This document shows positions 1 to 64,000 of a DNA stretch of 64,000 bases, piece by piece. Position 1 is the stretch's first letter. Each line of letters starts with the position of its first letter. Source of the stretch: Corynebacterium comes (GTDB taxonomy: Bacteria; Actinomycetota; Actinomycetes; Mycobacteriales; Mycobacteriaceae); assembly GCF_009734405.1 (NCBI RefSeq), contig NZ_CP046453.1, positions 2,356,001 to 2,420,000 on the forward strand. Direction: 5' to 3'. The position numbers and the translations under genes are program-made. A model generated the notes under the pieces. That model saw nothing but the letters and a program-made list of their open reading frames with translations. It made no database searches and was not told where the DNA came from.

Positions 1-866
1 TCCCCGAAGCGGGCGTTGAACTCCACGACCCACGGGCCGTCCGCATCCCACGCCAGACCCGCGTAGAGCAGACCGGAGTACGGGGTGCCGCGGCGGACCA
101 TCTCCCGGGCGACCGGGACACAGACCTCATCAACGATGCGCTGGACGCCCTCCGCGGGCAGCCACGGCAGCGGGGTGTAGGCGCCCATGCCGCCGGTGTT
201 CGGCCCCTCGTCGTTGTCGTAGGCGCGCTTGTGATCCTGCGCGGGGAGAAGCGGGACGACGGTCTCGCCGTCCACCAGGCAGAACAGGGAGATTTCCGGG
301 CCGTTGAGGAAGGACTCGAGGAGCACCGGGTTACCCTGCGCGTGGACCGCGCGGACGTGCTCGAGGGCGGCGTCCCGATCGGGGGTGACCACGACGCCCT
401 TGCCGCCGGCCAGCCCATCGTCCTTGACCACCCAGGTGGGGCCGAAACGATCCAGGGCAGCCTCGATGTCCGTCTCCGAGGTACCCGGCGCGAGCTGCTC
501 GGCGCGCGCCGTCTTCACACCCGCGTCCGCCATGACGTCCTTGGCGAACTGCTTCGAGCCCTCGATCTGGGCCGCCTCCCGGGACGGGCCGAAGACCCGG
601 AAACCGGCTTCGCGGAGGTCATCGGCGACGCCCGCCACCAGCGGAATCTCGGGGCCGATGACGACCAGGTCGGCCTCAATGCCCCGGGCGAGGGCCACCA
701 TGGCGGCACCGTCATCGACTTTGCCCGCGTCCGGGTGGACGGTGGCGAGGTCGGACATGCCGGCGTTACCGGGGGTGACGTGGAGGTCAGTGGTGGCGGG
801 GTCGACGGCCAGGCCCTTGAGGAGGGCGTGTTCGCGGCCGCCCGAACCGATCACGAGAATGCGCAT
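1..866 (-). CDS. purD: Phosphoribosylamine-glycine ligase (GAR synthetase), C-terminus missing
   Basis: Second step of purine synthesis: joins phosphoribosylamine to glycine with ATP, in the cytosol. The minus strand reads [20 protein letters not shown] from 866, the classic PurD N-terminus, followed by an ATP-grasp region with [18 protein letters not shown] and [12 protein letters not shown]. About 288 of the usual 420-430 residues are present; the rest lies left of the window. A TAGACT box at 880-875 sits 8 bases before the ATG with no Shine-Dalgarno sequence, so the mRNA is probably leaderless. It diverges from the HIT gene with only 4 bp between the two -10 boxes. Confidence 0.95.
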
Positions 867-874
867 GACCACCA

Positions 875-890
875 AGTCTAGAGGTAGCCT
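875..890. promoter_or_regulatory. Back-to-back -10 boxes of purD and the HIT gene
   Basis: TAGACT on the minus strand (880-875) serves purD, and TAGCCT on the plus strand (885-890) serves the HIT gene, with spacers of 8 and 7 bases to the start codons. The two boxes are 4 bp apart, so each promoter's -35 region covers the other's start site and the two should interfere. The boxes are visible; transcription from them is inferred. Confidence 0.55.
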
Positions 891-897
891 GGCTGGC

Positions 898-1323
898 ATG
901 AGTAGCGTGTTCACCAAGATCATCAACGGCGAGCTCCCGGCCCGCTTCGTCTACCGCGACGATCTGGTCGTCGCCTTCCTCAGCATCGAGCCCCTCCGTT
1001 ACGGCCACGTGCTGGTCGTGCCGGTCGAGGAGACCGACCGGTGGACCGACCTCTCCCCCACCGTCTGGGGTCAGCTCAACGAGGTCGCCCAGAACGTCGG
1101 CCGCGCGGTGAAGGAGGCCTTCGACGCGTCCCGCGCCGGGTACATCATCGCCGGTTTCGACGTCCCCCACACCCACATCCACATCTTCCCCACCGACCGG
1201 ATGAGCGAGTACAACTTCTCCCTGGCCATGGCCGCCGACGCCACCGACCCGGCGAAGATGGACGATGCCGCAGAGAAGATCCGTGCCGTCCTGGAGACGG
1301 ACGCCGACGGCCACCCGCGCTAG
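898..1323 (+). CDS. HIT family protein (histidine triad nucleotide hydrolase/transferase)
   Basis: A 141-residue HIT-superfamily protein. The catalytic histidine triad is visible as [10 protein letters not shown] (H91, H93, H95) and the N-terminal [18 protein letters not shown] matches the HinT-like branch, which usually hydrolyses purine nucleoside phosphoramidates or AMP conjugates. The ATG at 898 is chosen because the -10 box TAGCCT ends 7 bases upstream and the HIT fold starts immediately. The stop codon overlaps the GTG of the next gene by one base (TAGTG), so the hydrolase and ferredoxin genes probably form an operon with it. The exact substrate cannot be told from sequence. Confidence 0.9.
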
Positions 1324-1955
1324 TGTCCCTGTTGCGTTGGGTGCCGCACCGCGGGACCCTGCCGCCGCTTCCCCCGCTGGATCGGACGGAGGGCACCCCG
1401 GTGATGCTGCTGCACGGGCTCATGGGGTCGCCCGGCAACTTCGAACGCACCGCACGCGGGTTGCTTGACCTGGGGATCCCGGCCGTCGCGCCCCTGTACG
1501 GACTGCGGGGCACCGTGCGCATCGAGCAGTCCTTCGCCGAACTCGTCGCAGTCACCGGAGAGATCCTGGTTGCCAGGGAGCGTATCGACATCGTCGGGCA
1601 CTCCCTCGGCGGCCACCTCGGCCTCCGTCTGGCCCACGAGTTCCCCGGCCGGGTACGGACCCTGGTCGGCGTGGGTGCCGCCTTCCGTGGGCTACCGCCG
1701 CCACCGAACCCGGCGGTGCGCCTCGGTGTGGGCATCGTGATGGGCCGCGGCGCCGATGACCTGATGACCAGGGTCCCCTTCGAGGCCGCCGCACCGGAGG
1801 GCACCCGGGTGGTCTCCCTCATCTCGGACGCCGACCGGGTCGTTCCCGCCGCCTCCTCTGAACTCGGCGAGGTCCGCCGGATCTCCGGCATCCGCCACGA
1901 GCATCTGCCCGGCCTGGCCGCGGACATCATTGCCGCCCTGGAGTGGACACCATGA
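1323..1955 (+). CDS. Alpha/beta hydrolase, lipase-like
   Basis: A 210-residue alpha/beta-hydrolase. LLHGLMGSPGNF gives the oxyanion-hole strand and GHSLGGHLGL the nucleophile elbow (Ser94); the C-terminal SDADRVVP and HEHLPG segments fit the Asp and His of a catalytic triad. The GTG at 1323 overlaps the HIT stop by one base, and the gene ends in an ATGA overlap with the ferredoxin, so translation is probably coupled throughout. There is no signal peptide, so it should be cytosolic. Substrate unknown. Confidence 0.85.
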   Translation: MSLLRWVPHRGTLPPLPPLDRTEGTPVMLLHGLMGSPGNFERTARGLLDLGIPAVAPLYGLRGTVRIEQSFAELVAVTGEILVARERIDIVGHSLGGHLGLRLAHEFPGRVRTLVGVGAAFRGLPPPPNPAVRLGVGIVMGRGADDLMTRVPFEAAAPEGTRVVSLISDADRVVPAASSELGEVRRISGIRHEHLPGLAADIIAALEWTP

Positions 1956-2230
1956 GCGACCACACCGCCGACATCGACGGCACCGGGTACGCCTTCGACT
2001 GGCCGCAGGGCATGACCCTGCTCGACGCCCTGCTGGCCGAGGAGATCCCGGCCCACTACTCCTGCATGGAGGGTCACTGCGGAACCTGCCAGTGCACCCT
2101 GACGGGAGGCCCGTCCCACATGCTGAAAAACGAGGTCCTCTCCCCCTACGAGATCAACCACGAGGACCAGACCCTGGCCTGCCAGACCATCCGTGACGGC
2201 GAGGGCCCCTACCGGATGAGTTCGGACTAG
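1952..2230 (+). CDS. 2Fe-2S ferredoxin (plant type)
   Basis: A 92-residue electron carrier. The plant-type cluster motif C-x4-C-x2-C is present as C38, C43 and C46 in YSCMEGHCGTCQC, with the fourth ligand at C77 (LACQT). The short length means a bare ferredoxin domain with no reductase. The ATG at 1952 overlaps the hydrolase stop (ATGA); an upstream in-frame GTG at 1943 is less likely. C48 is an extra cysteine beside the cluster. The redox partner is not encoded nearby. Confidence 0.88.
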   Translation: MSDHTADIDGTGYAFDWPQGMTLLDALLAEEIPAHYSCMEGHCGTCQCTLTGGPSHMLKNEVLSPYEINHEDQTLACQTIRDGEGPYRMSSD

Positions 2231-2376
2231 TCGGCGGGTGTCAGGAACAGGCCGGGGTGTTGCTTCCGGACCCCGTGTCTCCGCGTTACCGGGAAATCCT
2301 GGACCGTTCCTGACGCCTTCGCGCCCGGTCACCCCCGGAGAGCGGCAAACCGGCGGTAGGGCACGGAACCACGCCC

Positions 2377-2382
2377 TATGGT
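2377..2382 (+). promoter_or_regulatory. -10 box for the solitary trpB-like gene
   Basis: TATGGT is followed by 6 bases and then the ATG at 2389. No Shine-Dalgarno sequence is present, so a leaderless transcript is likely. Confidence 0.5.
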
Positions 2383-2388
2383 TGTTAC

Positions 2389-3735
2389 ATGGATCTGACT
2401 CCCCGACTGCATGACAACCCGGAACTGCCCGAGGGCGAAGCCCGCCCCACCATCCTCCCCGCCTACTTCGGGAAGTTCGGTGGCCAGTTTGTCCCCCCGT
2501 CGCTGCTGCCCGTTCTCGACGAACTTGAACGCGCCTACGCAGAGGCCCTCGAGGACCCTGAGTTCATCGCGGAGCTGAACAAGCTCTACACCTCCTACCT
2601 GGGCCGTCCCACCCCGATCACCGAGACCGTGAATCTGCCCCGCGAGGGCAGGGGCAGGGGGCATGCCCGGATCTTCCTCAAGCGCGAGGACCTCGTGCAC
2701 GGTGGCGCGCACAAGGGCAACCAGGTCATGGCCCAGGCACTGCTGGCGAGGAAGCTGGGCAAGACCCGCCTCATCGCGGAGACCGGGGCAGGCCAGCACG
2801 GCACCGCCACGGCCATGGCCGCCGCCCGATTCGGCATGGAGTGCACCATCTACATGGGAGCCCGTGACGTCGCCCGCCAGCAGTCCAACGTCTACCGCAT
2901 GCGCCTGATGGGCGCCGAGGTCATCCCCGTCGACGACAACGGCGGCAATGGTCTGCAGAACGCCGTCGACGTCGCCCTGCGCGACTGGGTCGAGTCCTAC
3001 GAGAACACCCACTACCTGCTGGGCACCGCCGCCGGCCCGCATCCCTTCCCCAGCCTGGTCAAGGAATACCACCGGGTGATCTCGAAGGAGTCGCGTGCGC
3101 AGATGCTCGAGGAGGTCGGCCGGCTTCCCGACGCCGTCATCGCCGCCGTCGGCGGTGGTTCCAACGCCATCGGCGCCTTCGCCGAGTACTTCGACGACTC
3201 CGACGTCGCGCTCATCGGCTGCGAACCGGCCGGCGAGGGCCTGGACTCCGGGAAGCACGGTGCCCCGCTCAACCGCGGCCGCGTGGGCATCCTCCACGGT
3301 TCCCGTTCCTACGTCATGCTGGGCGAGGGTGAGGATGACGTGCTCAACTCCCATTCCATCTCCGCAGGGCTGGACTACCCGGGCGTCGGCCCCGAGCACG
3401 CCTGGCTCCTGGAGACCGGCCGCGCCACCTACGTCGGAGTCTCCGACGATGAGGCCCTGCAGGCCTTCCGCATGCTCACCCGCTACGAGGGCATCATCCC
3501 CGCGCTCGAGTCCTCCCACGCCCTGGCGTATGCACTCAAGCTGGCCGAGATCGACGAGGCCGAGGGCAACCACGACCGCATCTACCTGGTGAACCTATCG
3601 GGCCGTGGCGACAAGGACCTCTCCTACGTTCGGCGCCTCCTCGGCGAGGCTGCGGACGAGGACCCGGAAACCCATACCGTCGAGGGGCTCGACATCGCCG
3701 GCGCCATCGCCGAGCTGGGCGCCGCAGCGGATTAG
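2389..3735 (+). CDS. trpB: Tryptophan synthase beta chain-like PLP enzyme, solitary
   Basis: Fold-type II PLP enzyme that condenses indole with serine. The sequence follows E. coli-type TrpB closely: PAYFGKFGGQFVP, KREDLVHGGAHKGNQ with the Schiff-base Lys109, ETGAGQHGTATA, GGGSNAIG for the PLP phosphate, EGIIPALESSHA and the terminal SGRGDKD. Position 110 is Gly where HGGAHKTN is usual. At 448 residues it is about 50 longer than E. coli TrpB, mainly an acidic C-terminal tail after about residue 410. No trpA or other trp gene is adjacent, so it is probably a paralogue or an indole-salvage enzyme. The family is certain, the in vivo role is not. Confidence 0.85.
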   Translation: MDLTPRLHDNPELPEGEARPTILPAYFGKFGGQFVPPSLLPVLDELERAYAEALEDPEFIAELNKLYTSYLGRPTPITETVNLPREGRGRGHARIFLKREDLVHGGAHKGNQVMAQALLARKLGKTRLIAETGAGQHGTATAMAAARFGMECTIYMGARDVARQQSNVYRMRLMGAEVIPVDDNGGNGLQNAVDVALRDWVESYENTHYLLGTAAGPHPFPSLVKEYHRVISKESRAQMLEEVGRLPDAVIAAVGGGSNAIGAFAEYFDDSDVALIGCEPAGEGLDSGKHGAPLNRGRVGILHGSRSYVMLGEGEDDVLNSHSISAGLDYPGVGPEHAWLLETGRATYVGVSDDEALQAFRMLTRYEGIIPALESSHALAYALKLAEIDEAEGNHDRIYLVNLSGRGDKDLSYVRRLLGEAADEDPETHTVEGLDIAGAIAELGAAAD

Positions 3736-3756
3736 ACGTCCGGTGCGGTCAGGGCG

Positions 3757-5238
3757 CTACTCCGAGCGGGGCAGCCGCACCGTGAAGGCACTTCCCTCCC
3801 CCTCGGTGGTGTCCACGGTGATGCTTCCCCCATGCTTCTCCACCAGCGACTTCACGATCGCCAGGCCCAGGCCTGAGCCGCCGGATGCGCGGGAGCGGGA
3901 GGGATCCTCGCGGTAGAAACGCTCGAAGATGTGGCTGGCGGCCTCCGGGGACATGCCCCGGCCGTCATCCGCGACGGTGAGGACAACATCATCGTCCTCG
4001 AGTCGCAGCGTCACCGTCACCACCGCCTCCGGACCACCGTGGGTCAGTCCGTTGGAGATGAGGTTGAGCAGCACCTGGTGGAGCCGCGAGACGTCGCCTT
4101 CGACGACGGGGACCGATGAGGTTTCGTTGCTCACGGTCACCTCCCGCCCCGGGAAGGCCGCACGTGCCGAGGACGCCACCGAGAGCGACAGCTCCAGCAG
4201 ATCCACCGTGGTGAGTTCCAGGCGGGAACCCTCTGCCCGGGTCAGCGCCAGGAGGTCCTCGACGAGCAGGGACATGCGACGGGATTCGTCGTCGATACGC
4301 GTGAACACCATGTCGATGTCATCGGTGGCTCCGGAGCGGTACAGCTCGGTGTAGCCGCGAACCGAGGTCAGCGGGGTGCGCAGCTCGTGGGAGGCGTCGC
4401 CGACGAAACGCCTCATCTGCTCCTCCTTGCTCCGGGCCGTCTCCACGGACTCCTGGAGCTGTCCGATCATGGTGTTGAGGGCGTGTGCCAGCTGTCCGAC
4501 CTCTGTCGTCCGCGGCCAGGCGGGGACACGACGGTCCAGGTCACCCGCCGCGATCTCACCGGCGGTGCGTTCGACCTCGCGCAGCGGGGCCATGGCCTGG
4601 CGCACGACGTAGTAACTGAGCAGGGCGAGCACCGCCAGGACGAGCAGGCTGATGACCACCTGCACCAGCGCGAGTCCGTAGAGGAGGGTCTGTTCCCGGG
4701 CGAGGTTCTTCGCCACGACCGTGGTCACCCCCTCCTCGCGGTGGGCGATGACGCGCCAGCGGGTCTTGGAGTCACTTCCCGGCGCGGAGTCAACGGTCTG
4801 CGGAGGACGACCCACGGCGACGCTGGAGAGTCGGGGGAGTTCACCCGGGTCGTTGAACACGACGGAGGAGCCGTCCTCGAAGAGTTTGATCACCACGTAG
4901 TCCGAGGGCGGCCGGGAGTCGGTCTCGGACTTGAAGATCTCCGAGCTCCTCGCCCACCCGCTGAGGGAGTTGACCAGGTCTTCGTCGACACGCGAATAAG
5001 TCACCTCGCGCATGATCGAGGACACCGCCACCGAACTCGCCGCGAGCCCGAGACCGGAGAGGACCACGATGATGACCACCAGCCACGTCCGCAGGGGCCA
5101 CGCACGTTCGGGGACCTGCGGGGGCGGAGGCGCGTGGAGGGTCTCCCGCGGGTCCAGCTTCGCGTACGGGTTGTCCACCGGCGGTGCTGCCTCCTGCCCA
5201 CCTGTCTGGGGAGAAGAAGGGTAGGGAGGGAGCGTCAC
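3757..5238 (-). CDS. phoS: Sensor histidine kinase of the phosphate-starvation system
   Basis: Membrane histidine kinase, 493 residues. In order: a Pro-rich cytoplasmic N-terminus, TM1 at about 48-72, an extracytoplasmic sensor of about 110 residues, TM2 at about 180-205, a HAMP linker, HisKA with the phospho-acceptor in GDASHELRTPLTS, an N box (NLISNGLTHG), DDGRGMSPEA and GSGLGLAIVK of the ATPase lid. The GTG start overlaps the regulator's stop (GTGA), so the pair is co-translated. The partner is closest to mycobacterial PhoP, whose C. glutamicum counterpart PhoSR answers to phosphate starvation; symbols follow that usage. The phosphate role is inferred from homology and recalled neighbourhood. 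Confidence 0.85.
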   Translation of the reverse strand: MTLPPYPSSPQTGGQEAAPPVDNPYAKLDPRETLHAPPPPQVPERAWPLRTWLVVIIVVLSGLGLAASSVAVSSIMREVTYSRVDEDLVNSLSGWARSSEIFKSETDSRPPSDYVVIKLFEDGSSVVFNDPGELPRLSSVAVGRPPQTVDSAPGSDSKTRWRVIAHREEGVTTVVAKNLAREQTLLYGLALVQVVISLLVLAVLALLSYYVVRQAMAPLREVERTAGEIAAGDLDRRVPAWPRTTEVGQLAHALNTMIGQLQESVETARSKEEQMRRFVGDASHELRTPLTSVRGYTELYRSGATDDIDMVFTRIDDESRRMSLLVEDLLALTRAEGSRLELTTVDLLELSLSVASSARAAFPGREVTVSNETSSVPVVEGDVSRLHQVLLNLISNGLTHGGPEAVVTVTLRLEDDDVVLTVADDGRGMSPEAASHIFERFYREDPSRSRASGGSGLGLAIVKSLVEKHGGSITVDTTEGEGSAFTVRLPRSE

Positions 5239-5960
5239 TGGCGGGGCGTCCGGAGCACGTATCCGACGCCCCGGACCGTGTGGATCAGCGGGACGTCACC
5301 GGTGTCGATCTTGCGGCGGAGATAGGAGATGTAGGACTCGACCACGTTGCCGTCGCCGCCGAAGTCGTAGTGCCACACGTTGTCCAGGATCTTCGACTTG
5401 CTCAGCACGACCTCTGCGTTGAGCATGAGGTAGCGCAACAGGTTGAACTCCGTGGGCGACAGCTCGACGATCCTGCCTGCCTTGGTCACCTCATGGGTCT
5501 CGTCGTTGAGGGTGAGGTCGGCGTAGGTGATCGCCGCATCCTCCGGGTTCTGCTCGTTGATGTGGCCACGGCGCAGGATCACGCGCAGTCGGGTGATCAC
5601 CTCTTCGAGGGAGAAGGGCTTGGTCACGTAGTCGTCGGCGCCGATGGTCAGGCCGTGGATGCGGTTCTCGACGGCGTCCTTGGCGGTCAGGTAGAGCACC
5701 GGCCCGTCGAGTCCCTCACTGCGCAGTTTGGTCAGCAGCTCGAAGCCGTCCATGCCGGGCATCATCACATCGAGGATGTAGGCGTCGGGGTTGAAGTCCC
5801 GCGCCACGCGCAGTGCCTCCGTGCCGGAGCTGGCCGTACGGACGTCAAAACCCTGGAATTTCAGGCTGACGGTGAGCAGTTCGACGATGTTCGGTTCGTC
5901 GTCGACGACGAGTACCTTGATCTCGTTCGGGCCTGCCTGTGTGTCATTCATGTCTTCCAT
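5235..5960 (-). CDS. phoR: OmpR/PhoP-type response regulator (phosphate starvation)
   Basis: A 241-residue DNA-binding regulator. The receiver domain has VDDEPN, the phospho-acceptor Asp64 in ILDVMMPGMDGF, and KPFSLEEV; the C-terminal winged helix ends HTVRGVGYVLRTPRQ. Long stretches (SLKFQGFDVRTA, DYVTKPFSLEEV, WHYDFGGDGNVVESYISYL) are nearly those of M. tuberculosis PhoP. Two starts are possible: ATG 5960, or ATG 5951, which has a GACAAT box 7 bases upstream as in a leaderless mRNA. Likely targets of this regulator family include phosphate uptake and phosphatase genes; nptA-like and phoX genes lie further along this window, but control of them is untested. Confidence 0.88.
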   Translation of the reverse strand: MEDMNDTQAGPNEIKVLVVDDEPNIVELLTVSLKFQGFDVRTASSGTEALRVARDFNPDAYILDVMMPGMDGFELLTKLRSEGLDGPVLYLTAKDAVENRIHGLTIGADDYVTKPFSLEEVITRLRVILRRGHINEQNPEDAAITYADLTLNDETHEVTKAGRIVELSPTEFNLLRYLMLNAEVVLSKSKILDNVWHYDFGGDGNVVESYISYLRRKIDTGDVPLIHTVRGVGYVLRTPRQ

Positions 5961-6064
5961 TGTCCATCACTTTCCCTGTAGATGCCTTCGAGTCAACTAC
6001 CCCGCTCTTCGACCCGGCTGAACGAAGTCTGGAAGTTTCCTGGACAAGGGCATCCACCGGGTGT

Positions 6065-6823
6065 CTAGCGCCATTGCACGTCAGTCAGATCGATTCCCTC
6101 CTGCTGCGCCTGGGCCTCGATGAGGCTGAGCAGGTATTCCGCGTGCCCCTGGTAGGTGGCGTTGAAGCGCTGGTCCTGGGTGTACATGCGGGCGAGCAGG
6201 ACCTGCTTCTCCGGTGCGATCTCATAGAAACGACCGATGGACGCCCGGTGCTTCTCGACGACCCTGCGCGCCTCCTCGCTCCCCGGCTCCACGCCGCGGG
6301 CCGCGGCATCCGCGAGGAGCGCGACGAACTCGTCCTGCTCCTGTTTCACGGCGAGCCAGTCACCGTCACTGAGGTTGGCCGCCACGGCCTGGGACTGCTC
6401 CCATTCCGGGGTGTCACCCCAGCGCTGCTGCGCCTCCTCCTGGTACTCCGGCTTCCACTGGTCACCGAAGAGCTTCATGCGGTCCTCCACGGACATGGTC
6501 TCCTCCTTGAGAATGTCATCGACTGCCCGGACCATCCGGTGCAGGTGACCGATGCGTTCCACCAGCACCTCGCGCTGGTGGAGCAGGGCGTCCCGGGTGG
6601 AAGCGGGCTCATCCAGCAGTTCAACGATCTCCTTGAGCGGGAGACCGGCCTCGCGGTAGACGAGGATCTGCCACGCCCGGTCCAGATCCGCCTCCGTGTA
6701 GAGACGGTGGTCGGCCCAGGTCCGCCAGCCCGGCACGAGAAGTCCGATGTGGTCCCAGTGCCGCAGCGTGCGGGTGGTCACGCGCAGGATGTCGGCGGCC
6801 TCGCCGATGGTGTGGTCGGTCAC
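6065..6823 (-). CDS. MerR family regulator with TipAS effector domain
   Basis: A 252-residue TipA-like activator. The first 75 residues are a MerR helix-turn-helix (TIGEAADILRVTTRTLRHWD, then the RLYTEADL wing). Residues about 76-110 form the coiled-coil dimerisation helix, and the rest is an alpha-helical TipAS domain (GDQWKPEYQEEAQQRWGDT), which in known members binds thiopeptides or other hydrophobic drugs. A MerR-style palindrome lies 16 bp upstream (6840-6854), between this gene and the divergent ATPase, suggesting autoregulation and possible control of the neighbour. Confidence 0.88.
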   Translation of the reverse strand: MTDHTIGEAADILRVTTRTLRHWDHIGLLVPGWRTWADHRLYTEADLDRAWQILVYREAGLPLKEIVELLDEPASTRDALLHQREVLVERIGHLHRMVRAVDDILKEETMSVEDRMKLFGDQWKPEYQEEAQQRWGDTPEWEQSQAVAANLSDGDWLAVKQEQDEFVALLADAAARGVEPGSEEARRVVEKHRASIGRFYEIAPEKQVLLARMYTQDQRFNATYQGHAEYLLSLIEAQAQQEGIDLTDVQWR

Positions 6824-6839
6824 GTGTCCAGTGTGCTGG

Positions 6840-6854
6840 TTGACGCCACGTCAA
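6840..6854. promoter_or_regulatory. Palindromic operator TTGACG-N3-CGTCAA
   Basis: A perfect 6+6 dyad with a 3-base centre in the 85-bp gap between the divergent MerR and ATPase genes. The minus-strand arm reads TTGACG, a good -35 for the regulator. MerR proteins bind such dyads inside their promoters, so this is probably the regulator's own site. Confidence 0.5.
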
Positions 6855-6880
6855 GCGCAAGGGGCGGCTCGGTGGGGCGA

Positions 6881-6898
6881 AGATCGTACAGATCGTAC
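6881..6898 (+). repeat. Tandem 9-bp repeat before the ATPase gene
   Basis: AGATCGTAC occurs twice head to tail, ending just before the GGAGGA ribosome-binding site of the gene starting at 6909. It may be an operator or a slippage-prone leader; the function is not evident. Confidence 0.5.
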
Positions 6899-6908
6899 AG
6901 GAGGAGAA

Positions 6909-8021
6909 GTGGCTGTTACCGTCGGTGCCAACCCGTTTCGTCCGAGCTTCGGCACCACCCCGACCGTGGTTGCCGGGCGAGAAAGCCTCGTGGCCAACGT
7001 GGGGCTCTCCCTGCGGGAAGGTCCGGGCTCCCCCTACCGCTTCACCCTGATCAGCGGCGCCCGCGGTGCGGGCAAAACCGTGCTGCTCAACCTCCTGGAG
7101 GATGAGGCCCGCACCGCCGCCTGGCGGGTGATCCGCGTTCCGGCCTCCCGGGACCCCATCACGGAGCTGCGTGACGTGGACCTGCCCCGCCTCCGCCACG
7201 CACTCGATGGGACTGCACCCCGGCGGACTATCACCGGAGGATCGATCGCCGGGGTGGGGTCCATCGCAACCGAGGTCACCCAGCCGACTGCCCCCGCGGA
7301 ATCCCTGCGGACCCGGCTACGGGAGGTCTGCACCCTGCTGAAGGAACTCGGCTCCGGCCTCTTCCTCCCCCTTGATGAACTCCAGTCCGCGACACCGGAG
7401 GACCTCCACCAGCTCACTGACGCGATCCAGGATCTGGTCCGCGACGAACTGCCGGTCGCCCTGGCCGTGGCGGGACTCCCCTTCGAGATTGCCGAACTGC
7501 TTGACCTGCCCGGCACCACCTTCCTCCGCCGGGCCATGCCCATCCAGCTGGGCCCCCTCCCGGACGATGAGGTGGCCAGAACCCTGGCGGCCACGGCAGC
7601 TACCAGCGGGCGCCGCTTCACACCGGAGGCGTTGGGCAGGGCTGTGGCAGCCTGCGCCGGATACGCCTATCTCATCCAGGTGGTCGGTTCCATCGCCTGG
7701 ACGATTGCCGATGGGGAGACCATTGAACACGCCGCTGTCGACCAGGCGCTGCCGTTGGTGCGGGAGCGGATCGGCATGCAGGTCCACCAGCCTGCCCTGC
7801 GCGGCCTGCCGGAACGGGAACGGGAGTATCTCGAGGCCATGATCTCCCTGGGCACTCCCACCGCCACCGGGCAGGTCGCCGAGCTGCTGGGCCTGCCAGC
7901 GAACCAGCAGTCGACCTACCGGCGCCGCCTCATCGAGAGGGGCCTGATCAGGGCAGCCGGATACGGGCACGTGGATTTCGGCCTGCCCTACCTCGGGGAA
8001 CACCTGCGCCGGCAGGGATAG
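6909..8021 (+). CDS. Archaeal-type AAA ATPase (AAA_16-like)
   Basis: A 370-residue ATPase of the type related to ORC/Cdc6 and STAND proteins. It has a Walker A motif, GARGAGKT (Lys56), and a Walker B-like strand, GLFLPLDELQ. After a lid region a winged-helix-like segment follows (TATGQVAELLGLPANQQSTYRRRL), as expected for sequence recognition or regulation. The GTG at 6909 is chosen for the GGAGGA site 4-5 bases upstream. It is divergent from the TipA-like regulator. Related proteins occur singly in many actinobacteria without known function, and no partner is adjacent here. Confidence 0.75.
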   Translation: MAVTVGANPFRPSFGTTPTVVAGRESLVANVGLSLREGPGSPYRFTLISGARGAGKTVLLNLLEDEARTAAWRVIRVPASRDPITELRDVDLPRLRHALDGTAPRRTITGGSIAGVGSIATEVTQPTAPAESLRTRLREVCTLLKELGSGLFLPLDELQSATPEDLHQLTDAIQDLVRDELPVALAVAGLPFEIAELLDLPGTTFLRRAMPIQLGPLPDDEVARTLAATAATSGRRFTPEALGRAVAACAGYAYLIQVVGSIAWTIADGETIEHAAVDQALPLVRERIGMQVHQPALRGLPEREREYLEAMISLGTPTATGQVAELLGLPANQQSTYRRRLIERGLIRAAGYGHVDFGLPYLGEHLRRQG

Positions 8022-8035
8022 ACCAGGGCTGCCCC

Positions 8036-8791
8036 CTACACCGCCCCGGCGGCACCGATATTACGCAGGTTGGCCCGGGCCAGGTCGACGATGCGGCCGA
8101 CGCCACCACCGAAGACGGTGCGGGTCGCGGCCTTCGAGAAACCCACCAGCATGTCCCCGGTGATCTCCGGCGGGATGGACAGGGCGCTGGGGTCGGTGAC
8201 CACGTCGATGAGTACCGGGCCGGGGTGGGCGAAGGCCTCCTTGAGCCCCTTGCGCAGCTTCTTCGGGTCCTCGATGCGGGCCGAGCGGATGCCCATGGCC
8301 TCGGCGATGGCGGCGAAGTTCACGTGCTCGTGGTCGGTGCCGTGGTCCGGCATGCCGGCCACCAGCATCTCGAGTTTGACCATGCCGAGGGAGGAGTTGT
8401 TGAACACGACCATCTTGATGGGCAGGTCATGCATTTTCACGGTGAGCAGCTCGCCGAGCAGCATGGACAGGCCACCGTCGCCGGAGAAGGTGACCACCTG
8501 GCGGTCGCGGTCGGCCAGCTGCGCGCCGATGGCGTAGGGCAGGGCGTTGGCCATGGTGCCGTGCCGGAAGGAGCCGAGTTCGGCGCGGCGGCCGTTGGGG
8601 GTGAGATAGCGGGCGGCCCAGACGTTGCACATGCCGGTGTCGATGGTGAAGACGGCATCCTCAGCGGCCAGTTCGTCGATGAGCGCCGCGACGTACTCGG
8701 GATGGATGGGTTTCCTGCTCTCCGCCTTGTCCGCATAGGCGTCAACGACGCTGACCAGCTGATGTCGCTGACGACCACTTGTTAGAGACAC
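8036..8791 (-). pseudogene. pqo: Pyruvate:quinone oxidoreductase remnant (C-terminal third only)
   Basis: Only the last 251 residues of a protein normally about 575 long remain. They cover the thiamine-diphosphate domain: FTIDTGMCNVWAARY, GSFRHGTMANALPYAIGAQ, the GDGG...NN ThDP motif (SGDGGLSMLLGE, VVFNNSSLGMVKLE) and the membrane-binding tail (TRTVFGGGVGRIVDLARANL). The N-terminal pyruvate and FAD domains are absent: upstream of 8791 is the promoter of the divergent efflux gene. The reading frame is intact, so the loss is a clean deletion and may be recent, but without FAD the enzyme cannot reduce quinone. In C. glutamicum, as I recall, an intact pqo lies at this place next to the MFS/TetR genes. 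Confidence 0.85.
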
Positions 8792-8876
8792 GCTTTAGCC
8801 TGGATTCACCGATCTGATTCGGGGTTAACTAACTGTCCACGATTTGCGAGTAACCCCAGAATCCCTTGTGTTGTAA

Positions 8877-8898
8877 CTGTAACGAACGGTCGGTACAG
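8877..8898. promoter_or_regulatory. TetR-type operator overlapping the efflux promoter
   Basis: A 22-bp dyad: CTGTAACGAAC is followed directly by GGTCGGTACAG, and 9 of 11 positions pair. Its right arm contains the -10 box TACAGT (8894-8899), which ends 8 bases before the GTG at 8908. A repressor bound here would block the promoter; the TetR gene of the same operon is the obvious candidate. A second inverted pair, GGGGTTA (8821-8827) and TAACCCC (8851-8857), lies upstream. Confidence 0.6.
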
Positions 8899-8907
8899 TT
8901 TGCGGGT

Positions 8908-10347
8908 GTGAGACATCTCGATAACGTGGACTCCACGCCCGCCCAACGCTGGGCCTTTCTGCTGGTCATCTCGCTGGGCCTGCTCATGATCGGAGTGGAC
9001 AACTCCATCCTCTACACCGCCCTGCCGGAACTGCGCCAGCAGCTGGGCGCGACCGAGACCCAGGGGTTGTGGATCATCAACGCCTACCCCCTCGTGCTGG
9101 CCGGCCTGCTGCTGGGCACCGGCACCCTCGGCGACCGGATCGGCCACCGCCTGATGTTCCTCCTCGGCCTGGCCATCTTCGGCTCCTCCTCCCTGGCGGC
9201 CGCCTTCGCGCCGGACGCATGGTCCCTCGTCGCCGCCCGCGCCTTCCTCGGCCTGGGCGCGGCGACAATGATGCCCGCCACCCTGGCGCTGATCCGCATC
9301 ACTTTCACCAACGAGCGTGAGCGCAACACCGCCATCGGCGTGTGGGGCTCCGTCGCGGTCATCGGCGCTGCCCTGGGTCCGGTCCTCGGCGGCCTGCTCC
9401 TCGAGTACTTCTGGTGGGGCTCGGTCTTCCTCATCAACGTGCCGATCGTCCTGGCCGCGCTGGTGTCCGCCATCGTCGTCGCACCGCCGAACATGCCGAA
9501 CCCGGGCAAACGCTGGGACGCAGTCAGTTCTCTCTACGCCCTGGTGATCCTGTCGTCACTGGTCACCGCCATCAAGGAACTGGCCAATCCGGACCGCACG
9601 GCGTGGCTCCTGGCAGTGGCCGTGCTGCTCACGGTTCTGGGCTCGGTCGTGTTCCTCCGCCGTCAGGAGCGTCTCGACGATCCCCTGCTCACCTTCGGCA
9701 TCTTCCGCTCCCGCATCTTCAGCGGCGGGGTGCTCGCCGCGGCCGGCGCGATGTTCGCCGTCGCCGGGCTGGAGCTGCTGACCACCCAACGCTTCCAGCT
9801 CGTCGCCGGATACAGCCCGTTGGAGGCCGGCCTGATCGTCGTCACCGTGACGGTGGCCGCCTTCCCGTTCTCCCTGTTGGGCGGAGCGACGTTGCACCGC
9901 CTGGGATTCGCCCCGCTGATCTCCGGCGGTTTCCTGGCCATGGCGCTCGGCGTCGGGCTGGCCGCCTGGGCGGGACGCCACGACACGTTGACACTGTTCA
10001 TCGGTTCCCTCGCGCTGGTCGGCGCCGGAGCGGGTGCCATCATGTCGGTGTCCTCGACCGCGATCATCGGCTCCGCCCCGGTCCGGCGCGCCGGCATGGC
10101 CGCGGGAGTGGAGGCGGTCTCCTACGAGTTCGGCACTCTGCTGTCCGTGGCCGTCCTCGGCAGCCTTCTCCCACTGCTCTACGCCCGATCCGCCGGCGGG
10201 GACATGCTCACCGCAATCGACGGGGCGGCCTACGACAACGCTTACCTGAACATCCTGCTGATCATCAGCGCGCTGGCCGCCGTCCTCGCGGCCGCGACCG
10301 GTTGGTTTTTCCGCCACAACCCGAAAGGTGCACATGCGCCGGAGTAA
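8908..10347 (+). CDS. MFS drug efflux transporter (EmrB/QacA type, about 14 TM)
   Basis: A 479-residue proton-driven exporter of the DHA2 family. The N-terminal helix carries LMIGVDNSILYTALPEL, followed by a motif A-like loop (LGDRIGHRLMF) and the long hydrophobic array expected for 14 segments. The GTG at 8908 fits the -10 box TACAGT 8 bases upstream; an in-frame start at 8866 would lie inside the operator. The TetR gene overlaps its 3' end by 14 bases. Gene order and operator make it a repressor-controlled exporter of toxic compounds; the substrate is unknown. Confidence 0.88.
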   Translation: MRHLDNVDSTPAQRWAFLLVISLGLLMIGVDNSILYTALPELRQQLGATETQGLWIINAYPLVLAGLLLGTGTLGDRIGHRLMFLLGLAIFGSSSLAAAFAPDAWSLVAARAFLGLGAATMMPATLALIRITFTNERERNTAIGVWGSVAVIGAALGPVLGGLLLEYFWWGSVFLINVPIVLAALVSAIVVAPPNMPNPGKRWDAVSSLYALVILSSLVTAIKELANPDRTAWLLAVAVLLTVLGSVVFLRRQERLDDPLLTFGIFRSRIFSGGVLAAAGAMFAVAGLELLTTQRFQLVAGYSPLEAGLIVVTVTVAAFPFSLLGGATLHRLGFAPLISGGFLAMALGVGLAAWAGRHDTLTLFIGSLALVGAGAGAIMSVSSTAIIGSAPVRRAGMAAGVEAVSYEFGTLLSVAVLGSLLPLLYARSAGGDMLTAIDGAAYDNAYLNILLIISALAAVLAAATGWFFRHNPKGAHAPE

Positions 10348-10849
10348 ATATGATCTCATTCTCGACGCCGCCGTGTCCCTCATCGCCACCGACGGTCTCG
10401 ACGCCCTGAGTTATGAATCGCTCGCCCACGCCGCCGGGCTCTCCAAGTCCGGCATCATCTACCATTTCCCCTCCCGCCATGACCTGCTGTTGGGCATCCA
10501 TAAACACCTGGCAGAGGCGTGGGAGACGGAGCTGCGCAGCATCGCCGGCGCCCCGGCCGAGGAACTCACCGACGCCCAGCGACTGCGCGCGGTGCTCATC
10601 TCCATGGGCCGCACCGCCGAGCTGACGGAGCTGATCATGATCCTGGACGCCCGCAACGACCCGGGGTACCGGGCGGTGTGGGCGGGCGTCGACAAGCGGT
10701 GGATGCCCGGACCGGACACCTCCGACGCCTACCTCGTACAGCTGATCGCCTACGGACTGTGGGCCCACGACCACCTCCACCACGAGCCGCTGTCCCCGGC
10801 CGACCGGGAACGGTTGCTCGCGGCTGCGCTGGCGCAGATCCCGTCCTAG
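10334..10849 (+). CDS. TetR family transcriptional regulator
   Basis: A 171-residue repressor. The helix-turn-helix is at about residues 6-50 (LDAAVSLIATDGLDALSYES, HAAGLSKSGIIYHFPSRHDL), followed by a C-terminal ligand-binding domain. The ATG at 10334 follows GAAAGG by 6-7 bases; a GTG at 10328 is too close to that site. It overlaps the end of the efflux gene by 14 bases, so both come from one transcript and the 8877-8898 dyad is the likely target. The stop codon TAG also forms the start of the next gene's -10 box. Confidence 0.9.
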   Translation: MRRSKYDLILDAAVSLIATDGLDALSYESLAHAAGLSKSGIIYHFPSRHDLLLGIHKHLAEAWETELRSIAGAPAEELTDAQRLRAVLISMGRTAELTELIMILDARNDPGYRAVWAGVDKRWMPGPDTSDAYLVQLIAYGLWAHDHLHHEPLSPADRERLLAAALAQIPS

Positions 10850-10852
10850 ACT
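10847..10852 (+). promoter_or_regulatory. -10 box built on the TetR stop codon
   Basis: TAGACT: its first three bases are the TetR stop codon, and the ATG at 10861 lies 8 bases downstream. This would give the UMF1 transporter its own leaderless transcript. Confidence 0.5.
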
Positions 10853-10860
10853 CACGGTTC

Positions 10861-12177
10861 ATGACCGACCGTCGAACCGTCCTCGCCTGGGGCCTCTGGG
10901 ACTGGGGATCAGCCGCCTTCAACGCCGTGCTGGTCACCTTCATCTTCTCGGTGTACCTCACCGGCACGGTCGGCCAGAACATCTCCGGCACCTTCACTCC
11001 GGCGCAGTACTACGGCTTCGCGATCGCCTTGGCCGGCGTCCTCATCGCCGCCATCACCCCCGTGATGGGCCAACGCTCCGACCTGCGCGGCCGCCGCCGC
11101 CGCGCCTTAGGAACGTGGACGTACCTCACCGTCGCGCTGATGGCCTCACTGTTTTTCGTGCGTGACGACGCCGCCGTCTACTTCTGGGTCGGCATCACCG
11201 TCATGGCGATCGCGTCGATCACCTTCGAGATCGCCGAGGTCAACTACTTCGCGCAGCTCACACAGATCTCCACGCCCACAACCGTCGGCCGTGTCTCCGG
11301 CTTCGGTTGGGGCATGGGCTACCTCGGCGGCATCGTCGTGCTCCTGACCTGCTATGTCGGGTTCGTCGCCGGCTCCGGAGACACCCGCGGCCTGCTCAAC
11401 CTGCCGACCGGGGATGGACTGAACATCCGGGTCGTGGCCGTGTTCGCCGCCGTCTGGTTCGGACTCTTCGCCCTGCCCGTGTTCTTCCGGGTCCCCGAGA
11501 TCAGCCCCTCCGGGGAGAAGGCCGACACCTTCCGGGAGTCCTACCGACGCCTGTTCCGCGACCTGAAGAGCCTCTGGCACGAGGACCGGAACTCCGTGTT
11601 CTTCCTCATCTCCTCCGCCGTCTTCCGCGACGGGCTGGCCGGAGTCTTCACCTTCGGCGCGATCCTCGCGGTGAGCGTCTACGGGCTCTCCGCCGGCGAC
11701 GTCCTGCTCTTCGGCGTCGCCGCCAACATCACGGCCGCGCTGGGCGCGCTGGCCGGCGGCTGGCTCGACGATTACCTCGGACCCAAGCCGGTCATCCTCG
11801 GCTCCCTGGTCATCATGATCGCCGTCGGGGTGATCCTGTTCTTCGTGCAGGGACCCGTGGGCTTCTGGATCTTCGGCCTGATCCTGTGCACCTTCGTCGG
11901 ACCGGCACAGTCCGCCGCCCGGTCCTTCCTCTCCCGTGTCGCCCCCGACAACCGGGAAGGCCAGATGTTCGGCCTCTACGCCACCACCGGCCGGGCAGTC
12001 TCCTGGCTCGCACCCATCGCCTTCGCCGCCTTCGTCTTCCTCGGCGGCGGCAACGACCGTTACGGCATCCTGGGCATCGTCACCGTCCTGGCCGTTGGCG
12101 CGGCGTTGCTGATGCGCGTCACCGACCCGACGAAACCCGCCCGCCGTGCCTCGGAAATGGGCACAGTGGAGGCATGA
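10861..12177 (+). CDS. UMF1/Atg22-like MFS permease
   Basis: A 438-residue membrane protein with about 12 segments. The opening LAWGLWDWGSAAFNAV matches the UMF1 signature (usually DWANSAF), and NYFAQLTQISTPTTVGRVSG and GPAQSAARSFLSRVAPD are typical of the family. Homologues include fungal Atg22 vacuolar amino-acid effluxers; bacterial substrates are unproven. The start follows the -10 box TAGACT. The gene ends in an ATGA overlap with the DinB gene, so those two are co-translated. Confidence 0.85.
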   Translation: MTDRRTVLAWGLWDWGSAAFNAVLVTFIFSVYLTGTVGQNISGTFTPAQYYGFAIALAGVLIAAITPVMGQRSDLRGRRRRALGTWTYLTVALMASLFFVRDDAAVYFWVGITVMAIASITFEIAEVNYFAQLTQISTPTTVGRVSGFGWGMGYLGGIVVLLTCYVGFVAGSGDTRGLLNLPTGDGLNIRVVAVFAAVWFGLFALPVFFRVPEISPSGEKADTFRESYRRLFRDLKSLWHEDRNSVFFLISSAVFRDGLAGVFTFGAILAVSVYGLSAGDVLLFGVAANITAALGALAGGWLDDYLGPKPVILGSLVIMIAVGVILFFVQGPVGFWIFGLILCTFVGPAQSAARSFLSRVAPDNREGQMFGLYATTGRAVSWLAPIAFAAFVFLGGGNDRYGILGIVTVLAVGAALLMRVTDPTKPARRASEMGTVEA

Positions 12178-12671
12178 ATGTCACCGAACTGATCCAGGAC
12201 ATGGCTTCCCGCCCCATCGCGGTGGCCGAGCAACTACCGCTGCTGAGTGCCTCGCAACTCAACGCCCACCCCGGGAACCACCCGAACTCCATCGCCTGGT
12301 TGCTGTGGCACAGCGGCCGCGAGGTCGACGTCCAGCTCTCCCACCTCAGCGGCCGGCCGGAACTCTGGACGCACTACCGGGACAGATTCGGCCTCGGTGA
12401 GGTGGGAGACACCCTGGGTTACGGACACGACCACCGGGAGGCGGGGGCGGTCGTGGTCAATGACCAGCAACTGCTCACCGACTACCTCCGTGCCACTCTG
12501 GAAGGTCTGAGCGACTACGCCGCCGGACTCGACGAAGAGGACCTCTCCGAGGTCATCGACAGCAGTTGGGACCCTGCCGTCACCCGCGGGGTGCGGCTGG
12601 TCTCCATCATCGATGACGCCGCCCAGCATGTCGGCCAGGCGGCCTACGCCGCGGGGATGCTCACCCGCTGA
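12174..12671 (+). CDS. DinB/DUF664 family protein
   Basis: A 165-residue four-helix-bundle protein of the DinB/YfiT type. NSIAWLLWHSGREVD gives the first metal-ligand-like His, and DDAAQHVGQAAYAAGML near the end supplies the conserved C-terminal His helix. Many actinobacterial members are thiol (mycothiol)-dependent enzymes, so a detoxifying transferase is plausible but unproven. ATG 12174 overlaps the transporter stop. Confidence 0.8.
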   Translation: MNVTELIQDMASRPIAVAEQLPLLSASQLNAHPGNHPNSIAWLLWHSGREVDVQLSHLSGRPELWTHYRDRFGLGEVGDTLGYGHDHREAGAVVVNDQQLLTDYLRATLEGLSDYAAGLDEEDLSEVIDSSWDPAVTRGVRLVSIIDDAAQHVGQAAYAAGMLTR

Positions 12672-12679
12672 GTGTGCCG

Positions 12680-13651
12680 CTACACGTCGCGGGCGATGAG
12701 CTCGTCGAGGGAATCCGGCGAAATCAGGTAGGGCGCGACCTCCAGAACGGTGTAGGCGCCCGACTGGCCAGCCTCACGCAGGCGATGGGCCGCACGTGCA
12801 TAGGCGAGGGCGACCGCACCGGTGAAGTCGGGGTTGCGCTCCAGCTCGAGGGTGTACTCGATCGCCTGGGTGTAGCCACCGGTGTCCCCTGCGGTGATCA
12901 CGTGGCCACCGTGCGGCATGCCGGTGTGCTCTGCGTCGAAGGTGGCCTCGTCGATGAAGTTGACCTCGACCTCGTAACCGACGAAGTAGTCGGGCATGGT
13001 GCGGATCTCGTTCTCGATGCGCTCCCGATCAGCCTCATCGCACACGATGTAGCAGCGACGCAGGTGCGTCTGCTTGCCGGTGAGCCCGCCGGCCTCACCC
13101 CTGCGTGCCGCATCCAGCGCATCCGGGGACGGGATGGTGTACTGGACGGCCTTGTGCACGCCCGCGATACGACGCAGCGCGTCCGAGTGCCCCTGCGACA
13201 GGCCCGGTCCCCAGAAGGTGTTCTGGCTGCCACCCGGCAGGAGGGCCTGCCCGATTGTGCGGTTAAGGGAGAACATGCCCGGGTCCCAGCCGGTGGAGAC
13301 GACGGCGACGGTGCCGTTCTCCCTGGCGACCTTGTCCATCTCGGCGCGGTGGCGCGGGACGTCGCGGTGGTTGTCGTAGGTGTCCACCGTGTTGGCGTGG
13401 CGGATGAACTCCGGCGCCTGCTCCGGGATGTCGGTGGCGGAGCCGAGGCAGAGCACGGCGACGTCGAAAAGCCCGGTGTGGGCGGCGAAATCCGCGACCG
13501 GCAGCACCGGGGTGTCCGGGTCGAGGGTGTCCAGGCTGTCGCGGCGTGAGAACACACCCGCGAGAGTCATGTCCGGCTGCAGGCCGATGAGCTTCTCCAC
13601 GGACCTGCCGAGGTTGCCGTAACCGACGATCGCGACCCTGATGTTGGCCAT
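12680..13651 (-). CDS. ddh: meso-Diaminopimelate D-dehydrogenase
   Basis: NADPH-dependent enzyme that makes meso-diaminopimelate from tetrahydrodipicolinate in one step, for lysine and cell wall. It has 323 residues, close to the C. glutamicum enzyme (about 320). Visible are the Rossmann start IRVAIVGYGNLGRSVEKLI, GSATDIPEQAP, VDTYDNHRDVPRHR, VSTGWDPGMFS, FWGPGLSQGHSDALRRI, PHGGHVITAGDTGG and the end ISPDSLDELIARDV. The ATG at 13651 is preceded by AAGGAGACA. It sits alone, tail to tail with the DinB gene. The dehydrogenase branch is a known feature of C. glutamicum relatives. Confidence 0.97.
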   Translation of the reverse strand: MANIRVAIVGYGNLGRSVEKLIGLQPDMTLAGVFSRRDSLDTLDPDTPVLPVADFAAHTGLFDVAVLCLGSATDIPEQAPEFIRHANTVDTYDNHRDVPRHRAEMDKVARENGTVAVVSTGWDPGMFSLNRTIGQALLPGGSQNTFWGPGLSQGHSDALRRIAGVHKAVQYTIPSPDALDAARRGEAGGLTGKQTHLRRCYIVCDEADRERIENEIRTMPDYFVGYEVEVNFIDEATFDAEHTGMPHGGHVITAGDTGGYTQAIEYTLELERNPDFTGAVALAYARAAHRLREAGQSGAYTVLEVAPYLISPDSLDELIARDV

Positions 13652-14068
13652 GTGCTGTGTCTCCTTGTGTGGGTTCAACTGACAGCCGCCCATTCTACGG
13701 GCAGCGGGCACGTGCTCTCCGGAAAACACGGGGACGCGGATCACGGTGGGTGACGGCCGGCCGCCACCGGTGTCGGATCACCGCGCCGGGAATGGCCCTG
13801 ACGGGCACATGTCACACCCGTTTCCATCAGGCAGTCCGGTGGTCCACCGAATCACCGTTTTCACTCGCCCGACCTGCGAAAATGACGCTTTCATTGCAAC
13901 GTCATCTCAAACCTGCCGGGAAGCCGAAAAGCCAGGAAAACGCTGCTAGCGTCACCAGAAGAGTCGTCACACGTGAACAGGGGCGAGCTGAGCGTCAGGA
14001 GATCGACGTGAACGGTTGCCCAACACCCGCACCGTCACATGTTCTTCTCACCTCATCAAGGAAGCGTC
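13652..14068. other. Intergenic region between ddh and the DUF4389 gene
   Basis: 417 bp between divergent genes. I see no convincing coding sequence; the open frames here lack ribosome sites and family signatures. An extended -10 candidate, TGC-TAGCGT, at 13945-13952 could serve the DUF4389 gene with a leader of about 110 bases. AAGGAG for ddh lies near the left edge. Nothing else is recognisable. Confidence 0.5.
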
Positions 14069-15667
14069 ATGGATTCCAGCCCGACCTATCCAACCGAGTC
14101 AACCCCACTCCGCGAAAGACCTGCCCGTATGCGACCGCTGAACTGGGTCCTGCTGGTGCTCGGAGTTCTCCTCACGGCGTTCGGACTGGGGCTGACCATC
14201 GGCGCAGCGGTGCTCATGGGGGCCGAGTCCGCGCAGCAGGACGGCCGGTACCTCTCCGGAGACCCGGAACGGTTCCAGAGCACCGGCCACGCCCTCACCA
14301 CAGCATCCATGGTGATCGATCCCGGCGAGGCCGGACTCTCCGGCGCACCACCACTCGAGGACCTGGCCAGCATTCAGGTCCGGGCGACTCCCGTGGTCCC
14401 TGACCAGCCCATTTTCCTCGGCATCGCTGAGACAGCCGACATCTCGGACTATCTGGACAATGTGCCCCACGGCGTGCTCGGAGACATGTCCTGGACCGAC
14501 GGAGGGCAGCGATCCGGCCAGTGGTCCTGGACGCAGGACGCCGACGGCGACCTCCGGGAGACCGCAGGAAACCAGAGCCCGGCGCCACCGGCAGAGCAGG
14601 ACTTCTGGGCTGTCTCCGCCACGGGTACCGGAACCCAGGAGATCACCTTCGATCTGCAGGCGGGCCAGTGGACGCTGGTTGTGATGAATGCTGATGCCAC
14701 CAGACCGGTGTGGATCGACCTGCAGCCCGGCGCCCGAACTGAACTCCTCGGCTTCGTCAACCCCGGCATGCTGATCGCCGGACTGATCGGACTGCTCCTC
14801 GGGATCCCCCTGCTGCTGCTCGGCTCCGCAGGTCTGGGCCGCGACATCGACCAGGTGCCCCCTCGGCGCCGGGGCGGCCCTGAGGAGATGCCGGCGGAAG
14901 GAGCAGAATGGGGTGGCGACAGCCCGGCAGCGCACCCGCTGTCCTTCACCGGCCATCTCGACGAAAAACTCTCCCGCGGGCTGTGGTTGATCAAGTGGCT
15001 GCTGGCCATACCGCACTACATTGTCCTGGCCCTGCTGTGGTTCGCGCTGGTGGTCACGACGATTGCCGCCGGATTCACCATCCTGTTCACGGGCCGCTAT
15101 CCCCGCCCCTGGTTCTCCTTCAGCGTCGGGGTGCTGCGGTGGAACTGGCGGGCGGGTTTCTATGCCTACTCGGCCCTGGGCACGGACCGCTACCCTCCGT
15201 TCACCCTGGCGCGTGCCGATTATCCGGCGGAGCTGGATGTGGACTACCCCGACCGGCTCTCCAGGGGACTCGTCCTGGTGAAGTGGTGGCTGCTGGCCAT
15301 TCCCCATCTGTTGATCGTGGGGATCCTCACCGGCAGCGGTGGCGCCGTCATGATGGGGGCAGACCGGAACAACAACGGCTGGAGCATGTCCCTCCTGGGC
15401 CTGCTGGTGCTCATTGCCGCAGTCATACTGCTGTTCACCGGTCGGTACCGCCACGACATCTTCGCACTGATCATCGGCCTCAACCGGTGGGTGTACCGGG
15501 TCTCCACTTATGTTCTGCTGCTGCGCGACGACTACCCGCCGTTCCGCCTGGACCAGGGTCCCACCGACACCCGGGCTCATCTCGCCCACCGGGGTGCGGA
15601 GGTAACGCCGGGAACATCCGGCTACTCAGGGAGCGCTGCACCGGGACCCCCTGCACCACCGGCATAG
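14069..15667 (+). CDS. DUF4389 membrane protein, two repeats
   Basis: A 532-residue membrane protein of unknown function. After a short N-terminus comes TM1 (WVLLVLGVLLTAFGLGLTIG), then an extracytoplasmic domain of about 180 residues, then TM2 (about 230-255). The C-terminal half contains two DUF4389 units, each with a LSRGLxLxKWxLxIPH core followed by FTGRYPRPWF or FTGRYRHDIF and a conserved LRWNWR or LNRWVYR segment. It ends in a Pro/Gly-rich tail. The ATG at 14069 follows AAGGAAG by 5-6 bases. It stands alone. Confidence 0.8.
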   Translation: MDSSPTYPTESTPLRERPARMRPLNWVLLVLGVLLTAFGLGLTIGAAVLMGAESAQQDGRYLSGDPERFQSTGHALTTASMVIDPGEAGLSGAPPLEDLASIQVRATPVVPDQPIFLGIAETADISDYLDNVPHGVLGDMSWTDGGQRSGQWSWTQDADGDLRETAGNQSPAPPAEQDFWAVSATGTGTQEITFDLQAGQWTLVVMNADATRPVWIDLQPGARTELLGFVNPGMLIAGLIGLLLGIPLLLLGSAGLGRDIDQVPPRRRGGPEEMPAEGAEWGGDSPAAHPLSFTGHLDEKLSRGLWLIKWLLAIPHYIVLALLWFALVVTTIAAGFTILFTGRYPRPWFSFSVGVLRWNWRAGFYAYSALGTDRYPPFTLARADYPAELDVDYPDRLSRGLVLVKWWLLAIPHLLIVGILTGSGGAVMMGADRNNNGWSMSLLGLLVLIAAVILLFTGRYRHDIFALIIGLNRWVYRVSTYVLLLRDDYPPFRLDQGPTDTRAHLAHRGAEVTPGTSGYSGSAAPGPPAPPA

Positions 15668-15740
15668 GCAGACCCCCGGCCTCCGGTCTCAGGGACGTGG
15701 CATCGCGTCATGGCGGCTACCGCGCCATGACGCGATTCAG

Positions 15741-17150
15741 CTATCCGGCGAACCTGCCCGGGCCATCGGCCGCCTCGAGGAAAACGGGGTCCGCATCGTC
15801 GAGCGGGATGACGGTGATCTCGGTCAGGCTCTCCATCATCTCCTCCGGGGCGAGCTGCTCAGCCACCTGCTCGTCCACCTGCGTGACCTCGACCTTGATG
15901 ACATCCTGGTTACCCACGGCCGGGGCCTGCGGCGTCTCGGTCAGGCTGCGACTGCGCATGGCGTCCTCCGGGGTGATGCCGAAGAACTTGTCCAGTCCCT
16001 GCACGTTGAACTGGGTGGACATGTAGCGGCTGTTGTTGCTGGTGTTCCATTGCGAGACCACCAGGTCCATGTTGCCCAGGGTCGAGCCGGGAGCGATGTA
16101 ACCGCCGTAGAGCTGGGTGAAGTTGTTCTCGTCCTGTGCCCCGCCCCAGCCGTGCGAACCGGCGACGACCACGTTGGCGGGCGTGATCTCGTTCCAGTCG
16201 CGGGCGATCTCCCGGGAAATGCGGACCTCGATGGCCATGGTCTCGGCATTGAACATGCTCAGGACCCAGTGCCCCTCGATGTGGCGCAGGGACATCTCGC
16301 CGGCCCGCACACTCTGGCTCAGGACCGGTGTGTAGGCGGTGCCCCACGTTCCGGTGCCATTCCGGTCGAGGGAATAGTGCTCCCACGCCTCACGGGTGCC
16401 GATGTCCTCCGGACGGAAGCGGGTGAGGTAGACGTCGTGAGAGCGCTTGAACTGCGAGGACATCATGTAGACGTAGCCGTCCGGACTCAGGTCCCAGGTG
16501 ATGAGGTTGCCCATGCCGCCCATGTAGTCGTTCGGCGTGATGTCCACGTTCTCCCAGTTCACACCCTGATCAGGAGACCGCCAGATCTGTGTGTACAGGA
16601 CGTTGCCGACGCCCTCGTTCCACATGCCCTGCATGTACAGGGTGCCGTCGATGTTGATGACGTCCGAGGGCAGCAGGGTCAGACCACGCGCGTTGTGTTC
16701 ATAATCCAGGAGCTGCTGGACGACCTCGTCGTTATTGAGGGCGCGTTTGATGATGATGCGGCCGTCGGTGTCGAACTCCGCGACCACGCCCACCGGGCTC
16801 ATCCACTCGCCCTCGCCGAAGCGGGCACCCCGAAAAGAATCGCCGAAGATGATGGCAAATTCCTTCCCCGTCCCCAGGGAGGCCATGATGCCGAGATCGC
16901 CCGCCATCACGCCGACATGTTCGGAGATGCCGGGGCCGAGGAGATCACCGATCAGGTTGACCACCAGGCCCTCGGAGGGGCCGCCGGCCCACGGCGTGGT
17001 CTGTGAGCCGGAGGAGCCGGAGGAGCTCTGGGCCAGAACCGGGGTGGACAGCAGGATGCTGCAGGCAACTGTGCCGGTGATGGTGAACGCGATGGTGGAG
17101 AGGGGCTTCCGCAAGACAATCTCATTTCGGGATTCGGGCCACCCGCACAT
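15741..17150 (-). CDS. Secreted DUF4185 protein
   Basis: A 469-residue exported protein. The signal peptide is RKPLSTIAFTITGTVACS then ILLSTPVLAQ with an Ala-type cleavage site, followed by a Ser/Gly linker. The mature part is a beta-propeller-like DUF4185 domain (GIMASLGTGKEFAIIFGDSF, MQGMWNEGVGNVLYTQIWRS, YMMSSQF) related in layout to glycosidase/sialidase-like propellers; no catalytic set can be assigned. The start is uncertain: ATG 17150 has no clear ribosome site, and TTG 17114 would place the signal peptide at the very N-terminus. A -10 candidate, TAAACT, lies at 17183-17178. Confidence 0.78.
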   Translation of the reverse strand: MCGWPESRNEIVLRKPLSTIAFTITGTVACSILLSTPVLAQSSSGSSGSQTTPWAGGPSEGLVVNLIGDLLGPGISEHVGVMAGDLGIMASLGTGKEFAIIFGDSFRGARFGEGEWMSPVGVVAEFDTDGRIIIKRALNNDEVVQQLLDYEHNARGLTLLPSDVINIDGTLYMQGMWNEGVGNVLYTQIWRSPDQGVNWENVDITPNDYMGGMGNLITWDLSPDGYVYMMSSQFKRSHDVYLTRFRPEDIGTREAWEHYSLDRNGTGTWGTAYTPVLSQSVRAGEMSLRHIEGHWVLSMFNAETMAIEVRISREIARDWNEITPANVVVAGSHGWGGAQDENNFTQLYGGYIAPGSTLGNMDLVVSQWNTSNNSRYMSTQFNVQGLDKFFGITPEDAMRSRSLTETPQAPAVGNQDVIKVEVTQVDEQVAEQLAPEEMMESLTEITVIPLDDADPVFLEAADGPGRFAG

Positions 17151-17418
17151 TGACGCAGGTGGGAGGGCCGAGCGGTGAGTTTAGTCCAGTGAAGGAAGCC
17201 CGGAGAGGTGATCGACCTTCCGGTCGACGCCCGCCACCCCCGCAGACGTCGACCGGCCGCCGTTGTGCACCAGCCCGACATCGGCTGACCCGCTCAGCTC
17301 CCCGATGATCTACCCGCCGCTGCAGGAACTCGATTGCCCCCGCGACGTATCGCCCCCGGCCGAACCCTCCCGGTTCCATGAGCCCGTGACAGGCACGATC
17401 CTCCTACGGCTCGGTAGC

Positions 17419-17853
17419 TCACGTTGAGGGGTGACGGATCACGCCGCGACGAATGACCTCGAAGATACCCCCGGAGACCACATTCACCACCCAGTACGGC
17501 CAGGGCAGGGCGGGTATCAGTCCCAGGACCCAGGCCTCTGCCCACCGCAGTGACCCGGACACCCGACGGCCGCGCAGCAGCTGGTAGCCGACAACGGCCT
17601 GGAAAGCAGCCGAGCCGAGGACAACGGCAGGGGCCACCGGTACCAGGGCGCCCAGGACCGGCCGGTAGGGCGGCAACCAAGTGTTGTCACGCAGCCACTG
17701 CAGAAAATCGGGAGCGATGCGCACCGTGTGCACCGTATTCAGCACAGCCATGCTCCCGAAATACACCCCGACGGCGCGGGCGCCTATCCTCCACTCCCGG
17801 CCGGAAACTCGTGGGGTCACGCGGCATCGTGTGCGTCGCGACGTGGTGTCCAT
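17419..17853 (-). CDS. Small hypothetical membrane protein
   Basis: A 144-residue protein I do not recognise by family. It has a basic N-terminus and three or four hydrophobic segments (around VGVYFGSMAVLNTVHTV, LVPVAPAVVLGSAAFQAVVG and EAWVLGLIPALPWPYWVVNV), so it is an inner-membrane protein. The ATG at 17853 is chosen because GCAGGAGA lies 7-9 bases upstream; a TTG at 17859 is too close to it. It has no operon partner. Confidence 0.65.
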   Translation of the reverse strand: MDTTSRRTRCRVTPRVSGREWRIGARAVGVYFGSMAVLNTVHTVRIAPDFLQWLRDNTWLPPYRPVLGALVPVAPAVVLGSAAFQAVVGYQLLRGRRVSGSLRWAEAWVLGLIPALPWPYWVVNVVSGGIFEVIRRGVIRHPST

Positions 17854-17859
17854 GATCAA

Positions 17860-18190
17860 TTCTCCTGCGGGTGGCGGTCACGGCGCGTCCAGACGGAGGA
17901 CCGAAGTGTGACCCGGATCATTCTTCTGTTCATTCTGCCCGAGACGGAGTCCCGAGGAGGGAAAATCTCCTTCCACCCGGCCAAGGCCCCCTGCCGGTTT
18001 GTCCCCATCCCCTGGAATCCCATGAATTCGTAGATTCCTTTCGAGTATGACAATTCGGGGATCCCACAGGACTCCCCCCTCCGCCCAGAGCACCCGAGGT
18101 GATTGTCCACTGTATGAGTGCAGAAAGAGGCAGGTCGGGTCCCTGTGGGACCCGACCTGCCTCACCTCAACGGCTCAGTGCCGGCACGAC
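17860..18190. other. Intergenic region upstream of 17853 and downstream of the MFS-CBS gene
   Basis: 331 bp without a credible gene. It contains the ribosome site of the small membrane protein at the left and the strong hairpin at 18127-18163 at the right. The middle is AT-richer than the flanks (around 18005-18060) but shows no signature of a coding or RNA gene. Confidence 0.5.
18127..18163 (-). terminator. Hairpin terminator of the MFS-CBS gene
   Basis: A perfect 17-bp stem (left arm 18127-18143, GAGGCAGGTCGGGTCCC) with a 3-base TGT loop, 28 bases past the stop codon at 18191. On the minus strand the hairpin is followed by TTTCTG, a weak U-tract. Its strength and location support termination. 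Confidence 0.7.
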
Positions 18191-20125
18191 TCAGCTTGCC
18201 GTCACGTCCGCCAGCTGCGGAGCTTCACCCCGTGCATGAAGGTAACCGGCGATTGCCAGACGATTGATTGCCGACCGGCTCACAACGCCCACCACCGGGC
18301 CGTTCTCGCCACGTACCACCGGAACCTTCTTGATGTGCGCATCCGACAGCGCGGCAACAGCGTCTGCTATCGATGAGCCCACGTCGATGGTGAGAACGTC
18401 GTGGGTGGCCAGCTTCATCACATTCAGACCCGCCAGGTCGGACATGGCCTGCTCCAGGTCCTCATCAGCACCGATCGCGTAGGAATAGATCGAGGTGGAG
18501 GAGGGATGAGCTGCGGAGAGGTAGCGCATGACGTCTCCATCGGAGAGGAAGCCTGCCAGTGAGCCGTCCGCGTGGAGGACGGGTGCTCCGGAGATGCCGC
18601 GTTCGGCGAAGGTCTGCAAGGCGCCAAGCACCGTCTGGTCCGAGGACAGGGCGTACACATCGGACTTCATGATCGACGCGACGGTGTTTTCCGGGCTCCG
18701 GGCAGTCTCGGTCGAACGCTGGGCCTGCGCCGAACGGTACGCGAGGAACGCCAGGATAATACCGATGAGCGAGGTGACGACCACCAAGACGACGGCACCG
18801 CGGAAACCGGTGAGCAATGAGTCGAACTCGCTGTTTCCGGCCCGAACATTCGAGGCGGCCAAAGCGCCGTAGATACCGGCGGCCAGGGAGGTGCCCACGC
18901 AGCCGGCGATCTGGAAGCTGGTGGAGACCACTGTGACGCCATGGGCGCTGGTCTCGCGGTCAAGCTGGGACAGAGCGAATGTCTGGGACGGCCCGATGAC
19001 GAGCGCGGTAGCCAGCACAGCCGGGACGTAGAGCAGACCGAAAAGCAGGATGGAAGAGTAGCCGGCAGCGACTCCGACCAGGGTGACGAAGACCGCCATG
19101 ATCAGGAAACCGAGCGGGATCGTCCAGCGACCACCGTGCCGGTCATACAGACGGCCGGCCAGGGGACCCGCCACAACGGTGAGAAGGATTCCCGGGGCGA
19201 GGGTGAGCGAAGCACCCAGCGGCGACATCTCGCGTGCAGACTGCAGGAACAGCGGGATGATGACGTTCATCGCGAAGACGAACACCAGGCCGAGCATGGT
19301 CATCAGGACGCCGAACACGAACGGCGCGTTGGAGAACGGTCGCAGGTCGATCAGAGGATGCTCGATGCGACGCTGGCGGATGACGAACAGCCACAGTGCC
19401 AGCAGCCCAACGACAGCGGAGATGCCGGCGTAGAGGGCAGCGCCACCGAATGCGGCGGACACACCGTAAAGAATGCCGATCAGGCCCACAGCCACGAGCA
19501 GGAACGACAGGATATCGAGCACCGGACGGCCGAGCTCAGCGACGTTGCGCAGAACGATGGCGCCGGCGAGCATGACGAGGAGAGTGAGAGCACCGAACAC
19601 CCACATCAGGGTGGTCCACGGTGCGAAGGTCAGCAGTGCGCCGGAGAGAACGATCGCCAGTGACGGACCGAGTGTGGTCATCGCCGCCATGATTCCCATG
19701 TTGAGCCCCAGCTTCTCTCGCGGCGAGACAGCCAGGGTGATGTTCATGCCGATAGGGGTGAGCAGGCCGGTTCCGATGGCCTGCAGCAGGCGCGCGAAGA
19801 GCAGCACACCGAAAGTCGGCGCGAGGGCTCCCACCACTGAACCGACCACCATGATCGCGACGACGGCGACGAACAGCGGACGCGTGGGGAATCGATGGTA
19901 GAGGACGTTTGAGACCGGCACGAACACTGCGGCCACCAGCAGGTAGCCGGTGGTCAGCCACTGGACGGTGTTCACGTCGACATTGAAGTCCTGCATGATG
20001 GGCGTGAAAGCCACGTTGAGGAAGGTCTCATTGAAGGTGGCGAGGAACGCGGCGGCAGCCGCGACTGCGATCATCCCGACAGCACGTTTTTCGGAATACA
20101 GAGGGACGGTTCGAGACGGTGGCAT
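18191..20125 (-). CDS. MFS transporter (EmrB/QacA type) fused to a CBS-domain pair
   Basis: A 644-residue fusion. Residues about 1-480 are a 14-segment DHA2 permease (ATFNETFLNVAFTPIMQDF, LQAIGTGLLTPIGMNITLAV). Residues about 490-640 are two CBS domains: VASIMKSDVYALSSDQTVLG through DGSLAGFLSDGDVMRYLS, and VMKLATHDVLTIDVGSSIAD through VVGVVSRSAINRLAIAGYL. CBS pairs bind adenosyl nucleotides or other anions and gate attached domains, so transport here may be allosterically controlled. Start ATG 20125 follows CAGGAAATC. A strong hairpin follows the gene. The substrate is unknown. Confidence 0.87.
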   Translation of the reverse strand: MPPSRTVPLYSEKRAVGMIAVAAAAAFLATFNETFLNVAFTPIMQDFNVDVNTVQWLTTGYLLVAAVFVPVSNVLYHRFPTRPLFVAVVAIMVVGSVVGALAPTFGVLLFARLLQAIGTGLLTPIGMNITLAVSPREKLGLNMGIMAAMTTLGPSLAIVLSGALLTFAPWTTLMWVFGALTLLVMLAGAIVLRNVAELGRPVLDILSFLLVAVGLIGILYGVSAAFGGAALYAGISAVVGLLALWLFVIRQRRIEHPLIDLRPFSNAPFVFGVLMTMLGLVFVFAMNVIIPLFLQSAREMSPLGASLTLAPGILLTVVAGPLAGRLYDRHGGRWTIPLGFLIMAVFVTLVGVAAGYSSILLFGLLYVPAVLATALVIGPSQTFALSQLDRETSAHGVTVVSTSFQIAGCVGTSLAAGIYGALAASNVRAGNSEFDSLLTGFRGAVVLVVVTSLIGIILAFLAYRSAQAQRSTETARSPENTVASIMKSDVYALSSDQTVLGALQTFAERGISGAPVLHADGSLAGFLSDGDVMRYLSAAHPSSTSIYSYAIGADEDLEQAMSDLAGLNVMKLATHDVLTIDVGSSIADAVAALSDAHIKKVPVVRGENGPVVGVVSRSAINRLAIAGYLHARGEAPQLADVTAS

Positions 20126-20686
20126 AGATTTCCTGACAATTGGCGGTGGGAAAGCTGATCGACCGTGCCGTGTCAGAAGGTGCCCGTAGAAACCTCGCGT
20201 GTCGTGTCATCGATGCGCTATAAAGGCCCGAAGGCCGTTGGACGATACATCATACCATAGGAAGAGGTCGGGCGCAAAACCATGCTGCGCGCCGGTCATC
20301 GCGCCGTGGGGGGTGATGAAATGCCCGTTTTCCGGGAACAGATACGGCTGATGGTGGGATTCCAACCCCAGCCTGCCCACCTCCACCCAGGGTCGGGAGC
20401 TGTCACAGACTCGCTTTTCGGCCACACCGATGGAACTGTCACCCTTGGTGCGCGGCACGCCAGCCAATGGTCGGCAGGCATCCAGCTCTGGTTGCCACAG
20501 CGCCCCTTCCAGATGATGGGTCGGATTCTGAAGGTCAGGCCCGGCCCATGGGTGTCGGCGATCCCCAGGACGGCGGCTGCTGCCCGCCCACTGAGGCCGG
20601 AGGCGGTCAACGGTGTCGCCCCCTGCAGGGGAATCTACGTTGGCCCCTGAGCAAAAATCCCCGGGCCGATGGCCCGGGGACTGAAG
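20126..20686. other. 561-bp region between the MFS-CBS gene and tRNA-Thr
   Basis: No supported gene. Open frames exist on both strands, but none has a ribosome site plus a recognisable domain, and one runs through the tRNA. On the minus strand TGG-TATGAT (TATGAT at 20254-20249) is an extended -10 candidate for the MFS-CBS gene, giving a leader of about 120 bases. The rest is unexplained and could be a decayed gene beside a tRNA. Confidence 0.45.
20653..20679 (-). terminator. Rho-independent terminator of tRNA-Thr
   Basis: The stem CCCCGGGCC pairs with GGCCCGGGG around a 3-base loop (20659-20679), followed on the minus strand by a T-run (20657-20653). It lies 7 bases past the tRNA 3' end. Confidence 0.88.
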
Positions 20687-20759
20687 AGCTGGAGACGAGA
20701 CTTGAACTCGCAACCTACGGTTTACAAGACCGTTGCGCTACCGATTGCGCCACTCCAGC
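20687..20759 (-). tRNA. tRNA-Thr (anticodon TGT)
   Basis: A 73-base cloverleaf. The acceptor GCTGGAG pairs with CTCCAGC, the D arm has GGCGCAATCGGTAGCGC, the anticodon stem ACGGT/ACCGT closes the loop CTTGTAA with anticodon TGT (reads ACA), and the T arm is GCGAG-TTCAAGT-CTCGT. No CCA is encoded. A terminator follows directly. Confidence 0.95.
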
Positions 20760-20835
20760 ACGGCGAGGAGGATGATCCCCGTCCGCAGAGAATCGTACCT
20801 GAGGGTGCGGGTGTGTCCGAAACCGACAGGGCGAC

Positions 20836-20841
20836 TAGGGT
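20836..20841 (+). promoter_or_regulatory. -10 box of thrE
   Basis: TAGGGT ends 7 bases before the GTG at 20849, with no ribosome site. This fixes the start and implies a leaderless mRNA. Confidence 0.55.
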
Positions 20842-20848
20842 GGCGCCC

Positions 20849-22354
20849 GTGTCCTCCCTGTTAGACCGCCTGAGAATGACGTTCACCGCGTCCGGCCGCA
20901 TTGCCACGATCGATGCCGCCAAGGCGGCCCCTCCGCCGTCCCCCCTCGCACCCGTCGACCTGACCGATCAGGCGCAGGTGGCGGCGGTGATGGACATCGC
21001 CGCCCGGATCGGTGACATCCTGCTGTCCTCGGGCACTTCGAACTCGGACACCCGGGCGCAGATCCATGCGGTGACGTCCGCCTACGGCCTGCACTACTGC
21101 CACGTGGACATCACGCTGAACACCATCACGATCTTCACCACCATCGGCACGACCCGGAAAACCCCGGTGAACGTGTTCCGGGTGGTGCGGCGGATGACCA
21201 CAGACTTCTCCCGACTTTCCGAGGTCGACCGGCTCATCCGGTCGATTCAGGCCGGTGCGACCCCACCGGAGGTGGCCGAGAAGATTCTCGACGATCTGTC
21301 GGCCAAGCCGACGGCCTACGGGGTCTGGACGGCCATCCTGGGCTGGGGTGTGCTGGGTGGATCGGTGGCCGGTCTGCTGGGCGGTGGGGCACTCGTGATC
21401 ATCACGGCTTTCCTGACGGCAACGCTCATCATGGCGTTGAACACCTGGCTGGACCGGAATGGTCTGCCGTACTTCTTCCAGAACATGTTCGGCGGGATCA
21501 TCGCCACGCTCCCGGCGGCGATCATCTACACCCTGGCCGCGGACGCCGGTGTGCGGATATCCCCGGGCCAGGTCATCGCCTCCGGCATCATCGTGCTGCT
21601 GGCGGGATTGACGCTGGTGCAGTCGCTGCAGGACGGGATCACGGGGGCGCCGGTGACGGCATCGGCACGCTTCTTCGAGGCGCTGCTGTTCACAGGGGCG
21701 ATCGTGGCCGGCGTGGGTATCGGCATCCAGATTTCGGTACTGATCGGGATGCCTCTTCCCCCGCTGGAAACCATTCCCACATCGGGCTTCACCACAGCCT
21801 CGGTACGGGTGGTGTGCGGTGGCCTGGCCTCGGCGGGCTTCGCCGTCGCCTGCTACGCCGAATGGTCCTCGGTACTCATTTCGGGGCTGAGCGCACTGGC
21901 GGGATCGGCCTTCTACTACTTCCTGCTGGTTCCCCTGGAGGTCGGACCGGTGGTCGGCGCGACGATGGCCGCAGTGGTCATCGGCCTGGCCGGCGGTCTG
22001 CTCGCCCGCCGGTTCCTCATCCCGCCGCTGATCACCGCAATCGCCGGCATCACCCCCTTCCTGCCTGGCCTGACCGTCTACCGGGGCATGCACTCGTTGA
22101 TGCACGAACAGACACTGATCGGCTTCACCAGTATCGTCATCGCGCTGGCCACCGCCGGTGGCCTGGCAGCCGGCGTTGTACTGGGCGAATGGGTCGCACG
22201 CCGTCTGCGCCGCCCGCCTGCGCTGAATCCCTACCGGTACTTCCGCTCTGCCCGGCGCCACACTTTCCAGCAGATGGCCAGGCAGAAGAGCGGTGCGCTG
22301 CGGGCCAATTCCGAGCGTCCACGTGGGCGGGTGCGGAAATCCCCGCGCCGGTAG
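20849..22354 (+). CDS. thrE: Threonine/serine exporter
   Basis: Inner-membrane exporter of threonine and serine, 501 residues. The soluble N-terminal half contains the conserved IATIDAAKAAPPPSPLAP, ARIGDILLSSGTSNSDT and HVDITLNTITIFT; the C-terminal half has about 10 segments, including ASGIIVLLAGLTLVQSLQDG, ITGAPVTASARFFE, GCYAEWSS-like ACYAEWSSVL and IPPLITAIAGITPFLPGLTV. Identity to C. glutamicum ThrE is obvious by eye. GTG 20849 is favoured by the -10 box; ATG 20877 is the alternative. The tail is very basic. Confidence 0.96.
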   Translation: MSSLLDRLRMTFTASGRIATIDAAKAAPPPSPLAPVDLTDQAQVAAVMDIAARIGDILLSSGTSNSDTRAQIHAVTSAYGLHYCHVDITLNTITIFTTIGTTRKTPVNVFRVVRRMTTDFSRLSEVDRLIRSIQAGATPPEVAEKILDDLSAKPTAYGVWTAILGWGVLGGSVAGLLGGGALVIITAFLTATLIMALNTWLDRNGLPYFFQNMFGGIIATLPAAIIYTLAADAGVRISPGQVIASGIIVLLAGLTLVQSLQDGITGAPVTASARFFEALLFTGAIVAGVGIGIQISVLIGMPLPPLETIPTSGFTTASVRVVCGGLASAGFAVACYAEWSSVLISGLSALAGSAFYYFLLVPLEVGPVVGATMAAVVIGLAGGLLARRFLIPPLITAIAGITPFLPGLTVYRGMHSLMHEQTLIGFTSIVIALATAGGLAAGVVLGEWVARRLRRPPALNPYRYFRSARRHTFQQMARQKSGALRANSERPRGRVRKSPRR

Positions 22355-22406
22355 CGTAGAATGAAGAGCCTACTGTGCCCTGACCACCACTTTCCCAGGA
22401 GGATCC

Positions 22407-22724
22407 GTGCCGCCGAAGGTCACTGACACCCGCCCGACTCCCGAGGCTCTTCATGCCGTGGAGGAGAAGACCGCCGCCGCCGCCCGCCGTATCGTCGCCA
22501 CGTACTCGCAGGACTTCATGGACGGCGTGACCCTCATGTGCATGCTGGGCGTGGAACCGAACGGACTGGTCTACAAGAAGGTCGCCGCGGAGCTGGAGGA
22601 GACTGAGCCGTCACCGGCGAAACGCACCCGCAAGGCGACGAAGAAGACCACCACCGCCAAGAAGGCCCCCGCCAAGAAGGCGACGAAGAAGACCACCGCC
22701 AAGAAGACGGCAAAGAAGGTTTAA
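22407..22724 (+). CDS. Small protein with histone H1-like Lys/Ala/Thr tail
   Basis: 105 residues. Residues 1-60 form a small acidic/neutral domain (AAAARRIVATYSQDFMDGVT, MLGVEPNGLVYKK) with no family I can name. Residues 66-105 are a repetitive tail of KKTT, AKKAPAKKA and KKTAKK units, like bacterial histone H1-like proteins and the tails of mycobacterial HupB. GTG 22407 follows AGGAGGATCC. It lies 9 bases before otsA. Nucleic-acid binding or compaction is inferred from the tail only. Confidence 0.75.
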   Translation: MPPKVTDTRPTPEALHAVEEKTAAAARRIVATYSQDFMDGVTLMCMLGVEPNGLVYKKVAAELEETEPSPAKRTRKATKKTTTAKKAPAKKATKKTTAKKTAKKV

Positions 22725-22733
22725 GCGCCAGGT

Positions 22734-24149
22734 ATGAGCGGCGACAACAGATTCGTGGTCGTGGCCAACCGCCTGCCGGTTGACCTGCATACCGCACCCG
22801 ACGGCACACGCACGTGGTCCCCCAGCCCCGGAGGGCTGGTCGCCGCGCTCTCCCCCGTCCTGGAGAACCAGCAGGGCTGCTGGGTGGGATGGCCCGGTGT
22901 CTCGGACGAGGCGCCTGAGCCGTTCCGCACCGACGCCGGGGTACTCCTCCACCCCGTCCGCCTCACCGAGGCGGACTTCGAGGGTTTCTACGAGGGTTTC
23001 TCCAACGCATCACTGTGGCCGCTGTACCACGATCTCATTGTCACCCCGGTGTATCACCGGGAATGGTGGGCCGCCTACCGCGACGTGAACCTGCGTTTCG
23101 CGCAGGAGGTCGCGGAGGTCGCCGCCGAGGGGGCCACCGTCTGGGTGCAGGACTACCAGTTGCAGCTGGTCCCCGGGATTCTCCGGCAGCTGCGCCCGGA
23201 TCTGCGCATAGGTTTCTTCCTGCACATTCCTTTCCCCAGCCCGGATCTGTACCGTCAGCTGCCCTGGCGGGAGGAGATCATCCGTGGCCTCATGGGCGCG
23301 GATCTCATCGGTTTCCACCTGGAATCGAACGCCCGGAACTTCCTCGACCTGTGTGCGGTCACCGAGGGACTGACCGTGGAGGGCACCGCAGGCACCCGAC
23401 GTATTGACGCCCATGTGGTCACCCATGACGGCCACCGCGTGGCCGTCGGCGCGTTCCCGATCTCGATCGACCCGGGCTCGCTCGGGGAGGGGGAGGAAGG
23501 CGGCGTCGATAAGCTCCGTGCAGAGCTGGGGAACCCGGAGACGGTGATTCTCGGCGTCGACCGGCTCGATTACACCAAGGGCATCCTGCAGCGCCTGCTG
23601 GCGTTCGAGGAGCTGCTGGAGTCGGAGGCGCTCGACCCGGCGTCAACCGTCCTGATGCAGGTGGCCACCCCATCGCGCGAACGCATCGAGCAGTACCAGA
23701 TGGCGCGTTCCCAGGTGGAGGAGGCCGTCGGCCGGATCAACGGAACCTTCGGCGCCATGGGTCGGCCGGTGGTGCACTACCTGCACCAGTCACTGCCGAA
23801 GAACGAGCTGCGCACCTACTATGAGGCCGCCGACGTCATGCTGGTCACCCCGTTCAAGGACGGGATGAATCTGGTGGCGAAGGAGTACGTCGCCTGCCAC
23901 GGCGATGGTTCGGGGGCACTGGTGCTCTCCGAGTTCGCCGGTGCGGCCGTGGAACTGCGCGAGGCCAACCTGTGCAACCCCTTCGACCTGGAGTCCATCA
24001 AGCGCGCCATCCTTACGGCGGTGCAGGGGCTGTCGACGACCCCCGACGTGATGAAGGATCGAATGCTCGCCATGCACCGGCAGGTGGCGGAGTACGACGT
24101 CAACCGGTGGGCCGATGCCTTCCTCACGTCCCTGGAGGAGACCCGATGA
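22734..24149 (+). CDS. otsA: Trehalose-6-phosphate synthase
   Basis: GT20 glycosyltransferase joining UDP-glucose (or GDP-glucose) to glucose-6-phosphate, 471 residues. Diagnostic segments are VVVANRLPVDL, the glycine-rich SPGGLVAAL, VWVQDYQLQLVP, GFFLHIPFPSPDLYRQLPWR, GADLIGFHLESNARNFL, GVDRLDYTKGI, PSRERIEQYQ and TPFKDGMNLVAKEYVA. Trehalose is needed in this group for mycolate transfer and osmoprotection. The stop overlaps the next lipoprotein's ATG (ATGA), and the phosphatase gene follows. Confidence 0.97.
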   Translation: MSGDNRFVVVANRLPVDLHTAPDGTRTWSPSPGGLVAALSPVLENQQGCWVGWPGVSDEAPEPFRTDAGVLLHPVRLTEADFEGFYEGFSNASLWPLYHDLIVTPVYHREWWAAYRDVNLRFAQEVAEVAAEGATVWVQDYQLQLVPGILRQLRPDLRIGFFLHIPFPSPDLYRQLPWREEIIRGLMGADLIGFHLESNARNFLDLCAVTEGLTVEGTAGTRRIDAHVVTHDGHRVAVGAFPISIDPGSLGEGEEGGVDKLRAELGNPETVILGVDRLDYTKGILQRLLAFEELLESEALDPASTVLMQVATPSRERIEQYQMARSQVEEAVGRINGTFGAMGRPVVHYLHQSLPKNELRTYYEAADVMLVTPFKDGMNLVAKEYVACHGDGSGALVLSEFAGAAVELREANLCNPFDLESIKRAILTAVQGLSTTPDVMKDRMLAMHRQVAEYDVNRWADAFLTSLEETR

Positions 24150-24619
24150 GGCGCCCGTTGTCCATGGTCGGTGCCGGGCTGGCCGCCACGCTGCTGCTGG
24201 CCGGCTGCTCCTCTGCGCCCACGGCCGAGGTCGCGGGTTCAACGTGGCTGGTCACGGATATCTGGACCACCCCGGGTGAACCCTCTGCCCTTCCTGAAGA
24301 TACCGCCGGCCGCGCCCGGCTGGCCTTCGGCGAGCGCTCGGTGTCCGGGCATACCGGCTGCGCCCCGTTCCAGGGCACCGTCCGCTTCAGCCGCGAGGGT
24401 GAGGAAACCGACGTGGAGAGCGCCCACACTCTCACAGTCGATCGCCTCGAGGTCAGGGAAACCGAGGAGAACTGCAGCGCAGCCTGGTCCCACGGGCAAC
24501 TGACGGGGCTCATCGAGCCCGGTGCGGTATTCGACGTCCGCCATGATGACCGTTCCCTGGTGCTGACCCTGCGTACCGACGCCGTCGACCGGCCTGCCAT
24601 CGGACTCTCCGCCATCTAG
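24146..24619 (+). CDS. META-like lipoprotein between otsA and otsB
   Basis: A 157-residue exported lipoprotein. The signal peptide ends in LLLAGCSS, an ideal lipobox. The mature part opens with VAGSTWLVTDIW and has GHTGCAPFQGTVRF, resembling the GTDGCN core of META/HslJ domains, plus a second Cys in ENCSAAW. It overlaps otsA by 4 bases, so it is co-translated with it. Function unknown; a periplasmic stress role is the usual guess for META proteins. Confidence 0.78.
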   Translation: MRRPLSMVGAGLAATLLLAGCSSAPTAEVAGSTWLVTDIWTTPGEPSALPEDTAGRARLAFGERSVSGHTGCAPFQGTVRFSREGEETDVESAHTLTVDRLEVRETEENCSAAWSHGQLTGLIEPGAVFDVRHDDRSLVLTLRTDAVDRPAIGLSAI

Positions 24620-24622
24620 AGT
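24617..24622 (+). promoter_or_regulatory. -10 box built on the lipoprotein stop codon
   Basis: TAGAGT contains the stop TAG (24617-24619) and ends 6 bases before the otsB ATG at 24629, giving otsB a separate leaderless promoter inside the operon. Confidence 0.5.
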
Positions 24623-24628
24623 GGGGCC

Positions 24629-25948
24629 ATGAGTCTGCCCCCCGCCACGATCGCCCGCCTCGCCACAGCCGAGAAACTGCTCGTCGTCTCCGACTTCGAC
24701 GGCACTCTGGCCGGCTTCTCCCCCGACATCTATGCCGTGCCCGTCAACCTGGACTCGGTCGCCGCGCTCACCCGGCTCGCAGGCCTGCCGGACACCCACG
24801 TCGCCCTCCTGACGGGCCGCCACCTTGAGGGACTGGCCGAGGTCTGTCCGCTGGTCGCTCCGGTGGTGCTGGCGGGATCGCACGGTTCAGAGTCCGCGGA
24901 GCACGCGGTGGCGCTGACCGATTCGATGCTCGAGAAACTGAGCGCCGTGGAGGAACAGCTTGCCGAATTCGCCTCCCATCCGGTCGTGTACATCGAGTAC
25001 AAGCCCTTCCAGCGGGTCGCCCACGCTGCGGCTCTGGCCTCGACTGACCAGGCGGCGGCGGACTCGCTCCTCGACGCCGTCATGTCCATCGATATCCCCG
25101 GCGTCCGGGTGACGCGCGGCAAGAACATCGTCGAGTTCTCCGTCAGTGAGGCCACCAAGGGCACCTGGCTCGCCGCGGAGATCGAGCGGGTCCAGCCCAC
25201 CGTCGCGGTGTTCATCGGCGACGACGCCACCGACGAGGACGGCTTCCGCAGCCTGCGTGAGGGCGACGTCGGGGTCAAGGTCGGCGAAGGCGAGACCGCC
25301 GCCACGGAAAGGATCGCCGACATTCCGGCGGTGGCGGAGCTGCTCACCTCGCTTGCCGACGCCCGCGCAGCCCACCTCGGCCTACCCCGCACCGTCGCCG
25401 AACGTTTCGAGGCCATCTCCGCAGGTTTCTCCGCAGAGGTGCACCGCGTGCACGACTGGTCCGCCGCGACCCCGTGTGAGGGCTGGTCCGCCCGGGACAT
25501 CGTCAATCATCTGCTCACGTGGTATCCCGCCAACCTGCGCAATGCCGACGTCGACCTGACCTTCCCCGCCGACCTCCAGGCCGACCCCGCCGGCGCCTGG
25601 TTCGAGTTCGTCTCCGCGGTCCGTGCGCTGCTCGCTGACCCGTCGCTTGCCGACGCCCCCTTCACCTCCGGCCCCGACGAGGGCCAGACCGTGGCCCGGG
25701 CCACCGCCGGGTTCCTCCTGCCCGACATCTTCATGCACACCTGGGATCTCGCCCGCTCGCAGGGCCGGGACGTCACCCTCGACGCCGACTACGCCGCCCG
25801 CAACCTCGCGGGACTGGAGTCACTGGGTGATTCCCTCCGGGAGACCGGCCGGTTCGGCCCGGCGGCGCAGGTGTCCCCGGATGCCTCGGCCGGAGTCCGA
25901 CTCATGGCCTACGTGGGCCGGGATCCCGGGTTCGGTCTGGAGGCCTAG
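24629..25948 (+). CDS. otsB: Trehalose-6-phosphate phosphatase fused to a MDMPI/TIGR03086-like domain
   Basis: A 439-residue bifunctional-looking protein. Residues 1 to about 245 are a complete HAD trehalose phosphatase (VSDFDGTLAGFSPD, LLTGR, AGSHGSES, GDDATDEDGFRSLREGDVGV). Residues about 255-439 add a mycothiol-dependent-enzyme-like four-helix domain: SAATPCEGWSARDIVNHLLT near its start and FLLPDIFMHTWDLARSQG further on, both hallmarks of the TIGR03086/maleylpyruvate isomerase-like family. Classic OtsB is about 250 residues. The reading frame is continuous with no stop or start at the junction. Dephosphorylation of trehalose-6-P is well supported; the role of the second half is unknown. 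Confidence 0.88.
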   Translation: MSLPPATIARLATAEKLLVVSDFDGTLAGFSPDIYAVPVNLDSVAALTRLAGLPDTHVALLTGRHLEGLAEVCPLVAPVVLAGSHGSESAEHAVALTDSMLEKLSAVEEQLAEFASHPVVYIEYKPFQRVAHAAALASTDQAAADSLLDAVMSIDIPGVRVTRGKNIVEFSVSEATKGTWLAAEIERVQPTVAVFIGDDATDEDGFRSLREGDVGVKVGEGETAATERIADIPAVAELLTSLADARAAHLGLPRTVAERFEAISAGFSAEVHRVHDWSAATPCEGWSARDIVNHLLTWYPANLRNADVDLTFPADLQADPAGAWFEFVSAVRALLADPSLADAPFTSGPDEGQTVARATAGFLLPDIFMHTWDLARSQGRDVTLDADYAARNLAGLESLGDSLRETGRFGPAAQVSPDASAGVRLMAYVGRDPGFGLEA

Positions 25949-25951
25949 GAT
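25946..25951 (+). promoter_or_regulatory. -10 box built on the otsB stop codon
   Basis: TAGGAT begins with the otsB stop codon and ends 7 bases before the ATG of the META lipoprotein at 25959. Confidence 0.5.
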
Positions 25952-25958
25952 CGGGGGC

Positions 25959-26312
25959 ATGAGCATCCGTGGTCTCGCTGTCAGCGCCCTCATGGTGTCC
26001 GCCCTGCTGCTTCCGGGCTGTTCCTCCGCAACGTCCCCCGTGGATGACTGGGGAGTCGATGAACCCGGGCAGCCGCAGCTGACCCTGAGCGAGGACGGCC
26101 GTCTCTCCGGCACCGATGGCTGCAACCGACTCATGGGGTCCTGGGAGGAAGCCGGTGACTCGATCCAGCTGTCCGGGATCGCGTCCACGCTGATGGCCTG
26201 CGAGGGTGTGGACACCTGGCTGTCCGGCGCCCAGAGCCTCAAGGTCGACGGAGACACCCTGCATGTCTTCGACGCCGGGGGACGCGAACTGGGAACCCTC
26301 AGGCGACATTAG
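25959..26312 (+). CDS. META domain lipoprotein
   Basis: A 117-residue lipoprotein. The signal peptide ends in LLLPGCSS. The mature protein is a single META/HslJ domain: SEDGRLSGTDGCNRLMGSWE and ASTLMACEG with the usual two cysteines. HslJ-type proteins are linked to heat and novobiocin stress in E. coli. It is preceded by a leaderless-type promoter and meets the HdeD gene tail to tail with a 4-base overlap. It is the second META-like lipoprotein beside otsB. Confidence 0.85.
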   Translation: MSIRGLAVSALMVSALLLPGCSSATSPVDDWGVDEPGQPQLTLSEDGRLSGTDGCNRLMGSWEEAGDSIQLSGIASTLMACEGVDTWLSGAQSLKVDGDTLHVFDAGGRELGTLRRH

Positions 26313-26863
26313 GCGGCCACCGTCTGCTTCGCCTCCTTCGCGGCGGCACGCCGGGTGAGGCCGGCACCGAGGATGAATACACCCCAGAGGATCGCGCAGA
26401 TGCCCAGCCACCTGCTCACGGCAAGGGCCGCCGTGCCGGGATTGGCGATGAAGATGATGCCGGCGACAACAAAGAGGACGCCGCCGAGCAGCAGCAGCCA
26501 CCGGGAGGTCTCCCGTTTCTGGGAGAAGGCGGAGATGAACTCGGACACACCCCTGGCGAGAAGCCAGATGCCCAGGATCCAGGCGAGGGCCACGCCGCTG
26601 TCGAGCGGACGGAAGATGGCCAGAAGGCCTGCCACCACACCGATGACCGCGATGACGATGAGGAATACCCGGGAGTTCCGGTTTTCGGAGCGGAATGCTG
26701 CGACGAGGGCGAGGATGCCGTCCGCCAGCGCGTACCACCCCCAGATGAGCACCAGAGTCAGGATGGTGAGACCGGGCCAGGCGACGGCGATGACGCCGAC
26801 GATGACGGCCAGGAGACCGGAGACGAGGAGGACGGTGGATGAGCGCTGGGCGAATGCGAGCAT
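26309..26863 (-). CDS. HdeD/DUF308 family membrane protein
   Basis: 184 residues with six predicted membrane helices arranged as three pairs, as in HdeD (VLLVSGLLAVIVGVIAVAWP, VFLIVIAVIGVVAGLLAIFR, WLLLLGGVLFVVAGIIFIAN). The WPG and NPG turns are typical of DUF308. HdeD aids acid resistance in E. coli; here the role is unproven. ATG 26863 follows AAGGACAG. It is probably separate from the LacI-type gene upstream, which ends 49 bp away on the same strand. Confidence 0.83.
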   Translation of the reverse strand: MLAFAQRSSTVLLVSGLLAVIVGVIAVAWPGLTILTLVLIWGWYALADGILALVAAFRSENRNSRVFLIVIAVIGVVAGLLAIFRPLDSGVALAWILGIWLLARGVSEFISAFSQKRETSRWLLLLGGVLFVVAGIIFIANPGTAALAVSRWLGICAILWGVFILGAGLTRRAAAKEAKQTVAA

Positions 26864-26911
26864 GATCGCTGTCCTTGCTGGTCAGTGCGATTGGACCTGT
26901 CGGATCTGATG

Positions 26912-28054
26912 TTACCCGCGGAAGGTGGGGAGCACTGGCCCGACAAGGTCCGGTGACTCCCTCGGCGGCGCGACCGTGGTGCCCCGGTGGAACGTGGTCG
27001 CCAGGATCTCGCGGGGCGGCGGGCCGGGGGCCGGAAGATCCGCAATGTGGGCGTCGATGAGCGAGAGCAGCATCCGGCCGGCCGCCGCACCCTTTTCCTT
27101 GTTGGGCTGGATGACGGTGGTCAACCCCACCATGAGCGCGTTGCGGATGCCGTCGAATCCCGTCACCGACAGCTCCTCCGGAATGGAGATCGCCTGTTCC
27201 TGGGCATATTCCAGCACACCCAACGCCATCGAGTCGGTGGTGCACAGCACGGCCGTCAGGTCGGGATGGCCGGTGAGCATCTCACGGGCGGCGGACAGGC
27301 AGTTGGCGTGGTCGTTGATGTGCCTGGTGATCACCGGCACTTCCTCCCGCGCGATACCGGCGGCCGTGAACTCATCCAACGCCCCGAGCACGCGGTCGCG
27401 TTGCACGTGCAGGGCCGCATCGGGCAGGGTGTCCAGGTCGACGGGGCCGTCATGCCGCTCCCGTTCCAGCCGGATCGCCAGGATCCCGATGCGACGGTGA
27501 CCCGCATCAACCAGGGCGCGGGCTGCGGGGCGGATGGCGGAGCGGTCGTCGATGCCCACGAAAGGCAGGTCATCGATACCCGTCGGCTGATCACACACCA
27601 CCATGGGAAGCTGCCGGGCACGTGCCGCCGTGAGATGCGGATCGCCCTCCGCCACCGAGTACACCACCACCCCGTCAACAGCGACCCGCCCCACCAGCGC
27701 CGAGGCGTCAACCTCCGAGGGGCCCGCCGGGATGAGCGTCAACGCCGATTCCGCACCGGACGTCGACTCCGCCATGCCCGCGAGGAAATCCACCGAGGCG
27801 ACGTCCTCGAAGGCGTACGTCAGATGCTCCGTGAGCAGCACGCCGATCGATCCGACCCGGCGGGTACGCAGGGACCTCGCCATGGGGTCCGGGCCGGGGT
27901 AACCGCGGGCCTCAGCGGCAGCGAGGATCCTCTCCCGCAACTCCACCGACAGCTGATCCGGATGGTTGTACGCGTTCGACACCGTCGTCCGCGACACCCC
28001 CAGCTCGGCGGCGAGCGAGGCGAGAGTCCCGCGGCTGCGGGCACGTTTGACCAT
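26912..28054 (-). CDS. ipsA: LacI family regulator, IpsA-like
   Basis: A 380-residue repressor/activator. The N-terminal helix-turn-helix (TLASLAAELGVSRTTVSNAY) is followed by the hinge and a periplasmic-binding-protein-like effector domain (VDGVVVYSVAEGDPHL, FVGIDDRSAIRPAA, LCTTDSMALGVLEYA). In C. glutamicum the LacI gene right after otsB is ipsA, the inositol-responsive activator of inositol phosphate synthase; the assignment here rests on family and recalled position. TAGGTT lies 6 bases before the ATG (leaderless), facing the esterase promoter. Confidence 0.8.
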   Translation of the reverse strand: MVKRARSRGTLASLAAELGVSRTTVSNAYNHPDQLSVELRERILAAAEARGYPGPDPMARSLRTRRVGSIGVLLTEHLTYAFEDVASVDFLAGMAESTSGAESALTLIPAGPSEVDASALVGRVAVDGVVVYSVAEGDPHLTAARARQLPMVVCDQPTGIDDLPFVGIDDRSAIRPAARALVDAGHRRIGILAIRLERERHDGPVDLDTLPDAALHVQRDRVLGALDEFTAAGIAREEVPVITRHINDHANCLSAAREMLTGHPDLTAVLCTTDSMALGVLEYAQEQAISIPEELSVTGFDGIRNALMVGLTTVIQPNKEKGAAAGRMLLSLIDAHIADLPAPGPPPREILATTFHRGTTVAPPRESPDLVGPVLPTFRG

Positions 28055-28060
28055 GCCCCA

Positions 28061-28087
28061 AACCTAGCAGGAGGGTACGGCTAGACT
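28061..28087. promoter_or_regulatory. Face-to-face promoters of ipsA and the esterase
   Basis: TAGGTT on the minus strand (28066-28061) and TAGACT on the plus strand (28082-28087) sit 15 bp apart, 6 and 7 bases from their start codons. The whole divergent region is 40 bp, so polymerase binding to one should exclude the other. Confidence 0.5.
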
Positions 28088-28094
28088 GTTCGTC

Positions 28095-28955
28095 GTGAGA
28101 ATCCAGGAGCCGTACACGTCCGAACGCGTCGTCCTTCGTCATCAGGGGCGCGACCGGACCTTCGTCGTTGTCACCCCTCTCGAGCTACCGGAGCAGCCTC
28201 CCGCGCTGCTCTACTTCCACGGTTCACTGCAGAACGGCAACGTCGCCCGCAACTTCACCGGCCGCATCTTCGACGACATGGTGGCCCGGACAGGCGCGGT
28301 GCTGGTCTACCCGGACGGCGTTGACCGGCACTTCAACGACACCCGTCTGCGACTGCTGGAGAAGACCCGCGAGCTGGATATCGACGACGTGGGCTTCACC
28401 CGCGCGATCGTCGACTGGCTGGCCGACAACCGCGGCGTCGATACGTCGCGTATCCACGCGTGCGGCTACTCCAACGGGGGCCAGATGGTGATGCGGCTAC
28501 TCCATGACGCCCCCGGTCTCCTCGCCGGCGCCGCCACCTTCGCCGCCACCATGCCGGCGGCCGACAACCGCGTCGAGGGCCTGGGCACTGTCAGCGTCCC
28601 CACGCCTTTCCTGGCGATGCACGGCACCGCCGACCGCATCGTCAAGTACGACGGCGGGGTGGCGGGTCTCGACGCCGCCCATTCCCGCGGCGTTCTCGTC
28701 TCCGCTCTCGAATCTGCCCGGTACTTCGCCACCGCCAACGGGCTGGGCGACCCGGACCATGAGACGGTGCACGGCCCCGAGGGGGTCACCGTCGACAGCT
28801 GGTCCCGCGAAGGACTACCCACCGTCGAGCTGTGGAGCATCGACGGCATGGGGCACGTCGTGCCCACCCCGAAGCAGCTGCCCGCCAGCATCGGCCCCGG
28901 CACCGACTCCGTCGTCGCCTCGGACGTGCTGGCCCGGTTCTTCGGCTGGGCCTAG
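28095..28955 (+). CDS. PHB-depolymerase/feruloyl-esterase-like hydrolase (LpqC type)
   Basis: A 286-residue alpha/beta-hydrolase of the polyhydroxybutyrate depolymerase/esterase family. [11 protein letters not shown] is the oxyanion region, [15 protein letters not shown] the nucleophile elbow, [16 protein letters not shown] holds the Asp, and DGMGHVVP the catalytic His. There is no signal peptide, unlike secreted LpqC. GTG 28095 follows TAGACT by 7 bases. It is divergent from the LacI regulator, which may control it, and overlaps the rlmB stop by 4 bases tail to tail. Substrate unknown. Confidence 0.82.
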
Positions 28956-29914
28956 CTGCCCGCTGCCCCCATGACACCGGCTGCGCGGCGCTGGCGTGCG
29001 AACTCGGAGAGCACCACGCCGGCCGCGACCGAGGCGTTGAGCGATTCGACCCAACCGATCATGGGCACGGACATGATGACGTCGCAGTTCTCGCGGACCA
29101 GTCGGGAGATGCCCTTACCCTCGGAACCGACGACGATGACCACCGGTTCGGTGCCCCCGTCGTAGGTGTCCAGGGTGTGCTCGCCACCGGCGTCGAGGCC
29201 CACGACCTGGTAGCCGTTGCGCTTGAACTCCTGGATCGTGCGGGTGAGGTTGGTCTCCCGTGCGACGGGCAGGCGTGCGGCAGTACCTGCGGAGGTGCGC
29301 CAGGTGACGCCGGTGATGCTGGCGGAGCGGCGCTCCGGGATGACCACGCCATGGCCACCGAAGGCAGCGACGGAACGGATGACGGCGCCGAGGTTGCGCG
29401 GATCGGTGATGTTGTCCAGGACAACGAACATACCGGGCTCTCCGGAACCTGCCACCGAGGAGATCAGCGAGTGCACGTCCGTGTACTTGAAGGGCGGGAT
29501 CTGCAGGCCGACGCCCTGGTGCATTCCGTTGCCGGTCATCTTGTCCAGCTCGAAGCGGGACACCTCGGTGATGGTCAGACCGCGGGAGGTGGCCAGCTGT
29601 ACGGCCTCGGTGAGGCGGTCGTCTGCGCCCGTGCCCTCGGCGACGAACAAAGTCGTGGCGGGCACCTTCGCGTGGAGGCACTCGATGACGGGGTTGCGGC
29701 CGACGACGAGCTCGAACGGGTTCTCCTTGACGTGACGTCCGGAGGCGCGTCGCTCGGCGACCTTCTTGCGCTTGTGTGCGGCGTGGTACTCGCGGTCCTC
29801 CGCCTTGGGGGTGGGGCCCTTGCCCTGCAGTCCACGGCGGACCTGCCCGCCGGAGCCCTTGACGGCGCCCTTCTTGTTGGTGCGTCGTGCCCCGGGTCGT
29901 CCCTGGTTGGCCAT
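28952..29914 (-). CDS. rlmB: 23S rRNA 2'-O-methyltransferase (RlmB/SpoU family)
   Basis: A 320-residue SPOUT enzyme. A basic N-terminal extension of about 65 residues precedes the substrate-binding domain ([19 protein letters not shown]) and the knotted SAM domain: [33 protein letters not shown] and [20 protein letters not shown] are motifs 1-3. It methylates the ribose of G2251 (E. coli numbering) if RlmB proper. It starts 13 bases after cysS, with AAAGGA upstream, the same order as in other actinobacteria. Confidence 0.93.
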
Positions 29915-29927
29915 ATGATCTAGTCCT

Positions 29928-31322
29928 TTAAGAGTTCTTCAGCGACCACTGCGGGCCGTCGGATGTATCGGTGACGTCAATGCCGGCGGCGACGAGTCGG
30001 TCGCGGACGGCATCGGCGGTGGCCCAGTCCTTCTGGGCACGGGCGGTGGTGCGTCGTTCAAGTTCAGCGTCGACCAGCACGTCGAGTGCTGCCATGGCGT
30101 CGTCGCTTGTCGACGCCCCCTCCGCCCACTGTTCATCCTGCGGATCCACGCCGAGCACCGCGGTCATGGCACGGATCCGGGAGGCGAGTGCAGCGGCATC
30201 GGCGAGCGAGCCCTCGGCGAGGGCGGTGTTGCCGGCACGGACGGCATTGTGGATTTCAGCGAGGGCACGGGGCACGGAGATGTCATCGTCCATGGCCTCG
30301 GCGAACGCTTCGGTCCACGTGCCGATCTCGACGGGGCCGACGCGGTGGAGGAAGTCCTCGATGCGCCGGTAGCCTGTGGCGGCCTCCTGCAGCGCGGACT
30401 CGGAATATTCTAGCACGCTGCGGTAGTGCGCCGAACCGAGGTAGTAACGCAGCTCGACCGGGCGGACGAGCCCGAGGATGTGCGGAACGCTGAGTACGTT
30501 GCCCAGCGACTTGGACATCTTCTCCCCCGCCATGGTGACCCAGTGGTTGTGCATCCAGTAGTTGGCGAAGCCGTCACCGGCGGCGTGGGCCTGGGCGATC
30601 TCATTCTCATGATGCGGGAACTGCAGGTCGAGACCGCCACCGTGGATGTCGAAGGTTTCACCCAGATACCAGGTGGCCATGGCCGAGCACTCGAGATGCC
30701 AGCCTGGACGCCCCTCACCCCACGGGGTGGGCCAGGAGGGTTCGCCCGGTTTCGCGGCCTTCCACAGGGCGAAGTCCTGCGGGGAGCGTTTGCCCCTGTT
30801 GTCGTTCTCGCCCTGCTCCATCTCCTCGACGCGGTTGCCGGAGAGCGAACCGTAGTCGGACCCTTCGGTGGCGACCCACGCCGCGACATCGAAGTAGACG
30901 GAACCGTCGACCTCATAGGCGAAACCGCGGTCCATCAACCGCTGCATGTAGGTGACCATCTGGGTGACGTGCCCGGTGGCCCGCGGCTCCACGGAGGGCG
31001 GCAGCACGCCGAGCTGATCGTATGCCCAGGTGAAGGCACGTTCATGCGTGGAGACCCACTCCCACCACGGACGGCCGTGCTCGGCCGCCCTGGTGAGGAT
31101 CTTGTCGTCGATGTCCGTGACATTACGGACGAATGCGACGTCCAGGCCCTTCGCCAGCAGCCAGCGGCGCAGAATGTCGAAGGCCACGCCGGAGCGGACG
31201 TGACCGATGTGCGGCTGGGACTGCGGGGTCGCACCACACAGGTAGACAGAGGCGTGCCCTTCCCTGACGGGAACGAAGTCGCGCAGCGATCTGGTGGTGG
31301 TGTCGAAGATACGGAGAGTCAC
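29928..31322 (-). CDS. cysS: Cysteinyl-tRNA synthetase
   Basis: Class I synthetase, 464 residues. It has [19 protein letters not shown] (zinc Cys and HIGH), the zinc ligands in HLECSAM and the HHENEIAQ helix, and the signature loop [12 protein letters not shown]. The GTG at 31322 is chosen because TAGGAT (31336-31331) ends 8 bases upstream and the [10 protein letters not shown] start aligns with the family; longer forms lack support. rlmB follows in the same operon, nagB precedes it by 35 bases. Confidence 0.96.
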
Positions 31323-31357
31323 GCCTACCCATCCTAGACGAGCCTCCTGACACGGCA

Positions 31358-32125
31358 TCAGCGCTTGAGGAGGTTGGCCTCCACGAAGCGGTAGTACTCG
31401 AGGTTCCGCAGCCCGCCGGCAGCGTCCTCGTCAATGATCACGGTGGCGTTCGCGTGCAGCTGCAGCACCGACGCCGGGCACATCGCCGTCAGCGGACCCT
31501 CGGCGAGGCTCGCCACCGCCTCGGCCTTGTGTTCACCCGTGGCCAGGAGCACCAGGTGTCCGGCGCGCTGGATGGTGCCCAGACCCTGGGTGAGGACATG
31601 GATCGGCACGTCGGCGGCGCTGTCGAAGAAGCGTGCGTTGTCGGAGATGGTCTGCGGGTGCAGGGTGTCGACGTGCGTCGGCATGGTCAGGGCGGTGCCG
31701 GGCTCGTTGAAGCCGATGTGACCGTTGGTGCCCACGCCGAGGAGCTGGACGTCGATACCGCCGGCGTCGATGATCGCCTGCTCGTAGGCGGCGGCTGCGG
31801 CGTACGGATCAGCGGCCATGCCGTCGGGGCTGGCGACTCCGGCCTCGTCGATGTCGATGTGGTCGGTGAACTCGTGACGGATCGTGTGGTGGTAGCTCTG
31901 CTCGTGCTCCGGGGGCAGGCCGATGTATTCGTCGAGGAGGAAGGCCCGGCTGTCCGCGAAGCTGATCTCGCCGGCGCGGTGGCGTCGGATGAGCTGCTTG
32001 TAGGTGGCGACCGGGGTGGAACCGGTCGCCAGTCCCAGCGTGGCGCCGCGGCGGACGTGGTCGATGAGGATGTCCGCCGCGGCGATCGCGACCTCGTCAG
32101 CGGTGGGGCGGATGATGATGTGCAT
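31358..32125 (-). CDS. nagB: Glucosamine-6-phosphate deaminase
   Basis: Converts glucosamine-6-P to fructose-6-P and ammonia, 255 residues. Conserved segments: [35 protein letters not shown] with the catalytic Asp, [17 protein letters not shown], and [11 protein letters not shown]. Length is typical. No nagA or PTS gene is adjacent, so here it is a stand-alone amino-sugar catabolic gene. AAGGAA lies 11 bases before the ATG. Confidence 0.95.
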
Positions 32126-32218
32126 GGGTCGGGGATTCCTTAGGGGCCGGACATGACTGATGGGGCTGGATCATACGACGCAGATATCCGTCCGCACCGC
32201 ACCAGCAGCTCAATCAGT

Positions 32219-32707
32219 CTAACGCCCGGAACGCCAGACCACAGCGCTTGCCACGGCCGCCCGCCCTTCTTCCCGACCCGTGAAGCCCATGTGGTCGGTG
32301 GTGGTGGCGGCCACGGACACCGGGGCGCCGAGGATCCCCGAGAGCACCCGCTCGGCCTCCACCCGGCGCGGACCCATCTTCGGGGTCTGCCCCACCAGCT
32401 GGGCGGCGGCGTTACCGATGACGAAACCCTCGGCCTCGATCGCCTCCCTCGCCTCGCGGAGCAGCTGGGCGCCGGAGACACCGTCGTACTTCTTCTGACC
32501 CACCCCGACCAGCGCCCCGAGGTCGCCGAGCTGGGCGGCGGAGAGGAGAGCATCGACAATCGCATGGGCGACAACGTCGCCGTCGGAATGCCCCTCACAG
32601 CCGTCGGCGTCCTCGAAGAGCAGGCCCGCGATCCAGCACGGCTTACCCTTCTCGATCTGGTGGGCGTCTGTGGCGACGCCGACGCGCGGGATGATCATGT
32701 CACTCAC
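32219..32707 (-). CDS. ispF: 2-C-methyl-D-erythritol 2,4-cyclodiphosphate synthase
   Basis: Fifth step of the MEP isoprenoid pathway, 162 residues. The zinc site is visible as TDAH (Asp and His) and [18 protein letters not shown]; further motifs are LGDLGALVG and the C-terminal [15 protein letters not shown]. The GTG start at 32707 overlaps the ispD stop by 8 bases; ATG 32698 is the alternative. Part of the carD-ispD-ispF unit. Confidence 0.95.
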
Positions 32708-33440
32708 TGGCTACCTCGAAAATCGTGGGCTCGGCCTCGTCCGTGATGGTGCGGGCCAACATCATGTCGATGGGGGTGGTCACCTTGAATGCCATCGGAT
32801 CACCCTGGACTGTCACCACGGGGACACCGCACCACTCCATCAGTGACGCATCATCGGTGGCGACGAAACCGGGATCCGTGGCAGCGAAGTAGGCCTCGTT
32901 GGCGGCGCGCAGTTCACCCAGGCGGAAACCCTGCGGGGTCTGCACCGCACGCAGGGAGGCCCGGTCGGGCGTACCCGCCACCACGTCACCGTCGACCTGC
33001 TTGATGGTGTCCGCCACCGGCAGCACCGGAACCACCGCGGGCGCCCCCTCGAGCACGCGGCGGGCCACGCGGGCGATCATGCCGGGCGGAGTCAGCGCCC
33101 GTGCGGCGTCATGGATGAGCACCACCGCATCTTCATCGGTGATGCTCCGCAGACCCGCCCACACGCTGTCGGCGCGTTCCCCACCACCATGGGTGAGATA
33201 GACGGGGACGCCGGTGACGGCGGCGTCGAGAAGCCCGGTCTGACCGAGCATCTCCTCGGCGTAGGACTCCATGTCGGGGCTGACCAGCACCACGATCTCG
33301 TCAACCACCGCGGAATTGATCATCGCGGCAATCGACCTCTCCACCAACGAACGACCGCGCAGGCGCACAAACGCCTTCGGTACGGACGACCCCAACCGGG
33401 TCCCCCGTCCGGCTGCGGCGACGAGCGCGATCACCCTCAC
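32700..33440 (-). CDS. ispD: 2-C-methyl-D-erythritol 4-phosphate cytidylyltransferase
   Basis: Third MEP-pathway step, 246 residues. [20 protein letters not shown] is the CTP-binding P-loop-like signature; [24 protein letters not shown] and DDASLMEW are typical. GTG start at 33440, 17 bases after carD, so it is in the carD operon, the same arrangement as M. tuberculosis Rv3583c-Rv3581c as I recall. Confidence 0.96.
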
Positions 33441-33457
33441 GGTAGGTCGCCTACCGA

Positions 33458-34039
33458 CTACTGGTCTTCATCTTCGTCGTCGAAGGTGAGATCATCCAGG
33501 TCGACGTCGATATCGCCGTCCTCCAGAAGCTCCGGGGCATCCTCGAGGTCGATCTCAATGTACGCCTCGACCTTGACCTGGAACTCGTCCGCCTTCTTCT
33601 CGTCGACGGTGTCCGCCAGCGCCAGCTCGCCGACGAGGATCTGCCGGGCCTTGCCCATCATCCGCTTCTCGCCCGCGGAGAGGCCGCGGTCCTGATCGCG
33701 GCGCCACAGGTCGCGCACGACCTCCGCGACCTTGTTCACGTCACCCGAGGCCAGACGCTCCTGGTTCGCCTTGTACCGGCGGGACCAGTTGCCGGCCTCC
33801 TCCACGTCCGTCTCACGCAGCACGCCGAAGACCTTCTGCAGGCCCTCCTCGCCGACGACGTCACGGACGCCGACGATCTCAGCGTTCTTGGTCGGAACAC
33901 GAACGATCAGGTCAGACTGATTGATCTGCAGAACCAGATACTCAAGCTCCTCCCCTCCCATCACACGCTTCTCTATGTCAGCGATCACGGCAGCGCCGTG
34001 GTGCGGGTAGACAACGACGTCTCCGACCTTAAAATCCAT
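33458..34039 (-). CDS. carD: CarD family RNA polymerase-binding regulator
   Basis: A 193-residue global transcription factor that stabilises open promoter complexes, mostly at rRNA and growth genes. The N-terminal RNAP-interaction domain starts [20 protein letters not shown], and the C-terminal helical domain has the DNA-wedge Trp in [17 protein letters not shown]. It then carries an unusually long acidic tail (roughly residues 160-193) beyond the about 162 residues of M. tuberculosis CarD. ATG 34039 follows AGGAG. An extended -10, TGG-TAGAAT, lies at 34086-34081. Confidence 0.95.
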
Positions 34040-34190
34040 TCCCACTCCTCTGGTGCGATAAACGGCACACTAGACATCGGATTCTACCACGCCACTCACC
34101 AGCACTTATGGATGACACACCTCCACCCCCGATCCCCCCTCTTCCGGCAACCAGTTCATCGGGAACTGTGTGCCGTGGGGAGCGAGAGAC

Positions 34191-34196
34191 TAAGGT
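34191..34196 (+). promoter_or_regulatory. -10 candidate of the LpqE-like gene
   Basis: TAAGGT lies 47 bases before the GTG at 34244, in the divergent carD region. This promoter would have a real leader with the GGAGG site at 34231-34235. Confidence 0.4.
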
Positions 34197-34243
34197 AAGC
34201 TGCTGAAACGCATTGTGAACTTGACCTGATGGAGGACACCCCT

Positions 34244-34810
34244 GTGAAGTCCCTGAAGTCGGCCGCCCGTCGCGGCGGCATCATCTCCGCCGCCGCTCTG
34301 TCTGCGCTGGCACTGGCGTCCTGCTCGGCAGGCCAGGTAACCCAGACCGCCTCGCAGGTCGCCGCAGTGAACGGCGCGGAGGGCAACACCGAGGACGGCA
34401 CCGTGGCTGTCCGCGACGTCACCGTCGTGCTGGACGACCAGGGCGAGGCCGCCCTGAAGTTCACCGCCGTCAACCAGGACACGTCGATGACCGAGCACAC
34501 CCTCGAGTCCGTCGAGGTGGACGGAACCCCGGTCGACATCGACTCCACCACCCTCGCCCGCGGCTGCGCCCTCGTCGCAGACTCCGCCGCAGGGCTTGAG
34601 TCGACCCCGGAGTCCCAGAGCTCGGGCTGCATCGACTATGCCGAAACCTCCCTGCCGAACCAGGACTTCGCCTACGGCGGCAGTGTCCCGGTCACCTTCA
34701 CCTTCGACTCGGGTGAGATCAACGTCGCCGCCACCATCGCCGCTCCGCAGCTGCCCGCCGGCACCTTCGACCGCGAGCCGGGCGCCGCGGACGAGCACAG
34801 CGCCAACTAG
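34244..34810 (+). CDS. LpqE-like lipoprotein
   Basis: A 188-residue lipoprotein: signal SAAALSALALASCSAG with a lipobox Cys, then an immunoglobulin-like beta domain (VAVRDVTVVLDDQGEAALKF, GGSVPVTFTF) with two further cysteines that could form a disulfide. Between carD and radA, M. tuberculosis has LpqE (Rv3584), so this is the positional counterpart. GTG 34244 follows GGAGG by 8 bases; the upstream ATG at 34229 has no site. Function unknown. Confidence 0.82.
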   Translation: MKSLKSAARRGGIISAAALSALALASCSAGQVTQTASQVAAVNGAEGNTEDGTVAVRDVTVVLDDQGEAALKFTAVNQDTSMTEHTLESVEVDGTPVDIDSTTLARGCALVADSAAGLESTPESQSSGCIDYAETSLPNQDFAYGGSVPVTFTFDSGEINVAATIAAPQLPAGTFDREPGAADEHSAN

Positions 34811-34827
34811 TCGCCCCCGCCCGTCGA

Positions 34828-34860
34828 CGCCCGCGCCCCGCACAGGGAGCGCGGGCGTTT
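34828..34860 (+). terminator. Terminator after the LpqE-like gene
   Basis: CGCCCGCGC (34828-34836) pairs with GCGCGGGCG (34849-34857) and is followed by TTT. It separates the lipoprotein from radA, whose own -10 box TAAGGT is at 34868-34873. Confidence 0.75.
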
Positions 34861-34867
34861 CGCGTTC

Positions 34868-34873
34868 TAAGGT
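34868..34873 (+). promoter_or_regulatory. -10 box of radA
   Basis: TAAGGT ends 7 bases before the ATG at 34881; no ribosome site, so leaderless. Confidence 0.5.
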
Positions 34874-34880
34874 GGTGTCC

Positions 34881-36293
34881 ATGGCGCGCAAACCCCGATC
34901 CGTCCACACCTGCTCCGAATGCGGGTACTCCTCCGCCAAATGGCTCGGCCGCTGCCCCGAATGCGGCTCCTGGGGAACGCTGGTCGAATCCGCCGTGGCA
35001 CCGAAGGGCGGCGCCGCCGCCTCCGCAGCAGTGTCCGGCGCAGTGCCGCAGGGACTGACCCCCGCCTCTCCCGCCACTCCGATCACCCGGATCAGCGGCA
35101 CGGCCGCCACCTCGATGCCCTCCGGCATCGGTGAGCTCGACCGCGTCCTCGGTTCCGGCGTGGTCCCCGGATCCATCGTCCTCATGGCAGGTGAGCCCGG
35201 CGTGGGCAAGTCCACGCTGCTCCTGGAGGTCGCGAGCCGATGGGCGTCCCAGCCCGCGGCCGACGGGACGGGAACGCGCAAGGCGCTGTACGTCACTGCG
35301 GAGGAGTCCGTCGGCCAGGTCCGCGTCCGCGCCGAACGCACCGACGCACTGAAGGACACCCTGTACCTGGCGGCCGAATCCAACCTGGACGTGGTGTTCG
35401 GGCACGTGGAACAGCTCAAGCCCTCGCTGCTGATCGTGGACTCCGTCCAGACGATGCACGCACCGGGCGTCGAGGGGGTCGCCGGTGGCGTGGCCCAGTC
35501 ACGCGCTGTCACCGCTGCCCTGACCACCCTGGCAAAGACCTCGGGGATCCCCATTCTGCTGGTCGGCCACGTGACCAAGGACGGCAACGTCGCCGGTCCC
35601 CGTGTCCTCGAGCACCTGGTGGACGTGGTGCTCAACTTCGAGGGTGACCGCCAGTCCTCCCTGCGAATGCTCCGCGGCATCAAGAACCGGTTCGGCGCCA
35701 CCGATGAGGTCGGTTGCTTCGAGCAGACAGCCGAGGGGATCCGGGAGGTCCCTGACCCTTCCGGGCTGTTCCTCTCCCACCGCGGGCGTACCCCCGACGG
35801 CTCCGCCGTGACCGTTGCGATGGACGGCGTACGCCCCCTGCTCGCAGAGGTCCAGGCCCTGACCGTCGACCCGGTGGCCAAGAACCCCCGACGGGTGGTT
35901 ACGGGCCTGGACACCAACCGGGTGCCCATGGTGCTCGCCGTCCTCCAGGCCCGCGCCGGCGAGCGCACCAACGAGAAGGACGCCTACGTGGCCACCGTCG
36001 GCGGCGTGCGCATCACGGAGACCGCCACCGACCTCGCGGTCGCGCTGGCCACCTGGTCCTCGCTCCACGAGCAGCCCCTCCCGGAGAAGACCATCGTCAT
36101 CGGGGAGGTGGGACTGGCCGGGGAACTGCGCCGCGTTCCCAACCTCGGCCGTCGCCTGGCGGAGGCCGCCCGGCTGGGTTATGAATACGCCGTCGTCCCC
36201 GAGGGTGAAACCCTGAATATCCCGGGCCTGCGGATTGCGCAGGCGGGCACGCTCCTCGAGGCCATCGGCCTGGTGTCGCCCCGACGCGGGTAG
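34881..36293 (+). CDS. radA: DNA repair ATPase/helicase RadA (Sms)
   Basis: A 470-residue recombination protein driving branch migration of D-loops. Domains in order: a zinc finger with C11, C14, C25 and C28 (CSECGYSSAKW, CPECGSWG), a RecA-like ATPase with Walker A GEPGVGKS (Lys110) and the LLIVDSVQTM strand, the RadA-specific KNRFG motif (IKNRFGATDEVGCFE), and a Lon-like C-terminal domain (VGGVRITETATDLAVALA, VIGEVGLAGELRRV). It is followed at 48 bp by disA, whose product RadA is known to partner in other bacteria. Confidence 0.97.
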   Translation: MARKPRSVHTCSECGYSSAKWLGRCPECGSWGTLVESAVAPKGGAAASAAVSGAVPQGLTPASPATPITRISGTAATSMPSGIGELDRVLGSGVVPGSIVLMAGEPGVGKSTLLLEVASRWASQPAADGTGTRKALYVTAEESVGQVRVRAERTDALKDTLYLAAESNLDVVFGHVEQLKPSLLIVDSVQTMHAPGVEGVAGGVAQSRAVTAALTTLAKTSGIPILLVGHVTKDGNVAGPRVLEHLVDVVLNFEGDRQSSLRMLRGIKNRFGATDEVGCFEQTAEGIREVPDPSGLFLSHRGRTPDGSAVTVAMDGVRPLLAEVQALTVDPVAKNPRRVVTGLDTNRVPMVLAVLQARAGERTNEKDAYVATVGGVRITETATDLAVALATWSSLHEQPLPEKTIVIGEVGLAGELRRVPNLGRRLAEAARLGYEYAVVPEGETLNIPGLRIAQAGTLLEAIGLVSPRRG

Positions 36294-36326
36294 CGTGGCC
36301 CACCGCGACCACACCAGTCACGGCAG

Positions 36327-36332
36327 TAGAAT
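36327..36332 (+). promoter_or_regulatory. -10 box of disA
   Basis: TAGAAT ends 8 bases before the ATG at 36341, suggesting a leaderless disA transcript in addition to read-through from radA. Confidence 0.5.
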
Positions 36333-36340
36333 CATTCCTC

Positions 36341-37408
36341 ATGACTTCTGCCACCGGCTCCCCTACGCCCGCCACCCTGCGGGAAACCCTCCAGCATCTG
36401 GCTCCCGGCACGGAGCTGCGGGACAGTCTCGACAGGATTGTGCGGGGACGCACGGGAGCGCTCATCGTCATCGGCGACGGTCCCGAGGTCACCGACCTGT
36501 GTGACGGCGGCATCGAGTTCGATGTGCCCTTCGCCCCGACCCGGCTGCGGGAACTGTGCAAGATGGACGGAGCGGTGATCCTGTGCGATGACGGTTCGCG
36601 GATCAGGCGGGCCAATGTGCAGGTGGTGCCGTCGCCGAGCTTCTCGACGTCGGAAAGCGGGACCCGCCACCGCTCCGCCGAGCGCACGGCACTGCAGTCG
36701 GGGCGTCCGGTCATCGCGGTGAGCCAGTCGATGAACGTGATCACCCTCTACGTCGAGGGCCAGCGGTATGTGCTGGACAGCCCGGCGACGATTCTCACGC
36801 GGGCGAACCAGGCGATCGGCACCCTGGAGCGCTACCGCTCGCGTCTGGATCACGCGAATCAGCGACTGTTCGTCTCGGAGATCAACAATTACGCCACGGT
36901 CGCCGATGTGGTGGCCGTGATGCAGCGGGAGCTGCTGGTCAAACGCGTCGGCATCGAACTCGACCAGAACGTCCTCGAGCTGGGCACCGACGGCCGCCAG
37001 CTCAACCTCCAGCTGACGGAGCTGCGGGGCGACAACGACCGCCAGATCGACCTGCTCATCCGCGACTATCTGGTGGCCGAGGGGCCGCCGTCCGACGAGG
37101 ACGTCAAGGAGGCGACCCTGGCGCTCGATGCGCTCGCCGACGCCGATCTGCTCAAGCCCACCAACGTCGCCCGGATCCTGGGGCTGCCGGCGACGGAGGA
37201 GTCGCTGACGCAGTGGATCGTCCCGCGTGGCTACCGCGTGCTCAGCCGGGTGCCGCGGGTGCAGATGTTCCTCAAGCACAAGATCATCACGGCGCTCGGT
37301 GATGTGAAGGCGTTGCTGGCCGCCTCGGAGGAGGAGCTGGCCGAGATCGATAACGTGGGCAACCTGTGGGCCCGCCACGTCCATGAGGGGCTGACCCGGC
37401 TGACCTGA
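36341..37408 (+). CDS. disA: DNA-integrity scanning diadenylate cyclase
   Basis: Makes cyclic di-AMP from two ATP and pauses at branched DNA; 355 residues. The DAC domain has the two signatures DGA (76-78) and RHRSAER (109-115). A helical linker follows, and residues about 285-355 form a helix-hairpin-helix DNA-binding domain (LASEEELAEIDNVGNLWARH-like end). It is the only c-di-AMP synthase visible in the window. The neighbours radA, carD and mutY make this a genome-maintenance block. Confidence 0.96.
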   Translation: MTSATGSPTPATLRETLQHLAPGTELRDSLDRIVRGRTGALIVIGDGPEVTDLCDGGIEFDVPFAPTRLRELCKMDGAVILCDDGSRIRRANVQVVPSPSFSTSESGTRHRSAERTALQSGRPVIAVSQSMNVITLYVEGQRYVLDSPATILTRANQAIGTLERYRSRLDHANQRLFVSEINNYATVADVVAVMQRELLVKRVGIELDQNVLELGTDGRQLNLQLTELRGDNDRQIDLLIRDYLVAEGPPSDEDVKEATLALDALADADLLKPTNVARILGLPATEESLTQWIVPRGYRVLSRVPRVQMFLKHKIITALGDVKALLAASEEELAEIDNVGNLWARHVHEGLTRLT

Positions 37409-38098
37409 TCAACCCAGATTGAAGGTGTGCGCGTCGGAGGGGTTGTCACCGATGACCGCATGGAGGAAGAAGGCGCCGGTGCCCACGTCCTGGCGGTTGG
37501 AGCACTGGCCCGGCTGAGAGCCGAGGCGCGACCAGACGGCCTGGAAACGGCGTTCATCACCGGCATCGAAAGTTTCCTCACCGGTCAGGATCGAGGGGAA
37601 GCAGTCGGTGTCCGCCCAGACGCGTGCGTTGGACTCCAGGTTGTAGACCTCGAAACGCAGCTGGTCCTCATCGAGGTTGATCTCACAGTCGGCCTCGGTG
37701 GGGTTGGTAACGGTCATGTAGAACGTGGGCTGGACGCCGGGGCTGTAGGAGGGGCGGTCGGAGGACGCCACGACCCGCAGGTCCGAGAGTTCACAGGCGT
37801 CCCGGCCCGCTGCCCGGGGCTCTTCGCTCTCCGACGCCTCGGTGGTCTTCGTCTCCGGAGCCTCGGTCTCCGAGGTGGTGTCCGCCTCCGATGTCGTCGC
37901 AGTCGTCGAGCTCATGGCTGCGGCAGTCGCGGTGCTCGTCGGGGTGGGAGTCGCGGCCCCCTCATCGTCGCCTCCGCCGGCGGAGGCCACCAGCCCCCAG
38001 ACCAGCAGTCCTACGAGCACGAGGATCGCCACGGCCGCGGCGACGCGGCGGCGGACGTAGATCTCTTCGGGAAGTCGGCGGGAGCTGCTGTTGGTCAC
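37409..38098 (-). CDS. Single-pass membrane protein with Thr/Ser linker (Rv3587c-like)
   Basis: 229 residues. A basic cytoplasmic N-terminus is followed by one TM helix (AVAILVLVGLLVWGLVASAG), a low-complexity linker of Thr/Ser/Glu/Ala (about 55-100), and an extracellular Ig-like domain with four cysteines (DACELSDLRVV, EADCEINLDE, DTDCFPSI, GQCSNRQ). The position between disA and carbonic anhydrase equals that of M. tuberculosis Rv3587c. The start GTG 38098 is set by TAGAGT (38111-38106) 7 bases upstream; GTG codons at 38107 and 38104 fall inside or next to that box. Function unknown. Confidence 0.78.
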   Translation of the reverse strand: MTNSSSRRLPEEIYVRRRVAAAVAILVLVGLLVWGLVASAGGGDDEGAATPTPTSTATAAAMSSTTATTSEADTTSETEAPETKTTEASESEEPRAAGRDACELSDLRVVASSDRPSYSPGVQPTFYMTVTNPTEADCEINLDEDQLRFEVYNLESNARVWADTDCFPSILTGEETFDAGDERRFQAVWSRLGSQPGQCSNRQDVGTGAFFLHAVIGDNPSDAHTFNLG

Positions 38099-38160
38099 AT
38101 CCACCACTCTAATTCCCGTGCTCTGGGACGGGGGTGAACCTGGGCTCCCCGCGTGTCCTG

Positions 38161-38784
38161 CTACTCGACGCCGTCGGAGATGACGTGCTCGACGGAGCCG
38201 TCCGAGAGCTTGTAGCGCAGGCCGACGATGCCGCAGCTGCCCTCCGCGATGCCGGAGCGCAGCGGGGCGAGACGGTGCTTGATCTGCACGACCGTCTCGA
38301 TGATGTGCTGGCGTTCGAAATCATCGCTGCTGTTCATCCCCCGGGCGCGGGCCTCGAGGATGGAGGGGGCGACCTTCTCGATGAGGATCCGCTCCAGCCC
38401 GTTGGGGATCGTCCCCCCGGACAGGGCCTCCGCGGTGGCGGCGACCGCGCCGCAGGATTCATGACCCATGACCACGATCAGTTCCACGCCGAGGGACTTG
38501 ATGGCGTACTCGAGGGAGCCGAGGACACTGGGGTCGAGGATTTCACCGGCGGTGCGGACGACGAAGAGGTCACCCAGGCCGACGTCGAAGATCATCTCGA
38601 CGGGGACACGCGAATCCGAACACGAGAGGACCGCGGCACGGGGATACTGCCCGTCACGCAGCTCGGCGCGACGGACGATGTCCTGGTTCGGGCGTTCCTG
38701 CTGCTGGAGAACGAAGCGTTGGTTTCCGGCCTGCAGAGCATCCCAGACTGCCTGGGGTTCCTTGGCGACATCTTTCAGGGGCAT
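38161..38784 (-). CDS. Beta-carbonic anhydrase
   Basis: Interconverts CO2 and bicarbonate, 207 residues. The zinc ligands are in AVLSCSDSRVP (Cys, Asp) and MGHESCGAV (His, Cys); FDVGLGDLFVVRTAGEIL is typical of the beta class. ATG 38784 has GACAAT (38797-38792) 7 bases upstream. It is divergent from mutY, with the two -10 boxes 11 bp apart. It is the counterpart of mycobacterial CanB (Rv3588c) by position. Confidence 0.93.
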   Translation of the reverse strand: MPLKDVAKEPQAVWDALQAGNQRFVLQQQERPNQDIVRRAELRDGQYPRAAVLSCSDSRVPVEMIFDVGLGDLFVVRTAGEILDPSVLGSLEYAIKSLGVELIVVMGHESCGAVAATAEALSGGTIPNGLERILIEKVAPSILEARARGMNSSDDFERQHIIETVVQIKHRLAPLRSGIAEGSCGIVGLRYKLSDGSVEHVISDGVE

Positions 38785-38791
38785 GACCACG

Positions 38792-38814
38792 ATTGTCGCA
38801 CGGCGGCCTACACT
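38792..38814. promoter_or_regulatory. Divergent -10 boxes of carbonic anhydrase and mutY
   Basis: GACAAT (minus, 38797-38792) and TACACT (plus, 38809-38814) lie 7 and 8 bases from their start codons in a 38-bp divergent gap, so both transcripts should be leaderless and the promoters compete. Confidence 0.45.
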
Positions 38815-38822
38815 CAACCAAC

Positions 38823-39689
38823 ATGTTCGTCTCTCCTCTGTTGACCTGGTTCGACCTCCATGAACGCCCCCTCGCGTGGCGCGAATCGGGAACCAGCGCG
38901 TGGGGCGTCCTGCTCAGCGAGGTCATGAGCCAGCAGACCCCGGTGGCCCGCGTGGAGACGGTATGGCGCGAGTGGATGGCCAGGTGGCCCGACCCGGCGA
39001 CGTTCGCGCAGGCCGCACCAGATGAGGTGCTGCGTGCGTGGGGCAAGCTGGGCTATCCGCGCCGCGCGCTGCGGCTGCTGGAATGCGCGCGGCAGATCGT
39101 GTCGCTTCATGACGGCCGCGTCCCCGACGACGTCGACACGCTCCTGGCCCTGCCGGGAATCGGCGACTACACCGCACGGGCGGTGGCGTGCTTCGCCTAC
39201 GGGAAGAATGTGCCGGTGGTGGACACGAATGTGCGTCGGGTGCACCGGCGGGCGGTGGAGGGGCGCTACCTGTCGGGGGCGGCGTCGAAAAGCGAACTGG
39301 TGGCGGTGGCCGAACTCCTCCCGAAGGACGGCCGCGGCCCACGATTCTCCGCGGCGCTGATGGAGCTCGGCGCGCTGGTCTGCACGGCCACCTCGCCTGC
39401 GTGCACCGAGTGCCCGCTGCGTGCGGGATGCGCCTGGGTGGCGGCCGGCAGCCCGCCGCCGGGGGCGGATGAGCTGGCGAAGAAGAAGGTGCAGAAGTTC
39501 ATCGGCACCGATCGACAGGTGCGCGGGCTGATCATGGACGTCCTGCGCGGCAGTGACGTGGCGGTGCCACAGGCAGCCATCGACGTCGTATGGCCGGACG
39601 GTACGCAGCGCTCACGCGCCCTGTACTCGCTGCTGGAGGACGGACTGGCGGAGCAGGACGACCGGGGCTACTTCCACCTGCCGCGGTAG
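38823..39689 (+). CDS. mutY: A/G-specific adenine DNA glycosylase
   Basis: Removes adenine mispaired with 8-oxoguanine, 288 residues. Catalytic Glu in LLSEVMSQQTPV, helix-hairpin-helix LLALPGIGDYTARAV, catalytic Asp in VPVVDTNVRRVH, and the 4Fe-4S loop C-x6-C-x2-C-x5-C (CTATSPACTECPLRAGC). The C-terminal NUDIX-like recognition domain of E. coli MutY is much reduced here (about 70 residues after the cluster), as in other actinobacteria. Confidence 0.95.
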   Translation: MFVSPLLTWFDLHERPLAWRESGTSAWGVLLSEVMSQQTPVARVETVWREWMARWPDPATFAQAAPDEVLRAWGKLGYPRRALRLLECARQIVSLHDGRVPDDVDTLLALPGIGDYTARAVACFAYGKNVPVVDTNVRRVHRRAVEGRYLSGAASKSELVAVAELLPKDGRGPRFSAALMELGALVCTATSPACTECPLRAGCAWVAAGSPPPGADELAKKKVQKFIGTDRQVRGLIMDVLRGSDVAVPQAAIDVVWPDGTQRSRALYSLLEDGLAEQDDRGYFHLPR

Positions 39690-39838
39690 TTCAGGCCACC
39701 GGGCAGGTCCAGCCAGATGCCGCCGCGGCTGTTGATGGTCACCGGGCCGATGCGGGTGGAGGCCGACGCCCCGGAACCCGAGAGGTTCAGCCAGCTGTTC
39801 CTGCCCAGCTTCTTGCGCTTGCGATAGGTGATTCCCAC
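39668..39838 (-). CDS. 56-residue DUF4236 protein
   Basis: A very small gene, tail to tail with mutY and overlapping its last 22 bases. It reads GITYRKRKKLGRNSWLNLSG, then SGASASTRIGPVTINSRGG and ends GLNYRGRWK; this is the DUF4236 pattern (TYRKR-KLG-NLS-SG-S-S-R-G). GTG 39838 has AAGGAGATC 8 bases upstream, an excellent ribosome site. Function unknown. Confidence 0.8.
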   Translation of the reverse strand: MGITYRKRKKLGRNSWLNLSGSGASASTRIGPVTINSRGGIWLDLPGGLNYRGRWK

Positions 39839-39917
39839 GGTGTCTGATCTCCTTCTCGGTCACGGTGCTGGAAACGTGTTCCTGAGTATAGGGGTCTTCT
39901 GACCCTGCCTGCCGGAT

Positions 39918-40892
39918 TCACTCCCCGCCCAACTTCTCCAGAACATCCGTCTCGGCGGGGTCCCCGTCAAAGATGGACCCGGTTGTCCTCGCACTCAATC
40001 GGGCGCGGACGAGCCTGTAGGCGTCGTGCGGCAGCGGGTAGTGGTACGCCAGGGGAACCACTGCCTCGACGTGGGTGACATAGTGATTCATGAAGTCGTT
40101 GACCCTGGCCTCACGGAGCGAGTCCGTGGCCACGTAGACGAACAGCGGACGGGACAGCGGATACCGACCGTCCTGCGTGTTCTCCCTGGTGGGGGCCACC
40201 CTCTCGACGGCGAGGTTCTTCAGTTCGCGTCGGATCTCGCCGTCAGTGGCCAGATAGTTGCCCACCTCCATGAAACCGATCCCGTTGGGATCCTCTGCGA
40301 TCCACGCGCTGAGCTGATCAATCTCGTCGGTTGCCTGGTAGTCCCTCCGGATCCGACCCTCCTCACCGAGGAGCCGGTCCCTGAAGAACTCCAACGTCCC
40401 CGAACCCTCCGGCCGACCGTAGAGTCCGATCTCCTCATCCGGCCAGGCGGGGTTGAGATCGGACCATCGTCTCACCGTGCTGTCCGCCGACCACAGGTCC
40501 TCGAGCTGGGCCAGCGAGAGATCATCGACGACATCCAGGCCATCGTTGACCACAAGGGTCACGGCACCCAGCGCTACGGGCAGCTCAATGTAGTCGACCC
40601 CGTTGTCCTGGCACATCCGCTGGTAATCCACGGTGGCGGCCCGGCCGGGGATGGGGATCGAGGCATTGTTGATGTCGGTCTCTCCCCGGCAGAACCGGTC
40701 GAAGCCGTCGGTGGTGCCTTCCGCCGTGATCTCCACGCGGGCCCCGGCCTGGTGTGCCATAGTCTCGGTGATCGGTTCAACGGAGGCCGAACCGGAGATG
40801 AGGATCGGCGGCTCGTCGGTTGCCGTGGCGCAGGCGGACAGCGAGACACCGACGAGGACGATTGCGCAGGACAGGGCGAACATGTTCTTCAT
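39918..40892 (-). CDS. PstS-like phosphate-binding lipoprotein
   Basis: A 324-residue exported solute-binding protein. The signal peptide ends in VSLSACATA (lipobox). The mature domain follows the PstS/PBP-like fold: ILISGSASVEPITETMAHQA, GETDINNASIPIPG, LWSADSTVRRWSDLNPAWPD, GRPEGSGTLEFFRDRL and IGFMEVGNYLA. These Ser/Asp-rich loops usually hold phosphate. It starts 3 bases after the stop of the Na/Pi cotransporter gene, so they form an operon; no PstC/A/B genes are adjacent. Phosphate specificity is inferred. Confidence 0.83.
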   Translation of the reverse strand: MKNMFALSCAIVLVGVSLSACATATDEPPILISGSASVEPITETMAHQAGARVEITAEGTTDGFDRFCRGETDINNASIPIPGRAATVDYQRMCQDNGVDYIELPVALGAVTLVVNDGLDVVDDLSLAQLEDLWSADSTVRRWSDLNPAWPDEEIGLYGRPEGSGTLEFFRDRLLGEEGRIRRDYQATDEIDQLSAWIAEDPNGIGFMEVGNYLATDGEIRRELKNLAVERVAPTRENTQDGRYPLSRPLFVYVATDSLREARVNDFMNHYVTHVEAVVPLAYHYPLPHDAYRLVRARLSARTTGSIFDGDPAETDVLEKLGGE

Positions 40893-40895
40893 TGC

Positions 40896-42143
40896 TCAGA
40901 GCACCACCGTAAAAAGGATGAGCGTGCCGGGGATGATCAGGAACACCAGGAGAATCCAGCCCACAATGTACAGCGTATTCTCTGTGCCGAGTCTGGCGAG
41001 GAATGAAGCAGCCCTCGGTGGGAGCTTCCGGAGCCCCGGGGTGAGCAGGATCAGGGTTGCAGCCATCAGGTTGTAGAGCAGGTGGACCAGCGCCGCCTGA
41101 AGCGCCGCCTGTCCCTCGATGCCGCTGAACCCGAAGGCGGCGATCAGAGCGGTCACGGTGGTACCGATGTTGGCGCCGACGACAAAGTGGAAGATCTGCT
41201 GCAGACTGAACTTGCCCGTGGCCGCGAACGGCACCGCCAACGAGGTCGTGGTGGTCGAGGACTGGACCAGCATGGTGACGAAAGCCCCGGAGAGAACGCC
41301 CGTCAGTGCGCCGCGGCCGATCGCATAGTCGAAGACCCTCTGCGCCCTGCCCACCAGCAGCTCCTTGAGCATCCTGCTGATCAGGGTGATCACCGCGAGG
41401 ATCAGCAGGACACCCACCACCACAAGAGTGACGCCGCCGGTCACCTTGTCCAGGGGCGAGACCGCCCACTCCAGCAGGAGCACACCCGGCTTGGTCAGGT
41501 AGCCCACGCCGGTGCCCACGCCCTCAAAGACCCGACCCACGGGACCGGATTCCTCCCCCGAGACGTTCCCGGACACCCGGCCGGAGAGCCGTTGGAGCGG
41601 AGAGAACGCCAGTTCGAGGGGAAAGAAGATCAGCACAGAGAGCATGTTGTACATGTCATGCACGCTGGCTGCGGCGTAACCGCGGCGGAACATCTCCTTG
41701 TCCTTGGCCATCGCCAGAGCGACCAGCTGGGCCGTCAACGTGGTGCCCACGTTCGCTCCGAAGAGGATGGGGATGGCGATGTGGATCGGCAGACCCCCCG
41801 CGACCAGCCCCACGGTGATCGACGTGGTGGTCGTGGAGGACTGGGTGAGCACCGTCGCCAGAACACCGATCATCAGTCCGATGAAGGGGTTCTCCGCGAA
41901 CTGGAACAACTGCTCCGCACGATCACCGGCGGCAGTGCGGAAACCTGAACCGATGGCACCGACTGCTGTGATGAGCACCCCGACCGCCACAATGACGACC
42001 GCCCAGTCGATCACTGTCTTCGGGGTGCCGCTCAGCCGGAGGAAGCCGAGCGGATAGCTCCCGCCTTTCACGGCCGGGGCACGGCGGTCGAGGAAGTGGT
42101 CATGGGTCTGCACCTGCATTTCCGAATCGGTGCCGTGCGACAC
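40896..42143 (-). CDS. Na+/phosphate cotransporter (NptA/SLC34 type)
   Basis: A 415-residue symporter with the inverted-repeat architecture of the PNaS family: two QSSTTTTS motifs (LTQSSTTTTSITVGLVAG in the first half, LVQSSTTTTSLAVPFA in the second) and two G-A-N-x-G-T-T segments (GANVGTTLTA, GANIGTTVTA), the Na/Pi binding loops. About 8-9 TM helices, no PhoU tail. GTG 42143 is used, although its ribosome site is poor; ATG 42119 is possible. TAGAAT at 42241-42236 is a -10 candidate. It is the first gene of the operon with the PstS-like lipoprotein. Confidence 0.87.
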   Translation of the reverse strand: MSHGTDSEMQVQTHDHFLDRRAPAVKGGSYPLGFLRLSGTPKTVIDWAVVIVAVGVLITAVGAIGSGFRTAAGDRAEQLFQFAENPFIGLMIGVLATVLTQSSTTTTSITVGLVAGGLPIHIAIPILFGANVGTTLTAQLVALAMAKDKEMFRRGYAAASVHDMYNMLSVLIFFPLELAFSPLQRLSGRVSGNVSGEESGPVGRVFEGVGTGVGYLTKPGVLLLEWAVSPLDKVTGGVTLVVVGVLLILAVITLISRMLKELLVGRAQRVFDYAIGRGALTGVLSGAFVTMLVQSSTTTTSLAVPFAATGKFSLQQIFHFVVGANIGTTVTALIAAFGFSGIEGQAALQAALVHLLYNLMAATLILLTPGLRKLPPRAASFLARLGTENTLYIVGWILLVFLIIPGTLILFTVVL

Positions 42144-42251
42144 TCCAGCATCAGAGTCGCGGACGCCCGCTCAACGTCGAACCCACCTGGAAGCTGGCAT
42201 TTCCTTGGAACAGAGCACATCGAAACCTGGGAAAATTCTAACACGCAGAAA

Positions 42252-42304
42252 CGCGTCCGCCCTCCCCATTCCGGTCAGTACCGGGATGGGGAGGGCTGGA
42301 CGCG
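42252..42304 (-). terminator. Terminator of clpC
   Basis: A long hairpin with arms CGCGTCC (42252-42258) and GGACGCG (42298-42304) continuing inward as CCCTCCCCAT paired with ATGGGGAGGG and a CCGG/CCGG top. Only one mismatch and one bulge. It lies 17 bases past the clpC stop; the U-tract (GTTTCTG) is short. Confidence 0.7.
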
Positions 42305-42320
42305 GGCGCCTCAGATACCG

Positions 42321-45044
42321 CTACGGCTGGGGCTGAGCGCTACCCGCACCGGCCGGACCCTCATCGGGGCCGGCGGTGGACAGGTCATCGGTGATCTCCG
42401 GAATGTCCGGGACGTCCGAGGTGATGATGTCCGCCTCGACGTCACGCACGGCTTCGGCAGCTTCCGGGGAGATCTCCGAGAAGGTTCCCTCCGGCAGTGG
42501 CTTCGGGCGCGGGGTGAAGGTGAAGGAGGCACCGTCGGTGTCCTTCGACTCTCCGTCCCAGCCGTCGACGTCGACCGTGACGATCTCGCCGGCACCGAGC
42601 TCGCCGAAGAGGATCTTCTCGGACATCGTGTCCTCGATGTCACGCTGGATGGTGCGACGCAGCGGACGGGCACCGAGCACGGGGTCGAAACCACGCTGGG
42701 CCAGGAGGGCCTTGGCCTTGTCCGTAAGTTCGATACCCATGTCCTTCGCGGCCAGGGCCTTCGCCACCCGGTCGATGAGCAGTTCGACCATCTGGACGAT
42801 CTGCTCCCTGGTCAGCTGGTGGAAGACCACGATCTCGTCGATACGGTTGAGGAACTCCGGTCGGAAGTGCTTCTTCAGCTCGTCGTTGACCTTGTTCTTC
42901 ATCCGGTCGTACTGCGCGACCGAATCGGTCTCGTTGCTGCCGGTGAAGCCCATGCCCACGGCCTTCGAGATGTCCTGGGTACCCAGGTTCGAGGTGAAGA
43001 TGATCACCGTGTTCTTGAAGTCCACGACACGGCCCTGACCGTCGGTGAGACGGCCGTCCTCGAGGACCTGCAGGAGGGTGTTGTAGATCTCCTTGTGCGC
43101 CTTCTCGATCTCATCGAAGAGCACGACGGAGAACGGCTTGCGGCGGACCTTCTCGGTGAGCTGGCCGCCCTCCTCGTAGCCGACGTAACCGGGGGGAGCG
43201 CCGAAGAGACGGGACGCGGTGAAGCGGTCATGGAACTCGCCCATGTCGATCTGGATGAGGGAGTCCTCATCGCCGAAGAGGAAGGCCGCGAGAGCCTTCG
43301 ACAGCTCCGTCTTACCCACGCCGGACGGGCCGGCGAAGATGAAGGAACCGGAGGGACGCTTCGGGTCCTTGAGACCGGCACGGGTACGACGGATCGCACG
43401 CGAGACCGCCTTGACTGCCTCGTCCTGGCCGATGATCCGCTTGTGCAGCTCATCCTCCATGCGCAGCAGTCGCGAGGACTCCTCCTCGGTCAGCTTGAAC
43501 ACCGGGATGCCGGTCCAGGCACCCAGGACCTCGGCGATCTGCTCCTCGCCGACCTCCGCGATCTCCTCGAGATCACCCGAGCGCCACTGCTTCTCCTTCT
43601 CAGCGCGCTCCTCCCCCAGCCTGCGCTCCTTGTCGCGCAGGCCGGCGGCCTTCTCGAAGTCCTGTGCATCGATCGCCGCCTCCTTCTCGCGGCGGACGTC
43701 GGCGATACGATCATCAATCTCACGCAGGCCCTCAGGGGCGGTCATGCGCTTGATGCGCATGCGGGCGCCAGCCTCATCGATGAGGTCGACAGCCTTGTCC
43801 GGCAGGAAACGGTCGTTGATGTAGCGGTCCGAGAGGTTCGCCGCAGCGACCAGTGCACCGTCGGTGATGGAGACACGGTGGTGAGCCTCGTACCGGTCAC
43901 GCAGACCCTTGAGGATCTCGATGGTCAGCTCGACGGAGGGCTCCGGCACCTGGACCGGCTGGAAACGACGCTCCAGGGCGGCGTCCTTCTCGATGTGCTT
44001 GCGGTACTCGTCCAGCGTGGTCGCACCGATGGTCTGCAGCTCACCGCGGGCCAGCTTCGGCTTCAGCAGCGAGGCGGCGTCGATGGCGCCCTCGGCGGCA
44101 CCCGCACCCACCAGGGTGTGGATCTCGTCGATGAACAGGATGATGTCACCGCGCTGGTTGATCTCCTTGAGCACCTTCTTCAGGCGCTCCTCGAAGTCAC
44201 CGCGGTAGCGGGAACCGGCCACCAGGGAACCCAGATCGAGGGAGTAGACCTGCTTGTCCTTGAGGGTTTCCGGCACCTTGCCGTTGACGATGTCCAGGGC
44301 CAGGCCCTCGACGACCGCGGTCTTGCCGACGCCGGGCTCACCGATGAGAACCGGGTTGTTCTTGGTACGACGCGAGAGCACCTGCATGATGCGCTCGATC
44401 TCCTTGTCACGGCCGACGACCGGGTCGAGCTTGCCTTCCCTGGCCGCCTGGGTGAGGTTACGGCCGAACTGGTCGAGAACCAGCGAGCTGGAACGGTCAC
44501 CGGGACCGCCCTGTCCGGGCTGGCCACCACGGGCCGCACCGGTACCGGCACCGACCGGACCTGCACCGGCCTCCGGGGTGGCCTCCGGGTTCGCGCCCTG
44601 GCCGCCCTCGTAGCCGGAGAGCAGCTGGATGACCTGCTGACGCACGCGCGGCAGGTCAGCGCCCAGCTTCACCAGCACCTGGGCGGCCACGCCCTCACCC
44701 TCACGGATGAGTCCGAGCAGCAGGAACTCAGTGCCGATGTACTTGTGCCCCATCTGAAGCCCCTCGCGGAGCGAGAGCTCCAGGACCTTCTTGGCGCGCG
44801 GAGTGAAGGGGATGTGGCCGGTATGCGGCTGGGTGCCGTGACCGATGATCTCCTCAACCTCCTGGCGCACGGCGTCCAGCGAAATGCCCATGGACTCCAG
44901 AGCCTTCGCCGCCACACCCTCGCCCTCGTGGATGAGGCCGAGCAGGATGTGCTCGGTGCCGATGTAATTGTGGTTGAGCAGCCGCGCTTCCTCCTGCGCC
45001 AGCACGATGACGCGGCGTGCACGATCGGTGAACCGTTCAAACAT
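42321..45044 (-). CDS. clpC: ATP-dependent unfoldase ClpC
   Basis: Hsp100 unfoldase feeding the ClpP protease, 907 residues. An N-domain with two repeats ([40 protein letters not shown]), AAA-1 with Walker A GEPGVGKT and [15 protein letters not shown], a middle domain with a UVR motif ([20 protein letters not shown]), and AAA-2 with GPSGVGKT and arginine-finger region [15 protein letters not shown]. The C-terminal 60 residues are acidic. ATG 45044 is used, with AGGGG upstream; a -10 candidate TAGAGT is at 45087-45082 and a ClgR-type operator at 45166-45183. Essential in relatives. Confidence 0.97.
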
Positions 45045-45165
45045 GTCGTTACCCCTGTCTTTTGTGCCTAACTTGTCATCCACTCTAACGCGCGGGAGTA
45101 GCAAACTATTTGCACTCTTCCATGTCCCGCGCCAATGCTGCGCTGTATGCGCAGGTCACGGGCAT

Positions 45166-46677
<1,512 letters not shown>

Positions 46678-46685
46678 CGTCAGCT

Positions 46686-48113
46686 TCAGGCGGCCTGCCC
46701 CTCCTCCTGCTGCTCCTCCGCCACCTTGGTGACGAAGGGGCTGGCCACCAGGACGAGGATCGCCATGACGCCGGCCACCACGAAGGCGGTGTGCGCACCG
46801 TCGGCGGTGGCCTGCGACAGGCCGACGCCCCGGTCGCGGGACGCCTGGGTCCCGAAGGACAGCGCCGCGATGAGCACCGCGGTGCCCGTCGCCCCCGCCA
46901 GCTGCTGCAGGGTGTTGAGGATCGCGGAGCCGTGACCGTACAGGCGGGAGGGCAGGGAACCCAGCGCGGTGGTCATCAGCGGGGTCATCATCAGTGCCAG
47001 CCCCAGGGAGAAGACGATGTGCATGGTGACGACCTCAGCGACGGTGGAGTGGATGCCCAGGCGGGTCATCGCCCAGACCCCGCCGGTGAGCAGCAGGGCG
47101 CCCGGAATGAGCAGGGGGCGGGGGCCGACGGAGTCGTAGAGCCGACCGATGAAAGGAGCCAGCAGTCCGGAAGCCAGACCACCTGGCATGAGCATCAGGC
47201 CCGTGACCAGAGCGGAGATCCCGAGGCCGGTCTGCAGATAGATCGGCAGGACCATGATCACGCCGAGGAGGGTGCCCATCACCAGCAGCGCGACGACGAC
47301 GGAAACCGTGTAGTTACGGATGGTGAACGGGCGTAGATCGAGAAGCGGGATCTCGAGCCTGAGCTGACGCCACACGAAGGCGACGAGCGCCAGGACGCCG
47401 ATGACCGCCACCACGAGCGCCATCTGCAGGTTCGTACCCAGCGTGCTCAGCGCGTAGACCAGACCGCCGAACGCCAACGCCGCGAGCACCACGGACGGCG
47501 GGTCGAAGGGCGCGCGGTTGGTGTCACCGATGTTGCGGATGAAGAACCCGCCCAGGAGCAGCGCAATGACGATGAGCGGGACCACCAGCCAGAACAGCCA
47601 GTGCCACGTGAAACGGTTGAGGATGAAGCCGGAGACCGTCGGACCGAGCGCCGGGGCGACCGACATGACGATCGAGATGATGCCCATGATCGAACCCCGC
47701 CGGTTCGCGGGAACGACAGTGAGCGCCACCGTCATGAGCAGCGGCATGATCAGGGCCGTGCCGACCGCCTGGACGATGCGGCCGGCCAGCAGAATCCCGA
47801 AGGTCGGTGCGGCGGCTGCGACGAGCGTGCCCACCAGGAAGCTGGTCACCGCCGCGAGAAAGACCTGCTTGGTGGAGAATCTCTGCAACACCCAGCCGGT
47901 CATGGGAATGACCACCGCCATGGTCAGCATGAAGCCGGTGGTGAGCCACTGGGCGGTGGTTGCCGGAATGTCGAAGTCCGCCATGATCGACGGCAGCGCC
48001 ACCGACAGGATCGTCTCGTTGAGGAACATCACCAGCGCCGAACCGACCAGCACGGTGAGAATGACCTTCACCTCGGCCGACAGACCGGGTGCGGTGTTTT
48101 TCGTGGAACTCAA
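46686..48113 (-). CDS. MFS multidrug exporter (EmrB/QacA type, about 14 TM)
   Basis: A 475-residue DHA2-type exporter. LVMFLNETILSVALPSIMAD, TTAQWLTTGFMLTMAVVIPM, RIVQAVGTALIMPLLMTVAL and APALGPTVSGFI (motif C) are characteristic. The start TTG 48113 is preferred because GGAAGG lies 7 bases upstream, and TACAGT (48157-48152) supplies a -10; frames extended to 48329 have no hydrophobic or conserved content. The acidic C-terminus ends EEQQEEGQAA. Tail to tail with guaB1 with an 8-bp gap. No adjacent regulator. Confidence 0.85.
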   Translation of the reverse strand: MSSTKNTAPGLSAEVKVILTVLVGSALVMFLNETILSVALPSIMADFDIPATTAQWLTTGFMLTMAVVIPMTGWVLQRFSTKQVFLAAVTSFLVGTLVAAAAPTFGILLAGRIVQAVGTALIMPLLMTVALTVVPANRRGSIMGIISIVMSVAPALGPTVSGFILNRFTWHWLFWLVVPLIVIALLLGGFFIRNIGDTNRAPFDPPSVVLAALAFGGLVYALSTLGTNLQMALVVAVIGVLALVAFVWRQLRLEIPLLDLRPFTIRNYTVSVVVALLVMGTLLGVIMVLPIYLQTGLGISALVTGLMLMPGGLASGLLAPFIGRLYDSVGPRPLLIPGALLLTGGVWAMTRLGIHSTVAEVVTMHIVFSLGLALMMTPLMTTALGSLPSRLYGHGSAILNTLQQLAGATGTAVLIAALSFGTQASRDRGVGLSQATADGAHTAFVVAGVMAILVLVASPFVTKVAEEQQEEGQAA

Positions 48114-48349
48114 GCTGAAACCTTCCGGAGGGCCCTGAACAAAGATGTTCACTGTAGCGCTCCGGGTAGGACGACGCCATCTGGCCTGAACCCGGGGCCG
48201 AATTACACGAAGATGACGGCGACCGGGACCATGCCGGCACCTCCGTGACCGTGGAGGCTCATCGGCGGGGATACGGGCGGAGACCATCCAGATGGATGTC
48301 CCGGAGGGGCAGGTGAAGTGTGCCACCACTTCCGAAGGTGTGGGTGCGG

Positions 48350-49315
48350 CTACGCAGAACGGCGGAGATGGGCCGGAGGTTCCTCGAGAAGCGTGAGACG
48401 CAGGAGGCGGAGGAAATCACATTCCTCGCCGTCGACGGCGTTCAGGTGGCTCGGGGCAATACGGAGGACCCTGTAACCGCGGTTGGTGAAGAATTTCTCG
48501 CGGTCCCGCTCGGCCCTGATCGTGGCCCGGAGATCTTCGGGGCTGTGAGACCGGTACTTCACGAGTCCATCAACCTCCACCACGATCCAACCGTTGATGA
48601 GGAAGTCAACGACGTAGAAGCGCTTTCCCTCCTCGCGGTCAAACCTCACCTGTATTTCAACGGTTTCCACTCCGGGTAGATCAGCCTCCTCGAGGATCAG
48701 CCGTGCCCGGGTCTCCTGTGCGCTGCCTGAATTCTGAACGGAAAGCTCAACCGCCTCCCGGAGCACCCCGATTCCGCGTCGGCGGCGCAGTGCGACAATT
48801 TCCTTAAGCAGCGAACCCCGGGTGATTCTGCTCCATCGCGCACGAGCTGAGTCGATGGCGACAACCGTCGCATGCAGATTCTCATGGCACGCGATATCAA
48901 GGAAAGTGCTGATCAGGCCGGTAACGCGGATGCCGTGACATTCCCGGACGTCCCTGGTCGGCAGGTGCCCGTAGCGGTAGGTGACCCCGTCAGGCCATAG
49001 TTTCGGCGACTTCGGGGTGCCTCCGTCCGGGAGGTAACACGGCACCGTACTTTCGACGCCCAGTGTCTGGAGTCCCCACAGTCGCGCAGCGGCCTGTCCC
49101 CCGATCACCGCCTTGTCCATGGTCATCCCCACCGCGAACGCCCTCGCCGTCGCACGTTCCCAGGGTGGCAGCCTGTCGTAGACACCCCTGTTGACCACGA
49201 CCTCCGCCGTCAACCGGCGCAGAGTCCCGTCCGTCAGCTGCTCCAGGACGTCTCGGTCTGAAATCTTCAGTCTCGTGAGATTGATCAACCCGTAGATTTC
49301 CCCCCAGTTCTCCAT
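48350..49315 (-). CDS. AbiEi-like / DUF559 nuclease-fold protein
   Basis: 321 residues. The N-terminal half resembles AbiEi-type transcription-factor/antitoxin domains (GTLRRLTAEVVVNRGVYDRL, then AVIGGQAAARLWGL). The C-terminal third is a DUF559/Vsr-like PD-(D/E)xK fold: YVVDFLINGWIVVEVDGLVK with the Asp and E-x-D, then RDREKFFTNRGYRVLRI. Such proteins are common singletons in actinobacteria and are sometimes classed as toxin-antitoxin parts, but no AbiEii-type toxin gene is next to it. ATG 49315 is used; GTG 49324 further from AGGAGG is possible. Function unknown. Confidence 0.72.
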   Translation of the reverse strand: MENWGEIYGLINLTRLKISDRDVLEQLTDGTLRRLTAEVVVNRGVYDRLPPWERATARAFAVGMTMDKAVIGGQAAARLWGLQTLGVESTVPCYLPDGGTPKSPKLWPDGVTYRYGHLPTRDVRECHGIRVTGLISTFLDIACHENLHATVVAIDSARARWSRITRGSLLKEIVALRRRRGIGVLREAVELSVQNSGSAQETRARLILEEADLPGVETVEIQVRFDREEGKRFYVVDFLINGWIVVEVDGLVKYRSHSPEDLRATIRAERDREKFFTNRGYRVLRIAPSHLNAVDGEECDFLRLLRLTLLEEPPAHLRRSA

Positions 49316-49488
49316 GCGTCCCACTATCGACGATGCCCTCCTGCCGAGCAACGGTCATCCGACATGGAATGCCTGTGACTGTGGATAACCGGGGATTGTC
49401 CACAGTTCGGCCTCGGCCGGGTTGCAGGGTCAGGTGAAGCGTGGTCCGGGGAGACACGCCGACTTCGCTACGACGACTTCGCGCCAAT

Positions 49489-49533
49489 AAACCCGGACAT
49501 CACAGTGATGGCTGGTGGCGTGATGTCAGGTTT
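49489..49533 (-). terminator. Probable terminator of lysS
   Basis: Arms AAACC-CG-GACATCAC and GTGATGTC-A-GGTTT pair with one internal bulge around a 17-base loop, 54 bases past the lysS stop. On the minus strand TTTATT follows. Confidence 0.5.
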
Positions 49534-49586
49534 GACGCACGGTGAGGGTGACGCCGGGACCTGGCCGGATCCCGACTCCGCCTGAA

Positions 49587-51179
49587 TTACTTCTGTTCCG
49601 GCTTGACCAGCGGGAAGAGGACGGTTTCGCGGATACCCAGGCCGGTCAGCGCCATGAGCAGGCGATCGACGCCCATGCCGCAACCGGCGGTCGGGGGCAT
49701 GCCCTGTTCCATGGCGGCGAGGAATTCCTCGTCGAGGATCATGGCCTCCTCGTCGCCCCCGGCGGCGAGGCGGGCCTGGTCGGCGAAGCGTTCGCGCTGG
49801 ATGACCGGGTCGACGAGCTCGGAGTAGCCGGTGGCCAGTTCGAAGCCGCGGACGTAGAGGTCCCACTTCTCGGTCAGACCCGGCTTGGAACGGTGCTGGC
49901 GGGTGAGCGGGGAGGTCTCGACGGGGAAGTCCTTGACGAAGATCGGGCCCTGCAACCGGTCCTCGCAGAGCAGCTCCCAGATCTCCTCGACGAGCTTGCC
50001 GTGGCCCCAGCCGCCGTCGCTGGGGACTCCGAGGCCGACGACGTCGGCGATCGCCTTGAGCTCGGCGACGGTGGAGTCGACGGTGACCTCGGGCTGGCCG
50101 GGGAACCTCTTCTGCAGTTCCTCGTTGAGCGAGGGGTACATCTCGATGACGGGCCACTCGCCGCCGAGGTCGAACTCGGTGCCGTCTGCCCAGGTCACGG
50201 TGGTGGAGCCGAAGACCTCGAGAGCGATGGCCTGCACGAGGCCGCGGATCATGTCGGCGCCGTCGGTGTAGTCACCCCAGGCCTGGTAGGTCTCCAGCAT
50301 GGCGAACTCGGGGCTGTGGGTGGAGTCGCTGCCCTCGTTGCGGAAGTTGCGGTTGACCTCGAAGACACGCTCCAGGCCGCCCACGACGGCGCGCTTGAGG
50401 AAGAGCTCCGGCGCGATGCGCAGGTAGAGGTCAAGATCAAAGGCGTTGGAGTGGGTGATGAAGGGTCGTGCGGCAGCGCCACCGTGGAGGGTCTGGAGCA
50501 TCGGGGTCTCGATCTCGTAGAAGCCCTCGGACTCGAGGTGGTTGCGCAGTGCGCGCATGACCTTGATGCGGGTCAGCGCGGCATTGCGGGCCTGCTCACG
50601 CATGATCAGGTCGGTGTAACGATGACGGACGCGGGTGTCCTCGCTCAGGTCGGCGAAGGCGACGGGCAGCGGGCGCAGGGCCTTGGCCGCCATCTGCCAG
50701 GTGGTGGCCATGACGGAGAGCTCGCCGCGTCGAGAAGCAATGACCTTGCCGCGGACGGACACGAAGTCTCCGAGGTCGACGTCGGCCTTCCAGGAGTCGA
50801 GGGACTCCTGTCCGACCTCGGCCAGGGACAGCATGGCCTGCAGCTGGGTGCCGTCGCCGGCCTGCAGGGTGGCGAAGCAGAGCTTGCCGGTGTTGCGCAT
50901 GAAGATCAGGCGGCCGACGACGGCAACCTCGACCTCAGTCTCATCGCCGGCGGCGAGGTAGGTGACGCCCTCGGCCCGCTCCGGCTCCTCCCCCTCGGCG
51001 ACGACGACGAATTTCTCACGCAGCTCACTCAGGGAGATGGTGCGGTCGACGGTGACGGGGTAGGGCTCGACGCCGGAGTCGAGCAGGCGGGCACGCTTCT
51101 CGCGGCGGATGCGCAGCTGCTCGGGAAGATCGTTGCCGGTTTCGGCCTTATTTGCCTGGGAATTCTTCTGCTCGCTCAC
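49587..51179 (-). CDS. lysS: Lysyl-tRNA synthetase (class II)
   Basis: 530 residues. An OB-fold anticodon domain ([20 protein letters not shown]) precedes the class II core: motif 1 region [34 protein letters not shown], motif 2 [18 protein letters not shown] and motif 3 [23 protein letters not shown] 51179 is selected because TATCCT (51193-51188) ends 8 bases upstream; a GTG at 51185 would be only 2 bases from it. It ends in KPEQK, followed by a hairpin. Confidence 0.96.
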
Positions 51180-51245
51180 GGTCACCAAGGATAGTCCACG
51201 GGTCCCCCTGCTGCGGAAACGGGCCACCACGTCCATTCGGGTAGA

Positions 51246-51277
51246 AATCTGATATCACTTAGATTAATCTGATATCA
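51246..51277 (+). promoter_or_regulatory. Direct repeat of AATCTGATATCA, 20-bp period
   Basis: The 12-mer occurs at 51246-51257 and 51266-51277. Each copy contains the palindrome TGATATCA, and 20 bp is two helical turns, so two dimers would sit on the same face of DNA. AT-rich between. It lies 33 bp before the SPFH start and probably covers its promoter; the RHH protein of this operon is a candidate binder. Confidence 0.6.
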
Positions 51278-51309
51278 GATACTCTCCCACCCCGGAAGGA
51301 CTCCACCCC

Positions 51310-52254
51310 ATGTCAACACCACACCCTGCCGCAGAAGTAGCCGACCGTCCCGTCGGACATGATGGCGCGAAGGTGACCATCACAGAGAAACCGGGCTGGA
51401 CCGCTGGTGCGGGCGCTGCAGGCGCCCTCATCCTCACCCTCCTCATCCTCTTCCCGGGCGGCATCGGCCTGTTCATCTGGGGAGTGGAGCGTGACCGGGC
51501 CGCCGGAATCGCACTCGGCGTCGTGGCCGTCCTCATCTCCGTCATCCTCGCCCCGATGATCCGGGTCATCTCCCCCGGCCACACCCACGTGGTCCAGTTC
51601 TTCGGCCGCTACCTGGGCACCAACCGCCGCACGGGCCTGTCCCTGATCCCGCCGCTCGCCTACTCCACCAAGGTCAGCGTGCGGGTGCGCAACTTCGAGA
51701 CCAACGAGATCAAGGTCAACGATCTCAACGGCAATCCCGTGATCATCGGCGCGATCATCGTCTGGCAGGTCGCCGACACAGCCAAGGCCACCTTCGCGGT
51801 GGAGAACGTCGAGGAGTTCATCCACTCCCAGTCCGAGTCCGCCCTACGCCACGTCGCCACCTCCCACCCCTACGACGGCGGCACCGCCCAGCTGCCCTCA
51901 CTGTCCGGCTCCACGGACCTGGTCTCCCGGGAGCTTGCCGACGAGGTCGCCGCCCGGGTCAAGGTCGCCGGCCTGGAGATCATCGAGGCCCGCATCTCCG
52001 CCCTGTCCTACGCCCCGGAAATCGCCCAGTCGATGCTCCAGCGACAGCAGGCCGCCGCAATTGTCGACGCCCGCGAGACCATCGTCGAGGGCGCCGTCAC
52101 CATGGTCGAGTCCGCCCTGGCCCAGCTCGAAGCCAAGCAGATCGTGGACCTTGACCCCGAGCGTCGCGCGGCCATGGTGTCCAATCTCCTGGTCGTACTG
52201 TGCTCCGACTCAAACCCCCAGCCGATGATCAACACCGGCAGCCTGTACACCTAG
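51310..52254 (+). CDS. SPFH/band-7 membrane protein
   Basis: A 314-residue membrane-scaffold protein of the stomatin/prohibitin/flotillin type. Two N-terminal TM helices (about 33-52 and 62-82) are followed by the SPFH domain: VISPGHTHVVQFFGRYLGTN, GLSLIPPLAYSTKVSVRVRN, VNDLNGNPVIIGAIIVWQVA, and the VKVAGLEIIEARISALSYAP helix, ending in an Ala-rich coiled segment. GGAAGGAC provides the ribosome site. The small RHH gene starts 4 bases after its stop. SPFH proteins organise membrane domains and protease complexes; the role here is unknown. Confidence 0.88.
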   Translation: MSTPHPAAEVADRPVGHDGAKVTITEKPGWTAGAGAAGALILTLLILFPGGIGLFIWGVERDRAAGIALGVVAVLISVILAPMIRVISPGHTHVVQFFGRYLGTNRRTGLSLIPPLAYSTKVSVRVRNFETNEIKVNDLNGNPVIIGAIIVWQVADTAKATFAVENVEEFIHSQSESALRHVATSHPYDGGTAQLPSLSGSTDLVSRELADEVAARVKVAGLEIIEARISALSYAPEIAQSMLQRQQAAAIVDARETIVEGAVTMVESALAQLEAKQIVDLDPERRAAMVSNLLVVLCSDSNPQPMINTGSLYT

Positions 52255-52258
52255 AACC

Positions 52259-52456
52259 ATGGCACGCAAGAATCTCGCCCTGCGCATCGATCCGGCCGTC
52301 CACGAGGCCATCGCACGCTGGGCAGACGACGAAACACGCAGCGTGAACGCTCAGATTGAGGTCATGCTGCGCGATTCCCTGCGTAAGGCAGGCCGCCTGC
52401 CCCGCGATGTCGGCGAGCTCCCCCGGCGCGGGAGGCCACCGAAAGTCGAAGGCTAG
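52259..52456 (+). CDS. Arc-like ribbon-helix-helix protein
   Basis: 65 residues. The N-terminal LALRIDPAVHEAIARWADDE followed by RSVNAQIEVMLRDSLRKAG is the beta-helix-helix pattern of Arc/MetJ/HicB-type DNA-binding proteins; the basic tail ends RRGRPPKVEG, an AT-hook-like GRP. It begins 4 bases after the SPFH stop, with no separate promoter, so it is co-expressed. Autoregulation through the direct repeats at 51246-51277 is a reasonable inference. No toxin gene accompanies it. Confidence 0.82.
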   Translation: MARKNLALRIDPAVHEAIARWADDETRSVNAQIEVMLRDSLRKAGRLPRDVGELPRRGRPPKVEG

Positions 52457-52502
52457 TCGGGCGCCGCGAGCGGAGGCATGGGGCAGGTGGGACACTGGCC
52501 CC

Positions 52503-53009
52503 ATGGACTCTTCCACCTTCGACGTCATCGCCACCGCCGTCGCCGGCTCACTGCTCGTCGTCGGCGTCCTGGGCACGGTCATCCCCGTCCTCCCCGGTTC
52601 CATCCTGACAATCATCGTCCTGGTCACGTGGGCATGGCTGATCGGCACCACCGTGTCATGGACGGCAGGGCTCATCGGCGTGGCCCTGGCCCTGATCGGG
52701 ATGAGCGCCTCCCTCGTCCTGACGGGACGCCAGATGCGCGCGCATCGCATCCCCAACGGTCCGGTACTGGTCGGTGTCGTGGTGGGCATCGCGGGAATGT
52801 TCATCATTCCGGTGATCGGCCTCTTCCTGGGCTTCGCCCTCGGCCTGCTGCTCGCAGAGTTCACCCGCCGACGCGATCTCGCCGCCGCCTGGCGCTCGTC
52901 GCTGGCCGCCATGAAAGCCATGGGCCTGGGGATGCTGCTCGAGTTCGCCTGCGCGTCGCTGGCCGCGTTCGCATTCGTCGTCGGAGCCCTCATCCACTTC
53001 TTCGGATGA
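52503..53009 (+). CDS. DUF456 membrane protein
   Basis: 168 residues with five or so TM helices. GVLGTVIPVLPGSILTIIVL with the P-x-L-P-G-x motif identifies DUF456; AGMFIIPVIGLFLGFALGLL and a final helix follow. ATG 52503 is chosen because the first TM helix then starts at residue 8; GACACT precedes it by 6 bases as a weak -10. Function unknown; a small-multidrug-like fold has been suggested for the family but is not shown. Confidence 0.82.
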   Translation: MDSSTFDVIATAVAGSLLVVGVLGTVIPVLPGSILTIIVLVTWAWLIGTTVSWTAGLIGVALALIGMSASLVLTGRQMRAHRIPNGPVLVGVVVGIAGMFIIPVIGLFLGFALGLLLAEFTRRRDLAAAWRSSLAAMKAMGLGMLLEFACASLAAFAFVVGALIHFFG

Positions 53010-53021
53010 GGGCGTGACGTC

Positions 53022-54203
53022 CTAGCCCAGCAGCCAGTCGTTCGGGGAGAAGAGCTCGAAGCGGACGGACTTCGGAGCCTTGTCGTCCGGCAGCTTCGCC
53101 AGGTCGTCGCGGACGGCCTGGAGGAAGGCGTTGCCGCCGCAGAGGTAGACGTCCGCGCCGCTGAGGTCGTGCTTCGCGACGTCGACAAGCACTCCCTCGG
53201 TGCGGTAGCAGGCCTCGGCCTGCACGTTCGGCAGCTTCTCCAGGAGCGTGGTGGTGTGTGCGCGCTGGGCGTGGAGCGCCTCGGAGTCGTCGGCGTGCAG
53301 GTACAGCGTCGGGCGCTCGGAACCGGTGCGTGCCAGGTAGCTGAGCATGCCCACCATCGGGGTGGAGCCGATGCCGGAGGAGACCAGGACCAGGGGATCG
53401 TGACCCTCGCCGCTGTCCAGGACCAGGTCACCGGCGGCCAGGGTTGCCTGGATGGTGTCGCCGACGTTGACCTTCTCGCGGAGGTGGGTCGAGACCTCGC
53501 CCTCGGTCTCCACGGCGATGGTGTAGCTGCCCGGCCGCTGCGCGATGATGGAGTACTGGCGGAGCTGGCGCGCGCCGTCCTCGAGTACGACGCCGATGGA
53601 GGTGTACTGGCCCGGCAGGGGCTTGGTCAGCTCGCCCTCGAGGACGTAGACGGTGACGTGGTCGGAGATCGCGTCCTTCTCCACGACCGTGACCTCGCGG
53701 AAGACGTCGCCCGGCCTGACGCCGTCGGAGGCGTAGAGCTCCTTCTCGAAGGTGATGAGCACGTCGGCCATGATCCAGTAGACCTCGCTCCACGCCCCGG
53801 CCACCTCGGCGGTGACGACGTCCGCGCCGAGCACCTCCACGATCGCGGCGAAGAGGTTCTCGTAGACGACCTGGTACTGGTCCTCGGTGATACCGAGCGA
53901 CACGTGCTTGTGGCCGATGCGCTTGAGCAGGTCCACCGGGTCCGGGGCATCCGGGTTGACAAGCATGGAGGCGAACGTGGCGACGGAGGCGGCCAGCGCC
54001 TTCTGCTGCTCGCCCGACTTCTGGTTGCCGCGGTTGAAGGTGTTGGCCAGCAGCTCGGGGTGCTTGCCGAACATGGTGCGGTAGAAGGTCTTGGCGATGG
54101 TCCCGATGTTCTCGCCGACGGCGGGCAGGGTGGCCTTGATGATCTCCTCGTTCTCCGGCTTCAGATGGCGGTCACGGGAGGTGGGCTCAGTGGTGACGAA
54201 CAA
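53022..54203 (-). CDS. hmp: Flavohemoglobin (nitric oxide dioxygenase)
   Basis: A 393-residue NO-detoxifying enzyme. The globin domain (1-145) has Tyr B10 in IAKTFYRTMF and the proximal His in LLKRIGHKHVSLGI. Then the FAD domain (GQYTSIGVVL, RQYSIIAQRPGSYTIAVE) and the NAD domain (LVLVSSGIGSTPMVGML, DVYLCGGNAFLQAV). The start is TTG 54203, following AAGGAG by 10 bases. Upstream, a palindrome overlaps the promoter (54248-54273), consistent with repression relieved by NO or low oxygen. Confidence 0.95.
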   Translation of the reverse strand: MFVTTEPTSRDRHLKPENEEIIKATLPAVGENIGTIAKTFYRTMFGKHPELLANTFNRGNQKSGEQQKALAASVATFASMLVNPDAPDPVDLLKRIGHKHVSLGITEDQYQVVYENLFAAIVEVLGADVVTAEVAGAWSEVYWIMADVLITFEKELYASDGVRPGDVFREVTVVEKDAISDHVTVYVLEGELTKPLPGQYTSIGVVLEDGARQLRQYSIIAQRPGSYTIAVETEGEVSTHLREKVNVGDTIQATLAAGDLVLDSGEGHDPLVLVSSGIGSTPMVGMLSYLARTGSERPTLYLHADDSEALHAQRAHTTTLLEKLPNVQAEACYRTEGVLVDVAKHDLSGADVYLCGGNAFLQAVRDDLAKLPDDKAPKSVRFELFSPNDWLLG

Positions 54204-54247
54204 AGTGGTCTCACTCCTTGGGGGGTGGTCGGTGACGGTTCGCCACG

Positions 54248-54273
54248 ATATTACACAGTTATTCCTGTGTTAA
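54248..54273 (-). promoter_or_regulatory. Palindrome over the hmp promoter
   Basis: ACACAG (54253-54258) and CTGTGT (54265-54270) flank a 6-base spacer; on the minus strand the arms extend to TTAACACAG and CTGTGTAAT. The -10 box TAATAT (54253-54248) is built into the right arm, with TTTAAC upstream as -35. A repressor here would block hmp; which one cannot be told from sequence. Confidence 0.55.
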
Positions 54274-54400
54274 ATAGGTCTTTTTGGGGCGCCCCTACCC
54301 CCGTTCACCAACTCTTCTTCTAGATATCACCATGGGGACACCTGCCCTCCTTAAGGTCCCATCAGTCTCAATTGTTAATTCTCAGACTCCGGAGGACACC

Positions 54401-56479
54401 ATGACCCTGAAGGGTCTCAATCTTTTCAGCAGCAAATTCACCTCTTCCCGCAGCTCCGTCACCTGCACCTACAAGTGCGGCAACGCCTGCTTCGGCGAGT
54501 GTGAGAACAAGTCGGACAACCCCTACTTCGGCGACATGATGTCCCGCCGCTCAGCGCTGAAGGCCGGCAGCCTCACCGTTCTCACAGTCGGTGGCGGCGC
54601 CGCAATGGCCTCCCTCGCCCCCGCCGCAGCAGCTGCCCCCTTCGGCTCTTCCGCAAACGCAGGTTCATCCTCCGGCAACCCCCTGCTCGACTCCGCCAGG
54701 GGCATGCAGTTCGCCCCGGTCGCCCCGAATCAGAAGGACCAGGTCGTCATTCCGGGCGGCTACCAGCAGTCCATCCTCATCGCCTGGGGTGACCCGGTCA
54801 TCGAGGGCGCCCCGGCCTTCGACGTCAACAAACAGACCCCCGAGGCGGCTGCCGGGCAGTTCGGCTTCAACAACGACTTCGCCGGCCTCCTCGATCACCC
54901 CACCGACCCCAACCGCATGGTCTACGTGGCCTCCCACGAGTACACCACCGAACCGCACATGCATCCGGGCTACGACCCCGCCAACCCGACCCGGGAGCAG
55001 GTGGAGATCGGCTGGGCAAACCACGGCATGACCGTCCTCGAGGTCTCCAAGTCCGGCCGCACCGGCGAGCTCAGGCGCGAGTTCGGCCCGCTCAACCGCC
55101 GCCTCACCGCCACCAGCGAGTTCCGCCTCACCGGACCGGCCGCCGGCTCCGACTTCGTCAAGACCTCCGCGGACAGCTCCGGCGAGATCGTCCTGGGCAC
55201 CCTGAACAACTGCGCCGGCGGCGTCACCCCGTGGGGCACCGTCCTCTCGGGCGAGGAGAACTTCGACCAGTACTTCGCCAACTCCGCCTCCGTCACCGAC
55301 GAGCGCACCCGCAAATCCCTGGACCGTCTGGGCATCCCGAAGGGTGGCTCAGGCCGCAGGTGGGAGCTTTTCGACGACCGCTTCGACGTCTCCAAGGAGC
55401 CGAACGAGGTCAACCGTTTCGGTTACATCGTCGAGCTCAACCCCTTCGACCCCAACTCCACCCCCGTCAAGCACACCGCCCTGGGCCGCTTCAAGCACGA
55501 GGCCGGCAACATCCACATCACCGACGACGGCACCGTGGTCTGCTACTCCGGCGATGACGCCCGCTTCGAGTACCTCTACAAGTTCGTCTCCTCCCGCAAG
55601 ATGATCGAGGGCGACCTCGACCACAACATGTCCATCCTGGATCACGGCACCCTGTATGTCGCTGTGATGGAGGGCAACTCCCCCACCGCCGAGATCGACG
55701 GCTCCGCGCAGCTCCCCGCCGACGGCGCCTTCGACGGCTCGGGCCACTGGGCGCCGCTGCTGACCGTGGACGAGGACGGCAACGCCACCTCCCGCATCGC
55801 CGGCTTCTCCGCCGAGGAGGTCGCCATCTTCACCCGGGAGGCCGCCGACGTCGTCGGTGCCACCAAGATGGACCGCCCCGAGGACGTCGAGGCGTCTCCG
55901 GTCACCGGCAAGGTCTACATGGCCCTGACCAACAACAAGTACCGCGGCGCAGCCGAGAAGTCCCTGGAAGGCGTCACCGAATACGCGCCGGTCAAGGAGA
56001 ACAAGAACGGCCTCGTCATGGAGATCGACGACGACCACGCCGGCGAGCGCTTCACGTGGAACCTCATCCTGGTCTGTGGTGATCCGGAGGAGGCTTACAC
56101 ATACTTCGGCGGCTTCGACAAGTCCAAGGTCTCCCCGATCTCCTGCCCGGACAACCTGGCTTTCGACGAGTACGGCAACCTGTGGATCTCCACCGACGGC
56201 AACGCCCTCGGCTCCAACGACGGTCTCTACGCCCTGACCGTCGAGGGCCCGAACCGAGGCGAGCTCAAGTGCTTCCTCACTGTCCCGAACGCGGCTGAGA
56301 CCTGTGGCCCGATCGTCGACAGGCAGCGCGTCCTCGTCAACGTCCAGCACCCGGGCGAGACCGACGATGCCTCCATCGAGAACCCCGCCTCCCACTGGCC
56401 GGACGGCGGCAACTCCATCCCGCGCCCGGCTGCGGTCGTGGTGTGGAAGGCCAACGGCGGCGAGATCGGCGTCAAGTAG
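54401..56479 (+). CDS. phoX: PhoX family secreted alkaline phosphatase
   Basis: A 692-residue exported phosphatase that frees phosphate from organic esters with Fe and Ca at the active site. A twin-arginine signal is visible as MMSRRSALKAGSLTVLTVGG, preceded by an unusually Cys-rich segment of about 45 residues (TCTYKCGNACFGEC) before the Tat motif. The mature protein has the PhoX features NNCAGGVTPWGTVLSGEEN, GYIVELNPFDPNS, RFKHEAGNI, MDRPEDVEASPVTGKVYMAL and PDNLAFDEYGNLWISTDGN. ATG 54401 follows GGAGGACACC. Probably a member of the phosphate-starvation regulon. Confidence 0.92.
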   Translation: MTLKGLNLFSSKFTSSRSSVTCTYKCGNACFGECENKSDNPYFGDMMSRRSALKAGSLTVLTVGGGAAMASLAPAAAAAPFGSSANAGSSSGNPLLDSARGMQFAPVAPNQKDQVVIPGGYQQSILIAWGDPVIEGAPAFDVNKQTPEAAAGQFGFNNDFAGLLDHPTDPNRMVYVASHEYTTEPHMHPGYDPANPTREQVEIGWANHGMTVLEVSKSGRTGELRREFGPLNRRLTATSEFRLTGPAAGSDFVKTSADSSGEIVLGTLNNCAGGVTPWGTVLSGEENFDQYFANSASVTDERTRKSLDRLGIPKGGSGRRWELFDDRFDVSKEPNEVNRFGYIVELNPFDPNSTPVKHTALGRFKHEAGNIHITDDGTVVCYSGDDARFEYLYKFVSSRKMIEGDLDHNMSILDHGTLYVAVMEGNSPTAEIDGSAQLPADGAFDGSGHWAPLLTVDEDGNATSRIAGFSAEEVAIFTREAADVVGATKMDRPEDVEASPVTGKVYMALTNNKYRGAAEKSLEGVTEYAPVKENKNGLVMEIDDDHAGERFTWNLILVCGDPEEAYTYFGGFDKSKVSPISCPDNLAFDEYGNLWISTDGNALGSNDGLYALTVEGPNRGELKCFLTVPNAAETCGPIVDRQRVLVNVQHPGETDDASIENPASHWPDGGNSIPRPAAVVVWKANGGEIGVK

Positions 56480-56576
56480 CGACACCTGAAAGCCCTGACA
56501 CCATTCCCGAACTTCCGGGTTTTCCCGGAGGAACACGGTGACCCGGGAGACCGGGGATGGCACAGGAAGTGGATCA

Positions 56577-56627
56577 ACAAAGACGAGCTCTCGTCCGATG
56601 TCACATCGTACGAGAGCTCGTCTTTGT
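56577..56627. repeat. 51-bp near-perfect palindrome between phoX and panC-like
   Basis: Outer arms of 18 bp (56577-56594 with 56610-56627: AAAGACGAGCTCTCGT and its complement), one C/T mismatch, then CGATGT and ACATCG around a single C at 56602. It lies 98 bp past phoX and 132 bp past the panC-like stop, tail to tail, so it may terminate both. The arms are longer than a normal terminator and the U-tracts are poor, so an operator or cruciform-forming element is possible. Confidence 0.7.
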
Positions 56628-56661
56628 GTTCTCCCAGGTCAGCGAGTTCAGGCGTCGAACG

Positions 56662-56674
56662 CGATGTCACATCG
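56662..56674. repeat. Second copy of the CGATGTCACATCG dyad
   Basis: The same 13-base dyad that forms the centre of the large palindrome (56596-56608) recurs here 66 bp away, with the neighbouring GGACGA also shared in inverted orientation. Possible paired protein-binding sites. Confidence 0.5.
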
Positions 56675-56709
56675 GACGAAGCCTCGCCTCATCCGACCGG
56701 GGCCAGCCC

Positions 56710-57516
56710 CTACCCCTCGATGTTGCGGAAGCCGATGCCCAGCGGCAGGCCGACGTTGTCGATGAGCCGCACCCCGCCGATGTTCGCCGAGACGAGCAGG
56801 CGGGCGTCGCCGATCTCAGGTGCGTCCCCGAGGTCCAGGCCGCGGACCTCCAGGTAGTCCGCGACCACGCCGACCGTGTCGAGGACGCTGCGGGCGACCT
56901 CGAGGACGGCCTCGGCCCCGTGCTCAGCGGCATAAGCCCCGGCGGTCAGGGCCGCGGACAGCGCCACGGTCTGCTCACGGGCGGATTCCGCGACGCCCGC
57001 GTTGCGCAGGGAGACGGCCAGACCGCCGGGCAGGCGGACGACGGGAACACCGTGGAGCTTCAACGGCAGGTGCAGATCGGTGATGGCGGCCTGCAGGGCG
57101 CGCATCTGTTCGTAGTCCTTCTCCCCGACGACCACGTCGGAGGGGCCGACAATGTTGATGAGGGTCAGCTCGAGGGTGAGCTGGCGGGCGACCTCGTCGA
57201 CGGGCTCGAGGTCCAGGTCGACGGGCTGGACCAGGGTCCGCAGGCCGCGGGGCCAGAGGGCGTTCTGGTCATAGCGGAAGACGGCGTCCACGCCCTCAGC
57301 AGCGAAATCTGCTGGCACGTCCTCGCCTGCCCAGGCGACGATGACCACCGCGCGCGGCAGCCGCCGGGCAGCTCGCACGAGCGCGATATGACCGGCGTGC
57401 AGGCCCACCCCCAGGGGAACGAGCACCACCGGTCGGCCGCTCCTGCGCATGGCGCGGGCCAGAACGGCGATCTGTTCGGCCTCGAATTCGATGGCCTGAC
57501 CTGGTGTGAAGCTCAC
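56710..57516 (-). CDS. PanC-like protein lacking pantoate-binding motifs
   Basis: 268 residues homologous to pantothenate synthetase, with VLVPLGVGLHAGHIALVRAA (a HIGH-like HAGH), VVGEKDYEQMRALQAAI, VPVVRLPGGLAVSLRNAGV and ARLLVSANIGGVRLIDNVGL. Compared with E. coli and mycobacterial PanC it lacks the FVNPxQF segment (a deletion of about 20 residues after VVIVA), has lost the RPxHFxGV motif, and shows PTMG changed to PLGV and SSRN to SLRN. These residues hold pantoate and ATP, so normal activity is unlikely. GTG 57516 overlaps the DUF2520 stop by 4 bases. Position equals Rv3602c of M. tuberculosis. Confidence 0.82.
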   Translation of the reverse strand: MSFTPGQAIEFEAEQIAVLARAMRRSGRPVVLVPLGVGLHAGHIALVRAARRLPRAVVIVAWAGEDVPADFAAEGVDAVFRYDQNALWPRGLRTLVQPVDLDLEPVDEVARQLTLELTLINIVGPSDVVVGEKDYEQMRALQAAITDLHLPLKLHGVPVVRLPGGLAVSLRNAGVAESAREQTVALSAALTAGAYAAEHGAEAVLEVARSVLDTVGVVADYLEVRGLDLGDAPEIGDARLLVSANIGGVRLIDNVGLPLGIGFRNIEG

Positions 57517-58217
57517 AGTTTCTCCTCTTGAATTGCCCAGAGCTCGACGTCCTGGTTGTGCTGGGTTTCGGCGACACGTCGGGAAGCCTGCCGGAAGGCG
57601 CGTGCCTGGCCGGGGTTGTCGATGGCCTCCCACTGCGCGCGCAACCCGGCGACGTCGGGAAGGTGACGAAGGGTGCCCAGCGTATCGGCGATGTCGCTGG
57701 CCTCCTGGGCGGTGCCCAGGACGTCGGACAGCAGACGCACCGCGTCCTGCCGGAGGGTGTGCACGACCCGGACGTACGTCACGGCGGCGCCGGCGCGGAG
57801 CCGCTCGGCGTCGGTGAAATGGAAGCCGCTGGCACCGATCTCGCCCACGAGGAGGTCGGAGATTGTGTCGCCGACCTCGTCGACCGTGGTCACGGCCCAC
57901 CGCTGCGGGCCCAGCTCGCCGAGCGCCATCACGACTGCGCCGGTGACCTCGAGCGGATCCATGATCTGCACGCCGTGGGACAGCGAGGTGTGCACGAAGA
58001 TCTGGCCTCGACGCGACCGTTCCGCGAGCTTCTCGACGGCCGCCTCCAGCAACGACTCCCGCACCTCCAGGATGACCATGTCGAGCTCTTCGAGGCTCGG
58101 CGGATCGGGGTCGTAGTCGAGGTAGTAGACGTCGTGTCCGACCTGTGCGAGCTGGTCAGGCAGGGTGGACAACCGAGTGTCGCCGTAGACGCCGACCCGC
58201 ATGCGGGGTGCCTGCAC
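57513..58217 (-). CDS. DUF2520/Rossmann-like protein, degenerate nucleotide loop
   Basis: 234 residues. The beta-strand start MRVGVYGDTRLSTLPDQLAQ occupies the place of a Rossmann GxGxxG loop but has none; VFVHTSLSHGVQIMDPLEV and an alpha-helical C-terminal domain with GASGFHFTDAERLRAGAAVT fit the DUF2520 family seen between folK/DUF3180 and panC in mycobacteria (Rv3603c, about 300 residues). It is shorter than that. GTG 58217 starts 2 bases after the upstream stop, with AGGAG nearby. Function unknown; dinucleotide binding is doubtful. Confidence 0.7.
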   Translation of the reverse strand: MQAPRMRVGVYGDTRLSTLPDQLAQVGHDVYYLDYDPDPPSLEELDMVILEVRESLLEAAVEKLAERSRRGQIFVHTSLSHGVQIMDPLEVTGAVVMALGELGPQRWAVTTVDEVGDTISDLLVGEIGASGFHFTDAERLRAGAAVTYVRVVHTLRQDAVRLLSDVLGTAQEASDIADTLGTLRHLPDVAGLRAQWEAIDNPGQARAFRQASRRVAETQHNQDVELWAIQEEKL

Positions 58218-58219
58218 CT

Positions 58220-59119
58220 CTACTCCTGGTCGTCCCGGGAGCGTGCCAGCAGCTCGGCGACGGAGACGCCCTCGGTCTTCTCGTCGCGCCGACGCCGACC
58301 CCGACGGTCCTCCTGCTCGGTGATGGTCTCCTGCTTGACCACCGGGGTGGTCTCCGGCTCGGCCGCCGGCTCCGGCTCGGCTGAGTGCTTCCTGCCACCA
58401 CCGGCCCAGCTCACTGCCTGGAAAGAACCGGTGTCGAAGACGCGGGTCTCATCCATCTCCTCGCGCCGGGCATTCTCCGCGATGAGGTCCGCCAACGGAT
58501 TGGCCTGCGGGCGGGTGGGCTGCTGGCCGAGTCGGCCGGTGACGGCATCCAGGGAGGGCGCGCCGGTGATGCGGCCGTCGACCTTCGGCGGCTCAGCGGG
58601 CTCGGGGATCTCGGACTCATCAGGCTCGTCGAACTCCGCCGGGTCGGAGAAGGTCACGCGCTCAAGTTCCATGATTCGCTGCGCCTCGGCGCGCAGAGCG
58701 GCGGGCTCGTACTCGAATTCGCGGCCGGCCAGTTCCTCCAGCTGAGCGCGGATGCCGGCGAGTTCCCGCTGGATGTCCTTGAGAACCTCCGTGTCCCGGG
58801 CGTGCTGCTGATCGCGCAGCTCCAGCGCGCGGGTATCCGCACGAGCCTCGCGCTCGGCGCTGGCGCGGGCGACCTCGACGTCGTGGAGCTCTGCGTGGTG
58901 GGAGAGTTCACGGCGGGCGGTGTCTGCCTCCCGACGGTAACGGAACACCAGGAAGAAGCCGAGGATCGCCGCCCACAGGGCCGCGAGCAGGGCGAGTTTG
59001 AGAGCACCGTCGCTGTCCGTGAACAGCATGACGATACTCGCGATAAAGGCGAGGACGACCAGCCCGACCAGCATTATCTGACCGCGATCCACACCACCTG
59101 ACGTCTGCTCCTCATTCAT
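58220..59119 (-). CDS. DUF6779 membrane/coiled-coil protein
   Basis: 299 residues. Two TM helices (IMLVGLVVLAFIASIVMLF, LKLALLAALWAAILGFFLVF) are followed by a long coiled coil (about residues 75-150, heptads rich in Glu, Arg and Ala) and a disordered acidic tail ending in RRGRRRRDEKTEG. Equivalent by position to Rv3604c. ATG 59119 has TAGAGT (59132-59127) 7 bases upstream, so this gene has its own leaderless promoter within the cluster. Function unknown. Confidence 0.78.
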   Translation of the reverse strand: MNEEQTSGGVDRGQIMLVGLVVLAFIASIVMLFTDSDGALKLALLAALWAAILGFFLVFRYRREADTARRELSHHAELHDVEVARASAEREARADTRALELRDQQHARDTEVLKDIQRELAGIRAQLEELAGREFEYEPAALRAEAQRIMELERVTFSDPAEFDEPDESEIPEPAEPPKVDGRITGAPSLDAVTGRLGQQPTRPQANPLADLIAENARREEMDETRVFDTGSFQAVSWAGGGRKHSAEPEPAAEPETTPVVKQETITEQEDRRGRRRRDEKTEGVSVAELLARSRDDQE

Positions 59120-59126
59120 GGGCTCT

Positions 59127-59132
59127 ACTCTA
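59127..59132 (-). promoter_or_regulatory. -10 box of the DUF6779 gene
   Basis: TAGAGT on the minus strand ends 7 bases before the ATG at 59119, an internal promoter of the fol/pan cluster. Confidence 0.5.
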
Positions 59133-59597
59133 ACCAACTGGTTCCCCTTCGGCGGGTGGCGGTGCCTCGCAGTGTCGTTCGAGATAGACACCGGCCGCGG
59201 AAAGGGCGATGCCACCCACGGCACTGGCGGCCACACCAGGCAGATCGTCGCCGGCTGCGGCGAGCTCACCGATCTGCGGGACTATGAAACTGCCGATGCC
59301 CAGGTACACGCCACCGACGATCGCCCCCGTCCACGCGGAGGCCTTGCCGATCACCAGGAACATCGCCGCCGTCAGGGGATTGAGCTGACTGCGGTCCTGG
59401 CCGATGCGGCCGCCCGCCATCTGATCACGGACCTTCCAGGCGAAGTAGACGCACACCGCCGCCATCACCCAGAGGAAGATGGACACGGTGACGGGAACCG
59501 TCATCATGGAACCGTAGAACCGCCAGGTGAGGATCGCCGCAACGGCAGCGGTGAAGCCCCCTGCGGCGACGAGCCCTACGATCGGTGTGCGCTGCAT
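59130..59597 (-). CDS. DUF3180 membrane protein
   Basis: 155 residues, four TM helices in two pairs (VGLVAAGGFTAAVAAILTW, VPVTVSIFLWVMAAVCVYFA, NPLTAAMFLVIGKASAWTGA, AASAVGGIALSAAGVYLE). The RxPLxxA-like DRSQLNPLTAAM and VIGKASA segments are typical of DUF3180, which follows folK in actinobacteria. The ATG at 59597 starts 2 bases after folK, with GGGGAG upstream. Function unknown. Confidence 0.85.
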   Translation of the reverse strand: MQRTPIVGLVAAGGFTAAVAAILTWRFYGSMMTVPVTVSIFLWVMAAVCVYFAWKVRDQMAGGRIGQDRSQLNPLTAAMFLVIGKASAWTGAIVGGVYLGIGSFIVPQIGELAAAGDDLPGVAASAVGGIALSAAGVYLERHCEAPPPAEGEPVG

Positions 59598-59599
59598 GC

Positions 59600-60085
59600 C
59601 TACAGTCTCCCCGCCTCGACGATTCCCGCCACCTCAGCCGGGTCCAGTCTGGCGATGAGCTCGACGACGGGGATCCCGCGCAGCGCGGCGGAAGGGTCCG
59701 CGGCCAGCCACGGCACGAGCACGAATGCCCGCTCGTGGGCGAAGGGGTGCGGGAGCGTGAGCACGGGATCATCGGAGATCAGCTCCGCCGGATCGATGAC
59801 GGTGACCACGTCGACGTCGAGGGTGCGCGGCCCCCAGTGACGTTCCCGGACGCGTTCAGCGGCATCCTCCAGCCGCTGACCGCGACGCAGCAGTTCCAGC
59901 GGGGTGGAGTCGACGTCGACGATGAGCACGGCGTTGAGGAACTCCCCCTGGTCGGTCACGCCCCACGGCGGGGTGGCGTACACCGGGGATGCCGCGACGA
60001 TCTCACCACGGAACTCTTCGGCGACCCCGCGCAGCAGAGTCCACCGGTCGGCCATGTTGGAGCCGATGGACAGGACAGCACGCAT
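59600..60085 (-). CDS. folK: 6-hydroxymethyl-7,8-dihydropterin pyrophosphokinase
   Basis: Transfers pyrophosphate from ATP to hydroxymethyl-dihydropterin in folate synthesis, 161 residues. SIGSNMADRW, SPVYATPPWGVTDQGEFLNA and WGPRTLDVDVVTV (with the metal-binding Asp pair) and LPHPFAHERAFVLVPW are HPPK signatures. Its ATG shares a base with the folB stop (TGATG). Confidence 0.96.
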   Translation of the reverse strand: MRAVLSIGSNMADRWTLLRGVAEEFRGEIVAASPVYATPPWGVTDQGEFLNAVLIVDVDSTPLELLRRGQRLEDAAERVRERHWGPRTLDVDVVTVIDPAELISDDPVLTLPHPFAHERAFVLVPWLAADPSAALRGIPVVELIARLDPAEVAGIVEAGRL

Positions 60086-60474
60086 CAGGCGTTCCTGAAC
60101 TGGGCCTGCGAACGGCGTGAACGACGCGCCACCACCGCCACATCGGCGAAGGTGTGCGGGATGGGTGCGTCAGGCTTGTGGATGGTCACCTCGACGGCGT
60201 GCAGCAGCCCGAACGTGGCCATCGCGTGGTCCGCGATCTCCACGGCGACCGTCTCGATGAGGTCGCGCGGTTCGCCCTGCACGACCGACACCGCGATCTC
60301 GGCGAGCTCACCGTAGTTGACGGTCAATGACAGATCATCGGTGGCCGCTGCCTCGGCGACGTCCAGCCAGCAGGTGACGTCCACGATGAAGGTCTGGCCG
60401 TCGCGCTTCTCCTCGGGGAAGACCCCGTGGTAGCCGAAGCATTCCAGACCCCGGAGTTCGATGCGGTCAGCCAC
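60085..60474 (-). CDS. folB: Dihydroneopterin aldolase
   Basis: 129 residues, the aldolase step to hydroxymethyl-dihydropterin. [20 protein letters not shown] with the catalytic region, [28 protein letters not shown] and the C-terminal [11 protein letters not shown] are standard. GTG 60474 overlaps the folP stop by 8 bases. Middle gene of folE-folP-folB-folK. Confidence 0.95.
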
Positions 60475-61318
60475 GGGGGCCTCCCGAATTCCAGGCTGCT
60501 GCGACATCGACGGCGTCCCGGGACACCGGCACATTGTGCACGCGGACACCCCACGCACCCATCTGGGCGGAGATCGCCGTGACGGCGGCGGTGGCCGGGT
60601 CGGCGTCGGCGGGGACGCCGACCAGGCCACGGTCAGCACGCACAGAAGCGAGGAAACGCTTGCGGGAGGCTCCCACCAGCACGGGGAACTCACCGGCGAT
60701 GAAGGAGGGCAGCGCGTGGAGCAACGCCCAGTTGTCCTCCCTCGACTTGGCGAAGCCCAGCCCCGGATCCAGCACGATGTTCTCGCGCGATACGCCGGCA
60801 GCCAGGGCGTTGTCGACCAGGCGGCCGAGGCTCTCGTGGACGTCACGCACCACGTCGTCGCCATGATCTGCCCGACCGGCGGCGTCGCCGAACTGGACGG
60901 TGCGCCAGTGCATGAGGCACACGGGCAGGTCGGTGTCCGCCATGACGCGGTACATCTGCGGGTCTGCCAGGCCGCCGGAGACGTCGTTGATCATGGCGAC
61001 TCCCGCCTCCGCGGCGACCGCCGCGACGGAGGCACGCATGGTGTCCACGGAGGTGGGGATCCCCTCCTGGGTCAGTGCCCGGATGACGGGGGCGATGCGT
61101 TCGGCCTCGACCTCGGCGTCGACACGCGTGGCGCCGGGGCGGGTGGACTCACCGCCGACGTCGATCATGTCGGCGCCCTGTGCCACCAGCTCCCGTCCGT
61201 GGGCGATGGCTGCATCGATGTCCAGCCACTGCCCGCCGTCGGAGAAGGAGTCCTCCGTGACGTTGACGATGCCCATCACCAGACACCGGTCCGGCACCGT
61301 CAGATCGTTGACCCGCAT
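60467..61318 (-). CDS. folP: Dihydropteroate synthase
   Basis: Sulfonamide target, joining pterin pyrophosphate and p-aminobenzoate; 283 residues. [15 protein letters not shown] (usually TPDSFSDGG, here Glu for Pro), [31 protein letters not shown] and [10 protein letters not shown] are present. ATG 61318 is preceded by GGGGGAGAACAC; longer forms run into folE. Corynebacteria commonly keep a second folP elsewhere, so this one, in the fol cluster, is the probable synthase. Confidence 0.95.
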
Positions 61319-61329
61319 GTGTTCTCCCC

Positions 61330-61902
61330 CTATCCCCGGATGAGGCTGAGGACCTCGGCGCGGGATGCGGCGTTGGTCTTGAAGCCGCCGCGCACCGCGG
61401 AGGTGGTCGTCGTGGCACCCGGCTTGCGGATACCGCGCATGGCCATGCACAGGTGCTCGCACTCGATGACCACGATGACGGCCTGCGCACCCAGCTTGTC
61501 CACCAGCGCGTCCGCGATCTGCGAGGTCAGACGCTCCTGGACCTGCGGACGCCTGGCGTACATGTCTGCCAGCCTCGCCAGCTTGGACAGGCCCGTGACG
61601 TGCCCCTCCTTGCCGGGGATGTAACCGATGTGGACCTTGCCGTAGAACGGCACCAGGTGGTGCTCGCAGGTGGAGTAGATGGGGATGTCGCGTACCAGCA
61701 CCAGCTCCTGGTGATCTTCCGCGAAGGTGCGCTCGAGCACCTCGGTGGGGTCAGAGTGCAACCCGGCGAAGACCTCCCGGTACGCCCGCGCCACACGGGC
61801 GGGGGTGTCCCGCAGCCCCTCACGTTCGGGGTTCTCGCCCACCGCGATGAGCAGCTCCCGCACGGCAGCCTCAGCCCGCTCCTGATCAAAGGGTCCGGTC
61901 AC
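61330..61902 (-). CDS. folE: GTP cyclohydrolase I
   Basis: First folate step, GTP to dihydroneopterin triphosphate, 190 residues. [20 protein letters not shown] and [19 protein letters not shown] carry the zinc cysteines and histidine; [20 protein letters not shown] and TSAVRGGF are also typical. GTG 61902 begins 1 base after the ftsH stop, with AAGGAGC as ribosome site, so it is the second gene of the ftsH operon. Confidence 0.96.
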
Positions 61903-61903
61903 T

Positions 61904-64000
61904 TTAGTGCTCCTTCGGAAACTGGGTGGTGTCGGTGTCACTCGGCGAGGCTATCTCATCAGCGCCCGTCACCGGCCGCTCGCTGTGCTCGTCCTGCTTT
62001 TCATGCCGTGCGACGCCCACGTCCCCCACGTTCTCGGGCTGTTCATGATCCGGCAGGCGGAATCCGATGACCTCGGTCGGGTTCTCCGGAGTTTCCGGAC
62101 GGGCGGGGGCGGACGGGGTTTCCCCGGCGCTGTAGTTCTTCATGCCCGGGTGCTCAGCACCAGCGGCATAAGGGTTGTCCTTCGGCGACCAACCCGGCAC
62201 GGTCCAGTCCGCCGGCGGCGGCGTGCCGCCGTAGCGCGGGGTGGGCACGGATTCCGGGGAGGGGGTCGCGGCGTCCGAATCCTCCGGTGTCTCCAGCGAC
62301 ACCCCCGCCACGGCGAGTTCAGTCTGACGCTTCTCCCGGGCCTTCCGGGTTGCCTCGAGGAGGGAGAAGCGCTTGGGCGGCTCCTCACCACGCTCGATGG
62401 CCAACTCCACCGGGGTCTTCACGGGTTCACGGCCGGCCTGACGCGGGAAGCGATCGTCCTGGCCCGGGAAGATCTCCAGGGCCTCACGCGGCTCGATGCC
62501 CTCGAAGAGGACCTCCAGGTCCGGTCGACGCAGGGTCTCCTTCTCCAGCAGTTTCTCCGCGAGAGTGTCAAGGTGATCGCGGTGCTCGGCGAGGATGTCG
62601 TAGGCCTGGCGGTGGGCGGCGTCGAGAAGCATGTGCAGCTCCTCGTCGATCCTGGCCGCGACGGCCGGCGAGTAATCCAGGGAGCCGCCGCCCGGGCGGC
62701 CGGAGAAGGGATCGCCCTGCTCCTCGCCGTACTTGACGGTGCCCAGGGACGGCGACATGCCGTATTCGGTGAGCATGGCGCGGGCGATCTTGGTGGCCTG
62801 CTCGATGTCGGCTGAGGCGCCGGTGGTCGGCTCGCCGAACACCAGCTCCTCAGCGGCGCGGCCACCCATGGCGAACACGAGACGGGCGAAGAGCTCGTCA
62901 CGGTTGTACATGCCGCGGTCGTCCTCCTGGGCGGTCATGGCGTGGCCGCCGGTGCGACCGCGGGCGAGGATGGTCACCTTGTACACGCGCTCGATGTCCT
63001 TGAGCGCCCATGCAGCCAGAGTGTGGCCGCCCTCGTGATAGGCGGTGACCTTCTTCTCCTTCTCGGAGATGATCTTGCCCTCGCGGCGCGGACCACCGAT
63101 GACGCGGTCGGTCGCCTCCTCGAGTGCATCCGCGGTGATCACGTTGCCGCCGATGCGGGCGGTGAGCAGGGCGGCCTCGTTGAGCACGTTGGCCAGATCC
63201 GCACCCGACATGCCGGCGGTGCGTTTGGCCAGGGACTTCAGGTCGGCGTCCGGCCCCAGCGGCTTGCCCTTGGAATGGACCTCGAGGATCTTCTCGCGGC
63301 CCTTGAGATCCGGGTTGGTCACCGGGATCTGACGGTCGAAACGACCCGGGCGCAGCAGCGCCGGGTCCAGGATGTCGGGGCGGTTCGTGGCGGCCATGAG
63401 GATGACGCCCTCGCGGTCGCCGAAGCCGTCCATCTCCACCAGCAGCTGGTTGAGGGTCTGCTCACGCTCGTCGTGTCCACCGCCGGTGCCGGAGCCACGG
63501 TGGCGACCGACGGCGTCGATCTCGTCCACGAAGATGATGCAGGGACTGTTCTCCTTGGCCTGCTTGAACAGGTCACGCACGCGGGAGGCGCCGACACCGA
63601 CGAACATCTCCACGAAGTCCGAACCGGAGATGGAGTAGAACGGCACCCCGGCCTCACCGGCGACGGCGCGGGCGAGCAGGGTCTTACCGGTGCCGGGCGG
63701 GCCGTAGAGCAGCACGCCGCGCGGGATCTTCGCGCCGAGGGCGTGGTAGCGGGTCGGATCCTGGAGGAAGTCCTTGATCTCCTCCAGTTCACTGACGGCC
63801 TCGTCCGCGCCGGCGACATCCGCGAAGGTGTTCGTCGGCATATCCTTGGTCAGCTCCTTGGCCTTGGAGCCGCCGAAACCGAACATGCCGCCGGACTGCA
63901 TGCGGGTGAGGAAGAAGAAGAGGAGGCCGAACAGCAGCAGCATGGGCAGCAGGAAGCTGAACATGCTCATGAGGAAGCTGTCCTGCGTGACCTCGGTGGT
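61904..64000 (-). CDS. ftsH: ATP-dependent zinc metalloprotease FtsH, N-terminus missing
   Basis: Membrane AAA protease; 699 codons are present, and the first TM and periplasmic part continue beyond the right edge. Visible: TM2 ([17 protein letters not shown]), Walker [11 protein letters not shown], Walker [13 protein letters not shown], the second region of homology ([20 protein letters not shown]), and the zinc site [12 protein letters not shown] (HExxH with GG, where HEAGH is usual). After about residue 500 follows a Pro/Glu-rich tail of about 170 residues, much longer than in E. coli FtsH. It heads the fol operon. Confidence 0.96.

Follow-up and report, generated by a model that had tools for sequence, protein, structure and literature searches.

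Corynebacteria use trehalose to bring mycolic acids to the cell envelope and to withstand stress, and their main thiol is mycothiol. For proteins of the TIGR03086 family, which belongs to the DinB/YfiT (S-transferase-like) superfamily, we know of no tested function. In the same superfamily, the two-domain thiol transferases LmbV and EgtB join a DinB domain to a second functional domain, and PMC5815605, a study on B. subtilis, indicates that the second domain of such members may set the non-thiol substrate and reports that very divergent members of the superfamily retain metal-dependent thiol-transferase activity. In the TPS-TPP fusions described in PMC3634074, a trehalose-6-phosphate (T6P) phosphatase is likewise joined to another domain, which is the synthase. 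The gene analysed here lies in a window of 64,000 nucleotides from Corynebacterium comes and also encodes two domains in one protein; it differs from LmbV and EgtB in that the partner is a sugar phosphatase. Its N half resembles OtsB (TIGR00685, PF02358) in family match, HAD motifs, proximity to otsA and T6P phosphatase fold, but an added C-terminal domain of 184 residues from another superfamily sets it apart. This C half resembles the TIGR03086 family in its match, H-D-H site and GR motif; here it is fused behind OtsB at otsAB, whereas the free-standing relatives that we read are separate genes at another locus. Compared with the C. glutamicum MDMPI Cgl3021 (2nsf), the C half is alike in fold and in the spacing of H52, E144, H148, D151 and R222, but it shows only about 12% identity, has Asp for Glu at one ligand and gives no MDMPI_C match. 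The fused gene is divided as follows.

24629 to 25948, plus strand: whole fused gene, OtsB plus TIGR03086, 439 residues
24629 to 25378, plus strand: trehalose-6-phosphate phosphatase (HAD) half, residues 1-250
25379 to 25393, plus strand: short linker, residues 251-255, joining helix 232-250 to helix 256-272
25394 to 25945, plus strand: TIGR03086 (DinB/MDMPI-fold) half, residues 256-439
25508 to 25510, plus strand: H294, predicted metal ligand (2nsf H52)
25724 to 25747, plus strand: D366-x3-H370-x2-D373, predicted ligands and salt-bridge Asp (2nsf E144, H148, D151)
25916 to 25921, plus strand: G430-R431, invariant counterpart of 2nsf G221-R222

Translation of 24629-25948 on the plus strand gave 439 residues with 0 internal stops. 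The original prediction had read this frame as an OtsB-type HAD phosphatase running into a TIGR03086/MDMPI-type domain, and both the architecture and the names given to the halves were borne out: the motifs it quoted are present, and in the NCBIfam search T6PP (TIGR00685) scored 84.6 bits (cut-off 68.05) and TIGR03086 scored 88.5 bits over residues 275-431 (cut-off 83). A Pfam search of the protein matched Trehalose_PPase at residues 22-218 (E 1.3e-17) and found no MDMPI_C (PF07398) match at E 0.01. MDMPI_N (residues 274-375) reached 21.1 bits with the whole protein, below its cut-off of 24.2, and 25.4 bits in the genome scan, above it. Base composition by codon position was of the coding type in both halves (GC3 0.88 in the OtsB half and 0.87 in the C half). 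The product of 24629-25948 is a genuine two-domain protein, and both of its halves are known families.

The fusion is not a property of this genome only and also occurs in part of the genus. A match was found in 222 of 242 genus genomes, and among the matches listed it extended across both halves in 15 of the 242. All 14 fused genomes with gene calls encode it as one ORF of 401-440 codons, and the fifteenth (G231, on a contig of 3,129 bases) has an open frame of 438 codons. Among the best 120 of 291 database proteins, 71 (query included) span at least 96% of the query sequence, with identities as low as 46%; named carriers are C. hylobatis, C. humireducens, C. occultum, C. lemuris and C. pollutisoli. 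All 28 scanned fusions matched both curated families at E 0.001, and the genome scan placed the TIGR03086 stretch above cut-off in 6 of the 15 fused genomes and below it in 9. The possibility that an assembly error or a frameshift merged two separate genes is thus practically negligible and is rejected, since the identical join recurs across these genomes and database proteins. No frameshift or stop lies near 25380, where the original prediction had placed the break expected of a false join, and no second TIGR03086 match above cut-off was found in any of the 15 fused genomes: all matches beside the fusion were below it, several of them being MDMPI-type proteins (MDMPI_N scan, six fused genomes). 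G062, G244, G029, G087 and G080 gave no TIGR03086 match. Outside the genus, no full-span fusion was found in 24 order relatives or among the matches listed for 397 order genomes (at most four candidates scored in each); the only full-span matches listed in that scan came from two genomes that belong to this genus, G000 and G095.

Many OtsB matches in the order-level genomes fell within frames, counted from one stop to the next and not as called genes, of roughly 850-1000 codons. In one group of these genomes (f15), many matches have frames of about 880-1000 codons, and larger OtsB-containing proteins may be common there. OtsB proteins longer than the 250 residues given in the original prediction are not rare in general, as the TPS-TPP fusions and these long frames indicate. 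In one genome, a piece matching OtsB residues 9-48 at 68% (G026:C1:2901689-2901808) lies about 1.8 kb upstream of a full otsB.

The structure model of the fused protein was a confident two-domain model. At the junction, L242, A243, R246 and P253 showed no variation in 28 aligned fusions. From codon 200 to codon 330, the frame has no codons of the start type other than GTG 235, 271 and 274, with GAGG 8 bases upstream of GTG 274. Because initiation at GTG 271 or GTG 274 would leave the C domain without almost its entire first helix (256-272), an internal start yielding a separate second protein is unlikely, a weak one at GTG 274 included.

Residues were compared in an aligned set of 49 fusions, 25 OtsB proteins and 49 standalone TIGR03086 relatives, picked from 71, 49 and 78 listed, and among the 25 'OtsB-only' rows three (P0072-P0074) could be fusion fragments. 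On the OtsB half, D22, D24, T26, G63, R64, E123, K125, H132, E169, K177, D198, D199 and D202 were invariant in all 49 fusions. The motifs DxDxT, S/T-G-R, K and GDDxTDE, which we take to be the HAD motifs of OtsB, are all present, position 62 being T here and S in most fusions. The predicted fold agreed with T6P phosphatase structures (6upb, 6qj6, 5gvx, 5dx9), and this half very probably has the predicted activity of forming trehalose from trehalose-6-phosphate.

The nearest solved fold of the C half is that of MDMPI (2nsf). Correspondence with 2nsf was set by eye from motif spacing, the roles of E144, H148 and D151 being taken as given in PMC4351081 and PMC8562490 and the numbering of G221-R222 being assigned in this analysis. 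On this basis, the MDMPI zinc ligands H52, E144 and H148 and the D151-R222 pair were all matched, with Asp replacing Glu144. H294, D366, H370, D373 and R431 were invariant in 49 of 49 fusions and in 49 of 49 chosen standalones; in P0198, a distant standalone outside this set, Glu takes the place of D366. C283 was invariant among the fusions and Val in 65% of the chosen standalones. Since the metal-site residues are complete and invariant, sequence and fold support a metal-dependent, plausibly mycothiol-dependent, activity of the C half. In seven pairs, dN/dS was 0.20-0.32 for the OtsB half and 0.04-0.36 for the C half; both halves are under purifying selection.

The fused gene lies in an otsAB locus, with these neighbours.

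22407 to 22724: product of 105 residues with a tail rich in lysine and alanine; upstream of otsA, without a Pfam match
22734 to 24149, plus strand: otsA, trehalose-6-phosphate synthase, codirectional and upstream (Pfam Glyco_transf_20, E 2.8e-136)
24179 to 24619, plus strand: small META-like protein, encoded after otsA and before the fused otsB, META below cut-off
25959 to 26312: META-type small protein gene downstream of otsB, strong META match
26912 to 28054, minus strand: LacI-type regulator, convergent; 17 of the 19 otsB loci compared have a related gene

The gap between the META-like gene and the fused otsB is 9 bases, and the fused otsB is separated from the LacI-type regulator by genes of the META and DUF308 types. 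The fused otsB is thus flanked on both sides by META-type small protein genes. By eye, the 105-residue protein resembles an ORF cluster present at 11 of 34 loci compared. Elsewhere in the genome mshC is above cut-off, and judged by this gene the genome probably makes mycothiol; mshC-based synthesis is equally probable in 4 of 4 tested genomes without the C domain (G062, G244, G029, G080). Each of the 15 fused genomes has TreY above cut-off, and 13 of them score above it for TreS, so they may have sources of trehalose other than OtsB, and a dependence of these genomes on OtsAB for trehalose is unsupported. TreY was also above cut-off in the near unfused genomes G062, G244 and G029 and in 0 of 6 other tested genomes, counts that ignore kinship.

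We favour, with a probability of about 0.55, a two-domain enzyme in which a T6P phosphatase and a metal/thiol head are joined for dosage, regulation and fixed geometry. The N half would dephosphorylate trehalose-6-phosphate supplied by the neighbouring OtsA. In the C half, the H294-D366-H370 site would bind a divalent metal, probably zinc; the bound metal would activate a thiol, probably mycothiol, and the activated thiol would enter an isomerase- or S-transferase-type reaction. The join would give a formerly separate gene equal dosage and the regulation of the otsAB operon, and the short conserved junction would keep the two heads in a fixed relation.

That same junction, together with the confident two-domain model and the complete metal site of the partner domain, is also consistent with a regulatory module, in which binding of metal and of mycothiol or another thiol by the C half would alter OtsB activity and let trehalose track the redox or metal state. 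A precedent exists in the TPSP of T. tenax, whose TPS domain inhibits TPP activity according to PMC3634074. We put this forward only tentatively, because fusion-specific conservation on the OtsB half came to only 5 positions at the chosen cut-offs, the start Met included, which gives no clear sign of a co-evolved interface; moreover, most genus genomes have OtsB without the domain, and an unchanged MDMPI residue set is no obvious requirement for a sensor. Somewhat more doubtful is a specific form, in which a free-standing enzyme would have supplied the DinB-fold domain and this domain would act as a mycothiol- and metal-responsive gate on OtsB. If it were true, the output of a trehalose phosphatase would be set directly by the thiol redox state of the cell; we know of no other trehalose phosphatase of which this holds.

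The join could also be a harmless accident that was retained, the C half having no selected link to OtsB. The patchy spread (15 of 242 genomes, among the matches listed) fits such hitch-hiking, as does the possible redundancy of OtsAB beside TreY and TreS. So do the sister lineages, which are cleanly without the domain: searches for domain remnants behind otsB in five unfused genomes gave only chance-level matches (E 0.06-0.5). We consider neutral retention of this kind unlikely, however, as the low dN/dS of the C half, the five site residues kept in every aligned fusion and a join retained down to 46% identity argue that both halves are used; it is possible that both are used and the link itself is still neutral. 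Although MDMPI is the nearest solved fold, the C half is hardly conceivable as the maleylpyruvate isomerase of the cell, with the fusion serving gentisate breakdown. The genome encodes a separate MDMPI of 241 residues (2nsf E 4e-108; MDMPI_N and MDMPI_C above cut-off) that adjoins a gene for an FAA hydrolase and an ORF of cupin-like type whose cupin match is below cut-off, and the fused protein has no MDMPI_C match; this role is therefore rejected. To our knowledge, the gene for the MshA2 step of mycothiol synthesis is unproven. There is a very slim chance that GlcNAc-Ins-P, the pseudo-disaccharide phosphate of this step, is a second phosphatase substrate of the HAD half; this would account for a thiol-linked partner. 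Publications name the MshA2 step, and one mentions a gene mshA2.

The conserved fused protein couples the final step of trehalose synthesis to a mycothiol-type metalloenzyme domain; it offers a concrete lead for the function of TIGR03086 proteins and likewise for a possible connection of trehalose with the redox state. Databases already contain the joined architecture, with both Pfam domains on 5 of the best 120 of 291 proteins, and named entries of joined proteins are called trehalose-phosphatase or similar. A literature search, in part by title and the start of the abstract, found no publication on a fusion of trehalose phosphatase with a mycothiol or TIGR03086 domain. Two standalone proteins, P0131 and P0144, carry the JGI name 'trehalose 6-phosphate phosphatase' with only MDMPI_N listed. 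They are most likely misannotated by name transfer from fusions, an error that the fusion may explain.

The closest free-standing relatives of the C half (48-56% identity) come from the C. variabile / C. terpenotabidum / C. provencense group and others. At 8 of 11 free-standing loci, the adjoining gene belonged to one cluster, represented by a YdjM-type membrane protein, and neither otsA nor otsB was found in the 11 locus stretches. In the 14 genomes searched (those 11 plus three whose TIGR03086 match is weaker) otsB is separate in each, with otsA beside it in 7 of 7 loci tested. No TIGR03086 gene was linked to otsA or otsB elsewhere (0 of 32 loci, of which two pairs are the same place). In the OtsB tree, the OtsB proteins of these free-standing-gene genomes branch outside the fusion-containing group, within which fused and unfused proteins are interleaved. 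The fused label required 3 changes on this tree, at least 2 by the starred branches, and one fused clade appeared in 0% of 200 bootstrap trees; a first OtsB tree gave the same outcome. The C-half tree required 2 changes, with one fused clade in 2% of bootstrap trees. The AU test did not reject a single fused clade (p 0.134 for OtsB, 0.355 for the C half). As gain followed by loss needs no such clade either, we give only as the simplest reading that a free gene moved behind otsB, fused once and was then lost several times; independent fusion events are possible. In Corynebacterium sp. SN15 (L062 and L145, the same place), the free-standing TIGR03086 gene matched in two frames near its 3' end (about 6500-6590 in L062), which suggests a frameshift.
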